NCBI RefSeq assembly: GCF_030540835.1
Contig: NZ_JAUOEK010000082.1
Location: 1-60,357, forward strand
Length of the DNA: 60,357 bases
DNA from: Flavivirga aquimarina
GTDB lineage: Bacteria > Bacteroidota > Bacteroidia > Flavobacteriales > Flavobacteriaceae
Direction: 5' to 3'
Below are positions 1 through 60,357 of this stretch, one piece after another. The notes beneath the pieces were generated by a model. That model saw only the letters and a program-made list of their open reading frames with translations. It did not search any database and was not told where the DNA came from. Made by a program: the position numbers and the translations under genes. Each line of letters opens with the position of its first letter. Positions within the stretch are counted from its first letter, which is position 1.

Positions 1-143
1 TCCCGTGAAAACGGGAATCTAAATACAGAATTTCGGTTTTTGACCTTTTTAGGTCAAAATGAAACCAGCGAAATACCTCTATGTCCCGATAGCTATCGGG
101 ACTGCCTCGAGGATAGTTGGTTTCAAGAAATTCTTTATTAAAT
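1..143. repeat. REP-like palindromes at left window edge
   Basis: Two inverted repeats lie here. Positions 1-6 pair with 11-16 (TCCCGT/ACGGGA, GAAA loop). Positions 83-102 form a perfect 20-base palindrome with arms GTCCCGATAG/CTATCGGGAC. Short palindromes with a TCCCGA core are common in flavobacterial intergenic DNA. They sit just downstream of the esterase stop codon on the minus strand, so they could also act in transcript end formation, although no clear T-run follows. No gene is seen. Confidence 0.6.
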
Positions 144-2354
144 TCAATTAATACTATTTTTTAAAATAAAATCTACAATGGGTTTTGGGTTCTTTAATGA
201 ATGTGGATGATGACCAACTTTAGGTTTGTGAATAATGGTAATATCCCATCCTAATTCTATAAGTCTTTTTTGTAATAAAGCTGTGTTTTCTATAACAGGA
301 ACAACTTTATCTGCATCGCCTACAACACTTAAAATAGGAACTTTATTACTTGCTAAATATTCTAAATGGTTTATTGGGTTTCCGTTATATAATAGCGCTT
401 CTTTTTCCGAAAAACCATATTGTTCTAAACAGTTTTCCCAAGCAGAAGGAGAACCTTTTCCAATACCTTTTCCTGCCGGCCAACTTTTAAAATCGCAAAC
501 AGGAGCATCAACATATATACAAGCTATTTTATTAGCATTACGATTTGCCCAATTTAAAACAATAAGTCCGCCACGACTCATGCCCTCTAAAACAACTTTA
601 GGGTTTAATTTATATTTTGTTGTCATGGCATCGTAAAAATCATCCCAGATTTGGACAGCTTTTTCGTTTCCAAATAAACCACCAACATCAATATAAGCTA
701 AATGAAACCCTTTTTCTAAAAGGGCTAAATCGGTTTGTGGTTCATGACCCCAAAATCGAGCACGCCATATCCAGTTTCTATTTTTATTGGCTATTTTAGG
801 GAAAACAATTTTAAATTTAACACCATTAAGTGTGGAGTCTACTATTTTATACCCATGCCATTCTTTTATATTATTAGAGGGCTTTATTGTTTTATTGTAA
901 AAACTTAAGGCACCTATATTGTTTTCTACACCTTTAATCCATGGCCCATTATATACATTTTTAGTATTTGTATAGAATTTATTAGGCAAATATGTAATTT
1001 TATCAAAAGCGCTCTTTCCTTTAATTTTTAGTATGAGTTTACTATCATCAATCGTTATACTTTCAACAATATTCGATACTTGTTCCGTATTATTTTTTTT
1101 AGAGAAAAAGAATTGGTTTTTAAGATAGTGTAGCTTTCTTTTAACTTCTTTTTTCTCACTATAAGTTATAGGTTGGTCAAACTTTAATACCACGTTATCA
1201 TCATGATAGTATACATTTTGTAGTTTTGGCGGTGTAATAATCGTCTCTGCTTTTTTATTATAAAAATCACGAGATATTAAAGGGAAAATACGATCTGCAA
1301 ACTCTAAATAGCCCTCATAAGAAAAATGGCACCCATCATGACCAATAACACTGTTAGTAGACATAATATCTATCATGTCATACTTCTCAGCAATTTCATA
1401 TTGTTTTTCTCTTAATTGAGAAGCGTAATCACCACCACAGCCCGGGTGTAATTGAAACAAATAAACTTTTTCTAAACCTAAATATACTTTTTTCCAATCT
1501 GCTAAAAGCGTATCAAAATTTGATTCGTAAGCTTCATAAGATTCTAAAATATTGGTGTTTGTTTCTCCTTGATGCCATAAAATGGCTTTAATATTATTTT
1601 TTAATCCAGCTTCATTTACGCGATAAGCTAATCTGCCAAAGCTAGTTTCTAATGAAGGTTGCTCTGGGTACAACATGTTTTGTTCTATTGAAGAAGAACC
1701 GCTACCGCCATTAATAATACAAACAGGAACTTGATGTTTTTCTACAATAAGGCGCATTAATTCCATGCCCCAAATACCAACACCATGTGGATTTTTTTTA
1801 AACCAACCACCAACACCTTCTAAATTAGGGCAGTTCCCTGTGGCTAAACCCCAGCGTACTTGTTTATCATTGTCATTATAAGTTTTAAAACCAGTTTTAA
1901 CACCAAAGCTTCTGCAATAGGGACTACTATATGTTGATAAGCTACTGCTTGCATGTGAATTAGACTGGCCAGAAATAATATAGGCATCTCCACAAACAAT
2001 ATTATTAGCTGTTAAATACAAACTGTCTATATTGTTTTTTTTGATATAAAATTCAAATTTAAACTGGTGTAAACCTGCATCAATTTTAGTAGAAAGAGAA
2101 AACTTCTTGTTTTTTAAAGTGTCTTTTTGTGTATCATATAAGACACCATTCTTAAATACTTTTAATGAGTATTCTTTAAAAGCAGGGATACCTTTAACAA
2201 CTCCAGAAACATAAACTTTAGCACTGTCTAATTTATTTCGCGCATATAAGCGATAATCTTCAGGAACGTCTGTAAATTTTAATTCTTGTGCAGTAGAATT
2301 TACTGTTAGAGTTATAAAAAATATAAAAAAAAGGGAGCCTTTAAAAGAGTTCAT
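144..2354 (-). CDS. Two-domain esterase: SGNH (sialate O-acetylesterase-like) plus alpha/beta hydrolase
   Basis: 736 residues with an N-terminal signal peptide (about 1-22), so exported. Residues about 115-360 look like an SGNH/SASA-type carbohydrate esterase. There is a GQSNS block (Ser131), a block around GGSGSSS (216-222), HQGE at 261-264, and a DGCH motif (Asp340, His343) that would complete the triad. After a linker, residues about 500-736 resemble an alpha/beta hydrolase with nucleophile elbow GMSRGG (Ser593), an acid near GDAD (Asp680 or Asp682) and a late His near 715/716. The protein thus seems to carry two independent serine-esterase sites, most simply for removing acetyl or other acyl groups from a glycan. 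It is divergent from the sulfatase at 2517 across 162 bp, which may hold both promoters. The SGNH call is firm. The second domain's activity and the substrate are inferred. Confidence 0.85.
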   Translation of the reverse strand: MNSFKGSLFFIFFITLTVNSTAQELKFTDVPEDYRLYARNKLDSAKVYVSGVVKGIPAFKEYSLKVFKNGVLYDTQKDTLKNKKFSLSTKIDAGLHQFKFEFYIKKNNIDSLYLTANNIVCGDAYIISGQSNSHASSSLSTYSSPYCRSFGVKTGFKTYNDNDKQVRWGLATGNCPNLEGVGGWFKKNPHGVGIWGMELMRLIVEKHQVPVCIINGGSGSSSIEQNMLYPEQPSLETSFGRLAYRVNEAGLKNNIKAILWHQGETNTNILESYEAYESNFDTLLADWKKVYLGLEKVYLFQLHPGCGGDYASQLREKQYEIAEKYDMIDIMSTNSVIGHDGCHFSYEGYLEFADRIFPLISRDFYNKKAETIITPPKLQNVYYHDDNVVLKFDQPITYSEKKEVKRKLHYLKNQFFFSKKNNTEQVSNIVESITIDDSKLILKIKGKSAFDKITYLPNKFYTNTKNVYNGPWIKGVENNIGALSFYNKTIKPSNNIKEWHGYKIVDSTLNGVKFKIVFPKIANKNRNWIWRARFWGHEPQTDLALLEKGFHLAYIDVGGLFGNEKAVQIWDDFYDAMTTKYKLNPKVVLEGMSRGGLIVLNWANRNANKIACIYVDAPVCDFKSWPAGKGIGKGSPSAWENCLEQYGFSEKEALLYNGNPINHLEYLASNKVPILSVVGDADKVVPVIENTALLQKRLIELGWDITIIHKPKVGHHPHSLKNPKPIVDFILKNSIN

Positions 2355-2516
2355 TTAAGTTGTTTTTTAATTAACTGGATAAATATATATATAAATATTA
2401 TCTAATATGTTAAATAGTAGATTAGAGAAACAAATGGGTATATTTAAGCAACGAATTATGTTAAATACAAAATATTTTTACTATCAATGTACTAGCTATA
2501 GTAAAACCATTTTTTT

Positions 2517-3935
2517 ATGAAAGTCTTTAAATTTTATGTTTTATGTTTTGCGTGTTTAATAATGAACATAAGTTGTGAAACAATAGATAAAAAAGCAGAA
2601 CCCATTAAAGAAACAAAACCTAATATTGTTTTCATTTTTGCAGATGATTGGGGGTGGGGAGATTTAAGTGCACATGGTCATCCTTATGTGAAAACTCCAA
2701 ATATTGATAGGCTAGTTAAAGAAGGTACCGATTTTCAAAGATTTACGGTTGCAAGTGGTGTGTGTTCGCCAAGTAGGGTAGGTGTTATAACAGGGCAATT
2801 TCCTGCAAGACATAATATTGATGGGCATTTTGCATGGGTACCTAGTAATGCTAAACGAAATATGCCCGATTGGTTAGATTATGATACAACGCTATTACCT
2901 AAATTACTACAACAAAGTGGTTATGCCACTGCACATTTTGGTAAGTGGCATATTTCTAACAATATGGTTACAGATTCGCCTACTCCAGATAAGTACGGAT
3001 ATGATACGTATGGAGCCTTTAATTGTTCTGGAGAACAAATGCCTTATTATAAAGATGCTGATAATACAGTGGCTTTTATAGAAAAAAGTAATAAGGAAAA
3101 TAAACCGTTTTTCATTAATCTATGGGTGCATGAACCACATACACCGCACCACGTAGTACCAAAATACCAATGGCGTTTTCCAGAATTAGAAGAATCAGAT
3201 AACATTTATGCCTCTGTTTTATCGCATGCTGATGATAGAATTGGTGAAGTTTTGGATGCATTAGATCGCTTAAACTTGACAGACAATACTTTGGTTGTTT
3301 TTAGCTCAGACAATGGACCTGCAAGATCAACTACTGCCACCGAACTAAAAACGTATCTTGATACAGCCACTGGCGTTGGTTACAATATTGCTGGTTCTAA
3401 AGGGATAACAGGAGGGAGAAGAGGGTATAAGGCAGCACTTTTTGAAGGCGGTATAGGTGTACCGTTTATAGCACGTTGGCCTGGGAAAATAAAAGCAGGC
3501 GTTATTGATAGTGTTTCTCTTATGTCTGCGGTAGATTTACTCCCTACATTTTGTGAAATAGCAGATGTGAAATTGCCAGAAACGTATAAACCTGATGGAA
3601 TTAGCCAAGTCTCTACGCTTTTTGGAGAACCTTATCCGTTGCGTAAAAAAACTCTTTTTTGGAAAATAGGAGCTAGTTGGCCTGCAAACAATGCAAAACC
3701 AGATCATTGGGTGTCTTATGCTATTGTAGACCAAAAATGGAAACTGGTAGCTAATCACGATTTAAGTTATGTAGAGTTATACAATATAGTGACTGATACT
3801 TATGAGAAAAACGATCTTAAAACAGGTAATGCTCTAGTCGTTAAAGATCTAAAAAATAAAATAATGGCGTGGAAAAAAACACTACCTGAAAAACCAAATA
3901 AAAAATTATTCTCAAAAGAAAGAAAGGAACTCTAA
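2517..3935 (+). CDS. Formylglycine-dependent sulfatase, lipoprotein (S1 family)
   Basis: 472 residues. The N-terminus ends in a lipobox with Cys20, so it is probably a membrane lipoprotein. The arylsulfatase fold is clear: metal-binding Asp43-Asp44, the maturation motif C-S-P-S-R starting at Cys83 (converted to formylglycine by an enzyme encoded elsewhere), GKWH near residue 142, and SSDNGP in the metal-binding C-terminal half of the domain. Length is normal for a single-domain S1 sulfatase. It would hydrolyse sulfate esters from a sugar. The neighbouring fucosidase-like genes make sulfated fucose units the likely target, which is inference. It is convergent with HTCS1, with a palindrome between them. 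Confidence 0.92.
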   Translation: MKVFKFYVLCFACLIMNISCETIDKKAEPIKETKPNIVFIFADDWGWGDLSAHGHPYVKTPNIDRLVKEGTDFQRFTVASGVCSPSRVGVITGQFPARHNIDGHFAWVPSNAKRNMPDWLDYDTTLLPKLLQQSGYATAHFGKWHISNNMVTDSPTPDKYGYDTYGAFNCSGEQMPYYKDADNTVAFIEKSNKENKPFFINLWVHEPHTPHHVVPKYQWRFPELEESDNIYASVLSHADDRIGEVLDALDRLNLTDNTLVVFSSDNGPARSTTATELKTYLDTATGVGYNIAGSKGITGGRRGYKAALFEGGIGVPFIARWPGKIKAGVIDSVSLMSAVDLLPTFCEIADVKLPETYKPDGISQVSTLFGEPYPLRKKTLFWKIGASWPANNAKPDHWVSYAIVDQKWKLVANHDLSYVELYNIVTDTYEKNDLKTGNALVVKDLKNKIMAWKKTLPEKPNKKLFSKERKEL

Positions 3936-4117
3936 ATTTTATACCCATATTAGAAAACTAAAAAGGTGTTTCATTTATTGGTGTTGTTTCCTACCTGCAA
4001 TGATAGAAAAAGTAATTGATTGATTTGAGAAACAAAAGGTAGTTAACATTAAATATATTAGCCTTATTAAACACGGTGTGTTAAATAAAAATGAGTTTTT
4101 TGTTTTGAGTTAGTCGT

Positions 4118-4147
4118 ATGAAGCACATAAATATTTATGTGCTTCAT
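4118..4147. terminator. Perfect 15-bp palindrome between convergent genes
   Basis: Arms 4118-4132 and 4133-4147 are perfectly complementary (ATGAAGCACATAAAT and its complement). It lies between the sulfatase (plus) and HTCS1 (minus), which converge. There is no strong T-run, so factor-independent activity is uncertain, but a bidirectional transcript end is the simplest reading. Confidence 0.55.
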
Positions 4148-4174
4148 CATTTATGAACTATTAATAGTTTACTA

Positions 4175-7100
4175 TTAAAATTCAGAAGGCGGAACACCGT
4201 GTAACTTTTTAAAAGACGTAGAAAAATAGGAAGTCGATTCTATACCTATTTGGTACATAACTTCTGCAACTTTTAATCCGTTATTTTCTCTTAGTAACTC
4301 TGCTGCTCTTTGCAATCTGAAATTACGTAAATACACGTTTGGTACTTGCCCCGTTAATTGCTTTAATCTTCTATAAAGGTGGGAAGTACTTAAATTTACT
4401 TCATTAGCTAATTCTTCAACCCCAAAATTAGAATCAGATATATTCTTTTCTATAGCACTAATAACCTTATTCAAAAACTCTATATCTCTGGTAGAAATAT
4501 CTATATCTTTTTTGGGTAATAAGCTATTTTTAGAGAAATACTCTTTTAATTTAATATTGTTTTTAATTAATTTATCTATACGTAACTCAAGGTGTTTTAA
4601 AGAAAAAGGCTTACTAATATATTCATCTGCTCCAAATTCTAACCCTTTAATAAGGTTTTCGCTATCTCCTAATGCTGTTAATAAAAGTACGGGTATATGG
4701 CAAATTTCTACATCTTTTTTAATTTCATTACAAAGCTCAAAACCATTCATTTCTGGCATCATTACATCACTAATTACTAAGTGGGGTTTACTAGATTTAA
4801 TTTTCTCTAAACCTTCAACTCCATTGTTTGCTATTATAATATTATAGTGTTCTGATAACGAAATTGTTAAAAAATTCTGAACATCTTCTTCATTCTCAAC
4901 AATTAAAATAGTATGCTTTTTTTGAAAACTATTTTTGGATATATTTTCTGCATTTATAGTTTTAGAATTAATAGGAATAGAAACCCAATTTTTTATAAAA
5001 GATTCTCCTGATTGTGAAACATTATCTAACAAGATTTCATCATCATTTTTGGAAGGAATCAAAATAGAAAAACGAGTTTCACTAAAAGGGGTACTCTTAA
5101 CAGAAATAGTTCCTCCCAATAAATCTGTTATAGATTTACAAAAAGCTAAACCAATACCTCCTCCACTTATTTTTTCGTCATTATCTCCTAATTGATAAAA
5201 CCGCTCAAAAATATCTTTCAAATTTTCTTCTGGTATCCCTTTTCCGTTATCAATGACATCAATTTTAATTATTTTTTTATTAGACTGTTTTATAATATCG
5301 GACTCTACACTTATATTACCATTTGGTGGTGTGTTTTTAAACGAATTTGATAGTAAATTATAAATAATACGTTCTACTTTTTCTACATCTAAAACAATTT
5401 CTTCATTTGGTGAATTAACTTTATAAAAGAAGTTTATGTTTTTTTCGGTTGCATAATTTTCAAATGCTTCGGTTGCAGGATACATAAAGTTACCTAAGGT
5501 GTTTTTAGTTAACTTTAAGTTTGTATAACCTTGTTCTGCTTGCCTAAACGTAATTAATTGATCGGCTAAACTAAGGAGCCTTTTTGTGTTTTTTTGAATA
5601 ATTTCTAAATACTTAGTGTTTTTAATATCATTATTCTGTTCAATAACACGTTCTAAAGGACCAGAAATTAGGGTTAACGGCGTACGGAATTCATGAGAAA
5701 TATTAGTGAAAAATCTAAATTTACCTTGGTTTGTTTCATCCAATTGTTTTTTGTTTAACTCCTCATATTTTAAACGCTGTTTTAATTTTTCGTGCTCTAC
5801 AAAATAAATTATTATTCCTAAGGTTGCCGATATAATTAATATTGAGAAAATTAAAATACTCCACCAAGTAAAATACCATGGTGGTAAAATTTCTAGTTTT
5901 AAATTTGTTGTTTCATTATTCCAAACACCATCTCCATTTGCTCCTTTTACTTTTAGAGTATAACTGCCAGGAGATAAATTTGTGTATGTAGCATTAGTTT
6001 TACCAGTGTTTTTTTCTATCCAACTTTCATTAAAACCTTCTAATTGATAAGCTATTTTGTTTTTATAGGGAGACGTACTATGCTGGACTGCAAGATTAAA
6101 TGTAATTATTTGCTCATTTTGATTTATGGATATACTTTCGGTTTCTGAGATTGAATTTTTAAGCAAAACATCACCCTTATACTCTTTTCCTATTTCTACA
6201 GTTTTATTATTTAACTGCAATGCTGTTATTAAAACTTTAGGGACTAATTTATTTGTTTTGATTGTGCTAGGATTAAAAAGTGTTAATCCGTTTAACCCTC
6301 CAAAATAGTAAAATCCAGATTTACCTTTATGGTATGCTCCTTGTCTAAAATTATTATTAATTAAACCATCCCTAACATCAAAAACATCTAAGGTATTCTC
6401 TTTAGTGTCAAATTTGCACAAACCCATATCGGTACTCATCCATAAAAAATCTTTTCCTTCAGGTAAAATGCCATACACAGCATCATCTGGTAAAATGCTT
6501 TTTTTTCTGAAATAATCAATTTTTATAAGCTTACCTACATCATCAAAAACCATTTTGTTTAAACCACCGCCAAAAGTTCCAACCCATACATTTTTTTCAC
6601 CATCTTCATAAAGCGAAAAAATATCACTGTTGCTAAGTTTTAGTTTTTCATTATTATTTGATTTATATTCATCTGTAAAATTTATCTTGCCATTATTTAT
6701 AGTGCCTTTATATAACCCGTTAAAAGTACCAAACCAATAATTATCGCGAGAATCTTTTAAAATGGTATAGGCTAGTTTTGAACCAAGTTCGAAATAGGAT
6801 GAGACTTCAATAACAGGCTCTTTTTCTTTTTCAATGTATTGCCATGGGTTTTGAAGCACAATAATTTGAGTACCACCTATAATAATTTGATCATCATCGG
6901 TTTGATTGATTGTGAAGTATGTTTGGTCTGGGGCTATTTTACCATTTTCTTTTAAAGCAATTTTTTTAAATGTATTGGTTAAAGGGTTATAGATAACTAA
7001 TGAAAATTCCGAACCAATCCATATATAGCCTTTTCTGTCTTCATAAATACATCTAACGATATCCTGTTTTGATAAGGGGAATTCTTTACCAAGTTTTTCA

Positions 7101-8365
7101 AAGCGTAGATTTTGTATGTTATCATTATTTATTTTCTCTGTACTTCTAAAGATAGATTCGTTATAGCTTGATACCCATAATGTGCCTCTACTATCTTCTA
7201 AAATAGATGTAATTAAATTATCTGAAATTGATGTGTTATCGTAAGGGTTATTCGTGTAATTAATAAATTGTTTCTGTAATACATCTAATTTATTAATACC
7301 ACCTTGAGCAGTACCAATCCATAGTACATTAAAATCATCTTCAAAAATAGAATAAATATAAGGGCTGCTTAACCCCAATTTATTTTTTGGATTGTAATTA
7401 AAGTTTTCAAAACTATCTGTACTAGAAACGTATTTTGCTAGTCCATTTTCTTTTGTTCCTATCCAAACAGTACCATTGTGGTCTTCTAAAATGGTGTTGA
7501 CTACTATATTTGGTGTTAAAAAAGTATTATTAATTTTATTTATTTCACTAATAATATGCATCCGGTTTCCTTCTAATGTTGTTTTAAAGAGACCAGCATT
7601 TGTACCAACCCAAAAGATATCTTTAATTTTTTTAATAGCTGTAATACCGCGGTTTGAAAAAGATTTAAAAACTGTAGGTGTTTTTGCCTTTATTGTTTTG
7701 ATATTGGATTCGTTTTCAATGGAAAACCTACTTAAGCCATTGCTAGTAGCTAAAAGGAAGGTGTTTTCATTTAAAAAATAAAAATCGTTTATATATGTTG
7801 TATCTGGAAAATCACTTAAAATATTAGAAGAAACTTCATAAACACCGTTTTCAATATCAATGGGATTACATATATATAATTCATTTTTAGTAGATACCCA
7901 TATGCGTCCATGAGGTCCAGAAGCTATATGGCTTATTCTAAAATTTGATGGAATGGGTATGGTACGAAATTTTTCAAGCCAAGGAATATAAGTGTTTAAA
8001 CCCGTATTTGTACCAATCCATAAAATACCGCTCGAGTCATTATACAAGTAGTTTATATAGTTGTTAGAGATACTATTATTAATATCGGATTCATTCGTAT
8101 AACTTTTAAATTCGTATCCATCATATTTTATTAACCCATTGGGTGTTCCAAACCATAGAAACCCATATTTATCATGCTCTATAGTAAGTATCGTGTTTTG
8201 GTTAAGACCTTCTTTATTAGAAAAGCGTTCAATTTTTTGAGCTGAAAGAGAAAAGACATTGAATAATATTAGCAAGGCTTCTAAAAAAAGACAAGTAATT
8301 GATAATTTTAAATATTTTTTCATTTTTGTTTTATTCAAACTCATGGTAAGGTTTGATATTACCAT
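4175..8365 (-). CDS. Hybrid two-component system regulator (HTCS1)
   Basis: 1396 residues from the outermost ATG. Met15 (ATG at 8323) begins a better signal peptide and is the likelier start. Periplasmic part: about 14 beta-propeller repeats of the LWIGT..GL type (about 45-705) and a Y_Y_Y domain (about 745-825). One transmembrane segment follows (about 832-856). Cytoplasmic part: HisKA with phospho-acceptor His891 (ISHEFRTPL), HATPase (N-box near 1003, G-boxes IDNGKGIP and GGGIGLAF), receiver domain with phospho-acceptor Asp1200, and an AraC-type helix-turn-helix (about 1313-1394). HTCS proteins bind oligosaccharides in the periplasm and activate PUL transcription. This one ends the minus-strand susC1 run, so it probably controls that run and perhaps the plus-strand operon at 18.3 kb. 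It is a close paralogue of HTCS2. Confidence 0.95.
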   Translation of the reverse strand: MVISNLTMSLNKTKMKKYLKLSITCLFLEALLILFNVFSLSAQKIERFSNKEGLNQNTILTIEHDKYGFLWFGTPNGLIKYDGYEFKSYTNESDINNSISNNYINYLYNDSSGILWIGTNTGLNTYIPWLEKFRTIPIPSNFRISHIASGPHGRIWVSTKNELYICNPIDIENGVYEVSSNILSDFPDTTYINDFYFLNENTFLLATSNGLSRFSIENESNIKTIKAKTPTVFKSFSNRGITAIKKIKDIFWVGTNAGLFKTTLEGNRMHIISEINKINNTFLTPNIVVNTILEDHNGTVWIGTKENGLAKYVSSTDSFENFNYNPKNKLGLSSPYIYSIFEDDFNVLWIGTAQGGINKLDVLQKQFINYTNNPYDNTSISDNLITSILEDSRGTLWVSSYNESIFRSTEKINNDNIQNLRFEKLGKEFPLSKQDIVRCIYEDRKGYIWIGSEFSLVIYNPLTNTFKKIALKENGKIAPDQTYFTINQTDDDQIIIGGTQIIVLQNPWQYIEKEKEPVIEVSSYFELGSKLAYTILKDSRDNYWFGTFNGLYKGTINNGKINFTDEYKSNNNEKLKLSNSDIFSLYEDGEKNVWVGTFGGGLNKMVFDDVGKLIKIDYFRKKSILPDDAVYGILPEGKDFLWMSTDMGLCKFDTKENTLDVFDVRDGLINNNFRQGAYHKGKSGFYYFGGLNGLTLFNPSTIKTNKLVPKVLITALQLNNKTVEIGKEYKGDVLLKNSISETESISINQNEQIITFNLAVQHSTSPYKNKIAYQLEGFNESWIEKNTGKTNATYTNLSPGSYTLKVKGANGDGVWNNETTNLKLEILPPWYFTWWSILIFSILIISATLGIIIYFVEHEKLKQRLKYEELNKKQLDETNQGKFRFFTNISHEFRTPLTLISGPLERVIEQNNDIKNTKYLEIIQKNTKRLLSLADQLITFRQAEQGYTNLKLTKNTLGNFMYPATEAFENYATEKNINFFYKVNSPNEEIVLDVEKVERIIYNLLSNSFKNTPPNGNISVESDIIKQSNKKIIKIDVIDNGKGIPEENLKDIFERFYQLGDNDEKISGGGIGLAFCKSITDLLGGTISVKSTPFSETRFSILIPSKNDDEILLDNVSQSGESFIKNWVSIPINSKTINAENISKNSFQKKHTILIVENEEDVQNFLTISLSEHYNIIIANNGVEGLEKIKSSKPHLVISDVMMPEMNGFELCNEIKKDVEICHIPVLLLTALGDSENLIKGLEFGADEYISKPFSLKHLELRIDKLIKNNIKLKEYFSKNSLLPKKDIDISTRDIEFLNKVISAIEKNISDSNFGVEELANEVNLSTSHLYRRLKQLTGQVPNVYLRNFRLQRAAELLRENNGLKVAEVMYQIGIESTSYFSTSFKKLHGVPPSEF

Positions 8366-8477
8366 TAATGATAGCTGTTTTAAGATTAATTATGTAATTT
8401 AAACACTAAAAATTTAGAACAACTACAAACTGGTTAGAAAATCAGCAAAGATTTTCATAAATAATCTTCTTTTACGA

Positions 8478-9671
8478 TTATTTGTTTACCACATTGAATT
8501 GAGTTTCTAACGGTACAGCGTAAATAGACTCTAACTCATTAACGCTTTTTTTATAGTATTCTGTTGCTGGTGGTAAGTTAAAGTTTTTCCAGAAAAATGC
8601 GTTATATTTTATACTAATATCCTGCATTTTTTTGTTATAAACATTTGAATCTTTGGTGTCTATTTTTCTTTTGTTAGTTTCTATATCTATAACTATTATT
8701 TCATTCCTTACTGCCAATTTGACTTTTTTACTTTTTGCCTTTAAAAGTGTTTGTTGATTTTTACTTAAGTCTTTAAATCTTCTTGTGTAATGATTATGAT
8801 AGCTTAAATAAAGTTTTCCGTCTTTATTCTTTTTATAAATATAAACAACATTAGAAGGCCTATTCCTTGTTTTATAAACTTTATAGCTATCTACTCCAAT
8901 ATAAAATACTGGATCTAAATAGTTTTGCTTTTCTTTGATTTTGTTTACGCCTTGAATAATAACAATATCTTCACCATCATAAGAGGTATCTCCAATTTTA
9001 GTCCATTTATAATCATTAATTGAAATACCTCTCCTTAAAGGGTCTATTCGAATCATAAAATTTATGGGATACATGTTTCTTGATTTTTCGTCTTTAAAAA
9101 ACCTATAGTCTGCCGATTTTCTTCCTTCCACAATTTCTATACTGTTTACTTCATCTCCTCCTCTTGGACCTATATCTTTAACTTTTACATAATGTTCAAC
9201 AAAAAACTTAGCTTTATTATTTTCTACGGCAAAAAATCGATTCAAAATTTTTAATTCATGTACAGAACTTACAGTATTAATTTTTAAATTTTTAAATGCC
9301 AATTTAACATATTGTGTTGGGTTCAGTATGCTGATTTCGTCAAGGGATACAATATCTTCTTCTAAGGTTATTATTTTTTCACTTAAAGCAAAAAAATCTT
9401 TCACTAAAATTTTGGAAGTTATATACCCTATACTTGAAATTTCTAAGGTATCTAATAAGTTTTTTTTTGATAGTTCTAAATAAAATTTTCCATCTTCATT
9501 ACTTGAAGTTCCAACCCATTTAGATGGTATACTAATAGCTGCATAAGGTATGCTTGATTTAGTTTGATCTAAAATAACGCCTTCCATTTTTAATGTTTCT
9601 TGTTGAGATTGAACTAAATCGGTTAATAGAAACAGAATAGAAAAAAATGTAAACGTTTTTAATGAAAACAT
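8478..9671 (-). CDS. Exported protein with carboxypeptidase-like regulatory domain
   Basis: 397 residues with a signal peptide (about 1-22). Residues about 28-105 form a carboxypeptidase D regulatory-like beta-sandwich (MEGVILDQT...IPYAAISIP...TSSNEDGKFYLEL), the module also found at the N-terminus of SusC proteins. The remainder (about 115-397) matches no enzyme I recognise. It resembles the large group of Bacteroidota proteins with this N-terminal module and a beta-rich C-terminal part of unknown role. No TonB box, plug or barrel is present, so it is not a truncated SusC. It lies between the TIM-barrel gene (198-bp gap) and HTCS1 (112-bp gap) on the same strand. The position suggests a PUL accessory function, but none can be assigned. 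Confidence 0.8.
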   Translation of the reverse strand: MFSLKTFTFFSILFLLTDLVQSQQETLKMEGVILDQTKSSIPYAAISIPSKWVGTSSNEDGKFYLELSKKNLLDTLEISSIGYITSKILVKDFFALSEKIITLEEDIVSLDEISILNPTQYVKLAFKNLKINTVSSVHELKILNRFFAVENNKAKFFVEHYVKVKDIGPRGGDEVNSIEIVEGRKSADYRFFKDEKSRNMYPINFMIRIDPLRRGISINDYKWTKIGDTSYDGEDIVIIQGVNKIKEKQNYLDPVFYIGVDSYKVYKTRNRPSNVVYIYKKNKDGKLYLSYHNHYTRRFKDLSKNQQTLLKAKSKKVKLAVRNEIIVIDIETNKRKIDTKDSNVYNKKMQDISIKYNAFFWKNFNLPPATEYYKKSVNELESIYAVPLETQFNVVNK

Positions 9672-9869
9672 AATAATATTTTTTTTAAAAATTTAACGCC
9701 ATTTTGAAATGGTTTTAATAGACAGATACAGAATTTTTGAGAATGATTGGTTTAAATGTCACGAATTAAAAGTTAATTTCACAATAGTATTTAATTCGTA
9801 ACAGAGTACAATTCAGAATATAAAATACAAGCATATTCGTTTTAAATTGACTTTAAATAGATTTTTTGG

Positions 9870-11021
9870 TTATTTCCAATCGATTTTAGCGTTTTTAGTT
9901 TCCAGATCAACCCAAATAGAGGCATGTTCGAAATCGCGTGTTAATTCCCAACCATTAACTTTCATATCATGTAATGGCTTTCCTAAAGGTTTATCAAATT
10001 CGGGATACCAATCTGTGGCACCATGTTTAAAACGATACCCCCAATTGTATATGAAATATGAATTTTCTTGAGCACCAGCTAAAAAGGATGCCAAAGGAAA
10101 TGTTATATTTTCTTTAGAAATGTCTTGTTTCTCTTTTAAAGGCTTTGCCATAAAATCTTTATCTATCCAAGCGTATCCAGGCCATCCTTTAAATACTACT
10201 ATTTTCCCAGTTTTTCCAGCCTTCTCCATTTCTTGTATATCTTTAAGCATACTTTCTTTAGAGTTGCTTTTAATGATGCCAAAATGTTCAATCATTATAG
10301 CATCTGTATGGTCAGGGAAATTATTTCCTGTGTTATTGTTTGGAATAGAGCGAATACCATTATAAACAATAAGTTTATCGTTGCCTAATGCTGTTCTTGT
10401 CTCCTTAATTAAATCTTTTAAACCTTGTTGGATAGCATTATATTTTTCTTGACCCCAAAGTTTTATATTAGCTTTACTAGCTACTTGAATAAAGGCATCC
10501 ATAAAAACACCATCTGTAGAGCCATTTAAAATTTCTTTTTTTGCAGTTTCTACCCACCATTTACGAACTGCTGGATTAGAAAGGTCATAACGTCTAATAC
10601 GCCCATTTTTAAGGTCATACTCACCATTTTTTGTTTTTAACCACCATTCTGGATGACTTTCATAAACATTATGGGCTTCGTACATGGAGTAATCTAAAAA
10701 AGCATTCCAATAGAAAATGACTTTCATATTGGGATTCAATTTTTTTAATTTTTTTGCATCACTTTCAATACCAATTTCTGTGTTTTTATATTTTGGAATT
10801 CCATGCCCTTTTTCTAAAACAATAAAGTTTGAATGGGAGGTAATAAATTTTGCTTCTTGATTAGTGAGGCTTCCTTTTTTTCCAAAATGAAAAGCAATAG
10901 GCACTTTGTCCCAACTAAATTTTGGATATTTTTTATCCGTTTGCCCAGTAGATTGATAGCAAATTAAAAAAACTAAGACATGAATAAAGTATTTGATTGA
11001 ACTATATTTCATAATACTCAT
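9870..11021 (-). CDS. Putative TIM-barrel glycoside hydrolase, paralogue 1 of 3 (GHL15-like; possibly fucanase)
   Basis: 383 residues with a signal peptide (about 1-26). The ATG at 11021 overlaps the GH29 stop codon by one base. Met4 (11012) is an alternative start. The protein opens with the FSWDKVP block shared by the genes at 19845 and 31878. Strand-end acidic residues are shared by all three: Asp175 in DGVFMDA and Glu245 in AIMIEHF. This Asp/Glu pair on a barrel-like pattern suggests a retaining glycosidase. The family resembles the 'hypothetical glycosyl hydrolase 15' group. In a fucoidan-like locus an endo-fucanase role (for example GH168-like) is plausible, but I cannot confirm it by eye. 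Co-transcribed with the GH29 gene upstream. Confidence 0.75.
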   Translation of the reverse strand: MSIMKYSSIKYFIHVLVFLICYQSTGQTDKKYPKFSWDKVPIAFHFGKKGSLTNQEAKFITSHSNFIVLEKGHGIPKYKNTEIGIESDAKKLKKLNPNMKVIFYWNAFLDYSMYEAHNVYESHPEWWLKTKNGEYDLKNGRIRRYDLSNPAVRKWWVETAKKEILNGSTDGVFMDAFIQVASKANIKLWGQEKYNAIQQGLKDLIKETRTALGNDKLIVYNGIRSIPNNNTGNNFPDHTDAIMIEHFGIIKSNSKESMLKDIQEMEKAGKTGKIVVFKGWPGYAWIDKDFMAKPLKEKQDISKENITFPLASFLAGAQENSYFIYNWGYRFKHGATDWYPEFDKPLGKPLHDMKVNGWELTRDFEHASIWVDLETKNAKIDWK

Positions 11022-12832
11022 TAATTATTAATTGGTGTTAATATTAGCGATTTTAAACTGGAAGTTGTTTTATCTCCCTCTACTAATGATACAGAGATAG
11101 TATGCTTACCAGGCTTTTTAAACTCCAAAATCCCCATGTTATAACTCACATATTTTTCAGTTGCTGCTTGTTGGTTTTGAATGAAAACATCGTCATCTGT
11201 AGAGACTTTCCAAACTAATCTTCCTGTGCCAGCATAACAAAGATTCGCATAATAATATCCTGCTTTTTGAACATTAACGTCCCATTTAACAGAACTGTTT
11301 TCTTCCCAGTTACTAACTTGATTTACATGCTTCCATTCTCCAAATTTTTCCATCCAACGGATGTTCTTTTGTTCTGCGTTAATGACTTTCCCAAATTCGG
11401 TAATTAATTCAGCTGCCGTATTTGGATACACCCCCAACTCTTCATCATTAACGACGACTGTTTTTCCATTTTTAAATTTTAATTCGATAATGGAAATCAA
11501 CTTTTCTGGTGCTTTATAAGGAACATCAAAAACAATCCAATTATCTTTTTCTTGTTTAAATTTAATGTGTTTGTTTTTTTCTTTTGGGTTTAATATTTCG
11601 GCAGATTCTATTTCTGTTTTTAATCCTGGTAAATAAAGTTTTCCGTCAATTGGCCATTCTGAAACAGCCAAAAACATGGAATTGTTTTTAGTGGTAATAT
11701 CTCCCCATGGTAATTTGTAATCCCAAGGTGAAGGATCTGCGGCATATATAACTTGAGGGTATTTTTGTAGCCATTTCCCAGATTCTCTCAAAAATTCAGC
11801 ACCAATTTCTGGTACTGTTCCCATATTGTTTGGACCTACATTAAACAAATAAGATCCGCCTCTTGCTACGGTTTCTACTAACCTAGACAATATAACCTTT
11901 GGACTTTTAAAATTGTTATCATACCATGCGTACGACCAAGAATCGTTATTAGTATCACAAGTCTCCCATAAACCTTGTATACGTTTTGTGGGCACTTCCA
12001 TATCACCTACACTCGCATAATCACCTAAATCATAGCCAACTCGACTACACATCATAGCTTTAGGTTGTAGTTCTCTAACCATGGCTGCTAGTTCTACTAC
12101 ATATTCCTTTTTCATATCTCCCGGAGTATCAAACCAAACAAAATCTATTGCTCCATAGTTTGTACAAATTTCTTTTACTTGTGGTTTACATTTATTGTAG
12201 AAGTAATCTTTAAAATCGACTTCTTTTCCATTTTCATCTAGTTTGGGGCCTCTTCCGCCGCCTGGAGTTGTCCAATCTTGATTATGTGAATAATAAAAAC
12301 CAAAACCAAGCCCTAATTCATGACAAGCATCAGATAATTCATGCATAGGGTCTCTTCCAAAGGGTGTAGCATCTACAATATCAAAATCACTTACCTTAGA
12401 ATCGAACATTGCAAAGCCTTCGTGATGTTTACTGGTGATAATTATGTATTTCATTCCAGCATCTTTAGCTAATTGCGCTATTTTTTTTGCATCAAACCCT
12501 GTTGGATTAAAATTTTTAGCAGTCTTCTTGTATTCCTCAACTGGAATACCTGCCATTCTTGGGTTCATAATCCATTCTCCAATACCATAATACGTTTTCT
12601 CGTCCCAAACGCCGGCTAAATTTGAAAACAGACCCCAATGAATGAACATTCCGAAATTACTTTCATCAAAGAACTTTGCTTTTCCGTTTTTTAAGGCATC
12701 GACCGAAACATTGGTTTCTCCCCACATTTCTTCCATTCCCTTTTCTTTTTTATCTTGAGAAAATGAAAGATTTGATATATATATTACAGATAAGAGCAGT
12801 AATAGGTGTTTCTTTGTTTTTTTTAAATTCAT
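11021..12832 (-). CDS. GH29 alpha-L-fucosidase
   Basis: 603 residues with a signal peptide (about 1-25). Typical GH29 blocks: GMFIHWGLFS (61-70), YIIITSKHHEGFAMFDS (129-145), GFYYSHNQDW (178-187) and VWFDTPG, in which Asp235 is the expected catalytic nucleophile. After the barrel (to about 350) and a beta-sandwich, the last roughly 110 residues form an extra beta-rich module (GYYYANLCYAGTGRLVWKV..), probably carbohydrate-binding. It releases terminal alpha-L-fucose from oligosaccharides, most likely in the periplasm. It lies 200 bp downstream of susD1 beyond a hairpin and overlaps the next gene by one base. Confidence 0.93.
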   Translation of the reverse strand: MNLKKTKKHLLLLLSVIYISNLSFSQDKKEKGMEEMWGETNVSVDALKNGKAKFFDESNFGMFIHWGLFSNLAGVWDEKTYYGIGEWIMNPRMAGIPVEEYKKTAKNFNPTGFDAKKIAQLAKDAGMKYIIITSKHHEGFAMFDSKVSDFDIVDATPFGRDPMHELSDACHELGLGFGFYYSHNQDWTTPGGGRGPKLDENGKEVDFKDYFYNKCKPQVKEICTNYGAIDFVWFDTPGDMKKEYVVELAAMVRELQPKAMMCSRVGYDLGDYASVGDMEVPTKRIQGLWETCDTNNDSWSYAWYDNNFKSPKVILSRLVETVARGGSYLFNVGPNNMGTVPEIGAEFLRESGKWLQKYPQVIYAADPSPWDYKLPWGDITTKNNSMFLAVSEWPIDGKLYLPGLKTEIESAEILNPKEKNKHIKFKQEKDNWIVFDVPYKAPEKLISIIELKFKNGKTVVVNDEELGVYPNTAAELITEFGKVINAEQKNIRWMEKFGEWKHVNQVSNWEENSSVKWDVNVQKAGYYYANLCYAGTGRLVWKVSTDDDVFIQNQQAATEKYVSYNMGILEFKKPGKHTISVSLVEGDKTTSSLKSLILTPINN

Positions 12833-12975
12833 TTTTTAAATTTTAAATTTCTCCGTTCATTTATAAACATGTCCTTTTTAGAAAAGAGAATATTTTAAAA
12901 GGGATGTCTGTATGCTACAGAATAAGGTGTTATCTATTCTATTTATTTAAATAGTGTATGCGTATTATTTCAAAA

Positions 12976-13008
12976 CCCCTTGTTTTTACCAAAATTAAAA
13001 ACAAGGGG
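12976..13008 (-). terminator. Hairpin between susD1 and the GH29 gene
   Basis: Arms 12976-12987 (CCCCTTGTTTTT) and 12997-13008 pair perfectly around a 9-base loop. In minus-strand reading a short T-run (complement of 12972-12975) follows. It sits 25 bp after the susD1 stop codon and probably reduces readthrough into the enzyme genes, so that susC/susD transcripts are more abundant. Confidence 0.65.
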
Positions 13009-13032
13009 GGTATTTCTTTCCCTATTTTTTAT

Positions 13033-14679
13033 TTAGTAACCTTCATTTTGAACCCATCCATTTTCTATGTTCAACTCCATTTCTGATTGAGGAATTGGAA
13101 ACAACCACTCGTTATCTGGCCATGCAGGTCTGTTGTTATAAAAAGGCGTATAACAATTTCTATAATCTGTAACAGACCCTTGTTCTGCAGTCCAATCAAG
13201 ATTTATATTTGTCGTTTCAGAAACGAGTCTATTGGTTCTAATTAAATCGAATTTTCGTTTAAATTCTGCATTGAATTCAACACGCCTTTCTTGCCAAACA
13301 GCATTTCTAAAGTCACTTTGTGATAAAGCAGGTGCTAAATCTGCTAAACCGGCTCTATTCCTAATATCGTTTACAGCTTTATAGGCATCAGCATTTGGAG
13401 CCCCATCAGCTTCATTTTGTGCTTCTGCATAAATTAATAAAGCATCTGCATAGCGATATAGAACAAGATTTGAATCGGTATACTGAAAACTTGAACCTTC
13501 GCCTCCTAGGTAATAAGTAATGTCGATAAACTTTCTAAAAGTTGGCTGGCAAAGGTAGGTTTCGGTTGGAGAAACATCATAACGTGTCATGATACTCCAA
13601 ATTCTTTCATCACCGTCTTCAAAAGCATCATATAAATCTGGTGTAGGTAATTGTACCCCAACTCCTGGAGGCGTTCCAGGAAAGCGCATTTCTCGCATTG
13701 TAGAATTATTGCCTTCACTTTCTAATGGTCTAACGTTAGGATTTGCTCCCCAATATCCTCTACCAAACGCATCACCGTTACTCTCACGACTTAACCAACT
13801 ACCTTGACCAAGAATTGGGACATAAGATAACTCTAATATAGATTCGTCTGTAAAAGGGGCGTCATCTTCCCATGCCATACCATATGCAGGGGTATCTCCA
13901 TCACCCACAGTATTTAAACTGTGTGGTGAATCATCAATAACTTCTTTAGCCTTATCTCTCGCTAATGCCCAATTTGATGCATCACCTTGAATAAAATCAC
14001 CCTGCGATGTTCTTCTATGTCCTGCTCGTGTTAAATATACTTCTGACAACAATAGTTTTGCAGTCCACTTTGTAATGTGTCCATCGTGTAAACCATCTCT
14101 ACAATTTTCTTCAGCAAACTGAAGGTCTGGTATAATAACTTGATCATAGATGTCTTCTGCACTAATTCGTGGTTTTTGAAAATCAGCTTCAACAATTATT
14201 GCATCTAAAATTAATGGTTGATCGCCAAAAGCTCTAACTAATTGATAGTAGTATAATCCTCTTAATGCTCTTGCTTCTCCTAAAATTATGTTTTTTTCTG
14301 TTTCATCCATATCTATTGCGGGCACATAATTTAAGACGTTATTAGCTCTAGCAATACCTATCCACCAACGACTATATACTAAGAATTGCTCAAACATGCG
14401 ATCGGAAGGCGTTACGGTATGTGTTCCAAAAGCATTGTGAAAGCTTCCAGCATTTCTACTAACTTGATCATCTGTATAGGCATCAATAATAGTCCAAAAT
14501 CTATTGTGTACCTCATTCATTTGTTGATAAACACCGTCGACAGCCGTTCTGGCATCTCCGGCAGTTTTAAAGTAATTACTCGCTGAAATGAATGTAGGTG
14601 GTTCTTCAACAAGATATTCCTCGCATGATATACTCATTGCTATAATAAGTAATAATCCTATTTTTACTTTTATATTCAT
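13033..14679 (-). CDS. SusD/RagB-family glycan-binding lipoprotein (SusD1)
   Basis: 548 residues with a lipoprotein signal (Cys19, ..SISC|EEYL). The SusD helical-repeat pattern is visible: an early segment on AVDGVYQQM, ARALRGLYYYQLVRAFGD (137-154) as the tetratricopeptide-like motif, YRYADALLIYAEAQNEADG, and the C-terminal ERRVEFNAEFKRKFDLIRTNRL..WPDNEWLFPIPQSE. SusD sits on the outer membrane surface and caps the SusC channel to bind glycan. It starts 27 bp after susC1 and the two are surely co-transcribed. Substrate is inferred from neighbours. Confidence 0.95.
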   Translation of the reverse strand: MNIKVKIGLLLIIAMSISCEEYLVEEPPTFISASNYFKTAGDARTAVDGVYQQMNEVHNRFWTIIDAYTDDQVSRNAGSFHNAFGTHTVTPSDRMFEQFLVYSRWWIGIARANNVLNYVPAIDMDETEKNIILGEARALRGLYYYQLVRAFGDQPLILDAIIVEADFQKPRISAEDIYDQVIIPDLQFAEENCRDGLHDGHITKWTAKLLLSEVYLTRAGHRRTSQGDFIQGDASNWALARDKAKEVIDDSPHSLNTVGDGDTPAYGMAWEDDAPFTDESILELSYVPILGQGSWLSRESNGDAFGRGYWGANPNVRPLESEGNNSTMREMRFPGTPPGVGVQLPTPDLYDAFEDGDERIWSIMTRYDVSPTETYLCQPTFRKFIDITYYLGGEGSSFQYTDSNLVLYRYADALLIYAEAQNEADGAPNADAYKAVNDIRNRAGLADLAPALSQSDFRNAVWQERRVEFNAEFKRKFDLIRTNRLVSETTNINLDWTAEQGSVTDYRNCYTPFYNNRPAWPDNEWLFPIPQSEMELNIENGWVQNEGY

Positions 14680-14706
14680 TTTTATGTATTTTTTAGTTAG
14701 TTTTTA

Positions 14707-17700
14707 TTAGAATTTTAAATTAACTCCCATTCTGATAACACGGCCTGCAGGATAACCAGCGTTGTCATGTCCCAAATTTGTTGTAGACGACCCTCTTAAA
14801 GAGACATCTGGAGTATACCCAGTATAGTTAGTCCAGATATGTAAATTGGTTCCAGAAGCATATATTCTTAAACTACTTATCTTTAATTTATCGGTAAGTT
14901 CTTTTGGAAATCTATAACCGATGGTAATATTTTGTAAGCGAACAAAAGAGGCATCTTCAATAAACCGATCACTAAATAGTGTATTACCGTTGTTATTAGA
15001 GTCTAACCTTGGCCAAACAGTACTTGGGTTTTCTGGTGTCCATCTATTATTAGTAACCTTTAAACCTTGCCTTCCACTAAAATTTAATAGGCCTATATTT
15101 TGCATAGCAGCCATATCTTTTCCTAATTGAGAATCTATAAAAACACTAATATCTACCCCTCCAATTTTAAAGGTGTTATTTATTCCAAAAGTTACATCAG
15201 GTTGTGCTTGTCCTATCGTCGTTCTATCATCAGCAGTAATTGCACCGTCTGGAGTTATATCCTCATATAATTGTTCTCCTGGTCTATGGTTTTGATCAGT
15301 AACAGGGTAACCTCCATCATGACCATCAACAAATGTATAAGTCGCATCAGGAGCCGCATTATATGTATCTATACGCTCTTGATCTGTAAGTCCTTGAAAT
15401 TCTACAAAGTCATCAAATTGAGAAATCCTTGTTCTCTTATAACCAAAAAATGTTCCTATTTCTTCTCCTATGATTAAACGTTGCGTTCCACCAGAAATAA
15501 AGCCAGGATCCCAACCACTAAAAAGATTATCAGAAGCCATATTCTTTACAGTAGTTTTTCCAGTGGCAACATTAGCATTTAGTGTCCATGAAAAATTATG
15601 TTTAGTAATGATATTTGCATTAAAGGAGGCTTCAAATCCATTAGTTTCTAAAGATCCGAAGTTTTCTGTATATGTTGGAAATCCAGAATGTATAGGTATT
15701 CTACTACCTAAAAATAAAAGGTCGTCAGTTGTTTTTTTATAATAATCAAAAGTAGCTGTAAACTTGTTTTTTAATAAGCTGATATCTAACCCTGCATCCA
15801 ATTGTGTTGTAGTTTCCCAAGTTAAATCATCATTAGGTAACTGATTAGCAAAATAAATTGTGGTAGAAGTCTCGTCGAATGGTGTTATACCACTTTCGTA
15901 TTGATCTAAAGATTCATAAGGTCTAATGGCTTGATTTCCAGAAGTACCATAGCTAACACGTAGTTTTAACTCATTTATGACATTACTATTTTTCATGAAG
16001 TTTTCTTCCGATAACTTATATGCAAATGCTGCAGCTGGAAAAAAGGCCCATTTGTTATTAGCAGCAAATTTTGAAGAACCATCATAACGCCCTGTTAGCG
16101 TGAATAAATATTTTTTATTGATATTAAAGTTTATTCTTCCAAAAACGGAGGCTAATTTAGTTTCTGAATACGTAACCACATCAGGATCGTTAAAAGTTGC
16201 AGAGCCTGGATCGTAATAGGTCAATAAATCATTTGCAAAACCAAAGTTAGAAACTCTAATGCTTTCACTTTCACTCGATTCTAAAGATTGACCTAAAAGT
16301 GCATTAATATTACTTTTTCTTCCTATTTTCTTTCTGAAATTGAAGGTATTTGTAATTGATGTTCTAGTAAATCTACTATCCCCAGTTTTAGCGCGTCCTC
16401 CTGCTGAATAATTACCAGGTAAAATATTTAATTGATAATAACGTTGTGCTGTATTTCTATTTTGATAAGAAAAAGCAGTTTTAAAAGATAATGCTTTGGT
16501 GAAATTATAGGTGGCATCTATACTACCTATCATTTGTGTTAACAAATTATTATATTGGTTAGCTTCTAATCCTGTTAACGGATTCCAAAGCTCAATACCT
16601 TCATCATCATCATCGGCAAGAAGGCCACTTAAAGGCGACGTTCTAAGTGCTCTACTAATGGCACTAGTTGCACCTCTCAGGTTATTAACACCTGTGCTAA
16701 TAGCTCTTTGGTTTGAAGTTACATGAGAATAATTTATTCTAGTACTTACTTTAAATTTTTCAGATATATTAGCATTAACATTTACTCTTGTTGAGACACG
16801 TTTGAAATCAGTATCTAAAACAATACCTTGTGCGTTAAGAAGGTTTGATGAGATTAAATATCTAACATCTTTATTTCCTCCGCTAAAGCCTACATTTGTA
16901 TTAGATGTTGTCCCTATATGTACAATGGCCTTTTGCCAATTGGTGCTTGGCAATAACCCAGCTCTTGCAGAATCTAATCTAGTTATATTCTCTTCATTAA
17001 GTACATTACCTGCATTTCTAAAACCTTCAAGATTTAATATGGTATACTCATTAGATTCTAATAAATCGATATAATTAGGAACCTCTGTAATTCCATACTC
17101 ATGTTCAATAGAAACAACACCTTTACCTACATCTCCTGCTTTTGTAGTAATTAATATAACGCCATTTGCACCACGAGAACCATATATAGCGGTTGACGAT
17201 GCATCTTTAAGAATTTCTATAGATTGAATATCTGAAGGATTAATCATGGCTAAAGGGCTTAATGATGAACTCTCTACATCTTGATCACCCAATCCTCCAG
17301 CACTAGTATTATCCATCGGTATACCGTCTATAACATATAAAGGTTCACTACCGTTTAAAGAACTAACAGCTCTAACCCTAATAGAAGCACCCGAGCCAGG
17401 TTCACCAGAGTTTTGTGTTACCAAAACGCCTGGAGCTCTTCCTGCTAATGCTTGATCTAAACTTACAGCTCCTACCTTTGTAAGATCTTCCGCTTTAACT
17501 GTAGATACAGAACCTGTTAAATCACTTTTTTTAACTTCACCATACCCTATAACTACCACTTCATCAAGTGATGTGTCTGTTTTTATAAGTACGGCATTTA
17601 CAGTGTTTTCATTACCTACGGTAATTTCTTTTGTTTCTGTACCCAAATAGAAAAAGACTAGAATATCTCCAGTTTTTGCAGTTAAGGTATAATTACCATC

Positions 17701-17859
17701 AAAATCTGTGACGGTACCTTTTGAAGTACCTTTAATTAATAAGGTAACTCCTATTAAAGGTTGACCTGTTTCATCTGTTACATTTCCTGAAATACTTCTC
17801 TCTTGCGAAAATACTTGAGTTGTTAGTAGAACAAGAAAAATGGTTAAAATTTTCTTCAT
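14707..17859 (-). CDS. SusC/RagA-family TonB-dependent transporter (SusC1)
   Basis: 1050 residues with a signal peptide (about 1-18), then a carboxypeptidase-like domain (about 22-95), a TonB-box-like segment (DEVVVIGYG, about 99-107), a plug with the SusC signature (DQALAGRAPGVLV, PLYVIDGIPMDN, SIEILKDASSTAIYGSRGANGVILITTK) and a long barrel ending in an aromatic-rich strand with C-terminal Phe (VIRMGVNLKF). No STN domain, so it is not paired with an ECF/FecR system. HTCS1 is the fitting regulator. It imports oligosaccharides across the outer membrane and begins the minus-strand run. Confidence 0.96.
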   Translation of the reverse strand: MKKILTIFLVLLTTQVFSQERSISGNVTDETGQPLIGVTLLIKGTSKGTVTDFDGNYTLTAKTGDILVFFYLGTETKEITVGNENTVNAVLIKTDTSLDEVVVIGYGEVKKSDLTGSVSTVKAEDLTKVGAVSLDQALAGRAPGVLVTQNSGEPGSGASIRVRAVSSLNGSEPLYVIDGIPMDNTSAGGLGDQDVESSSLSPLAMINPSDIQSIEILKDASSTAIYGSRGANGVILITTKAGDVGKGVVSIEHEYGITEVPNYIDLLESNEYTILNLEGFRNAGNVLNEENITRLDSARAGLLPSTNWQKAIVHIGTTSNTNVGFSGGNKDVRYLISSNLLNAQGIVLDTDFKRVSTRVNVNANISEKFKVSTRINYSHVTSNQRAISTGVNNLRGATSAISRALRTSPLSGLLADDDDEGIELWNPLTGLEANQYNNLLTQMIGSIDATYNFTKALSFKTAFSYQNRNTAQRYYQLNILPGNYSAGGRAKTGDSRFTRTSITNTFNFRKKIGRKSNINALLGQSLESSESESIRVSNFGFANDLLTYYDPGSATFNDPDVVTYSETKLASVFGRINFNINKKYLFTLTGRYDGSSKFAANNKWAFFPAAAFAYKLSEENFMKNSNVINELKLRVSYGTSGNQAIRPYESLDQYESGITPFDETSTTIYFANQLPNDDLTWETTTQLDAGLDISLLKNKFTATFDYYKKTTDDLLFLGSRIPIHSGFPTYTENFGSLETNGFEASFNANIITKHNFSWTLNANVATGKTTVKNMASDNLFSGWDPGFISGGTQRLIIGEEIGTFFGYKRTRISQFDDFVEFQGLTDQERIDTYNAAPDATYTFVDGHDGGYPVTDQNHRPGEQLYEDITPDGAITADDRTTIGQAQPDVTFGINNTFKIGGVDISVFIDSQLGKDMAAMQNIGLLNFSGRQGLKVTNNRWTPENPSTVWPRLDSNNNGNTLFSDRFIEDASFVRLQNITIGYRFPKELTDKLKISSLRIYASGTNLHIWTNYTGYTPDVSLRGSSTTNLGHDNAGYPAGRVIRMGVNLKF

Positions 17860-18314
17860 ACTTAGTTAGTTTTTGTTACTTAATTTAGTTGGGGCTAATG
17901 TATTAGTTGAATGTAAGAGCGTTTTTCTTTATTCAACCAAATCTTTGCTCATTTTTTGCAAATAGGGGTAAATGCTTGTTTTAGTTGTTTTTTTAGATTT
18001 TAATAGAATTATTTTGAATGTCCGTAATTAATCATAAAGCCCATTGTCAACCTGAACTTGTTTTAGGTTCTCAACATAAAAGATCAATGTTTATAGGTGT
18101 TATAGGGTATTTAAACACATTCAGCATGACATAAAAAACAACATTATGACACAAAACGGGCAATCATGAATTATTTAAAAAATAGAAAACATTAACAGTT
18201 TTCGCATTCTTTATTTTCATCATCATGGTCAATTAGAGCATGTTTTTGATTAAAAAGAGAAAAACATTTTTTTTGTTTAAAGTTAGTTTTGCTCAATTAA
18301 CTATAATTATTAAT
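17860..18314. other. Divergent intergenic region between susC1 and the GH29 operon
   Basis: About 455 bp separate the two divergent transcription units and should hold both promoters and HTCS1 binding sites. A TAnnTTTG-type -7 element (18284-18291) lies upstream of the preferred GH29 start, but no good -33 partner is seen. A REP-like element occupies 18046-18133: GTCAACCTGAACTTG followed by an inverted half (TTTAGGTT) and, further on, TTCAGCATGAC. No gene is visible. Confidence 0.5.
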
Positions 18315-19838
18315 ATGTTTAAATTCAGATTTTTTTTAGTTAGCTCTTTACTTAGTTCAATATTAATTTGTTTTGGTCAAAAAAAGCAAAGACCTTTTGA
18401 ATATGATAAAATTGAAGCTAATTGGGAATCGATGGCACAAAATTACAATGTTCCAAAATGGTTTCAAGATGGAAAAATAGGGGTTTGGATGCATTGGGGA
18501 GTATCATCAGCAATTGATGAAAACCGACCTAATGATGGTTCTCATTATGGAAGAAGAATGTATGGGCCAAACGACGGAGAAACGGGCATGCAGCTAAATA
18601 TGACACAAACCTTATCTGATTGGCATGTTGAAACTTACGGGCCTCCAGAATCTTTTGGCTATGAGAAATTTATTAAAAACTTTAAAGCTGAAAATTGGAA
18701 CCCTGAAGAATTAGTTAAATTTTTTAAAGATTGTGGTGCGCATTTTATTATGCCAGTGGCTACACACCATGATAATTTTGATATGTACAATTCGTTTTTT
18801 TCATGGAACTCTGTAAAAATGGGCCCAAAACGAGATGTTATTCAAGAATGGAAAGATGCTGCTTATAAATATGACTTAAAATTTGGAGTATCGACACATC
18901 TATATTGGTCTCCACGGTTTTTTAATACTGCTCGTAAATACCAAAAACCAAACACGGCAGAATGGGAGTTTTTTAATATGGACTATGATCCTAAAAAGTA
19001 TGCGAGTCAAGATAGTTGGAATGAACATTGGTATAAAAGGTGTTGGGACTTAATAGAAAAATATAGTCCAGATATGTTTAATAACGATTCACCATATCCT
19101 TCAATTAAAACAGGAAAAGGTTTGGGAGTAAAACTTTTTTCCGATTTTCTTAATAAAGATTTGTCTGAAAATAAAGGAAAACAAACCACAGTGTTGTCGT
19201 TTAAAAATCCTAAAATGAATAAAGCGGCATTTACCTATAATTTAGAACGAGGGATGTTTGGAGAGACACAAGAACATCCATGGATGTGGGCGACTGATCT
19301 TTCTGGAAATTGGTTTTACAGGAAACAAGCTAAGACCCGAATGAGTATTCCTGTATTAATAGGTAATGCAGTAGACGCTATAAGTAAAAATGGTGTCGTG
19401 ATGATGAATATAGCCTTAAAAGGTGATGGTACACTTCCGGAGCCTCAAGCCAAAATGTTACGCGCATTTGGAGATTGGATTAAAATTAACGGCGAAGGTA
19501 TTTATGGAACTCGACCATGGAAGATTTTTGGAGAAGGTCCTTTGAAAATTGTAACTAAAAGAACAGGGGAGAATTTAAAAAAGTATTCAGCTAAAGATGT
19601 TCGTTTTACATCTAAATCAGGCAATCTGTATGCTTTTATATTGAATACACCTTCTCAAAATATTCTAATAACATCTTTAAAAAGGAAAGGGCTACTTAAA
19701 AAACAAATAAAAAATATAGAGCTATTAGGAAGTCATGAGAAAATTAGTTGGACACAATCTAAAGAAGGTTTAAAAATAGAATGTCCTAAAAATTTACCAG
19801 CTCAAACTGTAATAGGATTTAAAATTTCACTAAAATAA
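18315..19838 (+). CDS. GH29-like alpha-L-fucosidase with altered nucleophile motif
   Basis: 507 residues from the ATG at 18315, which begins directly with a signal peptide (MFKFRFFLVSSLLSS..). An in-frame ATG at 18240 would add 25 residues and is less likely. GH29 hallmarks: IGVWMHWGVSS, AHFIMPVATHHDNFDMYNS, FGVSTHLYW, and PDMFNNDSPYPS where the usual WFD is N-N-D. The Asp (258 from this start) still aligns with the nucleophile. The GH29 C-terminal sandwich (ILNTPSQNILITSL..) is present. The changed pocket residues suggest specificity different from the other two GH29 proteins here, such as sulfated or branched fucose, which is inference. First gene of a plus-strand operon; the next start is 6 bp after its stop. 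Confidence 0.88.
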   Translation: MFKFRFFLVSSLLSSILICFGQKKQRPFEYDKIEANWESMAQNYNVPKWFQDGKIGVWMHWGVSSAIDENRPNDGSHYGRRMYGPNDGETGMQLNMTQTLSDWHVETYGPPESFGYEKFIKNFKAENWNPEELVKFFKDCGAHFIMPVATHHDNFDMYNSFFSWNSVKMGPKRDVIQEWKDAAYKYDLKFGVSTHLYWSPRFFNTARKYQKPNTAEWEFFNMDYDPKKYASQDSWNEHWYKRCWDLIEKYSPDMFNNDSPYPSIKTGKGLGVKLFSDFLNKDLSENKGKQTTVLSFKNPKMNKAAFTYNLERGMFGETQEHPWMWATDLSGNWFYRKQAKTRMSIPVLIGNAVDAISKNGVVMMNIALKGDGTLPEPQAKMLRAFGDWIKINGEGIYGTRPWKIFGEGPLKIVTKRTGENLKKYSAKDVRFTSKSGNLYAFILNTPSQNILITSLKRKGLLKKQIKNIELLGSHEKISWTQSKEGLKIECPKNLPAQTVIGFKISLK

Positions 19839-19844
19839 ATTATA

Positions 19845-21044
19845 ATGAAACATTTGTTAGTAAAAGGGTTAATAATAGTAGTGTTATTTTTTAGTGCATG
19901 TAAATCTCAAGAAAAAGTTGCTGAACATGTTAATACTAACGAATCACACGCTATGTTACCTGATTTCTCATGGGATACAATGCCATTGTATATGCACCTT
20001 CGTAAAGCAACAGCTTTTACAAATGAAGAGATAAATTATTTAGCAAAATTCCCCTTAATTACATTCGAAAAAACAACAGGAAGTAAAACGTATGGATCTA
20101 CAGAAGAAGGAACTATTCAAGCAGCAAAATCAGTTAAAGCCATAAACCCAAATACGAAAATATTGTATTATAAGAATGTGGTTATTAATTGGGGAGGATA
20201 TAAAGAAGATGACGCTTTTTTAAAAAAAAATCCAGAGGCGCTTCTTTTTAATAACAGAGGTGATAAAGCTTTAATGCCTAACAAAAAAACGGGTTTTTTT
20301 GATTTATCAAAAGATAAAGTGCGTTCTCATTGGTTAAATCATGTTAATAAAATAACAAGTAGCCCTTATATTGATGGGGTATTCTTGGATGCGAATATAA
20401 AGGTATTAGTACCCGGGTTTTTTAACAGTAGAGTGGGGAAAGAGAAGCAAAAAGAAATTGAATCTGGATATTTAACAATGATGGAAGAGTTAAATACACA
20501 GTTAGGGAAAGATAATATACTTCTGGCAAATATTTTGCGAGTTCGTCCAGAATTTAAAGATGTAGGTAGAGAATATTTAAGGTTTTTTGATGGAACGTAT
20601 TTGGAAGGGTTTGAGCATGAGAATTTTGGAATGACTTATGAAGATTACTTGGCTAAGGGTATTGATGCTTTTCAAAAAACAGCTAGAGAAGGTAAAATTG
20701 TTGCCATGTCCATAGGTCTTGGTAAAGCATTAGATAATGCTAAAGTAGGAATTGATGATGCGAGAAAAAAAATAAATAAAGACGATAATATTAATGAGCG
20801 TTTAAATTATTTATTAGCTATTTTTCTTGTTTGTGCAGAGGAATATAGCTATGTGTACCCTCATGATGGCTATAACAGTTTAACTTCAGCTACCTGGTTA
20901 AAAACATTTTCTCAATATGAGAAAAACTTAGGAGCACCAAAAGGATATGCCATACGTGATGGATACATTTATACAAGATCTTTTGAACACTTAGACGTTT
21001 GGTTAGATATAGAAAATCAAACAGCTCAATTAAACTGGAAATAA
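19845..21044 (+). CDS. Putative TIM-barrel glycoside hydrolase lipoprotein, paralogue 2 of 3 (GHL15-like)
   Basis: 399 residues with a lipoprotein signal (Cys19, ..FSAC|KSQ). Shares with the gene at 9870 the FSWDTMP opening (41-47), the repeating barrel pattern (LITFEKTTG, NPNTKILYYKN) and the Asp/Glu pair, here Asp182 in DGVFLDA and Glu254 in GTYLEGF. Both end similarly (RSFEHLDVWLDIENQTAQLNWK), which marks them as the same family with one domain. Probably anchored to a membrane and acting on fucan oligosaccharides, by context only. It lies 6 bp after the GH29 gene and 10 bp before the sulfatase, so all are co-transcribed. It could prove to be a GH168-type fucanase or an uncharacterised glycosidase family. 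Confidence 0.75.
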   Translation: MKHLLVKGLIIVVLFFSACKSQEKVAEHVNTNESHAMLPDFSWDTMPLYMHLRKATAFTNEEINYLAKFPLITFEKTTGSKTYGSTEEGTIQAAKSVKAINPNTKILYYKNVVINWGGYKEDDAFLKKNPEALLFNNRGDKALMPNKKTGFFDLSKDKVRSHWLNHVNKITSSPYIDGVFLDANIKVLVPGFFNSRVGKEKQKEIESGYLTMMEELNTQLGKDNILLANILRVRPEFKDVGREYLRFFDGTYLEGFEHENFGMTYEDYLAKGIDAFQKTAREGKIVAMSIGLGKALDNAKVGIDDARKKINKDDNINERLNYLLAIFLVCAEEYSYVYPHDGYNSLTSATWLKTFSQYEKNLGAPKGYAIRDGYIYTRSFEHLDVWLDIENQTAQLNWK

Positions 21045-21054
21045 AAACTTTATA

Positions 21055-22950
21055 ATGAAAAATAGGAAATCACTCTTAACCTTAGCTTTAACTATATGTT
21101 TTTTTTCTAACTATGTAAATAGTCAGAAAAAAGATAATGCTATACAACCCAACATTATCATTTTCTATGCAGACGATTTGGGTTGGCAGGATACTGAATT
21201 AAATAATTTAAATGAACCGACACCTTGGGAGACTCCTAATATTTTAAAACTGGCAAATGAAAGTGTAAATTTTACCAATGCATATTCTCCAGCTCCTAGT
21301 TGTGCGCCTTCTAGATGTGCTATGCTTACAGGGTTGCATCCTGCAAAAACAGGAATAACACATGTAGCTGGCGGAAGAATACCAGACACAAAATATTCTA
21401 CACATATTTCACCATTTTATCCATTAGGATTAAGTCCTGAACATTTTACTATAGCAGAAGCCTTAAAAATGAATGGTTACAAAACTGGACATGTTGGAAA
21501 ATGGCATATGGGAGATCTCAAAATTCAAAAATCAACAAATCAAGGTTTTGATTTTGCTTTTGAATCTCGAGGCGCGCATCAAGGGTCTAAAAAACCTAAC
21601 AATCGATTAACTAATTTTGCAACATACTCAGATAAAGATCCGTATCGTTTGAGTGATGAAAAATACCCGCCTTTTACTAAAAATTCGCCTAAAGGAATTT
21701 CGTACCCAAAAGACGATGTTACCGAAAAAGCCTTAGAATTTATTGACAAGAGTAAAGAAGAACCGTTTTTTTTGTATTTAGCACATTGGATGGTTCATTA
21801 TCCAATTCACACAAAGAATCGTGAATTGTTGCAATATTATTGTGACAAATTAGGCGTAGATTTTCCTAAAGAAGATATTCCAATGTCTTCAGAAGGGCAA
21901 ACAAATCCTTACTATGGTTCTATGGTTACTACTTTAGATTGGAGTTTAGGTCGTATTGTAGAGTATCTTAAAAAGACAGAAGACCCTAGAAATCCTGGTA
22001 AAAAATTATTCGAAACCACATATATCATATTTTCTTCCGATAATGGTGGAACTGAAAGACATGGAAAAGAAATAATTACGGATAATTACCCTCTGGATAA
22101 AGGGAAACAATTTAACCAAGAAGGAGGGATTAGAGTGCCCATGCTAATTTCTGGACCAAATATTGCTAAAGCATCAACTTATAATGGGTTAATGAATCAA
22201 TTAGATTTATTTCCTACAATTTTAAATATTACAAACACTAAAATTCCTGCTAAATACAGCTCAGATTTTGATGGTTTAGATATTTCGGGCGTTCTAATAA
22301 ATAATGAATCTGTTATTTTAAATAAAAATGGAAAACCTAGAGAAGATTTATGGTGGCACTTTCCTCATAACAGAGATTCTCAAATGCAATCTGCTATAAG
22401 AAGTGGAGATTATAAATTATATAAAAACCTTATTGATGGTAGTTACGAATTATATCGTTTATATAAGGATGGCAAAAGATATGATTTAGAAGAAAAAAAT
22501 GATATTTCTAAACAAGACACACAAGTAACTCAAAACTTGTCTGCAAAATTAGAAAAGTATCTAAAAGATTACAAGGCACAATACCCATATAAAAACCCTT
22601 TAGAGAAAAAGGATTATCTCGGGAAAGAAAATGCCATTTACGTTCCAAAAATTATAAAGGATGTTTTTGACTCTAAAACAAATAGAGCTACGGTTGAACT
22701 AGAAAGAGGGAAATCTAAAATTAATGATGGTTATGCGCTAATAAAAGTCCAAGATAAAATTAGAAAAAAATCAAACGAGAAAAAAGCAAAAACAAAATCT
22801 ACTTATTTAAAAATACCAATCAATACAAATGAAGCAGGGTTAAGCTTCTCTTTTAAAGTGCCCAAAGAGGCAAAAGAATATTGTATTGTTCTAATTGATG
22901 AAAATCAGTTTATAATAAAAAGTAAACTCAATAACATAAATGAATTATAG
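21055..22950 (+). CDS. Formylglycine-dependent sulfatase with C-terminal extension
   Basis: 631 residues with a signal peptide (about 1-23). Sulfatase core: Asp40-Asp41 (FYADDLGW), maturation motif C-A-P-S-R from Cys83, VGKWHMGD (about 155-162), SSDNGGTERHG, and GGIRVPMLISGP. The core ends near residue 520. The last roughly 100 residues are Lys-rich, then a predicted beta-rich tail of unknown role. It would remove sulfate from fucose-containing oligosaccharides so that the co-transcribed GH29 enzymes can act. It differs clearly from the shorter lipoprotein sulfatase at 2517, so the two probably take different sulfate positions, which is inference. Confidence 0.92.
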   Translation: MKNRKSLLTLALTICFFSNYVNSQKKDNAIQPNIIIFYADDLGWQDTELNNLNEPTPWETPNILKLANESVNFTNAYSPAPSCAPSRCAMLTGLHPAKTGITHVAGGRIPDTKYSTHISPFYPLGLSPEHFTIAEALKMNGYKTGHVGKWHMGDLKIQKSTNQGFDFAFESRGAHQGSKKPNNRLTNFATYSDKDPYRLSDEKYPPFTKNSPKGISYPKDDVTEKALEFIDKSKEEPFFLYLAHWMVHYPIHTKNRELLQYYCDKLGVDFPKEDIPMSSEGQTNPYYGSMVTTLDWSLGRIVEYLKKTEDPRNPGKKLFETTYIIFSSDNGGTERHGKEIITDNYPLDKGKQFNQEGGIRVPMLISGPNIAKASTYNGLMNQLDLFPTILNITNTKIPAKYSSDFDGLDISGVLINNESVILNKNGKPREDLWWHFPHNRDSQMQSAIRSGDYKLYKNLIDGSYELYRLYKDGKRYDLEEKNDISKQDTQVTQNLSAKLEKYLKDYKAQYPYKNPLEKKDYLGKENAIYVPKIIKDVFDSKTNRATVELERGKSKINDGYALIKVQDKIRKKSNEKKAKTKSTYLKIPINTNEAGLSFSFKVPKEAKEYCIVLIDENQFIIKSKLNNINEL

Positions 22951-23026
22951 ATTAATAATATTTTTTTAATCTCTTAATAAGAAGCAATTAAACACATTTT
23001 AGAATTATTTATCAATTAGAGTATTT

Positions 23027-24889
23027 ATGAAAAAAATTAAAAAACTATCTATCTATGTTTGTATCACGCTTTTATTTGGTTTGCATTCATGTAAAAAGGC
23101 TTCAGAAACAATTCAAATTAGCGAACCAGTTAAAGAGTCCTTCGATCAAACTAGTAAATGGATATTACTCAATAAAACGGATGCTATAAAAGATGGTAAT
23201 TCTTATTCTTGGGACTTTGAAGTTAAGCACCCTATTATTTATAACGTTCAAGTTCTTTTTACTAAGTTACTAACTAAAGATTTAGAAATAGTAAGGGTAA
23301 ATGTAGATGAACAAGAAATAAAAGAATCTATCAACGAAAGTTACAAAACATATAAAAATCAAGTAGTTTCAGAATTTGAGAAAACAATTAAATTCAATAA
23401 AAAAGGAAAACATATATTGACAATTGAAACTACTGCCGATTTTGAGCAAATTAGAATTGTTCCCAATTTTAGAAACCCAATAGGAACAGGTGAGCACCAT
23501 GAAGAATGGTTAAAAATGCATCAATCACCAGAGAAACAAGCAGCCCTAGATTGGTTTAAAGAAGCAAAGTTTGGCATGTTTATACATTGGGGTTTATATT
23601 CTCAAGCCGGAGGTGTTTGGAAAGGCACTAGGATTAATGATGCGCCTTATCCAGGACCTAAAGTTGCAGAATGGCTTATGCATGCATTCCGAATTCCGAG
23701 AGATGAATATGCAACATTAGCAAAAACATTTAACCCTGATAAGTCTTTTGCACAAAACATAGCAAAACTAGCTAAAGATGCAGGGATGAAATATGTAGTC
23801 ATTACATCGAAGCATCATGATGGATTTGCCTTGTTTGATTCTGAGAGTTCAGATTACGATATGGTAGATGCAACACCTTACAAAGCAGACGCTATAAAAG
23901 AATTATACGAAGCTTGTTTAAATGAAGGGATAGATTTTGGCGTGTATTATTCTCATGGAAATGATTGGAAAGATGGTACAGATGGTAATTATGTAAATAT
24001 TAAAAAAGTGAATGACTCTTTAGGTGTTTTTACGCATCCAATGGGGAAAAATCTTTGGGATCCTAGTCCGAACACCCACGAGGCATATGTGGAAAGTAAA
24101 GCGTACCCTCAAATTAATGAACTCGTAAAAGCATTACCAAAACTTCGATTAATTTGGTTTGATGGAGAAGGTTTTATTACAGAAGAACAATCATTCCGAT
24201 TTTATAAACTAATATTTGATGCTAATCCAAATATATTAGTAAATAGAAGAGTAGGATGGGAGTTTGGTGATTATTTAGATGCAGGAGACAATAAAATTCC
24301 TTCTGCAGATGAAACTTTAGAGAAGTATTGGGAGACTTGTGGTACTACAAATAATTCTTGGGGTTACAAATCTTATGATAATGATTGGAAAAGCACAAAA
24401 GAACTTTTATACTATTTTGTAGATATTATGTCTAAAGGCGGTAATTACCTTTTAAATATTGGACCAGATGGTGTAGGGCATGTTCCAGAAGCAAGTGCAA
24501 AAGGACTACGTGAAATGGGAGCATGGATACAAATTAATAGTGAAGCTGTATACGGAACTTCTCGTTGGAAAACTCCAAATGAAGGGCAAGAAGAAACGCT
24601 TTTAGAAGGGACTGGACATAGAGCCGCTAAAGGCTTTAGCCGAAGTTTTACACCTCAAGATTTTTGGTTTACTACTAAAAATAATAAAGTATATGCTATA
24701 TCTCTCGTTGAAGCCTCTGGAATAATTTCGATAAAAGCTCTAGGGAAAAAAGAAGGCACAATTAAAAGTGTAAAAATCCTTGGTAGTAAAAAAGAAGTGA
24801 AATGGAATCAAACAGATGATGGACTTAGGGTTAATTTAAAAGATATACAAACTAATAAAAACGGTTTTGTTGTTGAAGTAAGTTTTTAA
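23027..24889 (+). CDS. GH29 alpha-L-fucosidase lipoprotein with N-terminal accessory domain
   Basis: 620 residues with a lipobox at Cys22 (..LHSC|KKAS). A beta-rich accessory domain (about 30-150) precedes the GH29 catalytic domain (about 165-515). Key blocks: KFGMFIHWGLYS (181-192), YVVITSKHHDGFALFDS (256-272), FGVYYSHGNDW (304-314), and LIWFDGEG with nucleophile Asp379. Normal GH29 length plus the N-terminal module. A 76-bp gap separates it from the sulfatase, so it is probably the last gene of the 18.3-24.9 kb operon. Hydrolyses terminal alpha-L-fucose. Linkage cannot be read from the sequence. Confidence 0.93.
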   Translation: MKKIKKLSIYVCITLLFGLHSCKKASETIQISEPVKESFDQTSKWILLNKTDAIKDGNSYSWDFEVKHPIIYNVQVLFTKLLTKDLEIVRVNVDEQEIKESINESYKTYKNQVVSEFEKTIKFNKKGKHILTIETTADFEQIRIVPNFRNPIGTGEHHEEWLKMHQSPEKQAALDWFKEAKFGMFIHWGLYSQAGGVWKGTRINDAPYPGPKVAEWLMHAFRIPRDEYATLAKTFNPDKSFAQNIAKLAKDAGMKYVVITSKHHDGFALFDSESSDYDMVDATPYKADAIKELYEACLNEGIDFGVYYSHGNDWKDGTDGNYVNIKKVNDSLGVFTHPMGKNLWDPSPNTHEAYVESKAYPQINELVKALPKLRLIWFDGEGFITEEQSFRFYKLIFDANPNILVNRRVGWEFGDYLDAGDNKIPSADETLEKYWETCGTTNNSWGYKSYDNDWKSTKELLYYFVDIMSKGGNYLLNIGPDGVGHVPEASAKGLREMGAWIQINSEAVYGTSRWKTPNEGQEETLLEGTGHRAAKGFSRSFTPQDFWFTTKNNKVYAISLVEASGIISIKALGKKEGTIKSVKILGSKKEVKWNQTDDGLRVNLKDIQTNKNGFVVEVSF

Positions 24890-25613
24890 TAAAATGAAAA
24901 ATAATTAAAAAAAAGATCACTCATTTTTATTTTTTTGTTCTTAATAGAATAATCTACGATCAAATTTAAGGGATAAATTATAAAAGAATATTAGAAAGTT
25001 ATTATACTGTTGCAAGTACTGACTTTAAAAAAAATGTATATTCTCAAGAAAATATGACTGCTCAAAATATGTAAATACAATACTTGAACATTTTTAGTTA
25101 TAGAATATTTTTTACCACTAGGAATTCAACTTAACTTATTTGAATCTTGAAGTAGAATACTAAAAAGCCTTATGAGAAGGAAGGAGTCGAAAAGAGCATA
25201 AAACAATCTTGTCTGGTTATAGAAAAGAGAAAAAGAATAGAAAATTAATAATACTGAAATTAACTTTGGCTTATAGAAAAAGGTAGCAATTTAAAATTGC
25301 TACCTTTTATTTTGCTAATTCTAACGATAGTATGTGTATTATATAATAACTTAATCTTCTCACGAACAATAATATTTTTTTAATAAACCGTAAACTTATA
25401 AAACAAATTAAAAGAGGGGAGAACAACACAAGGTGAAATTCAAGAAAATGGTGATAAAACTATTGAATGGCCTCAAACAAACTCTTTATTTTACTAGTTT
25501 TGAAATGTTTGGTTTGTATATGTAATATTTGAAATAAATGTAGTTATTTTACATAAAAAATAGGGTTTTTACAGATACGTTTAAATTAACGAAATATAAA
25601 TTTGATTTTAAAA
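24890..25613. other. Long gap with possible decayed coding DNA
   Basis: No intact gene is seen in 724 bp. There are short open stretches with normal-looking codons, such as about 25166-25247 (plus) and the final stretch to 25497 reading EIQENGDKTIEWPQTNSLFY before a stop, which could be remnants of lost genes. A strong hairpin lies at 25278-25308. The promoter of the GH141-like gene should be near the right end. A TAnnTTTG element is at 25495-25502 but without a convincing -33 partner. Confidence 0.4.
25278..25308. terminator. Perfect inverted repeat, likely terminator
   Basis: Arms 25278-25292 (AAAAGGTAGCAATTT) and 25294-25308 are perfectly complementary. The GC-containing core is flanked by A-runs and T-runs on both sides, so it could stop transcription in either direction. 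It lies about 390 bp after the last GH29 gene. Confidence 0.7.
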
Positions 25614-27974
25614 ATGAAAAAAGTGTTATGTATGAGTTTTTTATTTTTGTTAACTATCATTTTTCATGGTTGCAAAAATAAAACAATAGATATTTATGTT
25701 AGCCCATTAGGCAATAATACCAATGATGGAACAAAAGAAAAGCCTCTAAAAACATTAAAAAGTGCCTTAGATAATGCCCTGTCAATTATAAGAAATGAAA
25801 GCGATTATATTAAAATACATCTTCTAGAAGGTGATTATCATTTATCATCTACTTTGGTTATTACATCTCAATTAAATAATATAAATATTGTTGGAGAAGG
25901 AGTAGACAAAGTTACAATCAAAGGTTCAAAAATTATTGACACGAAATGGGAGTCTTTTAATGAAAATATTTTGGTCACTAATATTGATTCTACATTAGAT
26001 TTTAATCAACTATTTATTAATGGCGAAGAGCAAATTTTAGCAAGGTACCCGAATTATGATGAGAATGGACGCTATTGGCAAGGCTACGCAGAAGATGCTA
26101 TAGATAAAGAGCGCATTTCTAATTGGAAAAAACCAAAAGGCGGTTTTGTACATGCTATGCATCGAGGCCGTTGGGGAGGTTTTCATTATGAAATTGTTTC
26201 TGTAGCAGAAGATGGTGAGTTAGAATTAAAAGGGGGGCATCAAAATAATCGTCCATCACCAATGCATGCCAAATATAGAATGGTAGAGAATGTATTTGAA
26301 GAATTAGATAGTGATAAAGAATGGTATTTAGATAAAACAAATCATAAACTGTATGTTTGGAAAAATAGTGATACAGATTTAGCAAATGCCAAAATTGAAG
26401 TAAGTGTTTTAAAACACCTTATAGAAATAAAAGGAAACACAGAAAACCCTGTGAAAAATGTAAATATCTCGGGTGTTAATTTTCAACATGCTTCACGTAC
26501 TTTTATGGAACAATATCATCAACTTTTGCGTAGTGATTGGACCATTTATAGAGGAGGCGCTTTATTACTAGATGGTACAGAAAATGTTTCCATTAATGAT
26601 TGCGAATTTACAAATCTTGGTGGTAACGTTATTTTTGCAAATGGTTATAATAGAAACATAGAAATTACTGGTAACCATATATATAATTGTGGTGCATCTG
26701 CAATCTCTTTTGTTGGTGACTCAACAGCAGTGCGCTCACCATCGTATCAATACAGAGAGTTTGTTCCTATGAAAGATATGGACACCATTACAGGGCCTAA
26801 AAATGAGTTATACCCTTCTAACTGTAAAGTGGAAGACAATTTAATATATAAGATTGGACGTATTGAAAAGCAAGTTGCTGGAGTACAGATTTCCATGGCT
26901 ATGAAAATTCATGTAAAAAACAATAGTATTTATGATGTACCTCGCTCTGGAATTAATGTTAGTGAAGGTACGTGGGGCGGTCATATTATTGAATATAACG
27001 ATGTGTTTAATACCGTTTTAGAAACAAGCGACCACGGTTCATTTAATTCTTGGGGGCGTGATCGTTTTTGGCATCCAGAGTATAATGTGATGGATAGTTT
27101 GGTAAAGCAAAACCCAAAAATGCCAATGTGGGATGCTATGCATACTACCATTATTAGAAATAATCGATTTCGTTGTGACCATGGATGGGATATCGATTTA
27201 GATGATGGGTCTACCAATTATGAAATTTATAATAACCTTTGTTTAAACAGAGGGATAAAGTTAAGAGAGGGGTATCACCGTGTTGTTAAGAATAATATTA
27301 TGGTAAATAACTCCTTTCATCCGCATGTTTGGTTTTCAAATAGTGAAGATGTTTTTACAAATAATATTGTCATGAAAAAGTATGCCGATATACGTCTTAA
27401 AGGATGGGGGAAAGAAGTGGATTATAATTTATTTCCAACCGAAACAGCCTTGAAAAAAGCACAGAGTAATAGTACGGATGCAAATAGTTTATACGGCAAT
27501 CCATTATTTATAAACCCTAAGAAAGGAGATTTTACAGTAAAAGAAAATTCACCAGCCTTAAAAATTGGTTTTAAAAACTTCCCTATGGATCGTTTTGGTG
27601 TTCAAAAACCAGAACTTAAAGCTATTGCTAAACAACCAGAAATTCCAAACTTACAAATTGAATCTTCAGAGAAAGAGGGGACAAAAACTAAAAATTGGTT
27701 AGGAGCAACTCTTAAAGAGATTGAAACCATTGAGGAACAATCTTCTTTCGGAACGCATAGTATGGATGGTGTTATCATTTTAAAAATAGATAAGAACAGT
27801 AAGTTGTCGAAATCATCTATTAAAGAAGGTGATGTCATTATTGGTGTTGAGCAAGAAAAAGTCAAAAACATATCTAATTTTATAGACACTTATAAAAAAT
27901 ATGATTTCAGTGAAAACACGACATTTAATATAGTAAGAAATCAGAAAGAAATGGAAATAGAGTTTAAAAAATAA
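25614..27974 (+). CDS. GH141-like right-handed beta-helix protein with C-terminal PDZ domain, lipoprotein
   Basis: 786 residues from the ATG at 25614, giving a clean lipoprotein signal (Cys20, ..FHGC|KNK). A TTG 12 bases upstream is a poorer start. Residues about 25-110 start a parallel beta-helix (IDIYVSPLGNNTNDGTKEKPLKTL), followed by an inserted beta region (LFINGEEQILARYPNYDE) typical of GH141-type proteins. Helix coils (INDCEFTNLGGNVI, IEITGNHIYNCGASAI, VKNNSIYDVPRSGINV) run to about 660. Residues about 690-786 form a PDZ-like domain (GVIILKIDKNSKL..IKEGDVIIGVEQEKV). GH141 includes alpha-L-fucosidases and xylanases. Alpha-fucose linkages fit here. The PDZ tail is unusual and may bind another PUL protein. 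Confidence 0.83.
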   Translation: MKKVLCMSFLFLLTIIFHGCKNKTIDIYVSPLGNNTNDGTKEKPLKTLKSALDNALSIIRNESDYIKIHLLEGDYHLSSTLVITSQLNNINIVGEGVDKVTIKGSKIIDTKWESFNENILVTNIDSTLDFNQLFINGEEQILARYPNYDENGRYWQGYAEDAIDKERISNWKKPKGGFVHAMHRGRWGGFHYEIVSVAEDGELELKGGHQNNRPSPMHAKYRMVENVFEELDSDKEWYLDKTNHKLYVWKNSDTDLANAKIEVSVLKHLIEIKGNTENPVKNVNISGVNFQHASRTFMEQYHQLLRSDWTIYRGGALLLDGTENVSINDCEFTNLGGNVIFANGYNRNIEITGNHIYNCGASAISFVGDSTAVRSPSYQYREFVPMKDMDTITGPKNELYPSNCKVEDNLIYKIGRIEKQVAGVQISMAMKIHVKNNSIYDVPRSGINVSEGTWGGHIIEYNDVFNTVLETSDHGSFNSWGRDRFWHPEYNVMDSLVKQNPKMPMWDAMHTTIIRNNRFRCDHGWDIDLDDGSTNYEIYNNLCLNRGIKLREGYHRVVKNNIMVNNSFHPHVWFSNSEDVFTNNIVMKKYADIRLKGWGKEVDYNLFPTETALKKAQSNSTDANSLYGNPLFINPKKGDFTVKENSPALKIGFKNFPMDRFGVQKPELKAIAKQPEIPNLQIESSEKEGTKTKNWLGATLKEIETIEEQSSFGTHSMDGVIILKIDKNSKLSKSSIKEGDVIIGVEQEKVKNISNFIDTYKKYDFSENTTFNIVRNQKEMEIEFKK

Positions 27975-28413
27975 TTATGAACTCTGTATAAAAAAACATA
28001 GCTTCTATGATATCTTATAACCTTTTTACTAGGGATTAATATATCCTTTTTTAAATGGTTATATGATGGCAGATGAAATGCTTATAATGAAAAAAATTAA
28101 TGATAGGTTACTTAGTAATCCTATTCCAAGTTACGAACCTTATGTAAGGCCTGAAGGTGCGTCTTTGGTTGGAGAGTAAAATCCAATATAATATTGATAC
28201 TTTAAATTTTAAGAGATTCTTAGCCTGTAGCAGCTTAATGCCTTTATAGGAAAAATGGAGAAAAATTAATCTTATGTTCGTTTACAGAAAGCAATAGCAA
28301 GATTAGAGAAAGAGATTTATACTTATATAAAACATCTTTGTAAATATGTTGCATAATAAATATGTGACAATTTATAGAAACAACATTTTTACTAATTACA
28401 ACTTACAATTTCA
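27975..28413. other. Gap with small ORFs that look like gene remnants
   Basis: No intact gene is seen in 439 bp. An open frame from about 28033 (first ATG 28063) runs to a stop near 28177, encoding a fragment that ends YEPYVRPEGASLVGE. A second short frame near 28235-28340 ends RERDLYLYKTSL. Both have plausible codon use but no recognisable domain, and neither starts in a convincing translation context. They may be the decayed ends of genes lost between the GH141-like and GH95-like genes. Confidence 0.35.
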
Positions 28414-30810
28414 ATGTCCAGTTTAAAATTTAAAACACTGTGTTTTTTTAGTGTTATTCTTTTTTCGATTCCAATTTTTTCACAGAAGAAACAAGTCGAT
28501 TTTAAAGTTGATTACAAATCTTTTCTATCAAAACATGATATGCTTTGGGATGTTGTTCCCGATAAATGGCAAACAGCACCGTATACAGGTAATGGAAATG
28601 TTGGGTTTCTTTTTTATCAAACAAAAAAGAAAGGAAATAATGTGATGTCTGTTTACGTAGGCAGACATGATTACTATGACCATAGAGAAGCTAAAACTAA
28701 AGACGAAGAAATGCTATGGATAAAGCGCAGTAGGTTGCCTTTAGGTCATTTTGATTTGGTTTCGAAAGGAAAAGTAATAGGAGTTGATATGCGTTTAAGT
28801 TTATGGAATGCAGAATTAACCGGAACAATCACGACATCGAAAGGGACTTATGAAATTAGAGGATTTACGCATAGCGAAAAAGATATTATTTATTTTGAAA
28901 CAAATGCAGGTAAGGATGAAAAAATAGAAATGACATGGTATCCTGAAGCTCCAATACCTCCAGTATATGAAGCACTTGAAAATGGAGGCGGACCAAAAGG
29001 AAGTGCTTGGGATAAAATGCGTGCAACACATTTAGAAATGCCTCCAAAACCAACATTTAGTTCAAAAAACGGTTATGATTTTTGTTATCAACCCTTGTTT
29101 AATAATAGAGGGGAAACCACAACAGGATGGAAAATTACAGGTAACCCTTCGGGGAAACAACAATTAATTACGAGCGTTCACCACAGCTATCCCGAACATA
29201 ATTCTTTAGAGATTGTAACTAAAAACTTGACAGTTGCAGAAAAACTTATGGAAGAAAATAGTTTTGTGACTTCTCATCAAAAATGGTGGCATGATTATTA
29301 TCCTCTAAGTTTTTTAACCATCAACGATGCTGAAAAAGAATCGTTTTATTGGATACAAATGTACAAATTGGCATCTGCCGTACGAGGTAATGGGCCTATT
29401 TTAGATTTAATGGGACCATGGTACAATAGAACGTTTTGGCCTATGGTTTGGGGCGATTTAAATGTGCAATTAATTTATTGGACACATTTAACGGCAAATA
29501 GAATGTCTATAGGAGAATCTTTACCAAATAATATTGATAAATATGCTGAAAATTTAGAAGGAAATGTTCCGGATAGATGGAAAAATAGTGCTGCCGTGGC
29601 AGCTTTGTTGCCTCAAGACTTAATAGCTTATAATGGTGCAAAAGTACCCGATATGTTAGCATGGATGCTAAACGATTATTGGTTGCATTGCAAATTTGCT
29701 GGAGATGATATTCGTATGCGTGATAAACTATTTCCTATATTAAAAAAGACAGTGAATAGTTATTTGAATTATATAAAGGAGAATCCTGTAGATTCCAATG
29801 ATGGAAAAATACATATTAAAAATAGTTGGTCTCCAGAATATAAACCTGGACACGGTCAAGATATAAATTTTACACTAGCATTAATCCGATGGAGTTGTCA
29901 GACTTTAATTGATATTAATAACGAACATGCTTTAAATGATCCATTACTAAAGGAATGGGAGTATCTGTTAGATAATTTGGTGGAATTTCAAATTGATGAA
30001 AATGGACTTAGAATAGGAAAAGATATTCCTTTTTCTTTACCCCACCGCCATTATTCTCACTTGTTAGCTTTTTATCCCTTAATGGTTATTAGTCCAGAAA
30101 ACGAAGCGGATAAAAAACTATTACGTACCTCACTAGACCATTGGTTGGATGTTACGTTTAATAGTGGAATAGCAATAAAAGCAATGCCAGTAACAGGTTA
30201 TACCGCAACTGGTGCTTCCTCCATGTACGCCTGTTTAGGAGATGCTGAAAAAGCCTATTACTACCTTGATTTTTTAATAAAGCATAAAAATATTTCATCA
30301 ACAACTATGTATGCTGAGGGGAAAAGTAACCCTGTTATTGAAAGCCCTTTGTCTTTTACAACAAGTTTGCATGATATGATGCTTCAAAGTTGGGGAGGAA
30401 AAATAAGAGTGTTTCCTGCGAGTCCTAAAAAATGGGAAGACGTTGCGTTTCATGATTTAAGAACACAAGGTGCTTTTTTAGTTAGTGCAAAAAAGGTAAA
30501 TGGCACTACAGAATTTGTGTCTATAAAAAGTTTAAAAGGAAATATTTGTACAGTGCAGATAGATATTAAAAACCCTAAATTTTATATTAATGGTAAAGAG
30601 CGTTTTATAAAAAAGGGAAAGGATGGTTTTTATACTATTGATTTGAAAGTAAATGAATCCGTAATTATTACTTCAAAAGATATAAGCAATGTTAATCTAA
30701 CTATTGAAGAATTACCTAAAAGTGATGATGAAATAAATTTATTTGGATATAGCTCTAGAACAAAAAGATTACCAAGTCATCAATATTATTCATCATTTCA
30801 AAATGATTAA
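28414..30810 (+). CDS. GH95-like alpha-L-fucosidase/galactosidase, divergent
   Basis: 798 residues with a signal peptide (about 1-24). Architecture follows GH95: an N-terminal beta-sandwich (about 30-285, with YTGNGNVGFLF), a helical (alpha/alpha)6 barrel (about 300-680) and a C-terminal sandwich. Landmarks: PMVWGDLNVQLIYW (343-356), SWSPE with Glu475 as likely general acid, Asp483 nearby, HRHYSHL (544-550), and MLQSWGGKIRVFPASPKKW near 655-675. GH95 enzymes invert alpha-1,2-linked fucose or galactose. The lack of the usual LQGIWN and GWSLAW blocks shows a distant subgroup, so specificity is open. The substrate in this locus is probably fucan oligosaccharides. The DUF1080 gene follows after 64 bp. 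Confidence 0.83.
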   Translation: MSSLKFKTLCFFSVILFSIPIFSQKKQVDFKVDYKSFLSKHDMLWDVVPDKWQTAPYTGNGNVGFLFYQTKKKGNNVMSVYVGRHDYYDHREAKTKDEEMLWIKRSRLPLGHFDLVSKGKVIGVDMRLSLWNAELTGTITTSKGTYEIRGFTHSEKDIIYFETNAGKDEKIEMTWYPEAPIPPVYEALENGGGPKGSAWDKMRATHLEMPPKPTFSSKNGYDFCYQPLFNNRGETTTGWKITGNPSGKQQLITSVHHSYPEHNSLEIVTKNLTVAEKLMEENSFVTSHQKWWHDYYPLSFLTINDAEKESFYWIQMYKLASAVRGNGPILDLMGPWYNRTFWPMVWGDLNVQLIYWTHLTANRMSIGESLPNNIDKYAENLEGNVPDRWKNSAAVAALLPQDLIAYNGAKVPDMLAWMLNDYWLHCKFAGDDIRMRDKLFPILKKTVNSYLNYIKENPVDSNDGKIHIKNSWSPEYKPGHGQDINFTLALIRWSCQTLIDINNEHALNDPLLKEWEYLLDNLVEFQIDENGLRIGKDIPFSLPHRHYSHLLAFYPLMVISPENEADKKLLRTSLDHWLDVTFNSGIAIKAMPVTGYTATGASSMYACLGDAEKAYYYLDFLIKHKNISSTTMYAEGKSNPVIESPLSFTTSLHDMMLQSWGGKIRVFPASPKKWEDVAFHDLRTQGAFLVSAKKVNGTTEFVSIKSLKGNICTVQIDIKNPKFYINGKERFIKKGKDGFYTIDLKVNESVIITSKDISNVNLTIEELPKSDDEINLFGYSSRTKRLPSHQYYSSFQND

Positions 30811-30874
30811 TTATGTATGAACGCATCAAAAATTTAACTTTAATCATAGGGATTATTTTAAAAATTATAAAAAA

Positions 30875-31714
30875 ATGAAAAAACCAAACTTTACCCAAAT
30901 GTTGAAACTAGTCTTGTCTTTTGGTTTAATAATTATTTTTTTAGAGTGTGCTCAAAAAGTAACCAATATTGGTGAAGACGAAGGCTTTAAAAAAATATTT
31001 AATGGCGAAAATTTAGAAGGTTGGTATTTGAAAATTAGAAGTGGAGATGAAGAAATGGCAAAAAAAATATTTGCTGTAGAAAACGGAGAGATTCATGTGT
31101 TTAACAAAGATTTTCCAAAAGAATATAAATTAAATACAGGGGAGAATGATACGCATGGACTTATATATAGTAAAAAAGCGTACAATAAATACATATTAAG
31201 ATTTGAATATAAATGGGGTGATAGAATAGCCAATAATTTTGGAAGATGGCAATATGATGCAGGTGTATATTACCATGTAACTAATGATGCTGTTTGGCCT
31301 GTAGGGATAGAGTACCAAATACGATATAATCACTTAAATAATAAGAATCATACAGGAGATTTAATTAGACCTAAAGGAGTAAATTACGATTGGTATAGTA
31401 CAACAGACGGTAAAACGTTTTTACACCCAGATGATGGAGGAATACCCGAACAAAAAAGACATTGGTTGCACTTTGCGAAACCTACCCAGAATTTTAATGG
31501 GGTAAATAACCAATGGAATAAATGTGAGATTATTGTTATGGGTGATAAGTACTCTATTCATAAATTAAATGGTGAAATTGTAAATATGGCTTTTAATTTG
31601 AAACCAAGTTCTGGGATTTTTGGGTTTCAATCAGAAACTGCAGAAATTTATTATCGAAATATAGAGATCAAAGAATTTGATAAATTCATACCTATCGAAC
31701 ATTTTTTGAAATAA
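30875..31714 (+). CDS. DUF1080 (3-keto-disaccharide hydrolase-type) lipoprotein
   Basis: 279 residues with a lipobox at Cys25 (..FLEC|AQK). The remainder is one jelly-roll domain of the DUF1080/PF06439 type: FKKIFNGENLEGWYLK (about 38-53), HGLIYSKKAYNKYILRFEYKWG, a middle Trp/Tyr-rich part, NQWNKCEIIVMGDKYSIHKLNGEIVNMAF, and a final GIFGFQSETAEIYYRNIEIKE. This fold resembles LamG/GH16-like sandwiches. Members are known or suspected to hydrolyse 3-keto-glycosides or to bind glycans. It is common in PULs of marine Bacteroidota. It lies 64 bp after the GH95-like gene, probably in the same transcript, and is followed by a strong terminator. Confidence 0.85.
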   Translation: MKKPNFTQMLKLVLSFGLIIIFLECAQKVTNIGEDEGFKKIFNGENLEGWYLKIRSGDEEMAKKIFAVENGEIHVFNKDFPKEYKLNTGENDTHGLIYSKKAYNKYILRFEYKWGDRIANNFGRWQYDAGVYYHVTNDAVWPVGIEYQIRYNHLNNKNHTGDLIRPKGVNYDWYSTTDGKTFLHPDDGGIPEQKRHWLHFAKPTQNFNGVNNQWNKCEIIVMGDKYSIHKLNGEIVNMAFNLKPSSGIFGFQSETAEIYYRNIEIKEFDKFIPIEHFLK

Positions 31715-31795
31715 AAAAAGTATAGGGTAAAGGCGGACAGATTTGTTCCTTTATTGGAACGTATGAAGAAGGTATTCCATCAAGTTTTTTTGTAC

Positions 31796-31840
31796 AAAAA
31801 GAGATCGTCTAGAAAGTAATTTCTAGACGATCTCTTTTTT
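31796..31840. terminator. Bidirectional intrinsic terminator
   Basis: Perfect 15-bp stem: 31801-31815 (GAGATCGTCTAGAAA) with 31820-31834, loop GTAA, A-run on the left (31796-31800) and T-run on the right (31835-31840). It separates the convergent DUF1080 gene and the T9SS operon and should end both transcripts. Confidence 0.9.
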
Positions 31841-31877
31841 ATAAAATAATTGACGTTAAATATAAAATTTCATCACT

Positions 31878-34022
31878 TTATTTTTTTACAAAACGAAAAG
31901 ACTGCTTTTTATTGTTTTCAAAAAGAACTTTAATAATAAAGGTTCCGTTTTTTAAATTAGATATATCATATTCATTTTTGTTTTCAGAAAATGACATGAT
32001 TTTTTGACCTAAAGTATTAAAGATTGTTGCAGATTTTATTTTTTGAGATAAGCTAAATGTATTATCTATAGGGTTAGGGTATAGATCGATAGGATTATTA
32101 AAATTGATATCATTATTTATAGATAGGGTAGTAGGGTCTATCGTTTTATCTACCCAATTAAAAACAGTTTCTTTAGTCTCTAGATTAACCGAAACATCTA
32201 GGTTTTCAAAAGAACGTTCATATAGATATCCATTTTTGATAGGGTCGCCTAGAGGAGCCCCTAAGTAATAATGAAACTCGTCTATAAAACTAGTATTCCA
32301 TAAATCGGAACTAGAGCTTAAAGCATTTACTCCTGTTGTATAACTAAAATAAGCATTCTCTTCTGCAATTATTAAAAAGATTGCTAACGGAAAATAGACA
32401 TGTTCTTTGGTATAGGCTAATAATTCATCATCATCTGTTGGCTTTTCTTCTTCAGTAGCAGAGCCCGGACTTGTTTGAAAATTTATCATTTTTCCTTTTT
32501 GTAATGCTTCTCTCATTAACTGAATAGAAACAGCAATTGCATCTGCATTGGTTTGACCAGCACTAGGGAAATCCCAACGTTCCATATACGAACCATCCAT
32601 TATGTCCATTAAACCTCTAGAAGCTCCAGCACGTTCATTTCTTAAAGTATTCCCAACTAATAGCTTATTTGGAGGTAACTGATTATATAAATCACTTAAC
32701 ATTCTAGTGTAGTTATTTGATGGAGTAGTACCATCTCCTAAAAAAACATCACCATTAACATCTGGGTTTACTACCTTGTCTACAAAAACACCATCAATAA
32801 CATCTAAATTGGCCATTTCTAAACAAGTATCAATCCACCAGTCTCTCATACCTTCTACATCTTGATTATACCAATAATATAAATCTTTAAAAAGGTAAAT
32901 TTCTCCGTTTTCGTATGTGCTCCAAGCAGCTGCATTTTGATCGTATTCTATATTAGCTCTGTAACCACCATAGTTTATATAAGTATTGTAATAAAAAAGC
33001 GTAGTTAAGTTTGGGTTTAGAGCTTTAATTCTAGTTGCTGCGTTTTCTATTCCATCTTCGATATAAGTGAATCCTTGAGCGTTCGCTTTTTCTAACATGA
33101 TTAATTGAAAATTGTCTGCAATATCTTTTATTTGTTGATCTGAAAAAGCTTGTGCGTTCCTTGCAGCTACCCATCTAGGTATTTTATTCCAAGAAAAACT
33201 AGGAAATGTTGTTTTATTTTCTGTTTGCGCAGGGTAATCATGATATAGAGTAGGTCCTTTTTCAAAAGTTGAGTAATCGGTTACATCCCACACCGTATTA
33301 TTTGGTCCATTTATTTTAATATTAAATGTTAATGATGTAATTGCAAATTCACGTGTAACAGTAGTAGGACTACCTGCTCCTGTTACAGAAAACGAATTAT
33401 TTATACCTGATGGAGAAAAACTCTTATTGCTATCCATTTCAAAAGACTCTAAATTGTTACCAAGACCAAAAATCATGGTATGGTCACGCCCTCCATTAGT
33501 CTCAATTAAATCAACAAGCGTAAAATCAGACTCATGAGTGAAATCAGAACTCAGTCCATTAACCATAAAGTTTTTAATTTCATAAACTAATGATTCACCA
33601 GGGTCAACATCAAAATCTCCAAAAACGCCCCAAGTATTATTAATTATTGTTACATCAGATTGTGTTCCATAATTTGAAACAGAAGAAGCATTTTCATCTG
33701 CACTATAGTTATACATTGCTCCAGTATAACCTTTTACACTTAAGTCAAACGAAACGAGATCATTATTACCATCTTTATTAAAATCACTTCCATTAAAAGT
33801 AATTGAATATATTAAATCGTTATTATTTCTAGTTTGAGAGCAATTGATATTCCCAGATGAATAATTTTGAATTATAGATCCATTATTAATAATGATGTCT
33901 TCATTAACTTGAGCTGTATCTCCTGCATTGGGATTTAATACAATCCATAAATTTGAAGTTTGAGCATATAAGCATTGATATGCTGTAAAGAGTAAACTAA
34001 TTAAAAACAATTTTTGTTTCAT
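31878..34022 (-). CDS. T9SS-secreted putative TIM-barrel glycoside hydrolase, paralogue 3 of 3
   Basis: 714 residues with a signal peptide (about 1-21). Residues about 24-255 form an unrecognised beta-rich domain (LWIVLNPNAGDTAQVNEDI..). Residues about 272-635 match the family at 9870 and 19845: PSFSWNKIP (274-282), ALNPNLTTLFYYN, Asp415 in DGVFVDK, Glu481 in GSYMERWDF, and a final RSFENLDVSVNLETKETVFNW. The last roughly 70 residues (LYPNPIDNTFSLS..GQKIMSF..FVKK) are a type A T9SS sorting domain, so this copy is exported to the surface or medium, unlike the other two. That makes it the best candidate of the three for an endo-acting enzyme on the intact polymer (inference). Last gene of a three-gene operon; the upstream gene stops 4 bp before its ATG. 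Confidence 0.78.
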   Translation of the reverse strand: MKQKLFLISLLFTAYQCLYAQTSNLWIVLNPNAGDTAQVNEDIIINNGSIIQNYSSGNINCSQTRNNNDLIYSITFNGSDFNKDGNNDLVSFDLSVKGYTGAMYNYSADENASSVSNYGTQSDVTIINNTWGVFGDFDVDPGESLVYEIKNFMVNGLSSDFTHESDFTLVDLIETNGGRDHTMIFGLGNNLESFEMDSNKSFSPSGINNSFSVTGAGSPTTVTREFAITSLTFNIKINGPNNTVWDVTDYSTFEKGPTLYHDYPAQTENKTTFPSFSWNKIPRWVAARNAQAFSDQQIKDIADNFQLIMLEKANAQGFTYIEDGIENAATRIKALNPNLTTLFYYNTYINYGGYRANIEYDQNAAAWSTYENGEIYLFKDLYYWYNQDVEGMRDWWIDTCLEMANLDVIDGVFVDKVVNPDVNGDVFLGDGTTPSNNYTRMLSDLYNQLPPNKLLVGNTLRNERAGASRGLMDIMDGSYMERWDFPSAGQTNADAIAVSIQLMREALQKGKMINFQTSPGSATEEEKPTDDDELLAYTKEHVYFPLAIFLIIAEENAYFSYTTGVNALSSSSDLWNTSFIDEFHYYLGAPLGDPIKNGYLYERSFENLDVSVNLETKETVFNWVDKTIDPTTLSINNDINFNNPIDLYPNPIDNTFSLSQKIKSATIFNTLGQKIMSFSENKNEYDISNLKNGTFIIKVLFENNKKQSFRFVKK

Positions 34023-34026
34023 GTTT

Positions 34027-36597
34027 TTATTTTTTAATTAACTTGTTGATAATTAGTTTTTCAGGAGTACTTATTTTTACAAAATAAATTCCTGAGTTTA
34101 AGTCACTAACAGAATAACTACTTTGTGGTTTGTTAAAGTGCTTTACTTGTTGTCCTGAAATATTATAAATTCTAACACCTTGAATATTAATTGTGTTTAA
34201 CTGAAATGATGTTTTTACAGGATTGGGATATATGAAAGGTGTTATTTCTTGATTTGAATCTACTTTAGTTTTAGTCTTTAAAGCAGAAGAGCTTGAAGAT
34301 TCAAAAACTTGAACTTCTGCAAGTGATAAAGAAGCTCCTGTATTACTCCTTACTCTTATTATATTTCCTGCAGCACCATTTGCATTTACAGTAATTGATG
34401 GATCTGGGTAACTATTAACCACCTTAGCAAAATTTCTGGTAGACTCATCATAAACTAATACTGTAAAGTTTGATAATCTTGTTAAACAACAACTATCAGT
34501 TCTTCCAAAAATATTAATATCTCCTATGTTATATGTATCATCTAATGTTACTTGCCAGTAGGCGTTTGTTTCTGAGGCTGTATGTGTAACTGATCCGTCA
34601 GAATAGGCTCCATTTGTGTTATCATCAATAGCTCCTGATGCCACTCCATCATGCAATGTTGAAGATTGTCTTGCAGTACCATTTAAGGCAAGGTTTTTAG
34701 GGGCAATTTCTTCACATAATTCACATTTAACGTCAGATTTTAACTCGTCAAAATAATATACCAAATCTTCGTCTAATGTTAGCCCATCTTCATCTATAGG
34801 GTTTGTATAGTCTTTAGCAAACATAATATACATTCGGTCATAATCACTTAAGTTATCATCTGTAAACGTAAAACTTAATTCTTCCCATGTATTTGTTTGT
34901 GTAAAATAGGCTGTTTTACTTATTTGATTTACAGTATCTGTATTGTCTCCTGCTGCATTTTTAAGGAATAGAGTAACGCTTCTACTTTTTTCATCTAATA
35001 TATTTATTTCATCTATTGTTTCTGGTTTAAACAAAGCGTTTAAAACGAAAGTCACACTGGAGTTTTCTATAGTACCATCTGTAAAATTGTAATCAATTTG
35101 AGCAAATTTATAGTCTCCTGCAGTTTTGATAAATTTATTAGCGATATTTGAAGTAGATCCGTTCGCAGTAATTTCAGCATCTAACGAAAGATCATGATTT
35201 TCAGTATATACCCCTCCAACATCTCTATATTTATTTATACCTATAAATGCAGGTAATTCTGTATAATCTAACCAAGAATAATCTGTTTCAATTATTGGCG
35301 TTTCCGTTTCGTCAATATTACCATTATATTTCATTGCAGAGCTATACATAAGACCATCAGTCGTATTTACATTTATATAATATACTTGAGCAGCTTCTGG
35401 AAGACTTGCAACAATATTTCCAGAATTAACACCTTCTGTAATTGTTGCATTTATTGTTTTCCATTCAAATTCTTCATCAAATTTGCCCCATTCTCTAACG
35501 TCTGTACAATAATAAAGTATAGCACTAGTTAAAGCGCCTTCATAATTGTAGTTATAATTTAATTCCAGATTTTCATCAATAGTCTCTGATGTAAATTCTA
35601 CAGGTTTCAATATTGATGAATCAAATCCAGTAATATAGTTTGCAAAATCATAAATCTCTTCAGGAGTCCATCCAGCTGCATGTCCATGTGGCATAACATC
35701 TTCTATTCGTAAATATTTATCTGGACTAGCAGATGCTTCAAAGGTTTCTGTGAAAACATTTAAGGTAAATTGTAAATCTTTATTTCCATTTACAAATAGC
35801 ATAGGTGCAGTATGTAAGGGTGCATATAATGAAGGTTCCCAATTTTCTAGATAAAAATTCTGTGCAGTTGAAGTCATTCTAGATAGTTGGTTAGAATAAA
35901 TAGGGGAATCAAATAAATACCCACAACCGTAAACAGGTATTATAAAGTCCAGACGCTCGTCAATACCTGCTAATACAGTGTTATTAATACCTCCCCATGA
36001 AATTCCTGTGACACCAATATGATTTGTATCCACATGAGAGGTAAAGTTTGTATCTCTCAATAAACTATTGGCTAACATTGCATTTGCTATTGCATGGTAG
36101 AACCATTGATCTCCTAATGCTTCATCATTGTCTGAGAAAAAATATTCTTGAGAAGGGCCTCCATATGTCCATGTTTCAGAATCATCGGGAACCGTTCCTC
36201 TTAAAGATAGCGCTATGGCAATATATCCTTTATTTATCCACTTGTCAACCCAAGCTGTGTAGGCTCTACCACCGCCTCCGTGTATTAAAATTACTGCCGG
36301 AACTTTTTCGCCTTCAACTAAACCTTCTGGTTCTCCATACCAACAAAAAACCTTAGTTTTATTTTCTGTATTTAATGCTTTAGAATACGGTAACCCGTCA
36401 AAAAACATACCTTTAATAGTTCCAGCTGCAGTAGATGTATTATACGAATCATATGCAGTTGTAAATTCAAAGTTTGGAGCATTGTAGACTCCACTTGCTG
36501 TTAAACTATTTTTTATAAATTCTGGACCACTTGTTTGTGAATTTATAGGTGTACAGAATAGAACGATTGCAATAAATTGAATAATATTTTTTATCAT
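34027..36597 (-). CDS. T9SS-secreted alpha/beta hydrolase (acetyl esterase-like) with F-type lectin domain
   Basis: 856 residues with a signal peptide (about 1-20). Alpha/beta hydrolase (about 35-325): oxyanion motif LIHGGGG (104-110), nucleophile elbow GISWGG with Ser200, acid Asp274 (NGNKD), His304 or His306 (MPHGHAAGW). It resembles acetylxylan-esterase/dipeptidyl-hydrolase folds. A beta-rich module spans about 440-625. The F-type lectin domain (about 635-765) has His672, Arg699, Asp701 and the Cys703-Cys704 pair of the fucose-binding motif. A T9SS type A sorting domain occupies about 785-856. Predicted to bind fucose-rich glycan outside the cell and remove acyl groups, for example acetyl. 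Middle gene of the operon, 39 bp after the gene at 36637. Esterase activity is inferred from the fold. Confidence 0.85.
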   Translation of the reverse strand: MIKNIIQFIAIVLFCTPINSQTSGPEFIKNSLTASGVYNAPNFEFTTAYDSYNTSTAAGTIKGMFFDGLPYSKALNTENKTKVFCWYGEPEGLVEGEKVPAVILIHGGGGRAYTAWVDKWINKGYIAIALSLRGTVPDDSETWTYGGPSQEYFFSDNDEALGDQWFYHAIANAMLANSLLRDTNFTSHVDTNHIGVTGISWGGINNTVLAGIDERLDFIIPVYGCGYLFDSPIYSNQLSRMTSTAQNFYLENWEPSLYAPLHTAPMLFVNGNKDLQFTLNVFTETFEASASPDKYLRIEDVMPHGHAAGWTPEEIYDFANYITGFDSSILKPVEFTSETIDENLELNYNYNYEGALTSAILYYCTDVREWGKFDEEFEWKTINATITEGVNSGNIVASLPEAAQVYYINVNTTDGLMYSSAMKYNGNIDETETPIIETDYSWLDYTELPAFIGINKYRDVGGVYTENHDLSLDAEITANGSTSNIANKFIKTAGDYKFAQIDYNFTDGTIENSSVTFVLNALFKPETIDEINILDEKSRSVTLFLKNAAGDNTDTVNQISKTAYFTQTNTWEELSFTFTDDNLSDYDRMYIMFAKDYTNPIDEDGLTLDEDLVYYFDELKSDVKCELCEEIAPKNLALNGTARQSSTLHDGVASGAIDDNTNGAYSDGSVTHTASETNAYWQVTLDDTYNIGDINIFGRTDSCCLTRLSNFTVLVYDESTRNFAKVVNSYPDPSITVNANGAAGNIIRVRSNTGASLSLAEVQVFESSSSSALKTKTKVDSNQEITPFIYPNPVKTSFQLNTINIQGVRIYNISGQQVKHFNKPQSSYSVSDLNSGIYFVKISTPEKLIINKLIKK
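34285..34695 (-). repeat. F-type lectin module, copy A (near-identical to 36910-37320)
   Basis: About 410 bp encoding the fucolectin domain and the following ESSSSSA linker. It is nearly identical at the DNA level to copy B in the neighbouring gene, including long exact runs and most synonymous positions, while the flanking parts of the two genes are unrelated. This indicates recent duplication or ongoing gene conversion. Confidence 0.9.
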
Positions 36598-36636
36598 TAC
36601 TTTATATTTTTAGGTTAAGTTTTTACTAAAGAGGGT

Positions 36637-38877
36637 TTATAATTTAATTAATTTTTTGATAGTCGATTTTCCTACCTCGTCTATTTTTACGTAATAAAAA
36701 CCCGATATTAAATCTTGAATAGAATACTGGTTTTGAGGCTTGTTATAACTTTTTACTATTTTTCCTGAAATATTGTATATAGTAATGTTTTTAATGTTTT
36801 TTGTACCTATAGAGAAAGCGTTTTTTGTTGGGTTTGGGAATAGCAAAATAGGGCTCTCCTCAATTGAAACTGTGTCTTCTTCTGTATCCTTTGTAAATGC
36901 AACTTTAGCAGAAGAGCTTGAAGATTCAAAAACTTGAACTTCTGCAAGGGATAAAGAAGCTCCAGTATTACTTCTTATTCTTATTATATTTCCTGTAGCA
37001 CCATTTGCATTTACAGTAACTGATGGATCTGGATAGCTATTAACCACCTTAGCAAAATTTCTGGTAGACTCATCATAAACTAAGACTGTAAAGTTTGATA
37101 ATCTTGTTAAACAACAACTATCAGTTCTTCCAAAAATATTAATATCTCCTATGTTATACGTATCATCTAATGTTACTTGCCAGTAGGCATTTGTTTCTGA
37201 GGCTGTATGTGTAACTGATCCGCCAGAATACGCTCCATTTGTGTTATCATCAATAGCTCTTGGTGCCACTCCATCATGCAATGTTGAAGATTGTCTTGCT
37301 GTACCATTTAAGGCTAAATTTTGATTGCTTTGTACCCATATTTGATTTGTGTAATTGCTAGTAAGAACAACTTTGGTGTTGTCTAAAATTAAATTATCAA
37401 GTAATAGATATGAATCGTCTGCAGACATATCTTTGTTGTAAGCATACCCCAAAAGACGCACATATTCAATATCGCTTTCATAAGGTTTATAGGTAAATCT
37501 GTTTTGATATGTTGCATATTCGCTGTCTGCTGTTGTATATGGATTTACTAATGCTTCAGTAGTTACATTGTAGTATAAATCTGGAGAAATGTATTCTTCA
37601 CCAGTAGTAGTGTCTTTCATTAAAAATATTGGAAGCATATCTTCTGTAAAAGAGGTAAACAAAGAGATATCTTGAGATAATCCCTGATTTGAATCTGCCA
37701 CCGTAACAGATACTGTAGGTGTTGTTTCAGGAACGGGTTCAATAAAACCATAATCGCTATAAGGAGCCAATAAGTTTGCTTTAGTTTGAACAAAATCCCT
37801 TGTGCCATTGATATAATATGTCCTATAGTAAAATGTTTCTCCACGTTCTATATTTATTTGAGAAATAATTGTAAACAATGTATAATCACGAGGGTTAGGG
37901 TCTCCTCCAACTTGGGCAAGTCTCATAAAAACATTTCTTAATCCATGAGAACTCAGTTCTGTAGTTTTAATGTTATTACCAAAAACCATTCCCATAGATG
38001 GAGCCGTATTGCTTATAGTGTCTTGAGACCATATTACATATCCGCCAGTTTCATCAATATCTCTTGTATCTGTACCTTGAGTTGTTCCTGTTTGACCATT
38101 TGATATTTCAATACTGCCATCTGGTAATCCTACGAATTTACCACGTAAGCTTGAAGCACGAACACCTCCCCATGGCGCATTGATATGGCTGAGTGTTTCG
38201 TCTCCAAAATTTTGAATAATATATGTTACTTCCAAAACACCTTCTCCTATTTCTTTGTATTTGGTTGTATATAAAGTTTCAGATTTATATAATGAAGGAA
38301 TATGGGCTTGAGTCCCCCAATTACTAACATAATATGCTTTTTCTGTATCGTTATAATATGATGCCATTAATGGGCTATACCAGCTTTCTTGAATTCCATC
38401 ATTATTATAAGCACCTGCTCCATGAATAAAATAAAATGCTGAAGTGAAATCTCTATTGTTTAGGCTGCCGCTTACAGCAACTGGTTGCCAAACTTCATCT
38501 ACCCATGTTGATATTTCTTTTGATTGAGGTGGTATGCCTTCTCCATAGGCACTTTTAAAAGAATAAATTTGACCTCCTTGGCCTATACGTAATTCCCAAG
38601 AATTCTCGGTTGTAGCAGCATCATGTTGAAGTTTTGCGAGGTATACATGCTGTTCATCTGCAGCTGTAGGGTCTAGCCAATAACTTCCTGAAGCCGAATA
38701 TTGGGTAGTGAAACTTGTTGTACCACTTTGTTGTAAGAGGTTTCCATAATCTACTGTTGGGATAAATTCAAAAAAGGATTCATCTACAGCTGTTGAAGGG
38801 TCAATGTTTATTGGATTTTGGGCAATAACCGATAAACTAAGGATAAGCAATATTGCAGTTAGTTTAACGTTTTTCAT
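36637..38877 (-). CDS. T9SS-secreted protein: unrecognised catalytic-type domain plus F-type lectin
   Basis: 746 residues with a signal peptide (about 1-19). Residues about 30-370 form a beta-rich domain I do not recognise. Conserved-looking blocks are WELRIGQGGQIYSFKSAYGEGIPPQ (start about 94), WVDEVWQPVAV, FYFIHGAGAY, SWYSPLMASYY, YYVSNWGTQAHIPS, and INAPWGGVR. Its size, clustered Trp/His/Asp/Glu residues and pattern (a sugar-mutarotase-like super-sandwich is possible) suggest an enzyme, perhaps a new fucanase or lyase. A linker sandwich (about 385-515) follows, then the F-type lectin (520-651: His557, Arg584, Asp586, Cys588-Cys589, Arg592) and a T9SS sorting domain (about 678-746). First gene of the operon, with 505 bp upstream to HTCS2. 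The N-terminal function is unknown. Confidence 0.75.
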   Translation of the reverse strand: MKNVKLTAILLILSLSVIAQNPINIDPSTAVDESFFEFIPTVDYGNLLQQSGTTSFTTQYSASGSYWLDPTAADEQHVYLAKLQHDAATTENSWELRIGQGGQIYSFKSAYGEGIPPQSKEISTWVDEVWQPVAVSGSLNNRDFTSAFYFIHGAGAYNNDGIQESWYSPLMASYYNDTEKAYYVSNWGTQAHIPSLYKSETLYTTKYKEIGEGVLEVTYIIQNFGDETLSHINAPWGGVRASSLRGKFVGLPDGSIEISNGQTGTTQGTDTRDIDETGGYVIWSQDTISNTAPSMGMVFGNNIKTTELSSHGLRNVFMRLAQVGGDPNPRDYTLFTIISQINIERGETFYYRTYYINGTRDFVQTKANLLAPYSDYGFIEPVPETTPTVSVTVADSNQGLSQDISLFTSFTEDMLPIFLMKDTTTGEEYISPDLYYNVTTEALVNPYTTADSEYATYQNRFTYKPYESDIEYVRLLGYAYNKDMSADDSYLLLDNLILDNTKVVLTSNYTNQIWVQSNQNLALNGTARQSSTLHDGVAPRAIDDNTNGAYSGGSVTHTASETNAYWQVTLDDTYNIGDINIFGRTDSCCLTRLSNFTVLVYDESTRNFAKVVNSYPDPSVTVNANGATGNIIRIRSNTGASLSLAEVQVFESSSSSAKVAFTKDTEEDTVSIEESPILLFPNPTKNAFSIGTKNIKNITIYNISGKIVKSYNKPQNQYSIQDLISGFYYVKIDEVGKSTIKKLIKL
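36910..37320 (-). repeat. F-type lectin module, copy B
   Basis: Partner of 34285-34695. Codes for the same fucose-binding fold with a handful of substitutions (SG for AP at 538-540 and D to G at 552, for example). In both copies His to Arg spacing is 26 residues, as in F-type lectins, but five rather than four residues separate the motif Asp from the second Arg. Confidence 0.9.
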
Positions 38878-39382
38878 TTTTTTTCATTTTTAGAGTTATT
38901 TTGTTTTTTAAAATTTCTATTTGAAACGTGTTGAAGCTCTTTTTTAAAAGAACTTGAAAAAGTTTGTGCTAAATTTATTACTATATAAGATTTTATTATT
39001 GCTCTAATCCATTATAGTTTTGCTTATTTGTACCATAGTCATTATGTTACTGTTAAATAAGAGGTAGAGAGATAAGAGCTTAATCGAAAATGTAAATAGT
39101 TAAAGTGATGCTTCTTAATATATTCTGTTTTTATATGGTAAGAAAAAACACTTCTTTTATGTAAGAATAAAAATCATAGTATTTCAAGATTGACTACTCA
39201 TTATAAGAAGTCGTTGAAATTAGTTGTAGAATTTTTTTAGTTTAGGTATATAAGTGCGTTTTTTATATAAAATAATGTTAGTTATAAAAACAAAAGAGGT
39301 GATTATTGTATTTTACTTAATGGTAATTGATTTTATATTGTTTTAATAAATTTATTATATCTGTTTGTAGAAAGGTTATTTC
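38878..39382. other. Regulatory gap between HTCS2 and the T9SS operon
   Basis: 505 bp without a gene. It lies upstream of the first T9SS-operon gene and downstream of HTCS2, both on the minus strand, so it should hold the operon promoter and probably HTCS2 binding sites. No consensus Bacteroidota -7/-33 pair is obvious on the minus strand. No convincing terminator hairpin after HTCS2 was seen. Confidence 0.4.
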
Positions 39383-42300
39383 TTATTGTTTCTTTAAAAA
39401 CTCTGATGGTGAAACTCCATGTAACTTTTTAAATGAGGTAGAAAAATAAGAGTTAGATTCGATACCTATTTGATACATAACCTCACTAACATTAGTGCCG
39501 TCATTTTTACTCAATAATTCTGCTGCCCGTTGGAGCCTGAAATTCCGTAAATATGCATTGGGAATTTGCCCTGTAAGTTGCTTTAATCGTCGGTAAAAAT
39601 GAGAAGCACTTAAATTCATTTTTATAGATAATTCTTCAACACCAAAATTAGAATCTGAAATATTTTGTTCTATAACTTGAATGATATCATTTAAAAATGC
39701 TTTATCTCTAGTAGATAGTTCAATTCCTTTTTTGGGAAGCTTACTGTTTTTGGAAAAATACTCTTTTATTTTTGTATTATTATCGATAAGTTTTTTAATG
39801 CGTAATTCTAAAACTTTTATTGAGAAAGGTTTACTTACGTATTCATCAGCTCCAAATTCTAAGCCTTTAATGATATCATCGTTATCTCCTAATGCTGTTA
39901 ATAGTAATACAGGAATATGGCATGTTTCTGGGTTTGATTTAACTTTTTCGCAAAACGCGAACCCATCCATTTCGGGCATCATAACATCGCTAATTATAAG
40001 GCTAGGTTCCTTTAGTTTTATCTTTTCTAATCCCTCTAATCCGTTATTAGCTAATGTTATGTTATATTTTTTAGAAAGCGTACTAGTTAAAAAGTTTTGA
40101 ACATCTTCTTCATCTTCTACAATCAATAAATGGTGTTCTTTTAGTTCATTATTTGAAATTTTATTTAAAGCTTCATTCTTATATTCGGGAGATAATGGCA
40201 CCCAATCTTTAATAAACGATTTTGTATTTGTGTTTACTTCAATGCTTTTATAGTCTTCAATGTTCCCCGTGGGGATTAAAATAGAAAATCTTGTTTCAAC
40301 AAAAGGTTCACTTTTTACAGAAATGTCTCCTTCAAGTAAATTGATAAGTGATTTGCAAAACGCAAGCCCAATACCACCACCACTAACCGTATCGTCATGG
40401 TTTCCTAATTGATAAAATCTTTCAAAAATGTTATCTAAATCTTTTGCAGGTATACCTTTTCCATTATCAATAACATCTATTTGTATCATTTTGGTTCCAG
40501 AATCCTGAATTATATCAGATTCTATACTAATACTTCCGTTGATAGGTGTATTTTTAAATGCATTAGATAATAAATTAAAGAGAATACGTTCCACTTTTTC
40601 AGTATCAATTATGATGTCTTCATTAGGTGAATTGACTTTGTAAAAAAAGTTTATGTTGTTTTCAGTAGCATAATTTTCAAACGCTTCTGTAGTTGGATAT
40701 ATAAAGCCTCCTAAAGTATTATGGCTAAAATTTAAGTCTACATAACCTTGTTCTGCTTTTCTAAATGTTATTAATTGATCTACTAAGCTAAGTAGTCGTT
40801 TTGTGTTTTTTTGAATGATGGCTAAATATTTTGTGTTTTCGGAATCTTTATTGAGAGAGATTATATGTTCTAATGGTCCAGTTATTAAAGTTAGTGGTGT
40901 TCTAAATTCATGAGAGATATTTGTAAAATATCTAAATTTACCTTGATTGATGGTGTCTAGTCGTTCTTTGTCTAGTTGTTCGTATTTTAAGCGCTGTTTT
41001 AACTTTTCGTGCTGAACAAAATAAATAATAATTCCAGCACAAACTAAAACTGTTAGTAAAACAAAAAGTAAATAACTCCACCAAGTTTGATACCATGGGG
41101 GTAATATGGTAACATTTAAACTCTTTATTTCTGGGCTCCAAACACTATCACCATTAGCAGCTTTTACTTTAAATACGTAATCTCCAGCAGAAAGATTGGT
41201 GTAGGTTATAGTCTTTTTTCCAGTTTGTGCTTCAATCCACATATCATTAAACCCTTCCAATTTATATGCTAATTTGTTTTTGGATGGAGTGGATGTGTGT
41301 TTAACTACTAATTGAAATGCTATGGTTTGTTCATTCTGACTTATAGAAATGTTTTCTGTTTCCGAAATGGATTTTTCAAGAATAACTTTGTTGTTAATCT
41401 TTTCTCCAATTTCCATGACCTTATTGTTCACTAAAAGTGATGTAATTATAATTTTTGGAGGTGTACTATTTAATTGAATATTTTCAGGTCTAAATATGGT
41501 TAAACCATTTAATCCTCCAAAATAAAAATAACCAGAGTTTCCTTTAAAATAAGAAGCTTGTCTAAAATTGTTTTGAGATAAACCATCTCTTACATCAAAA
41601 ACATCAACATTATCATTTTTAATATTGAATTTAACTAAGCCCATATCTGTGCTAATCCATAAGTCAGACTCATTTTCCTGTAAAATGCCGTAAATGGCAT
41701 CATCAGGTAAAATATCATTTTTTCTAAAATATTCAGTTTTAGTAGGTAACCCTTGATTATTTAATGTCATTTTATTTATACCTCCTCCAAAGGTTCCTAT
41801 CCATAAATGATTATTTTCTTTATGAAGAGAAAATATATTATCGTAACTTAACTTTATTGCATCAATGCTATTAGCAGTATATTGTTGCTCTATTATTAGT
41901 TTACTTTGTTTAAATAAAACTTTAAGAAGGCCTTTGTAAGTTCCAAGCCAAAAAGAATTTTCCCCATCTTTGAGTACAACATTTGCAAGATTGTTTTTAA
42001 AATCTAATTTTGATTTTATTTTTAAAATAGGGTTCGTTTTATTTTTTATTTTTTCCCATGGGTTTTCTATAGCGATAATCTGGGCACCGGCAAAGAGTAG
42101 ATTGTTTTTGTTAATTTGAATAATATTACGAAACCCGTTTCTGAGGGGAGCGTTTTTGTTATCTTGAAGTATAACTTTTTTGAATTTATTATTTAATGGA
42201 TTATAAACTATTAATGAATTATCAGAGCTTAGCCATATGTATCCTTTTTGATCTTCAAAGATACAGCGCATAACATCACCTTCGGACCAGGGTAGTTTAG

Positions 42301-43513
42301 ATTGTAAATCTTCAAATTTTAATTTATTAATTGTATTGCTGTTTATGATGCTTTTACTTCTAACTAAAGGAGTGTTATAACCAGATAGCCATAGGTAGCC
42401 TCGTTTGTCTTCTATGATTGATGTTATTAGATTATCTGATATTGAAAAGCTGTCATAAGGGTTGCTTGAATAATTAATAAATGGTTTTTGAGTTAGGTCT
42501 AGTTTATTAATACCGCCTTGGGCAGTACCAATCCATAATACATCAAAATCATCTTGATACAAGGAGTTAATCTGGTGGCTACTTAAGCCTAATTCGTTTT
42601 TTTGATTAAAAGAAAAGTGATCGAATGTATTTTGTTCTTGATTGTATTTATATAACCCATCATCTTTTGTTCCTATCCATACCATTCCTACACGATCTTC
42701 AAAAATAGTATTTACCTTTTCTGGTGCAGATTGTTTTTTTGTGTTATTAAATGATTGTATTATGTGTAGCCTATTCTTGTCTAAAGTCGCTTTATATAAG
42801 CCCTGATAAGTACCAATCCAAAATATATTATTTATAAGTACAACTGTTGTTATAGGAATATCAGTTAATTTATCGAAACTAGATATTGATGGTACGTCGT
42901 CTTTTAAAGATATATTTTTTAAGCCTGTTGAGGTTCCTAAAATCAATGTGTTTTCATCTTTAAAAGCGAATGAATTAATTGTTGGGAATTCTGGGGAACT
43001 TTTCAAAATGTTTTCTGACACCTTAAATGTACCGTTTTCAATATCGGCTAGTTCACAGACAAATAAATGATTTTTCCCAGAGAACCATATACGTCCCAAA
43101 GGTCCAGATTCTATATGGGTTATTGAAACTTTTTTGGATAATGGAACGGTGTAAAATTTTTCTAACCAAGGTATATATATATTAACGCCTAAGTTTGTAC
43201 CAATCCATAATACACCTTGCTCATCTTTGAAAAGTGAAAATATATAATTGCTAGATAAGTTGCCGTTGGTTTTAGATTGTGTCGTATATGTTTTAAATTC
43301 ATAGCCATCATACCTAATCAATCCATTAGGGGTGCCATACCATAGAAAACCATATCGGTCTTGCTCTATTACATTTATGGTATTTTGATTAAAACCTTCT
43401 TTGTTGGAGAATCGTTCAAAGTTTTGAGCTTGAACAAAACTCCAAAAATTTATTATAATACCAAATAATATAATAAAGTCGATTTTTCGGTGCCATTTCA
43501 TAAATGTAAACAA
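39383..43513 (-). CDS. Hybrid two-component system regulator (HTCS2)
   Basis: 1376 residues; start at Met1 or Met5, signal-anchor about 11-29. Domains match HTCS1 throughout: propeller repeats (about 31-685), Y_Y_Y (about 725-803), one transmembrane segment (about 810-833), HisKA His868 (ISHEFRTPL), HATPase (LLSNAFKN 981-988; IDNGKGIP; GGGIGLAF), receiver Asp1176, AraC-type helix-turn-helix (about 1289-1372). The cytoplasmic half is markedly closer to HTCS1 than parts of the propeller are, as expected of duplicated regulators that sense related but different oligosaccharides. It is the regulator nearest the T9SS operon on the same strand and probably activates it. Confidence 0.95.
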   Translation of the reverse strand: MFTFMKWHRKIDFIILFGIIINFWSFVQAQNFERFSNKEGFNQNTINVIEQDRYGFLWYGTPNGLIRYDGYEFKTYTTQSKTNGNLSSNYIFSLFKDEQGVLWIGTNLGVNIYIPWLEKFYTVPLSKKVSITHIESGPLGRIWFSGKNHLFVCELADIENGTFKVSENILKSSPEFPTINSFAFKDENTLILGTSTGLKNISLKDDVPSISSFDKLTDIPITTVVLINNIFWIGTYQGLYKATLDKNRLHIIQSFNNTKKQSAPEKVNTIFEDRVGMVWIGTKDDGLYKYNQEQNTFDHFSFNQKNELGLSSHQINSLYQDDFDVLWIGTAQGGINKLDLTQKPFINYSSNPYDSFSISDNLITSIIEDKRGYLWLSGYNTPLVRSKSIINSNTINKLKFEDLQSKLPWSEGDVMRCIFEDQKGYIWLSSDNSLIVYNPLNNKFKKVILQDNKNAPLRNGFRNIIQINKNNLLFAGAQIIAIENPWEKIKNKTNPILKIKSKLDFKNNLANVVLKDGENSFWLGTYKGLLKVLFKQSKLIIEQQYTANSIDAIKLSYDNIFSLHKENNHLWIGTFGGGINKMTLNNQGLPTKTEYFRKNDILPDDAIYGILQENESDLWISTDMGLVKFNIKNDNVDVFDVRDGLSQNNFRQASYFKGNSGYFYFGGLNGLTIFRPENIQLNSTPPKIIITSLLVNNKVMEIGEKINNKVILEKSISETENISISQNEQTIAFQLVVKHTSTPSKNKLAYKLEGFNDMWIEAQTGKKTITYTNLSAGDYVFKVKAANGDSVWSPEIKSLNVTILPPWYQTWWSYLLFVLLTVLVCAGIIIYFVQHEKLKQRLKYEQLDKERLDTINQGKFRYFTNISHEFRTPLTLITGPLEHIISLNKDSENTKYLAIIQKNTKRLLSLVDQLITFRKAEQGYVDLNFSHNTLGGFIYPTTEAFENYATENNINFFYKVNSPNEDIIIDTEKVERILFNLLSNAFKNTPINGSISIESDIIQDSGTKMIQIDVIDNGKGIPAKDLDNIFERFYQLGNHDDTVSGGGIGLAFCKSLINLLEGDISVKSEPFVETRFSILIPTGNIEDYKSIEVNTNTKSFIKDWVPLSPEYKNEALNKISNNELKEHHLLIVEDEEDVQNFLTSTLSKKYNITLANNGLEGLEKIKLKEPSLIISDVMMPEMDGFAFCEKVKSNPETCHIPVLLLTALGDNDDIIKGLEFGADEYVSKPFSIKVLELRIKKLIDNNTKIKEYFSKNSKLPKKGIELSTRDKAFLNDIIQVIEQNISDSNFGVEELSIKMNLSASHFYRRLKQLTGQIPNAYLRNFRLQRAAELLSKNDGTNVSEVMYQIGIESNSYFSTSFKKLHGVSPSEFLKKQ

Positions 43514-43981
43514 TCTATATATTAGATGATTAGAAAGAAAAAGGGCGTTTAGTTACCCAAAGTCACCTTTGTGGTGCGCCACAAACAACCTTTCTTAGAT
43601 GCTAAATATAACATTGTTTTCGCAAATAATTTCAAAATTAGATACTTACATCAAAATTAAAGAGATTAGTAAAATCAGATCAAAGTGATGAACACCAAAA
43701 AGGATTTGATAGCTGATCTCATTTAGTTTCCATGCTATTTTGTCTATTTAGAAGTTAATTTTTCGAGGTATTTGAAATGATCTGAGGCCAGCAAATAGGC
43801 TAATCTAAACCATTTAGGGCTAAAAAATTCTTCAGAACTTTCTGGTAAGCAATTATAATCAGTATTAAAAAAAGAAAATCGCCTATAAATTACTTTATAG
43901 ACGATTTACTTTTTTATATAATCTTGTTTTGAAATAAAGGTTATGTTAAAACCAAAGTGTTATGAAAAACAATGAGAGACG
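43514..43981. other. Gap upstream of HTCS2 with leader hairpin
   Basis: 468 bp with no gene. A hairpin of TTTGTGG (43568-43574) with CCACAAA (43579-43585) lies 55 bp upstream of the HTCS2 ATG and would be in its 5' untranslated leader or promoter. The NagB-like gene's terminator is at 43876-43907. Nothing else is recognised. Confidence 0.45.
43876..43907 (-). terminator. Terminator of the NagB-like gene
   Basis: Stem of AAATCG-C-CTATAAA (43876-43889) with TTTATAG-A-CGATTT (43894-43907), one internal mismatch, loop TTAC. An A-rich tract on the left (43867-43873) gives a U-run in minus-strand transcripts, and T-runs on the right would serve the other direction. It starts 75 bp after the NagB-like stop codon. 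Confidence 0.7.
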
Positions 43982-45895
43982 TTAGAAATAATAACGCCTA
44001 AAAGCCTCAATAGCAGCATAATCTGCTAAACCAAGATCGTTATATTTTTTTGCTGTTAATCTATTTCTGTCTTCAACTCTTACCCAAAATTCTCTATTGT
44101 CATCACCTTGAAACATAACACCATCTTTTTGTGACTGGTGATAAAATATAGCATGTCGCTTTCTTAATACTTGATCTGGGCTTAATGGGACAGCCATTTC
44201 AATTTCATACGATTCCCATTCGTGCCATGCACCACGGTATAGCCAAACCCAACAATCGTTCATATAGGGTAGACCTTTCATTTTTTCTAAGGATGCAAAT
44301 AGCGCATCCAAACAAACTTTATGTGTGCCGTGAGGATCTGCCAAATCTCCGGCAGCATAAATTTGGTGTGGTTTTATGTGTTCAATTAAGCTACACATGA
44401 TATCTATATCCACTTGAGATAAATTATTCTTTTTTATAGTTCCTGTTTCATAAAAAGGAAGATCTAAAAAATGTACATTAGCATCATCTAATCCTAAATA
44501 TCGTGTAGCTCCTACAGATTCACTTCTTCTTATAAGGCCTTTTAGTTTCCTTACTTCTACAGAATCAATGGCGTTACCCGTTTTTTTATGTAAATAACTA
44601 ATAATAGCATTCGCCTCAATGGACTTTGGGTTTAAAGCTTTTGAAATCTCTGCAAACTTTAACGCTTCATCATCAGATACAGCAATGTTCCCCGAAGTTT
44701 GGTAAGCAATATGTACGTCATGACCTTGCTGAACTAATCTATCAAATGTACCTCCCATAGAAATAACATCATCATCGGGATGTGGACTAAAAATAATAAT
44801 TCTCTTTTTTTCTGGAGTAGATCGCTCAGGTCGGTTGGTATCATCAGCATTTGGTTTTCCCCCTGGCCACCCAGTAATGGTGTGCTGTAATTTATTAAAC
44901 ATCTTAATGTTTAAATCGTATGCAGTTCCTTCCTCAGCTAATAAATCAGACATTCCATGATCGTTATAATCTTTGTCTGTTAGTTTAAGAAACGGTTTAT
45001 TTGTTAACTCACTTAACCATACGACGGCTTTTAGTTCAAGAGCTTCCGTCCATTTACAGGAGGATACTAACCAAGGTGTTTTTACCCTTGTAAGTTCTGA
45101 TGAAGCTCCTTTGTCTAGTACAAAAGTTGTATTATTATGTTCTTGTAAGTATGTAGCTGGTACTTGAGGTGTAATATCGCCTTCTATAGTCTTTTTTAAA
45201 ACATTTGCTTTACTAATACCCCAGCCCAAAAGCACAATTCTTTTAGCACTTCTTACTGTTCCTACTCCCATAGTTATGGCTTTTCTAGGTACATTATCAA
45301 TACCTAAAAATGCAGGAGCAGCATCAACTCTGGTTATATGGTCGAGTGTAATACTTCTGGTGCCTGAATTAAAATGAGATCCGGGCTCGTTAAATCCTAT
45401 GTGTCCGGTACGTCCTATACCAAGCAATTGAAAATCTAACCCGCCAAGTGATTTGATTTTTGTTTCATAATCAATACAATATTGATACAATTCTTCATTG
45501 CTTATTGTACCACTGGGTATATTAATGTTTTCTGGTAAAATATCAACATGATTAAAGAGGTGTTCATGCATGAAATAAAAATAACTTTGGATATTGTCCT
45601 TATCCATTGGATAATATTCATCCAAATTGAAAGTAATAACGTTAGCAAAACTTAAGCCTTCCTCTTTATGCATTCTTACCAACTCTTCATAAACTTTTAT
45701 TGGAGATGAACCAGTTGCTAAACCTAATATACATGGAGTATTTAACGATTGCTTTTCTTTAATTAAACCTGCAATCTCTTGAGCTACTATTATTGAAGCT
45801 TCTTGCGACGAGTCAAAAATAACATTATGAATCTTCTCAAAGCGGGTTTCTTCAAATTTACCAGCTTCTTTATACTTTATAAGTTGCGTATTCAT
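43982..45895 (-). CDS. NagB-like glucosamine-6-phosphate deaminase fused to PIG-L/LmbE deacetylase domain
   Basis: 637 residues, no signal peptide, cytoplasmic. Residues about 25-275 resemble GlcN6P deaminase/isomerase: LGLATGSSPIKVYEEL (57-72), TFNLDEYYP (88-96; Asp92), LLGIGRTGHIGFNEPGS (157-173). Residues about 360-600 form a PIG-L/LmbE domain with zinc motif HPDDD (372-376) and DPHGTH near 515. The fusion is a recurring Bacteroidota type usually named NagB. Against E. coli NagB the GNDGH block is GRTGH, so the Asp141 equivalent is Thr163, while His165 and Glu170 are kept. True deaminase activity is therefore uncertain. The role may be in amino-sugar metabolism. Divergent from the sigma-factor gene. 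Confidence 0.85.
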   Translation of the reverse strand: MNTQLIKYKEAGKFEETRFEKIHNVIFDSSQEASIIVAQEIAGLIKEKQSLNTPCILGLATGSSPIKVYEELVRMHKEEGLSFANVITFNLDEYYPMDKDNIQSYFYFMHEHLFNHVDILPENINIPSGTISNEELYQYCIDYETKIKSLGGLDFQLLGIGRTGHIGFNEPGSHFNSGTRSITLDHITRVDAAPAFLGIDNVPRKAITMGVGTVRSAKRIVLLGWGISKANVLKKTIEGDITPQVPATYLQEHNNTTFVLDKGASSELTRVKTPWLVSSCKWTEALELKAVVWLSELTNKPFLKLTDKDYNDHGMSDLLAEEGTAYDLNIKMFNKLQHTITGWPGGKPNADDTNRPERSTPEKKRIIIFSPHPDDDVISMGGTFDRLVQQGHDVHIAYQTSGNIAVSDDEALKFAEISKALNPKSIEANAIISYLHKKTGNAIDSVEVRKLKGLIRRSESVGATRYLGLDDANVHFLDLPFYETGTIKKNNLSQVDIDIMCSLIEHIKPHQIYAAGDLADPHGTHKVCLDALFASLEKMKGLPYMNDCWVWLYRGAWHEWESYEIEMAVPLSPDQVLRKRHAIFYHQSQKDGVMFQGDDNREFWVRVEDRNRLTAKKYNDLGLADYAAIEAFRRYYF

Positions 45896-46565
45896 CTAAA
45901 CAATTACTTTTTATTAAATAGTAAAACTATATATTTATTTATCTTTAAGAATTAAAATTTCGACCAATAACTTCTGTTAATAGATAAAAATGGTATAGCT
46001 AATATAAATAACTTGATTAATGGGGGTTATTTGTATTTTATCATATTTGTATACTTTTAAAACAAATTAATAATAGGAACTATTAAAAAGACCGATAATT
46101 AATTATTATAAATATTCAAAAACAGAACGAACGAACTTTATTTGGTATAGCAATAATAAGTATACTTGTACTCAGTCTAAATTTATAATTAGTTGCGAAT
46201 AAAATTGCTCCATTTTAAGTTAAAAAAATAACGTTTAAGTTTCGATTTTTTTAATACTTAAACAGATTCCTTGTTATTTTTAAATTATTATGAGTTAGAA
46301 ATAAGCTCATCAACTTTAGGGTAAGTCAAAATATTGACCAATACCGACTGATATCATAGGAATATAATAACATAAATAATTAACATTAGTTTATAAAACA
46401 ACATAAATAATTAACATTAGTTTATAAAACTATGAATATGATTGGATAATTTGCATTTTTGCATTGTTTTTTTTAAATTATTTTTCAGAAAAATTTAAAA
46501 ATTATCAAATCTTAAAATTAAATTTCTTTAATTTGGATTTGGAAGAATTAAGATTTTATTAACAA
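45896..46565. other. Divergent promoter region between NagB-like gene and ECF sigma gene
   Basis: 670 bp, very AT-rich, no gene. A perfect two-copy 31-bp tandem repeat sits at 46369-46430. Promoters for both flanking genes should lie here. No TAnnTTTG/TTG pair with proper spacing could be fixed by eye. Confidence 0.5.
46369..46430. repeat. Perfect 31-bp tandem repeat, two copies
   Basis: Copies at 46369-46399 and 46400-46430 are identical and directly adjacent. Each begins AACATAAATAATTAAC and ends TTTATAAAAC. The repeat ends 135 bp before the sigma-factor start. It could be a doubled regulatory site or a recent slippage duplication. Confidence 0.95.
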
Positions 46566-47114
46566 TTGAGAAAAGTAGACACATATCAATTATCGGTATC
46601 AGCTTATAGAAACATTTTTCACAAGCTGTATAAATCGTTATGCTTATTTGCTAACAAATATGTAGAAAATTTAGAAGTATCAAAAGATATTGTTCAAGAC
46701 GTATTTATAAAAGTATGGGAAAATAAAATTGAATTCAAAAATAAGAATAATGTCAAATCGTTCCTATATACTTCTGTAAAAAATAAATCTTTAGATTATT
46801 TAAAAAGCAAACATTATAAATCTACAGATCATTTTTCTTCTATAAAAATGGAGCAAATAGAAACAGAATCTTTTTTTATGAGAGAAGTGGTTGTTCTTGA
46901 AACCTCATTCATTATAGAAAAAGCAATCAATACGCTGCCAAAAAAATGTGCACAAATAATTAGACTTAGCAGTAAGAATTTTACAAATGCTGAAATAGCA
47001 AAAAAAATGGATATCTCAATTAATACTGTAAAAGCCCAAAAAAAAATAGCCTACAAAAGGTTAAAACCCATACTAAAAGAATATTTTGTTTTTATAGCCT
47101 TTATTTTTAATTAA
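46566..47114 (+). CDS. ECF-type RNA polymerase sigma factor (FecI-like)
   Basis: 182 residues. Sigma region 2 (about 20-85: LYKSLCLFANKYVENLEVSKDIVQDVFIKVWEN) and region 4 (about 118-165: AINTLPKKCAQIIRLSSKNFTNAEIAKKMDISINTVKAQKKIAYKRLKP) are clear. The frame has a stop codon (TAA) two codons before a TTG at 46566 and no ATG until about residue 95, so translation probably starts at this TTG. It would direct transcription of the susC/susD genes downstream and be held by the FecR protein encoded 157 bp later. The C-terminus (EYFVFIAFIFN) is typical of this family. Confidence 0.9.
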   Translation: MRKVDTYQLSVSAYRNIFHKLYKSLCLFANKYVENLEVSKDIVQDVFIKVWENKIEFKNKNNVKSFLYTSVKNKSLDYLKSKHYKSTDHFSSIKMEQIETESFFMREVVVLETSFIIEKAINTLPKKCAQIIRLSSKNFTNAEIAKKMDISINTVKAQKKIAYKRLKPILKEYFVFIAFIFN

Positions 47115-47271
47115 AACTATTCTTTTATTAATAGGAATATAACGATCCTATTAACTCTGTTCACTATATAAATTTCAAAAAATATTTTATTTTTTTAACC
47201 CTACTGATAAATTTTATCGTCTTAGGGTTAAATAAGTATATAATTAAGCTAAAATAGTACACAACCCTACC

Positions 47272-48447
47272 ATGTCTCATTTTTATAAATTTATCGAATT
47301 ATCTAAACGTATAGCTGCTTCGTTGTTAAAAGAAAAAGAACCTATTGATTTACAAAAATCAAAACTCTTTAATAAAGAGGATAAAGATTATATATTAAAA
47401 AACCTTACTGATAAAGCACTAGTAAAAGAACGTAATAACTTATCTGAAAAAATTGGTACTCAAGAAGATTGGAAAGCTGTTAAAAATAAGGTAAACATGC
47501 CTGTTAAAAAAATGATATTCTGGAGATACGCGGCTGCTTCGATTATAATTGGTGCTTTGATATCTATTCCTTTGTTATTAGATAAAACAGCACCTACCAA
47601 TACAATAGAATCTGCAACACCTATAGTTAAAAATAACGATATCATAGTAGTAGGTACAGACAAAGCTACTTTAACATTAGAAGATGGTTCTAATATAGAA
47701 TTAGAGAAAGGGAAAATGTTTAAAAACAATACCATTAATAGCAATGGAGAGAAATTAATTTACACAAAACCTAGCAAACCAAAAGCAGAAATAGCTTATA
47801 ATTACTTAACAATCCCTAGAGGGGGGCAATATAACTTGGTACTTTCTGATGGCACAGAAGTTTGGTTAAATTCTGAATCTCGATTAAAATTTCCAGTTGC
47901 ATTTATAGAAGGAGAAACCAGATTAGTAGAATTAGTTTATGGAGAAGCCTATTTTTCGGTATCTCCAAGTACAAATCACAAAGGAGCAAAGTTTAAAGTC
48001 TCCAACCAAGCTCAAGAAATTGAAGTTTTGGGTACTGAATTTAACATTAAAGCCTATAAAGACGAAACACATGTTTACACTACTTTAGTAGAAGGTAGCG
48101 TAGTAATAGACAATGGTTCTGTAAAACGAAATTTATTACCAAATCAGCAGTCTGTTCTAGATGTTAAGGACAATAATATACAGATTGCTTTTGTGGATGT
48201 TAAAGCTGAAATAGCATGGAAAAAAGGCATTTTTAGTTTTAAAGGAAAAGATTTAAAACGCATTATGAAGGTAATTTCCAGATGGTATGATGTAGATTTT
48301 ATTTTTATGGACAAAGATCTTGAAAATATAAAATTTAAAGGTGTATTAGGGAAAGACCAAAGCATTGAAAACATTTTAAAGTCAATTAAGACTTTAAGCG
48401 ATATTGAAAATTATAAAATTAACGGTAAAACCATAATATTAAACTAA
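47272..48447 (+). CDS. FecR-family anti-sigma factor
   Basis: 391 residues. A cytoplasmic N-terminal sigma-binding part (1-80), one transmembrane helix (about 84-102: WRYAAASIIIGALISIPLLL), then the periplasmic FecR domain (about 185-285: YNYLTIPRGGQYNLVLSDGTEVWLNSESRLKFP..FSVS) and a DUF4974 C-terminal domain (about 320-390: GIFSFKGKDLKRIMKVISRWYDVDF). It relays substrate binding by the STN-bearing SusC2 to the sigma factor. A hairpin follows its stop codon. Confidence 0.93.
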   Translation: MSHFYKFIELSKRIAASLLKEKEPIDLQKSKLFNKEDKDYILKNLTDKALVKERNNLSEKIGTQEDWKAVKNKVNMPVKKMIFWRYAAASIIIGALISIPLLLDKTAPTNTIESATPIVKNNDIIVVGTDKATLTLEDGSNIELEKGKMFKNNTINSNGEKLIYTKPSKPKAEIAYNYLTIPRGGQYNLVLSDGTEVWLNSESRLKFPVAFIEGETRLVELVYGEAYFSVSPSTNHKGAKFKVSNQAQEIEVLGTEFNIKAYKDETHVYTTLVEGSVVIDNGSVKRNLLPNQQSVLDVKDNNIQIAFVDVKAEIAWKKGIFSFKGKDLKRIMKVISRWYDVDFIFMDKDLENIKFKGVLGKDQSIENILKSIKTLSDIENYKINGKTIILN

Positions 48448-48485
48448 TTCAATTTTCAATTTTCAATTATGAAATATTGAATTAG
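48444..48485 (+). terminator. Stem-loop after FecR gene
   Basis: CTAATTCAAT (48444-48453, overlapping the FecR stop codon) pairs with ATTGAATTAG (48476-48485). No T-run follows, so it may be a weak or attenuating terminator between the regulator pair and susC2. Confidence 0.35.
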
Positions 48486-48681
48486 AGAAGACAATTTTTA
48501 TTAACCTTTAACAAAATTTAAAAATATGAAATAAAACAACTATTCTTCTACTGAACCAGTTTCAGAATGTATTAAAAAACAAAGAGGAAAGAGTATAGAC
48601 CGTGCAAAGTATAAACTCCATTCCCCTTTTTTAAGATTACTAATTAATAAAATGTTCAACTAATTAATAACAAACAAATTT

Positions 48682-51600
48682 ATGAAAATTAAATTAGACA
48701 GTTCTTTTTTCTTTTGTAGAAAGAGGCTATTAATTATCATTATGAAATCCTTCGCTTTTTTATGTCTAACCACAGCTTTTAGTTTTACTTCCATAGATGT
48801 TTTATCACAAAACTCTAAAATTAAAATTGAAGCAGACAAGACATTAACAGTAGATGAAGTTTTTGACCTTATAATGCAACAGACTGATTATAAATTTATT
48901 TATCAGGAAGGCATTTTTGACAATTTCCCTAAAACGAGAGTTAAAAAAGGCATTATTAATGCTAACAAGTTACTTAATAAGAGTTTGTCTAAAGGCAATT
49001 TTAATGTTACTATTACTGCAAATAATACTGTACTTGTAAAAGAAAAAAAAGTTGATAATGTAATACAACAAAAAATTTCTGGTACTATTACAGATAATAA
49101 TGGACTGCCATTACCCGGTGCTAATATCTTAGAAAAAGGCACAACTAATGGAGCTCAAGCCGATTTTGATGGTCAGTTCTCCTTGACTGTATCTGGCGAT
49201 GCCACTCTTGTAGTAACTTACATTGGTTATATTACCAAAGAGGTAGCAGTTAATAGTCAAACCAATATAAATATAGTTCTAGACCAAGATATTGCGGCAC
49301 TTGATGAAGTGATAGTGGTTGGATATGGTACAGCAAAGCGTAGAGATATAACGGGTGCGGTAGAACGTGTTACGTTGGAAGACTCTCCTATTGCTCGAAC
49401 TTCTAATACGAGTATATTGCAAGCCATAAGAGGTGCTACACCTGGTGTAAATATTGGTGCTCAAAACTCAGCAGGAGGCACACCTTCTATATTAATAAGA
49501 GGGACAAATTCAATTAATGGTAATAATGACCCACTAATTGTGTTAGATGGAATTGTGTTTTTAGGAAGTATTAATGATATTAACCCTAATGATATCGCTT
49601 CTATCGATATTTTAAAAGATGCTTCGGCTGCCGTGGTTTATGGTTCTCGTGCTGCTAACGGCGTAATTTTAATAAATACTAAAAAAGGTAAAACAGATAA
49701 ACCAGTAATTAATCTTTCTACATCTACTGGTTTTAATACTTGGCAAAACAAACCAAATGTATTAGGTAGAGACCGTTACTTAGAAAAATACATTGTACAA
49801 CAGAATTTTCCTACAGTAGATGATATTGTTTGGGAAGAAGAGTATAGAGATGTATTACAAGACGAAGGTGTTGATACAGATTGGATTGATTTAATCTCTA
49901 GAACGGGACAAATTCAAAAACATAATCTTTCTGTTTCTGGAAGATCAGATAATTTTAATTATTTCATGTCTGGAGGATATGAAGACCATGAAGGTGTTAT
50001 TATTGGTGATGACTTTAATAGAATAACATTGCGTACACGTTTACAAGCAGATATAACCGATTGGTTGAAAGTTGGTCTCGATGGGTCATATACAAATAGT
50101 GATTTTTCTGGAGTACAAGCTAATGTAGGTAGAGCAATTACAATGGCGCCTATTGGTTATCCATATCGTTATGATGGACAGCCATTTAATACGGCTTCAA
50201 ATACTTCAACAGATTTAGAACGTTACCCTACAGCAAATAACGTAGAAAGTCCTCTTTGGGGTACTGATGGAACACAAGACAGTTTTGATAATAGAAATTA
50301 TTATAGATTGGCTGCTAATGCTACTGTTAAAGTACCTTGGATAAAAGGATTGAAGTATACAGTAAACTATACATTGAGCAAACAAAACCGTAGTTTTGAT
50401 CAATTTGAGTATGAAAGTCATTTTATAGCACTTCCGGCTCAGGGTACACCTTATTTTGATAGGTATTCTCAGGAATCTATACAAGCCAACCTCTCTCAAG
50501 CAATTGGTCGTAATAGACGATATACAGATAGAAATTATGTAATTGATAATGTCATAAATTATAATAATGTTTTTGGTAATCATAGTATTGATGCAACTTT
50601 TGCTGCTACAAGAGATTACCGATTTACAGATGTTTCTTCCTTAATTGGTTCTGATTTTGCAGCTGTTGGAAATACAACTTTAGGAGTTAAAGGCGTACAT
50701 TTTGGTACAAATTTACAGAGTGATTATGATTCAACTGAAAGATCAAATATTGGTTATTTAGGACGTTTATCTTATGGCTATGATAATAAATACAACTTAA
50801 CCGGATCTATTAGAAGAGATGGAGCTTCTGTTTTTGGAGCCGATAATAGATGGGGTACTTTTTGGTCTGTTGGGGGAGCATGGACTGTTTCTGAAGAAAG
50901 CTTTTTAAAGGGTAATGATTTTTTAAATTATTTAAAGATTAATGCTTCTTATGGTTTAAATGGTAATCAAGGATTAGATCCATACGAAACACTATCCCCT
51001 GTAAGTGCTGGTCAACCAGGAAATATTAGATATGCCTTTGGAGACAACCCTTCAGTTAGCCAATTTGGTATTTCGCAATCCGGTATTGGTAATTCAGAAT
51101 TAGGATGGGAAGAAACTACATCATTAAACTTCGGAGTACATGCTGCATTTTTAAATAATCGTATTTTCTTAGATGCCGATGTATATTTCTCTCAAACTAG
51201 AGATCAAATTTTCCAACGTAATATCCCAACTACGAGTGGGTTTTCAAATATACTTGCTAGTTTAGGGCAAATTGATAATCAAGGTGTTGAAGTTTCATTG
51301 CGTACTGTAAATGTAAATACAGAAGATTTGAATTGGACGTCGACAATAACGTATTGGAGAAACCGAAATGAAATTGTCTCATTATATGGAGATGATATTG
51401 ATGGTGATGGCGTAGAAGATGATGATATTTCTAACAGTTTATTTATTGGGAAGCCTTTAGGTGCACAGTATGGTTATGAATATATAGGTGTTGTACAAGA
51501 AAGTGATACTCAGTATATAACTGATAATGGGGCACAGCCTGGAGATCCTATGTTTCAAGATATAGATGGCGAACCAGGTATAACTGCTGATGATCGTAAA

Positions 51601-52098
51601 ATTTTAGGATATAACACGCCAAGTTTTAGAATGGGCTTTGCTAACACATTAGAATATAAAAATTTTACTTTATATGTGCTAGTTAATGGTACTTTTGGTG
51701 GCGGAAAAGATAATTATTTTATAGGCCAAAATCCGCGAAGTAATTCTTACGGAACTAGATTTGATTTTAACGAGATAGAAAATGGAGATTGGTGGACACC
51801 AGAAAATCAAAGTACCACCAATTTACGTCCTGATTTTAATGATTCCCGTTATCAAGGCTACCAGTCTAGAGGTTTTGTACGTGTACAAAATGTGAATTTA
51901 TCTTATCAGTTTGATCAAAATATTTTTGATCGTTTAAATCTGAATGTAAAATCCTTAAGCGTTTATATAAGTGCAGACAATCCTTTAGTTTTTACGGATT
52001 GGTTTGGAGGTGGAGATCCAGAAAGGGGAATAAATGCAACAAGTGGTACACTACCGGTAATGAGCGCTTATACCTTTGGAGTTAATCTTAGCTTTTAA
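48682..52098 (+). CDS. SusC-family TonB-dependent transducer with STN domain (SusC2)
   Basis: 1138 residues. Long N-terminus with two basic stretches before the hydrophobic core (Met1 or Met21 may start). The STN domain (about 46-125: IKIEADKTLTVDEVFDLIMQQTDYKF) contacts FecR in the periplasm. Then come a carboxypeptidase-like domain (about 133-210), a TonB-box-like DEVIVVGYG (about 217-225), the plug with NPNDIASIDILKDASAAVVYGSRAANGVILINTKKG, and a barrel ending YTFGVNLSF. With the sigma/anti-sigma pair upstream it forms a trans-envelope feedback loop. Substrate unknown because no glycan enzymes adjoin. susD2 follows 17 bp later. Confidence 0.95.
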   Translation: MKIKLDSSFFFCRKRLLIIIMKSFAFLCLTTAFSFTSIDVLSQNSKIKIEADKTLTVDEVFDLIMQQTDYKFIYQEGIFDNFPKTRVKKGIINANKLLNKSLSKGNFNVTITANNTVLVKEKKVDNVIQQKISGTITDNNGLPLPGANILEKGTTNGAQADFDGQFSLTVSGDATLVVTYIGYITKEVAVNSQTNINIVLDQDIAALDEVIVVGYGTAKRRDITGAVERVTLEDSPIARTSNTSILQAIRGATPGVNIGAQNSAGGTPSILIRGTNSINGNNDPLIVLDGIVFLGSINDINPNDIASIDILKDASAAVVYGSRAANGVILINTKKGKTDKPVINLSTSTGFNTWQNKPNVLGRDRYLEKYIVQQNFPTVDDIVWEEEYRDVLQDEGVDTDWIDLISRTGQIQKHNLSVSGRSDNFNYFMSGGYEDHEGVIIGDDFNRITLRTRLQADITDWLKVGLDGSYTNSDFSGVQANVGRAITMAPIGYPYRYDGQPFNTASNTSTDLERYPTANNVESPLWGTDGTQDSFDNRNYYRLAANATVKVPWIKGLKYTVNYTLSKQNRSFDQFEYESHFIALPAQGTPYFDRYSQESIQANLSQAIGRNRRYTDRNYVIDNVINYNNVFGNHSIDATFAATRDYRFTDVSSLIGSDFAAVGNTTLGVKGVHFGTNLQSDYDSTERSNIGYLGRLSYGYDNKYNLTGSIRRDGASVFGADNRWGTFWSVGGAWTVSEESFLKGNDFLNYLKINASYGLNGNQGLDPYETLSPVSAGQPGNIRYAFGDNPSVSQFGISQSGIGNSELGWEETTSLNFGVHAAFLNNRIFLDADVYFSQTRDQIFQRNIPTTSGFSNILASLGQIDNQGVEVSLRTVNVNTEDLNWTSTITYWRNRNEIVSLYGDDIDGDGVEDDDISNSLFIGKPLGAQYGYEYIGVVQESDTQYITDNGAQPGDPMFQDIDGEPGITADDRKILGYNTPSFRMGFANTLEYKNFTLYVLVNGTFGGGKDNYFIGQNPRSNSYGTRFDFNEIENGDWWTPENQSTTNLRPDFNDSRYQGYQSRGFVRVQNVNLSYQFDQNIFDRLNLNVKSLSVYISADNPLVFTDWFGGGDPERGINATSGTLPVMSAYTFGVNLSF

Positions 52099-52115
52099 TT
52101 TAAAAAAAAAATATC

Positions 52116-53807
52116 ATGAAAATAAATAATATGAGAAGAATAATATTTTTATCATTAGTTATCTTGGCTATTGGTTGTGATGATTCGGATTTTTTAGATA
52201 CATCTCCTGAAACATTTTTAACAGTTGATAATATATTTACATCAGGTGCACAAGTAGATCAGGTTCTTATAACCATGTACCAACAAGACCGTGCATTACA
52301 TGCACAGGTTGATAATGCTCAAGGAAGAGTAATGCATGGACAAGGAACAGATCTTATAACGGTGCCAACGTTTCGTCAAAACACCAATTTTAGTGATTAC
52401 AATTCAACATTTACACCAAGAGCTGGTCGTTTAAATACGATATATAGAGAGCTATATGAAATGATATCGCGTGCTAATCTTGTGCTTTCTTTAACAGAGC
52501 GAGAAGATATTGCTTTCGAATCAGAAGCGGTACGTGCATATATTGCTGCACAAGCGAAATTTTTTAGAGCTAAAGCGCATGGAGAAGCAGCTCAATTTTT
52601 TGGTAGAGTTGCTATTGTAGATGAGCCAACAACTACTGTTCGATTTGATTATGAACAATCAGAAAGAGCAGAGATTTATCAATTTGCAATTGATGATTTA
52701 GAATCTATTCTAAATGACTTACCAGTAACTACTACCGAGCCGGGAAGAGTTGTTAGAGGGGCAGCACAACACTACTTAGCTGAGTTTTATTTAGGTGTTG
52801 GTGTAGAGAATAATGATGACAGTGCTTATGATCAAGCTATAAAATATGCATCTGATATTATCGATGGAGGTACTTACTCATTAATGCAAAATCGTTTTGG
52901 TACTAGAGCGGCAGAGGCAGGAAAAAATGTATGGTGGGATTTATTCCGTTTAGGTAATCAAAATTATGCTGATGGAAATACCGAAAGTATTTGGGTGTAT
53001 CAATTTGACTATGAAGCCTTCAAAGCAGGTGATGGTGCAAGATTACGTTACCCTTATTATTATAGTCCTGTTTGGAGAGCAATACCAGGTGTTATTGGAG
53101 AGGATGAGTACACAGGTGGTAGAGGGATAGCTATTTTTAGACCGACTGATTTAGCGGAAAATATAATTTGGGATCCTAGTATTTCTGATGGTGATATGAG
53201 GGGTGATGAAAGTAATATTAGACGTACCGTTTTTTATAACGACCCAACATTCCCAGATAGTGACCCAGGGTCATTACTTGGTCAAGAAGTACCTATGGCT
53301 GATTTAATTGCCGCTAATGATGGTTTAGCAGATGGCGCTTATTTTCCAATTTTTGAAAAGCTAACTACAGATCAATTTGAAGGTCTTGAAGATGGTAGAA
53401 GAATGGAAGATCTATGGAGAGGTCGTTATGCGGTAAGACTACCTTCAACTATTCTTTTAAGAGCAGAAGCACATTTTAGAAAAGGAGATAACCAATCTGC
53501 TGCAGATGATATTAATTTAATAAGAGAAAGAGCACAATGTAACGTGTTAGCTACTGCGGGTATGGTAGATATAGATTTTATTCTAGACGAAAGAGCTAGA
53601 GAGCTATATGTAGAAGAAAATAGATGGGCTACTTTATTACGTATGGGAGGTAATGTTGCTTCAGATCGTATTAGAAGATTCGCCAGGTATGATTACCAAG
53701 TTAATAGTTTAACTTTTGATTATAATACATTTCCAATTCCACAAGCGGTAATAGATCGTAATAAGGATGTTGTTTGGCAACAAAATCCTGGATGGGAAGG
53801 TAGATAA
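52116..53807 (+). CDS. SusD/RagB-family lipoprotein (SusD2)
   Basis: 563 residues with a lipobox at Cys21 (..LAIGC|DDSD). Met6 is an alternative start. SusD features: AYIAAQAKFFRAKAHGEAAQFFGRVAIVDEP (146-176), LPVTTTEPGRVVRGAAQHYLAEFYLGVG, STILLRAEAHFRKGDNQSAADDINLIRERA, and LDERARELYVEENRWATLLRMG near the C-terminus. Partner of SusC2 at the outer membrane. A strong terminator follows at 53856. Confidence 0.95.
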   Translation: MKINNMRRIIFLSLVILAIGCDDSDFLDTSPETFLTVDNIFTSGAQVDQVLITMYQQDRALHAQVDNAQGRVMHGQGTDLITVPTFRQNTNFSDYNSTFTPRAGRLNTIYRELYEMISRANLVLSLTEREDIAFESEAVRAYIAAQAKFFRAKAHGEAAQFFGRVAIVDEPTTTVRFDYEQSERAEIYQFAIDDLESILNDLPVTTTEPGRVVRGAAQHYLAEFYLGVGVENNDDSAYDQAIKYASDIIDGGTYSLMQNRFGTRAAEAGKNVWWDLFRLGNQNYADGNTESIWVYQFDYEAFKAGDGARLRYPYYYSPVWRAIPGVIGEDEYTGGRGIAIFRPTDLAENIIWDPSISDGDMRGDESNIRRTVFYNDPTFPDSDPGSLLGQEVPMADLIAANDGLADGAYFPIFEKLTTDQFEGLEDGRRMEDLWRGRYAVRLPSTILLRAEAHFRKGDNQSAADDINLIRERAQCNVLATAGMVDIDFILDERARELYVEENRWATLLRMGGNVASDRIRRFARYDYQVNSLTFDYNTFPIPQAVIDRNKDVVWQQNPGWEGR

Positions 53808-54691
53808 ATTAATAATATTGTTATAACTAAATAAAAGCGAGTTTAGTTATTTTCCAGATTACTCAAATTAAGATTACTTTATATAAAGTAATCTGTTTGG
53901 GTAATCTTTTTTTATTGGTCTCAACTGTAGTTAAAACTGCGTTCTTATTACATTTCGCTTTCAGCTTCTAAAAAAATGACACGAACCAGCCTACCGGCTA
54001 ACAGGTTTCACGAATTCACAGGAATTCAGTTTTACAATGTTTATTCTTTTTCTTTTATTTCGGTATTTCACGAAAGTAAACTTTCATTCTGCTAAAATGA
54101 ACCTATAGACTTATAGTCCATAGGTTTACTTAAAATTCTCTCTCCATACAACCCCTAAGTAAACTTTTAAACCCCTCATTCCTTATAATTATTTTCAATA
54201 GAAATTAATCGATCTTTTTATGTAATGCCTCTCAAGTTTGCTTATAATTCCTTAAAAATTTATAGGATCAAACATTGCTATTTTTATCGATGACTAGAAG
54301 CTGCCTGTCGAAATTTTTATTTTCGCCAACAGAGAAAAGCCTAATTTTATTCAAAGTTTTAAAGCTGCGAACAAAACCCCAAATTTTTAAAGCACAAAGA
54401 TTAATAGTTCAAGAATAAATTTTCCAAATTAAATACGAAAGAGTTGTAATATCAAAATTGATTTAATCGATTGGCATTAAATCAATAAGCTTGTTACAGC
54501 CCTAGATTTAACCTTCTTTTTATAAGAGAAGAGGTGTTATGTCTTTTAATAATTAAAAAATAAAATAACTAATTAAAATAAAACAATATGATATAAAACA
54601 ACAGAATAAAATATTTAACAAATTCAATTGAAAAAATATAAAAAAGATCTCACCTCTTTTTATTTACATTAATTAACTCAACTCGCATTTT
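53808..54691. other. Gap between the two SusC/SusD pairs
   Basis: 884 bp. After the terminator there is a stretch without a convincing gene. It has small hairpins at 54072-54085 (GAAAG/CTTTC) and 54100-54126 (AACCTAT/ATAGGTT, with an inner GACT/AGTC stem), and a 41-codon frame (54290-54415) judged spurious. AGAGGTG near 54530 and CACCTCT near 54652 are widely spaced complementary tracts upstream of susC3. The susC3 promoter should lie here. Confidence 0.45.
53856..53914 (+). terminator. Nested intrinsic terminator after susD2
   Basis: An outer stem, AGATTAC (53856-53862) with GTAATCT (53901-53907), encloses an inner perfect stem, AGATTACTTT with AAAGTAATCT (53871-53894). Seven T residues follow. 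It ends the sigma-factor-linked transcript and makes susC3 a separate unit. Confidence 0.9.
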
Positions 54692-57600
54692 ATGAAAATC
54701 AAATTAAACAATAGCTTTTTATTTTTTAAAAAAAGGCTGTTAATTCTCATTATGAGAACTTTTATTTTTTTGAGCTTTACTATAGCTTTTGGTTTTTCGC
54801 CAAATACTGTAATAGCATCAGAAAATATTAATAATAATTTACAACAACAAGTTAATGGTATCGTTAGAGATATTAACGGTCATTCAATTCCTGGTGTCCA
54901 TATTATGGAAAAAGGCACTAATAATGGTGTTTATACAGATTTTGATGGCACATTCTCAATAACTTTACTGAATCAAAATTCTACATTAGTATTATCGTAT
55001 ATAGGCTTTAAAACTAAAGAAGTTGCTGCTAACCAAAAAAGTATAGCCGTCGTTTTAGAAGAAGATGTATCTGTCCTTGAAGAAGTAGTTGTTGTAGGGT
55101 TTGCTAAACAAAAAGCTAGTTCTGTAATAAGTTCGGTTGCACAAGTTACTAGTAAACAGCTAAATGTAGAGCAAAGACCAGTAACAAATGGTTATTCTGC
55201 TTTAATAGGAGCAGTTCCTGGTTTAGTATTAAGTAACAATAATGGATCACCTGGCGCAACACCAGACATATCTATTAGAGGGACAAGTACTCTAGCAGAT
55301 CCAGATGATGTTGAATTATTAATTATCATAGATAATTTTGAGGGTTCGTTAGCCGATATTGATCCGCAAACTATAGAAAGTGTGTCTGTTTTAAAAGATG
55401 CCTCTGCAGTAGCTATTTATGGAGCCCGTGGTGCAAATGGCGTATTGTTGGTAACCACAAAAAATACGAATCGAAATAAAAAAACTTCTGTAAGTTATAA
55501 TTTTAGTTCATCAGTACAATCTAAACCTAATTTGCCTACAATCTTAAATTCCTCTGAGTATATGCAATTTCAAAACGAAATTGTTCCTGGAACATGGGAT
55601 CAGGCGGCTTTAAATTTGGCTAGTAGTGGTTTTTACCCAGATACAAATTGGGCAGACGAACTTTACGAAAATACAGCTTTACAACAATCGCATAACTTAA
55701 CATTAACAGGTGGTTCTGAAAAGACAGGCTATTTAATGTCTGGAAGTTACTTAACCCAAGATGGTTTAGCTATTGGAGATGATAAATTTGAAAGATTGAA
55801 TTTACGTTTAAAAATAGATACAGATATTACTGATTGGTTCTCTACAGGAGTTAATGCTTTAATTAGTAATGTAGCAGATAATGCTGTTAACACCATTGGA
55901 GGTATTGGTGTTAGAGGTTTACCATTTTTCCCTGTTCAGACTGTAGATGGTCTTTGGGTAGATAATGGTACTAGTAACTCACAAACCAACCACGTAGCGA
56001 ATGCAGCGTCTGGAAGCTTTACAAAAGATGATATAGATAGAGTTAACCTGCAATTATACGCTAAAGTTAAACCTATTTTTGGATTAACTTTAGAAGAAAG
56101 AGTATCTATTATTAAAACGAATGAAAATACAAGAGAATGGAACAATACTTATGACAGAGTTTTATTAGACCCAACAGATCCTGACTCGTATACTAACCCA
56201 GATTCTGCTAACAGGGCTTATTTTTTAGGGAGTACAGATGCTAGATCATTAAATTTAATATCTAAGACATCCAAAACCATTCGTACATTGACCTCTTTAA
56301 CTTACGAATTTGAAAAAGATAAGCATAAGTTAAAAGCATTCTTAGCTATGCAAACCGAAACAGGAGAAGCTCAAGAGTTTGGAACTGGAAGAACAGGTTT
56401 TCTTTTCGATCATATTATAGCCTTAGGTCAAGGTAATTTAATAAATCTTATCGATACAGACTATGAAAATGTAGGGAATTATGAGATTAGAAATGGCAAT
56501 GAATCTACACTATCATATTTTGGAAGATTTAATTATAGTTTTGATGATAAATATTTAATTGAAGCTTCATTTAGAAGAGATGCATCTTCTTATTTTACAG
56601 ATACTAATAAATGGGCATTTTTCCCATCTGTTGCTGTTGGTTGGTTAGTTTCAAAAGAAGACTTTTTGAAAGATGTTGACTTTATGGATCAATTAAAACT
56701 TAGAGGTTCTTATGGTACTGCTGGTGATGATGGATCACTTGGTTCTGTAACTCAGCAACTTGTTCGTTTTGATGCTTCAGGTTACCCACTAGGAGGGGTA
56801 AGTGCTCCAAGAATTTTTATAGGTGATGTTGTTAATCCAAATTTAATTTGGGAAACAGCAACAATCCTTAATATTGGTATTGACGCTTCATTATTTAATG
56901 GTAAACTACAGTTTGAAGCAGATTATTTTAATAATAAGCGAACAGACATCATTTCAGAGATTAAAGGAACGCCATTTGAATATGGTTTTGGTGATGCACA
57001 AGGTAACCCTTATGATGTTAAAAGTTGGGGTTGGGAACTAAATGCAACACATAGAAACAAAATAGGAGATTTTGGTTATACCATTTCAGGTAATATTTCT
57101 AGTTATAATAACGAAATTACTTATATTACAGAGGATGCTCTAGACCCTGATTTCCAAATTGGTCAGAGTGTTAATGACCGTTTTGGCTATGTAACAGATG
57201 GTTTCTTTGATAATCAAGAAGAACTAGATAGCAATACCTTTGTAACCAATGGTACTACAACGCTTATCGATCAATCTGCAGTAGGAGGTAGTGCCATAGG
57301 TAATTATAAATTTGTAGACCAATTAACTATAGATACCGATGGAGATGGCATTATGGATGCAGCAGACGGTATCATTAACGATGATGACCGCGTTATTATT
57401 GATGATAATAGTGATACTAATTTAAACATTGGTTTTAACTTAGCTGTATCTTATAAAAATTTATCATTATCTGCTCGTTTTTATGGTGCATTAGATAATA
57501 ATCAATACTGGAATAAGGATGAAATTGTACAACCATTCTTAGGAAACTCTGTACCTTATACTTATCAAACGGATGTTTGGTCGCTTACAAATCCAGATGC

Positions 57601-57910
57601 TATTTTTCCTCTTCCTCAAGATTTAGGTGCTCGACAACCAAATTATTTAAACAATGTAGATCGTTTGATTGTTGATGCTGAATATATTAAACTTCAAAAT
57701 ATTACTCTAAACTATGATTTTGGTAAAGAAATTCTTCGTAAAATTTCATTTATAAAAAGTTTAAATATTTACCTATCTGCAGAAAATTTAGGTGTGGTAT
57801 GGACAAATAGCCCGGTCTTTAAAAAAGGTTGGGATCCTGAGCTTGGAATAGATGCCGTGAGTTATCCGCTACCATTTACATCTGCCATTGGTTTAAATGT
57901 TAAATTTTAA
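54692..57910 (+). CDS. SusC-family TonB-dependent transporter without STN domain (SusC3)
   Basis: 1072 residues. The first roughly 45 residues resemble the SusC2 leader (MKIKL..KKRLLI.IM..F.FL), but the STN domain is absent. The carboxypeptidase-like domain starts directly at about 52 (QQQVNGIVRDINGHSIPGVHIMEKGTNNG). TonB-box-like EEVVVVGFA follows near 131, a plug with DPQTIESVSVLKDASAVAIYGARGANGVLLVTTK, and a barrel ending AIGLNVKF. No own sigma/anti-sigma genes exist, so it may rely on the upstream sigma factor or be expressed differently. The susD3 start is 46 bp after its stop. Confidence 0.95.
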   Translation: MKIKLNNSFLFFKKRLLILIMRTFIFLSFTIAFGFSPNTVIASENINNNLQQQVNGIVRDINGHSIPGVHIMEKGTNNGVYTDFDGTFSITLLNQNSTLVLSYIGFKTKEVAANQKSIAVVLEEDVSVLEEVVVVGFAKQKASSVISSVAQVTSKQLNVEQRPVTNGYSALIGAVPGLVLSNNNGSPGATPDISIRGTSTLADPDDVELLIIIDNFEGSLADIDPQTIESVSVLKDASAVAIYGARGANGVLLVTTKNTNRNKKTSVSYNFSSSVQSKPNLPTILNSSEYMQFQNEIVPGTWDQAALNLASSGFYPDTNWADELYENTALQQSHNLTLTGGSEKTGYLMSGSYLTQDGLAIGDDKFERLNLRLKIDTDITDWFSTGVNALISNVADNAVNTIGGIGVRGLPFFPVQTVDGLWVDNGTSNSQTNHVANAASGSFTKDDIDRVNLQLYAKVKPIFGLTLEERVSIIKTNENTREWNNTYDRVLLDPTDPDSYTNPDSANRAYFLGSTDARSLNLISKTSKTIRTLTSLTYEFEKDKHKLKAFLAMQTETGEAQEFGTGRTGFLFDHIIALGQGNLINLIDTDYENVGNYEIRNGNESTLSYFGRFNYSFDDKYLIEASFRRDASSYFTDTNKWAFFPSVAVGWLVSKEDFLKDVDFMDQLKLRGSYGTAGDDGSLGSVTQQLVRFDASGYPLGGVSAPRIFIGDVVNPNLIWETATILNIGIDASLFNGKLQFEADYFNNKRTDIISEIKGTPFEYGFGDAQGNPYDVKSWGWELNATHRNKIGDFGYTISGNISSYNNEITYITEDALDPDFQIGQSVNDRFGYVTDGFFDNQEELDSNTFVTNGTTTLIDQSAVGGSAIGNYKFVDQLTIDTDGDGIMDAADGIINDDDRVIIDDNSDTNLNIGFNLAVSYKNLSLSARFYGALDNNQYWNKDEIVQPFLGNSVPYTYQTDVWSLTNPDAIFPLPQDLGARQPNYLNNVDRLIVDAEYIKLQNITLNYDFGKEILRKISFIKSLNIYLSAENLGVVWTNSPVFKKGWDPELGIDAVSYPLPFTSAIGLNVKF

Positions 57911-57956
57911 GATGATGGGCAGTATTAAAACGCAACAGAAATATAAAATATTGAAT

Positions 57957-59666
57957 ATGAAACATATAAAAAAATATAAACTAACGCTCTTGTTGGTGTT
58001 ACTAGGTACTTTTGTGTCTTGTAATGACTTCTTAGAGGTTGAAGATCTTGATGAATTAGATATAACGACTGTTTTCAAAACTGAAGAAGATTTAACACTG
58101 GCATTAAATAATTTATATTTAACATTGCCAATTTTAGACCTTGAAGATAACCTATATAGTGAAGAACCAGATCAAGCTTATGTAGTGCCGTATTTTTGGA
58201 CAGATGATGCTATACATAGAAATATAAGTGGACCAGGCACCAATGCTTCAGAATTTAATTGGCAAGCAACCACAAGAGCTTTAAGGTCTTTTTATCGTTA
58301 TCATAATATTGCAGATATAAATTTTTTCTTAGAAGCTCTTCCTGATGCTGAGTTTGCAACAGAATCTAATAGAGAGCGATTTGCAGCAGAAGCAAGGTTT
58401 TTTAGAGCTTGGATATATGAGTCTATGGCATTTGCTTATGGGGATGTTCCTTTATTAACCAATACCATTTTGCCATCAGAACAACCTTCACAAGCACCTA
58501 GACAAGAAGTTTTTGGTTTTGTTATAAGTGAATTAGATGAAATTGGTGATATGTTACCAGAGTCTTATGACGGAGAAGATATAGGTCGAATTACTAAAGG
58601 CGCAGTTTTAGCCTTAAAAGCCAGAGCTTATTTAAATGCTATTGGTTGGGCCAGTGATAAGAGTGCCATGTATGCTGGAGCTGAAGCTGCTTGTGAAAGC
58701 ATTATTAATAGTGGTGTATATGCTATGGTAGATGGGATTGCTGGTTTTGAAGAGCAGTTTACAAGTGCTAGCGATTTAGTTTCTCCAGAAACTGTTTTAG
58801 CCACTATGTATGTACCAGAATTTAGAACACATAGATATGCTAGACAAATAGCACTTAGAGGCACATGGCGAGGTACTTCTGGAACATTAACAAACCAAAG
58901 AAGATCTGGATATACTTCAGATTTTATTGAAGAGGTGCAAACTATAAATGGGTTATTCCCAAAAGATGATCCATCTTATGATCCTGCTAACCCATGGGTA
59001 GATAGAGATCCTAGGCTTACAGTTTCTGTTGTGTTACCAGGAGATATTTTACCTGCAACTAGTGGTATTAATGATACATATGAATTTCAACCACACCCAA
59101 ATATTGTGCCTTCTACTGATGATATTGATGGTGTAAATAATCCAACTGGATATGGCTTTAAAAAATATCTGGACTATAGCTTAGCTGTATTGAATAATGG
59201 AGATGTTGATCTTAAATTGATTAGGTATTCTGAAGTCTTATTAATGTATGCAGAAGCTTTAGCTGGTAGAGGAGAAGATGGCAGTGCATTAATATATTTA
59301 AATATGGTTAGAAATCGTGTTGGGATGCCATCGTATACAGCGGCTAATTTACCAAATGTAACCAGAGGAACTACTGGAGATGATATGATTGATGCTATTC
59401 TGTTGGAAAGACGATATGAGTTTGCTGGAGAGGGACCACAGAGATGGTTTGATATATGGAGGTATAAATTGGGAGATCAAGTTATTACTTCTGTTTATGG
59501 AATTCCTCAAAGTGAAACTGAGCCAGGAGATTTAATAGGGCCAAAATATAGTGGAGGAAATAGTACCCTTTTTGAAAGAATATGGAGTGATAATTATTAT
59601 CTACTTCCTATTTGGCAAACCTTTAGAGATGCTAACCCTAACCTTGACCAAAATCAAGGTTATTAG
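57957..59666 (+). CDS. SusD/RagB-family lipoprotein (SusD3)
   Basis: 569 residues from the ATG at 57957, which gives an ideal lipoprotein signal (Cys22, ..TFVSC|NDFL). An in-frame ATG at 57897 overlaps susC3 by 14 bases and adds 20 residues before the signal, so it is rejected. SusD features: RFAAEARFFRAWIYESMAFAYGDVPLL, GRITKGAVLALKARAYLNAIGWAS, SEVLLMYAEALAGRGEDGSALIYLNMVRNRVGM, LLERRYEFAGEGPQRWFDIWRYKLG, and the end YYLLPIWQTFRDANPNLDQNQGY. Outer-membrane glycan binder for SusC3. Substrate unknown. A terminator follows. Confidence 0.95.
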   Translation: MKHIKKYKLTLLLVLLGTFVSCNDFLEVEDLDELDITTVFKTEEDLTLALNNLYLTLPILDLEDNLYSEEPDQAYVVPYFWTDDAIHRNISGPGTNASEFNWQATTRALRSFYRYHNIADINFFLEALPDAEFATESNRERFAAEARFFRAWIYESMAFAYGDVPLLTNTILPSEQPSQAPRQEVFGFVISELDEIGDMLPESYDGEDIGRITKGAVLALKARAYLNAIGWASDKSAMYAGAEAACESIINSGVYAMVDGIAGFEEQFTSASDLVSPETVLATMYVPEFRTHRYARQIALRGTWRGTSGTLTNQRRSGYTSDFIEEVQTINGLFPKDDPSYDPANPWVDRDPRLTVSVVLPGDILPATSGINDTYEFQPHPNIVPSTDDIDGVNNPTGYGFKKYLDYSLAVLNNGDVDLKLIRYSEVLLMYAEALAGRGEDGSALIYLNMVRNRVGMPSYTAANLPNVTRGTTGDDMIDAILLERRYEFAGEGPQRWFDIWRYKLGDQVITSVYGIPQSETEPGDLIGPKYSGGNSTLFERIWSDNYYLLPIWQTFRDANPNLDQNQGY

Positions 59667-59739
59667 TAAGTAGTTAAGAATTAAAAAAAAATATACTATA
59701 AAAGTTTAGAGTTAGTTTATTTAGTTTGTTTAGTTTTTT

Positions 59740-59801
59740 GGGTTGCTCGAAAATAAGATCAATATGTTATACATATTGTTATTATTCGAGTGACCCTTTT
59801 T
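59740..59801 (+). terminator. Intrinsic terminator after susD3
   Basis: GGGTTGCTCGAA (59740-59751) pairs with TTCGAGTGACCC (59785-59796; two G-U pairs), with an inner AATATGT/ACATATT stem, followed by five T residues (59797-59801). It closes the susC3/susD3 unit. Confidence 0.88.
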
Positions 59802-59942
59802 ATATAGTACGTGTTGTACACCATGATACTAAAAGTGAAAAAATCAGTAATAAATGGTCTGACGTTACTACCAATTAATTCCCTTCTTACACAAGTAACT
59901 TTTTAGCTTTATATTAAACATACTTCTTAATAAGTACCCCGT

Positions 59943-60093
59943 TTAATTAAAGAACAGCAGTCATTAAAACCCCTTAATATTGGGTTTAGCAACGGGTACG
60001 TCTCCAACAAAGGTTTATGAAGAATTAATAAGAATAATGGACAAAGAGCAAGTCTTAAGTTTTACTTATGTTGTTGCCTTTAATTTGGTTTAA
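59943..60093 (+). pseudogene. Decayed nagB-like fragment
   Basis: In one frame from 59943, LIKEQQSLKP is readable. From 59977 in another frame, ILGLATGTSPTKVYEELIRI continues to AFNL before a stop codon at 60091. These match residues about 43-91 of the intact NagB-like protein at 43982-45895 (LIKEKQSLNTP, ILGLATGSSPIKVYEEL, VITFNL), with a frame change where TPC is encoded in the intact gene. Neither the N-terminal part nor the remaining 540 residues are present in readable form. It is a relic of a second nagB-like copy, pointing away from the block at 46-60 kb and inverted relative to the intact gene. Confidence 0.85.
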
Positions 60094-60196
60094 TTAACGT
60101 GAAACTTGGATAAGAAAATTTATGTCAGTTAGAGTGATTTTTGCAAAAAATCGTATCGAAAACCAATAAATTTTCGTAAAAAAGCTTCTCGATACA

Positions 60197-60339
60197 TCCC
60201 GAAGCAAGTTCGGGACACTACCATTGACGTTATTTTATAATTAATTGTTTTTCAGTATTTTAATTTATCTAATATGTCACGTTGAGCGCAGTCGAAACGC
60301 TTTAAAGGTAATAACTAACAAGTCCTTCGACTGCGCTCA
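60197..60339. repeat. REP-like inverted repeats at right window edge
   Basis: TCCCGAA (60197-60203) pairs with TTCGGGA (60209-60215). TGAGCGCAGTCGAA (60283-60296) pairs perfectly with 60326-60339. The second is a well-known type of dispersed flavobacterial intergenic palindrome. Together with those at 1-102, both ends of the window carry such elements. The remainder of 59667-60357 holds the terminator and the nagB relic. No other gene is seen. Confidence 0.75.
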
Positions 60340-60357
60340 GGAGGACAATGGAACTAT

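What the first reader, a model, noticed from the sequence alone, without database searches (positions are those of the whole stretch)
36637..38877. Unrecognised catalytic-type domain fused to a fucose-binding lectin and T9SS tail
The N-terminal 340 or so residues match no family I can name, yet they head a secreted operon with an esterase and a glycosidase-like protein, and carry an F-type lectin with the fucose-binding His-Arg-Asp set. A new fucan-degrading enzyme family (hydrolase or lyase) is a good working hypothesis. The architecture is seen directly; the activity is inferred.
Basis: partly seen in the sequence, partly recalled or inferred. Interest (0 to 1): 0.8.

Follow-up and report, generated by a model that had tools for sequence, protein, structure and literature searches.

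The report
GH174 fucan-cutting enzyme with fucose lectin
This gene most likely makes a secreted enzyme that cuts sulfated fucans (sugar polymers of brown seaweeds and sea cucumbers); it belongs to an enzyme family first described in 2023, so it is a good but ordinary member of a known kind.

Summary
The ORF is real: minus strand, 36637-38877, 746 aa. The architecture holds: large N-terminal domain, F-type fucolectin near 518-655, T9SS tail at 679-745.

The N-terminal domain is not unrecognised. Pfam and NCBIfam have no model for it, but residues 22-516 match PDB 8jd7, 'endo-1,3-fucanase GH174A', at E 3.7e-189 and 59% identity, and 9k1g, Fun174Sb of GH174, at E 2e-34. A predicted model superposes on both (target TM 0.92, 0.83). 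The residues listed for Fun174A (D119, E120, E218) align with D127, E128, E216. A tree groups the protein with 8jd7, support 1.0. The window is a fucan-use locus.

Verdict: a GH174 endo-1,3-fucanase fused to a CBM47-like lectin; a new member of a known family. Activity is inferred. A side observation: the adjacent esterase carries a nearly identical lectin (20 of 399 bases differ) that the esterases beside two orthologues lack, which suggests recent copying of the lectin cassette.

The parts
36637..38877 (-). Gene of 746 aa: GH174 catalytic region, F-type (CBM47-like) lectin, T9SS tail
37330..38814 (-). GH174 region, residues 22-516
   Evidence: PDB 8jd7 E 3.7e-189 and 9k1g E 2e-34; fold match, target TM 0.92 and 0.83
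38494..38499 (-). Codons of D127 and E128, aligned with D119 and E120 of Fun174A
38230..38232 (-). Codon of E216, aligned with E218 of Fun174A
36913..37326 (-). F-type fucolectin (CBM47-like), residues 518-655, with H557, R584, D586
36643..36843 (-). T9SS C-terminal sorting domain, residues 679-745
34027..36597 (-). Neighbouring alpha/beta-hydrolase (AXE1 / S15-like 'esterase') with its own F-type lectin and T9SS tail
   Evidence: PF05448 E 2.2e-5, PF02129 E 2.1e-5, PF22633 E 1.6e-11, PF18962 E 1.1e-11
34300..34698 (-). Lectin of the esterase: near-copy of the GH174 gene's lectin (20 of 399 bases differ)
31878..34022 (-). Neighbouring GHL15 protein with T9SS tail, related to a solved 'endo-1.3-fucanase' (9joc)
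   Evidence: PF14885 E 3.2e-27; E 3e-43
39383..43513 (-). Hybrid two-component sensor-regulator 505 bases upstream on the same strand; possible regulator (inferred)

Best explanation
A secreted endo-1,3-alpha-L-fucanase of glycoside hydrolase family 174. The protein is exported through the type IX secretion system. Its F-type (CBM47-like) lectin holds it on fucose residues of a sulfated fucan, and the N-terminal domain hydrolyses alpha-1,3 bonds inside the chain with acidic residues that include D127, E128 and E216. The oligosaccharides would then be taken up by SusC/D-type transporters and trimmed by the fucosidases and sulfatases of the same locus. Shown: family membership, domain order, conservation of the key residues, locus content. 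Inferred: activity, endo mode, the bond cut, lectin binding, and control by the upstream sensor.
For: Residues 22-516 match 8jd7 (E 3.7e-189; 59% identity), titled 'endo-1,3-fucanase GH174A', and 9k1g, titled Fun174Sb from the GH174 family with fucotetraose. Model superposition: target TM 0.92 and 0.83. Key residues aligned. Clade with 8jd7, support 1.0. Lectin and T9SS tail. Three nearest relatives have the same architecture. Fucan locus: three PF01120 fucosidases, one GH95, three GHL15, two sulfatases, three SusC/D pairs.
Against: No activity data for this protein. Members of GH174 differ in specificity: Fun174A cuts between 2-O-sulfated and unsulfated fucose, Fun174Sb/Rm/Ri between two 2-O-sulfated residues, so the exact bond cannot be read from homology. 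E216 is Q in 22 of 80 family rows, so its role may differ in the wider family. The gene is absent from the 11 same-genus genomes searched. The residues D119/E120/E218 were taken from a table in a review, not from the original paper (not held).
Confidence: 0.88

Rival explanations
1. A GH174 enzyme whose substrate or cleavage site differs from those described (another sulfation pattern, or an algal rather than an echinoderm fucan).
For: 59% identity to 8jd7 leaves room; a 10-residue insertion of 8jd7 between the D/E pair and the third acid is lacking here (alignment); several specificities exist within GH174. The locus holds GHL15 and GH95 genes and a GH141-like beta-helix protein.
Against: The window protein groups with 8jd7 to the exclusion of the other rows except its three orthologues, so the same specificity is the default.
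Confidence: 0.25
2. A fucan-binding protein without catalytic activity.
For: It carries a lectin and activity is not shown. A Q replaces E216 in one clade of the wider family (22 of 80 rows).
Against: All three reported residues are kept in this protein and the frame is intact.
Confidence: 0.04
3. A new fucan-degrading family, hydrolase or lyase.
For: No Pfam or NCBIfam model covers residues 1-515.
Against: Strong sequence and fold matches to two solved GH174 enzymes.
Confidence: 0.01

Closest known systems
GH174 endo-1,3-fucanase GH174A, PDB 8jd7 (probably Fun174A of Wenyingzhuangia aestuarii OF219; this equation is inferred from the spacing of the key residues)
   Same: 59% identity over residues 22-516, same fold, same three acidic residues
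   Different: The window protein lacks a 10-residue insertion and carries an F-type lectin after residue 516; Fun174A is described with a different, new beta-sandwich CBM. Whether Fun174A also has an F-type lectin was not seen.
Fun174Sb, PDB 9k1g, GH174
   Same: 30% identity over residues 30-361, same fold (target TM 0.83), the three acids kept
   Different: Distant within the family; reported to cut between two 2-O-sulfated fucose residues
F-type lectins / fucose-binding modules (Streptococcus pneumoniae 2j1r, lectinolysin lectin domain 4gwi, striped bass FBP32 3cqo; CBM47 is the CAZy name, recalled)
   Same: Sequence and fold matches at residues 516-655
   Different: Attached to a GH174 domain and a T9SS tail; binding not tested. 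WfCBM47, which binds sulfated fucan, could not be compared: no sequence at hand.
Orthologues in Tamlana sedimentorum, Flavicella sediminum and Mariniflexile gromovii (L012, L013, L014)
   Same: GH174, F-type lectin and T9SS tail; 68-70% identity over the full length
   Different: Gene order differs: esterase, where present (2 of 3), lies upstream and has no lectin

Membership tests
GH174 | Sequence similarity to a characterised or solved member over the catalytic region | tested here: met
   8jd7 E 3.7e-189, 9k1g E 2e-34; titles name GH174
GH174 | Fold of the solved members | tested here: met
   AlphaFold2 model, target TM 0.92 and 0.83
GH174 | Acidic residues D119, E120, E218 of Fun174A | tested here: met
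   D127, E128, E216 by alignment; assumes that 8jd7 numbering is Fun174A numbering plus 2
GH174 | Endo-hydrolysis of alpha-1,3 bonds in sulfated fucan | not testable with these tools
   needs an enzyme assay
F-type lectin (CBM47) | Sequence and fold match to fucolectins | tested here: met
F-type lectin (CBM47) | Fucose-site His and Arg-x-Asp residues | tested here: met
   H557, R584, D586; the motif is recalled
F-type lectin (CBM47) | Binding to fucose or sulfated fucan | not testable with these tools
   needs a binding assay
T9SS type A cargo | C-terminal sorting domain | tested here: met
   PF18962 and TIGR04183
GH107 and GH168 fucanases | Match to solved members (6m8n, 8bpd; 8ya6, the latter as GH168 from memory) | tested here: not met
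   none of these among the 10 PDB sequences matched at E up to 1 nor among the 50 fold matches listed of 1220
GH187 fucanases | Sequence match to Fun187A | not tested
   no Fun187A sequence or structure at hand
Polysaccharide lyases | Match to a PL profile | tested here: not met
   no such family among Pfam (E up to 0.1) and NCBIfam hits

The most novel reading that the evidence does not exclude
A fucose-binding lectin cassette was recently copied between adjacent secreted genes, from the GH174 fucanase into its partner esterase, so that both enzymes are aimed at the same sugar; and the GH174 domain here has a substrate specificity not yet described in the family.
Probability: 0.2. Interest if true: 0.4.

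Novelty: new member of a known kind. Interest (0 to 1): 0.2.

Why it matters
It adds an uncharacterised GH174 enzyme with a CBM47-like lectin to a family with few characterised members (four are listed in the review passages). Endo-fucanases are wanted as tools for cutting and reading sulfated fucans. The apparent recent copying of a lectin cassette between neighbouring genes is a compact natural example of how surface enzymes gain a shared binding module. It does not open a new enzyme family.

Tried and rejected
A single-sequence AlphaFold2 run gave a useless model (mean pLDDT 30.0) and was not used; the second, from a 51-row alignment, was used. The second-look structural aligner was not available. 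The founding GH174 paper is not held, so what is said of Fun174A comes from passages of PMC11943901 and PMC10778895. The code 8JD7 is in no held paper.

Considered and rejected: new family (GH174 match); lyase; GH107 or GH168 membership; chance (E 3.7e-189). The 80 of 80 conservation of D127 and E128 is not pressed, because one of the two search patterns contained these residues.

Seen of the papers: PMC11943901, passages and section 7; PMC10778895, PMC12786026 and PMC9147238, passages only; all others, search listings only. Open-access papers only; subscription papers on GH174 are not held.

Full report
What is there. The stretch 36637-38877 holds one intact ORF of 746 aa on the minus strand. 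Pfam and NCBIfam find only its C-terminal parts: a galactose-binding-like domain at 540-634 (PF22633 E 1.6e-12) and a T9SS sorting domain at 679-745 (PF18962 E 6.4e-11; TIGR04183 E 3.9e-10). PDB sequences show that the first of these is an F-type fucolectin (4gwi E 3.9e-21, 3cqo FBP32 E 1.2e-20, 2j1r E 5.4e-20, at residues 516-655). H557, R584 and D586 lie in the pattern expected of a fucose site (positions; the motif itself is recalled).

The N-terminal domain is GH174. A sequence search of the PDB gives 8jd7_A, 'endo-1,3-fucanase', at E 3.7e-189 over residues 22-516, and 9k1g_A, 'endo-1.3-fucanase', at E 2e-34 over 30-361 (alignments). Identity is 59% and 30%. An AlphaFold2 model from 51 rows has mean pLDDT 79.3; 38 of the 49 ten-residue blocks from 31 to 520 are above 85, while much of 520-560 and of 654-687 is below 50. 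Among solved structures, rank 1 is 8jd7, titled 'endo-1,3-fucanase GH174A' (E 6e-63, target TM 0.92, rmsd 1.9), and rank 2 is 9k1g, titled Fun174Sb from the GH174 family with fucotetraose (E 1e-29, target TM 0.83); ranks 3-4 and 6-11 are fucose-binding lectin domains. Weak matches further down include a galactose mutarotase (1l7k, E 9.5e-5, target TM 0.38).

Key residues. [quoted passage not shown] another paper says that Fun174A showed no significant activity on brown algal fucoidans (PMC10778895, passages). In 8jd7 the corresponding residues are D121, E122 and E220, the same spacing shifted by two, which suggests that 8jd7 is Fun174A in a construct numbering (inference). In the window protein they are D127, E128 and E216.

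Family context. One scan of genome contigs found 91 confirmed relatives and kept the best 80, 79 distinct loci. Of 80 rows then examined (79 loci plus L011, which appears to be the same gene as L013), D127 and E128 are kept in 80 of 80, partly forced because one of the two search patterns contained them; E216 is E in 58 and Q in 22. In a tree of 82 tips (midpoint root) the window protein, L012, L013, L014 and 8jd7 form a clade with support 1.0; the 22 Q tips lie under a node of 24 tips, support 1.0. An F-type lectin is found in the same ORF in 3 of the 79 distinct loci, the three nearest: Tamlana sedimentorum, Flavicella sediminum, Mariniflexile gromovii (the lectin profile was built partly from these three, so their recovery is no test, and truncated ORFs at contig ends could hide others). 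The gene is rare: 2 of 60 genomes near the window's, its own included, and none of the 11 others of its genus; 1 of 395 drawn from its phylum, its own.

Locus. On the same strand lie, in the order of transcription, a hybrid two-component sensor-regulator (39383-43513), this gene, an alpha/beta-hydrolase with its own F-type lectin and T9SS tail (34027-36597), and a GHL15 protein with T9SS tail (31878-34022), with gaps of 505, 39 and 4 bases. The last is related to a solved 'endo-1.3-fucanase' (9joc, E 3e-43). Elsewhere in the window are three alpha-L-fucosidase genes (PF01120), one GH95, two further GHL15 genes (19845-21044 matches 9joc at E 1.3e-144; 9870-11021 matches 9nhf at E 3.9e-180), a beta-helix protein related to 9rx2 (E 2.6e-27) and to glycoside hydrolase BT_1002 (E 4.2e-10), two sulfatases, and three SusC/D-type pairs. 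This is a fucan or fucoidan utilisation locus. Near the orthologues: a related sensor-regulator in 2 of 3 (L014's contig ends before that place), a related esterase upstream in 2 of 3 (not in the Flavicella stretch), and in Tamlana downstream a T9SS-tailed protein that matches 8bpd (E 1.3e-167) and P5AFcnA 6m8n (E 2.2e-118); P5AFcnA is called GH107 in PMC12786026 (passage).

The lectin copy. The lectins of the GH174 gene and of the adjacent esterase differ at 20 of 399 bases (12 synonymous and 7 replacement codons); blastn gives 95.4% over 416 bases. Ungapped identity per 60 bases is 0.92-1.0 inside, 0.75-0.80 in the two edge windows, and 0.23-0.43 outside. The outside value downstream is too low because of an indel: blastn aligns 150 bases of the T9SS tails at 68.7%. 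By protein the two lectins are 94.7% identical, whereas the GH174 lectin is 63.6, 63.6 and 68.9% identical to those of its three orthologues. The esterases beside the Tamlana and Mariniflexile orthologues have no F-type lectin. The simplest reading is a recent copy of the cassette from the fucanase gene into the esterase gene; gene conversion between two older copies is not excluded. Only two esterases without a lectin were seen, so direction and age are inferred.

Mechanism and confidence. That this is a GH174 member is close to certain (about 0.97). That it is an active endo-1,3-fucanase guided by its lectin is very likely (0.88) but inferred. Which sulfation pattern it needs cannot be told. 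Of the 55 held papers with GH174 or CBM47 in the text, only the review PMC11943901 is shown with both terms (30 listed, papers with more terms first); no statement is made about papers that are not held.

Noticed in passing
window 34300-34698 against the lectin within 36637-38877: Near-identical F-type lectins in two adjacent genes (20 of 399 bases differ) with sharp edges; the esterases beside two orthologues have no lectin. Looks like recent cassette copying.
   Followed up: partly
Family rows such as L034, L037, L051, L053, L057-L062: A clade in which the third key acid (E216 here) is Q: 22 of 80 rows, 22 of 24 tips under one node with support 1.0. Its named members are mostly Flavobacteriales and Saprospiraceae genomes. 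Its activity may differ from GH174 as described.
   Followed up: partly
L012:4062-4898, L013:5223-6047, L014:582-1364: Secreted proteins of 261-279 residues (stop to stop) with only a T9SS tail recognised by Pfam lie upstream of the GH174 gene in all three nearest relatives; function unknown.
   Followed up: no
window 31878-34022: A GHL15 domain with T9SS tail and about 270 unassigned N-terminal residues, only distantly related to solved fucanases (9joc E 3e-43), unlike the two other GHL15 genes of the window.
   Followed up: partly
window 25602-27974: Beta-helix protein related to 9rx2 and glycoside hydrolase BT_1002 with a C-terminal PDZ domain, an unusual addition for a secreted polysaccharide enzyme.
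   Followed up: partly
window 144-2354: A 736-aa protein that joins an SASA-type carbohydrate esterase domain (123-356) and a prolyl-oligopeptidase-like hydrolase domain (584-721).
   Followed up: no
own genome, L004, L005, L006: Further F-type lectin plus T9SS-tail proteins elsewhere in the same genome, 40-52% identical to this lectin.
   Followed up: no
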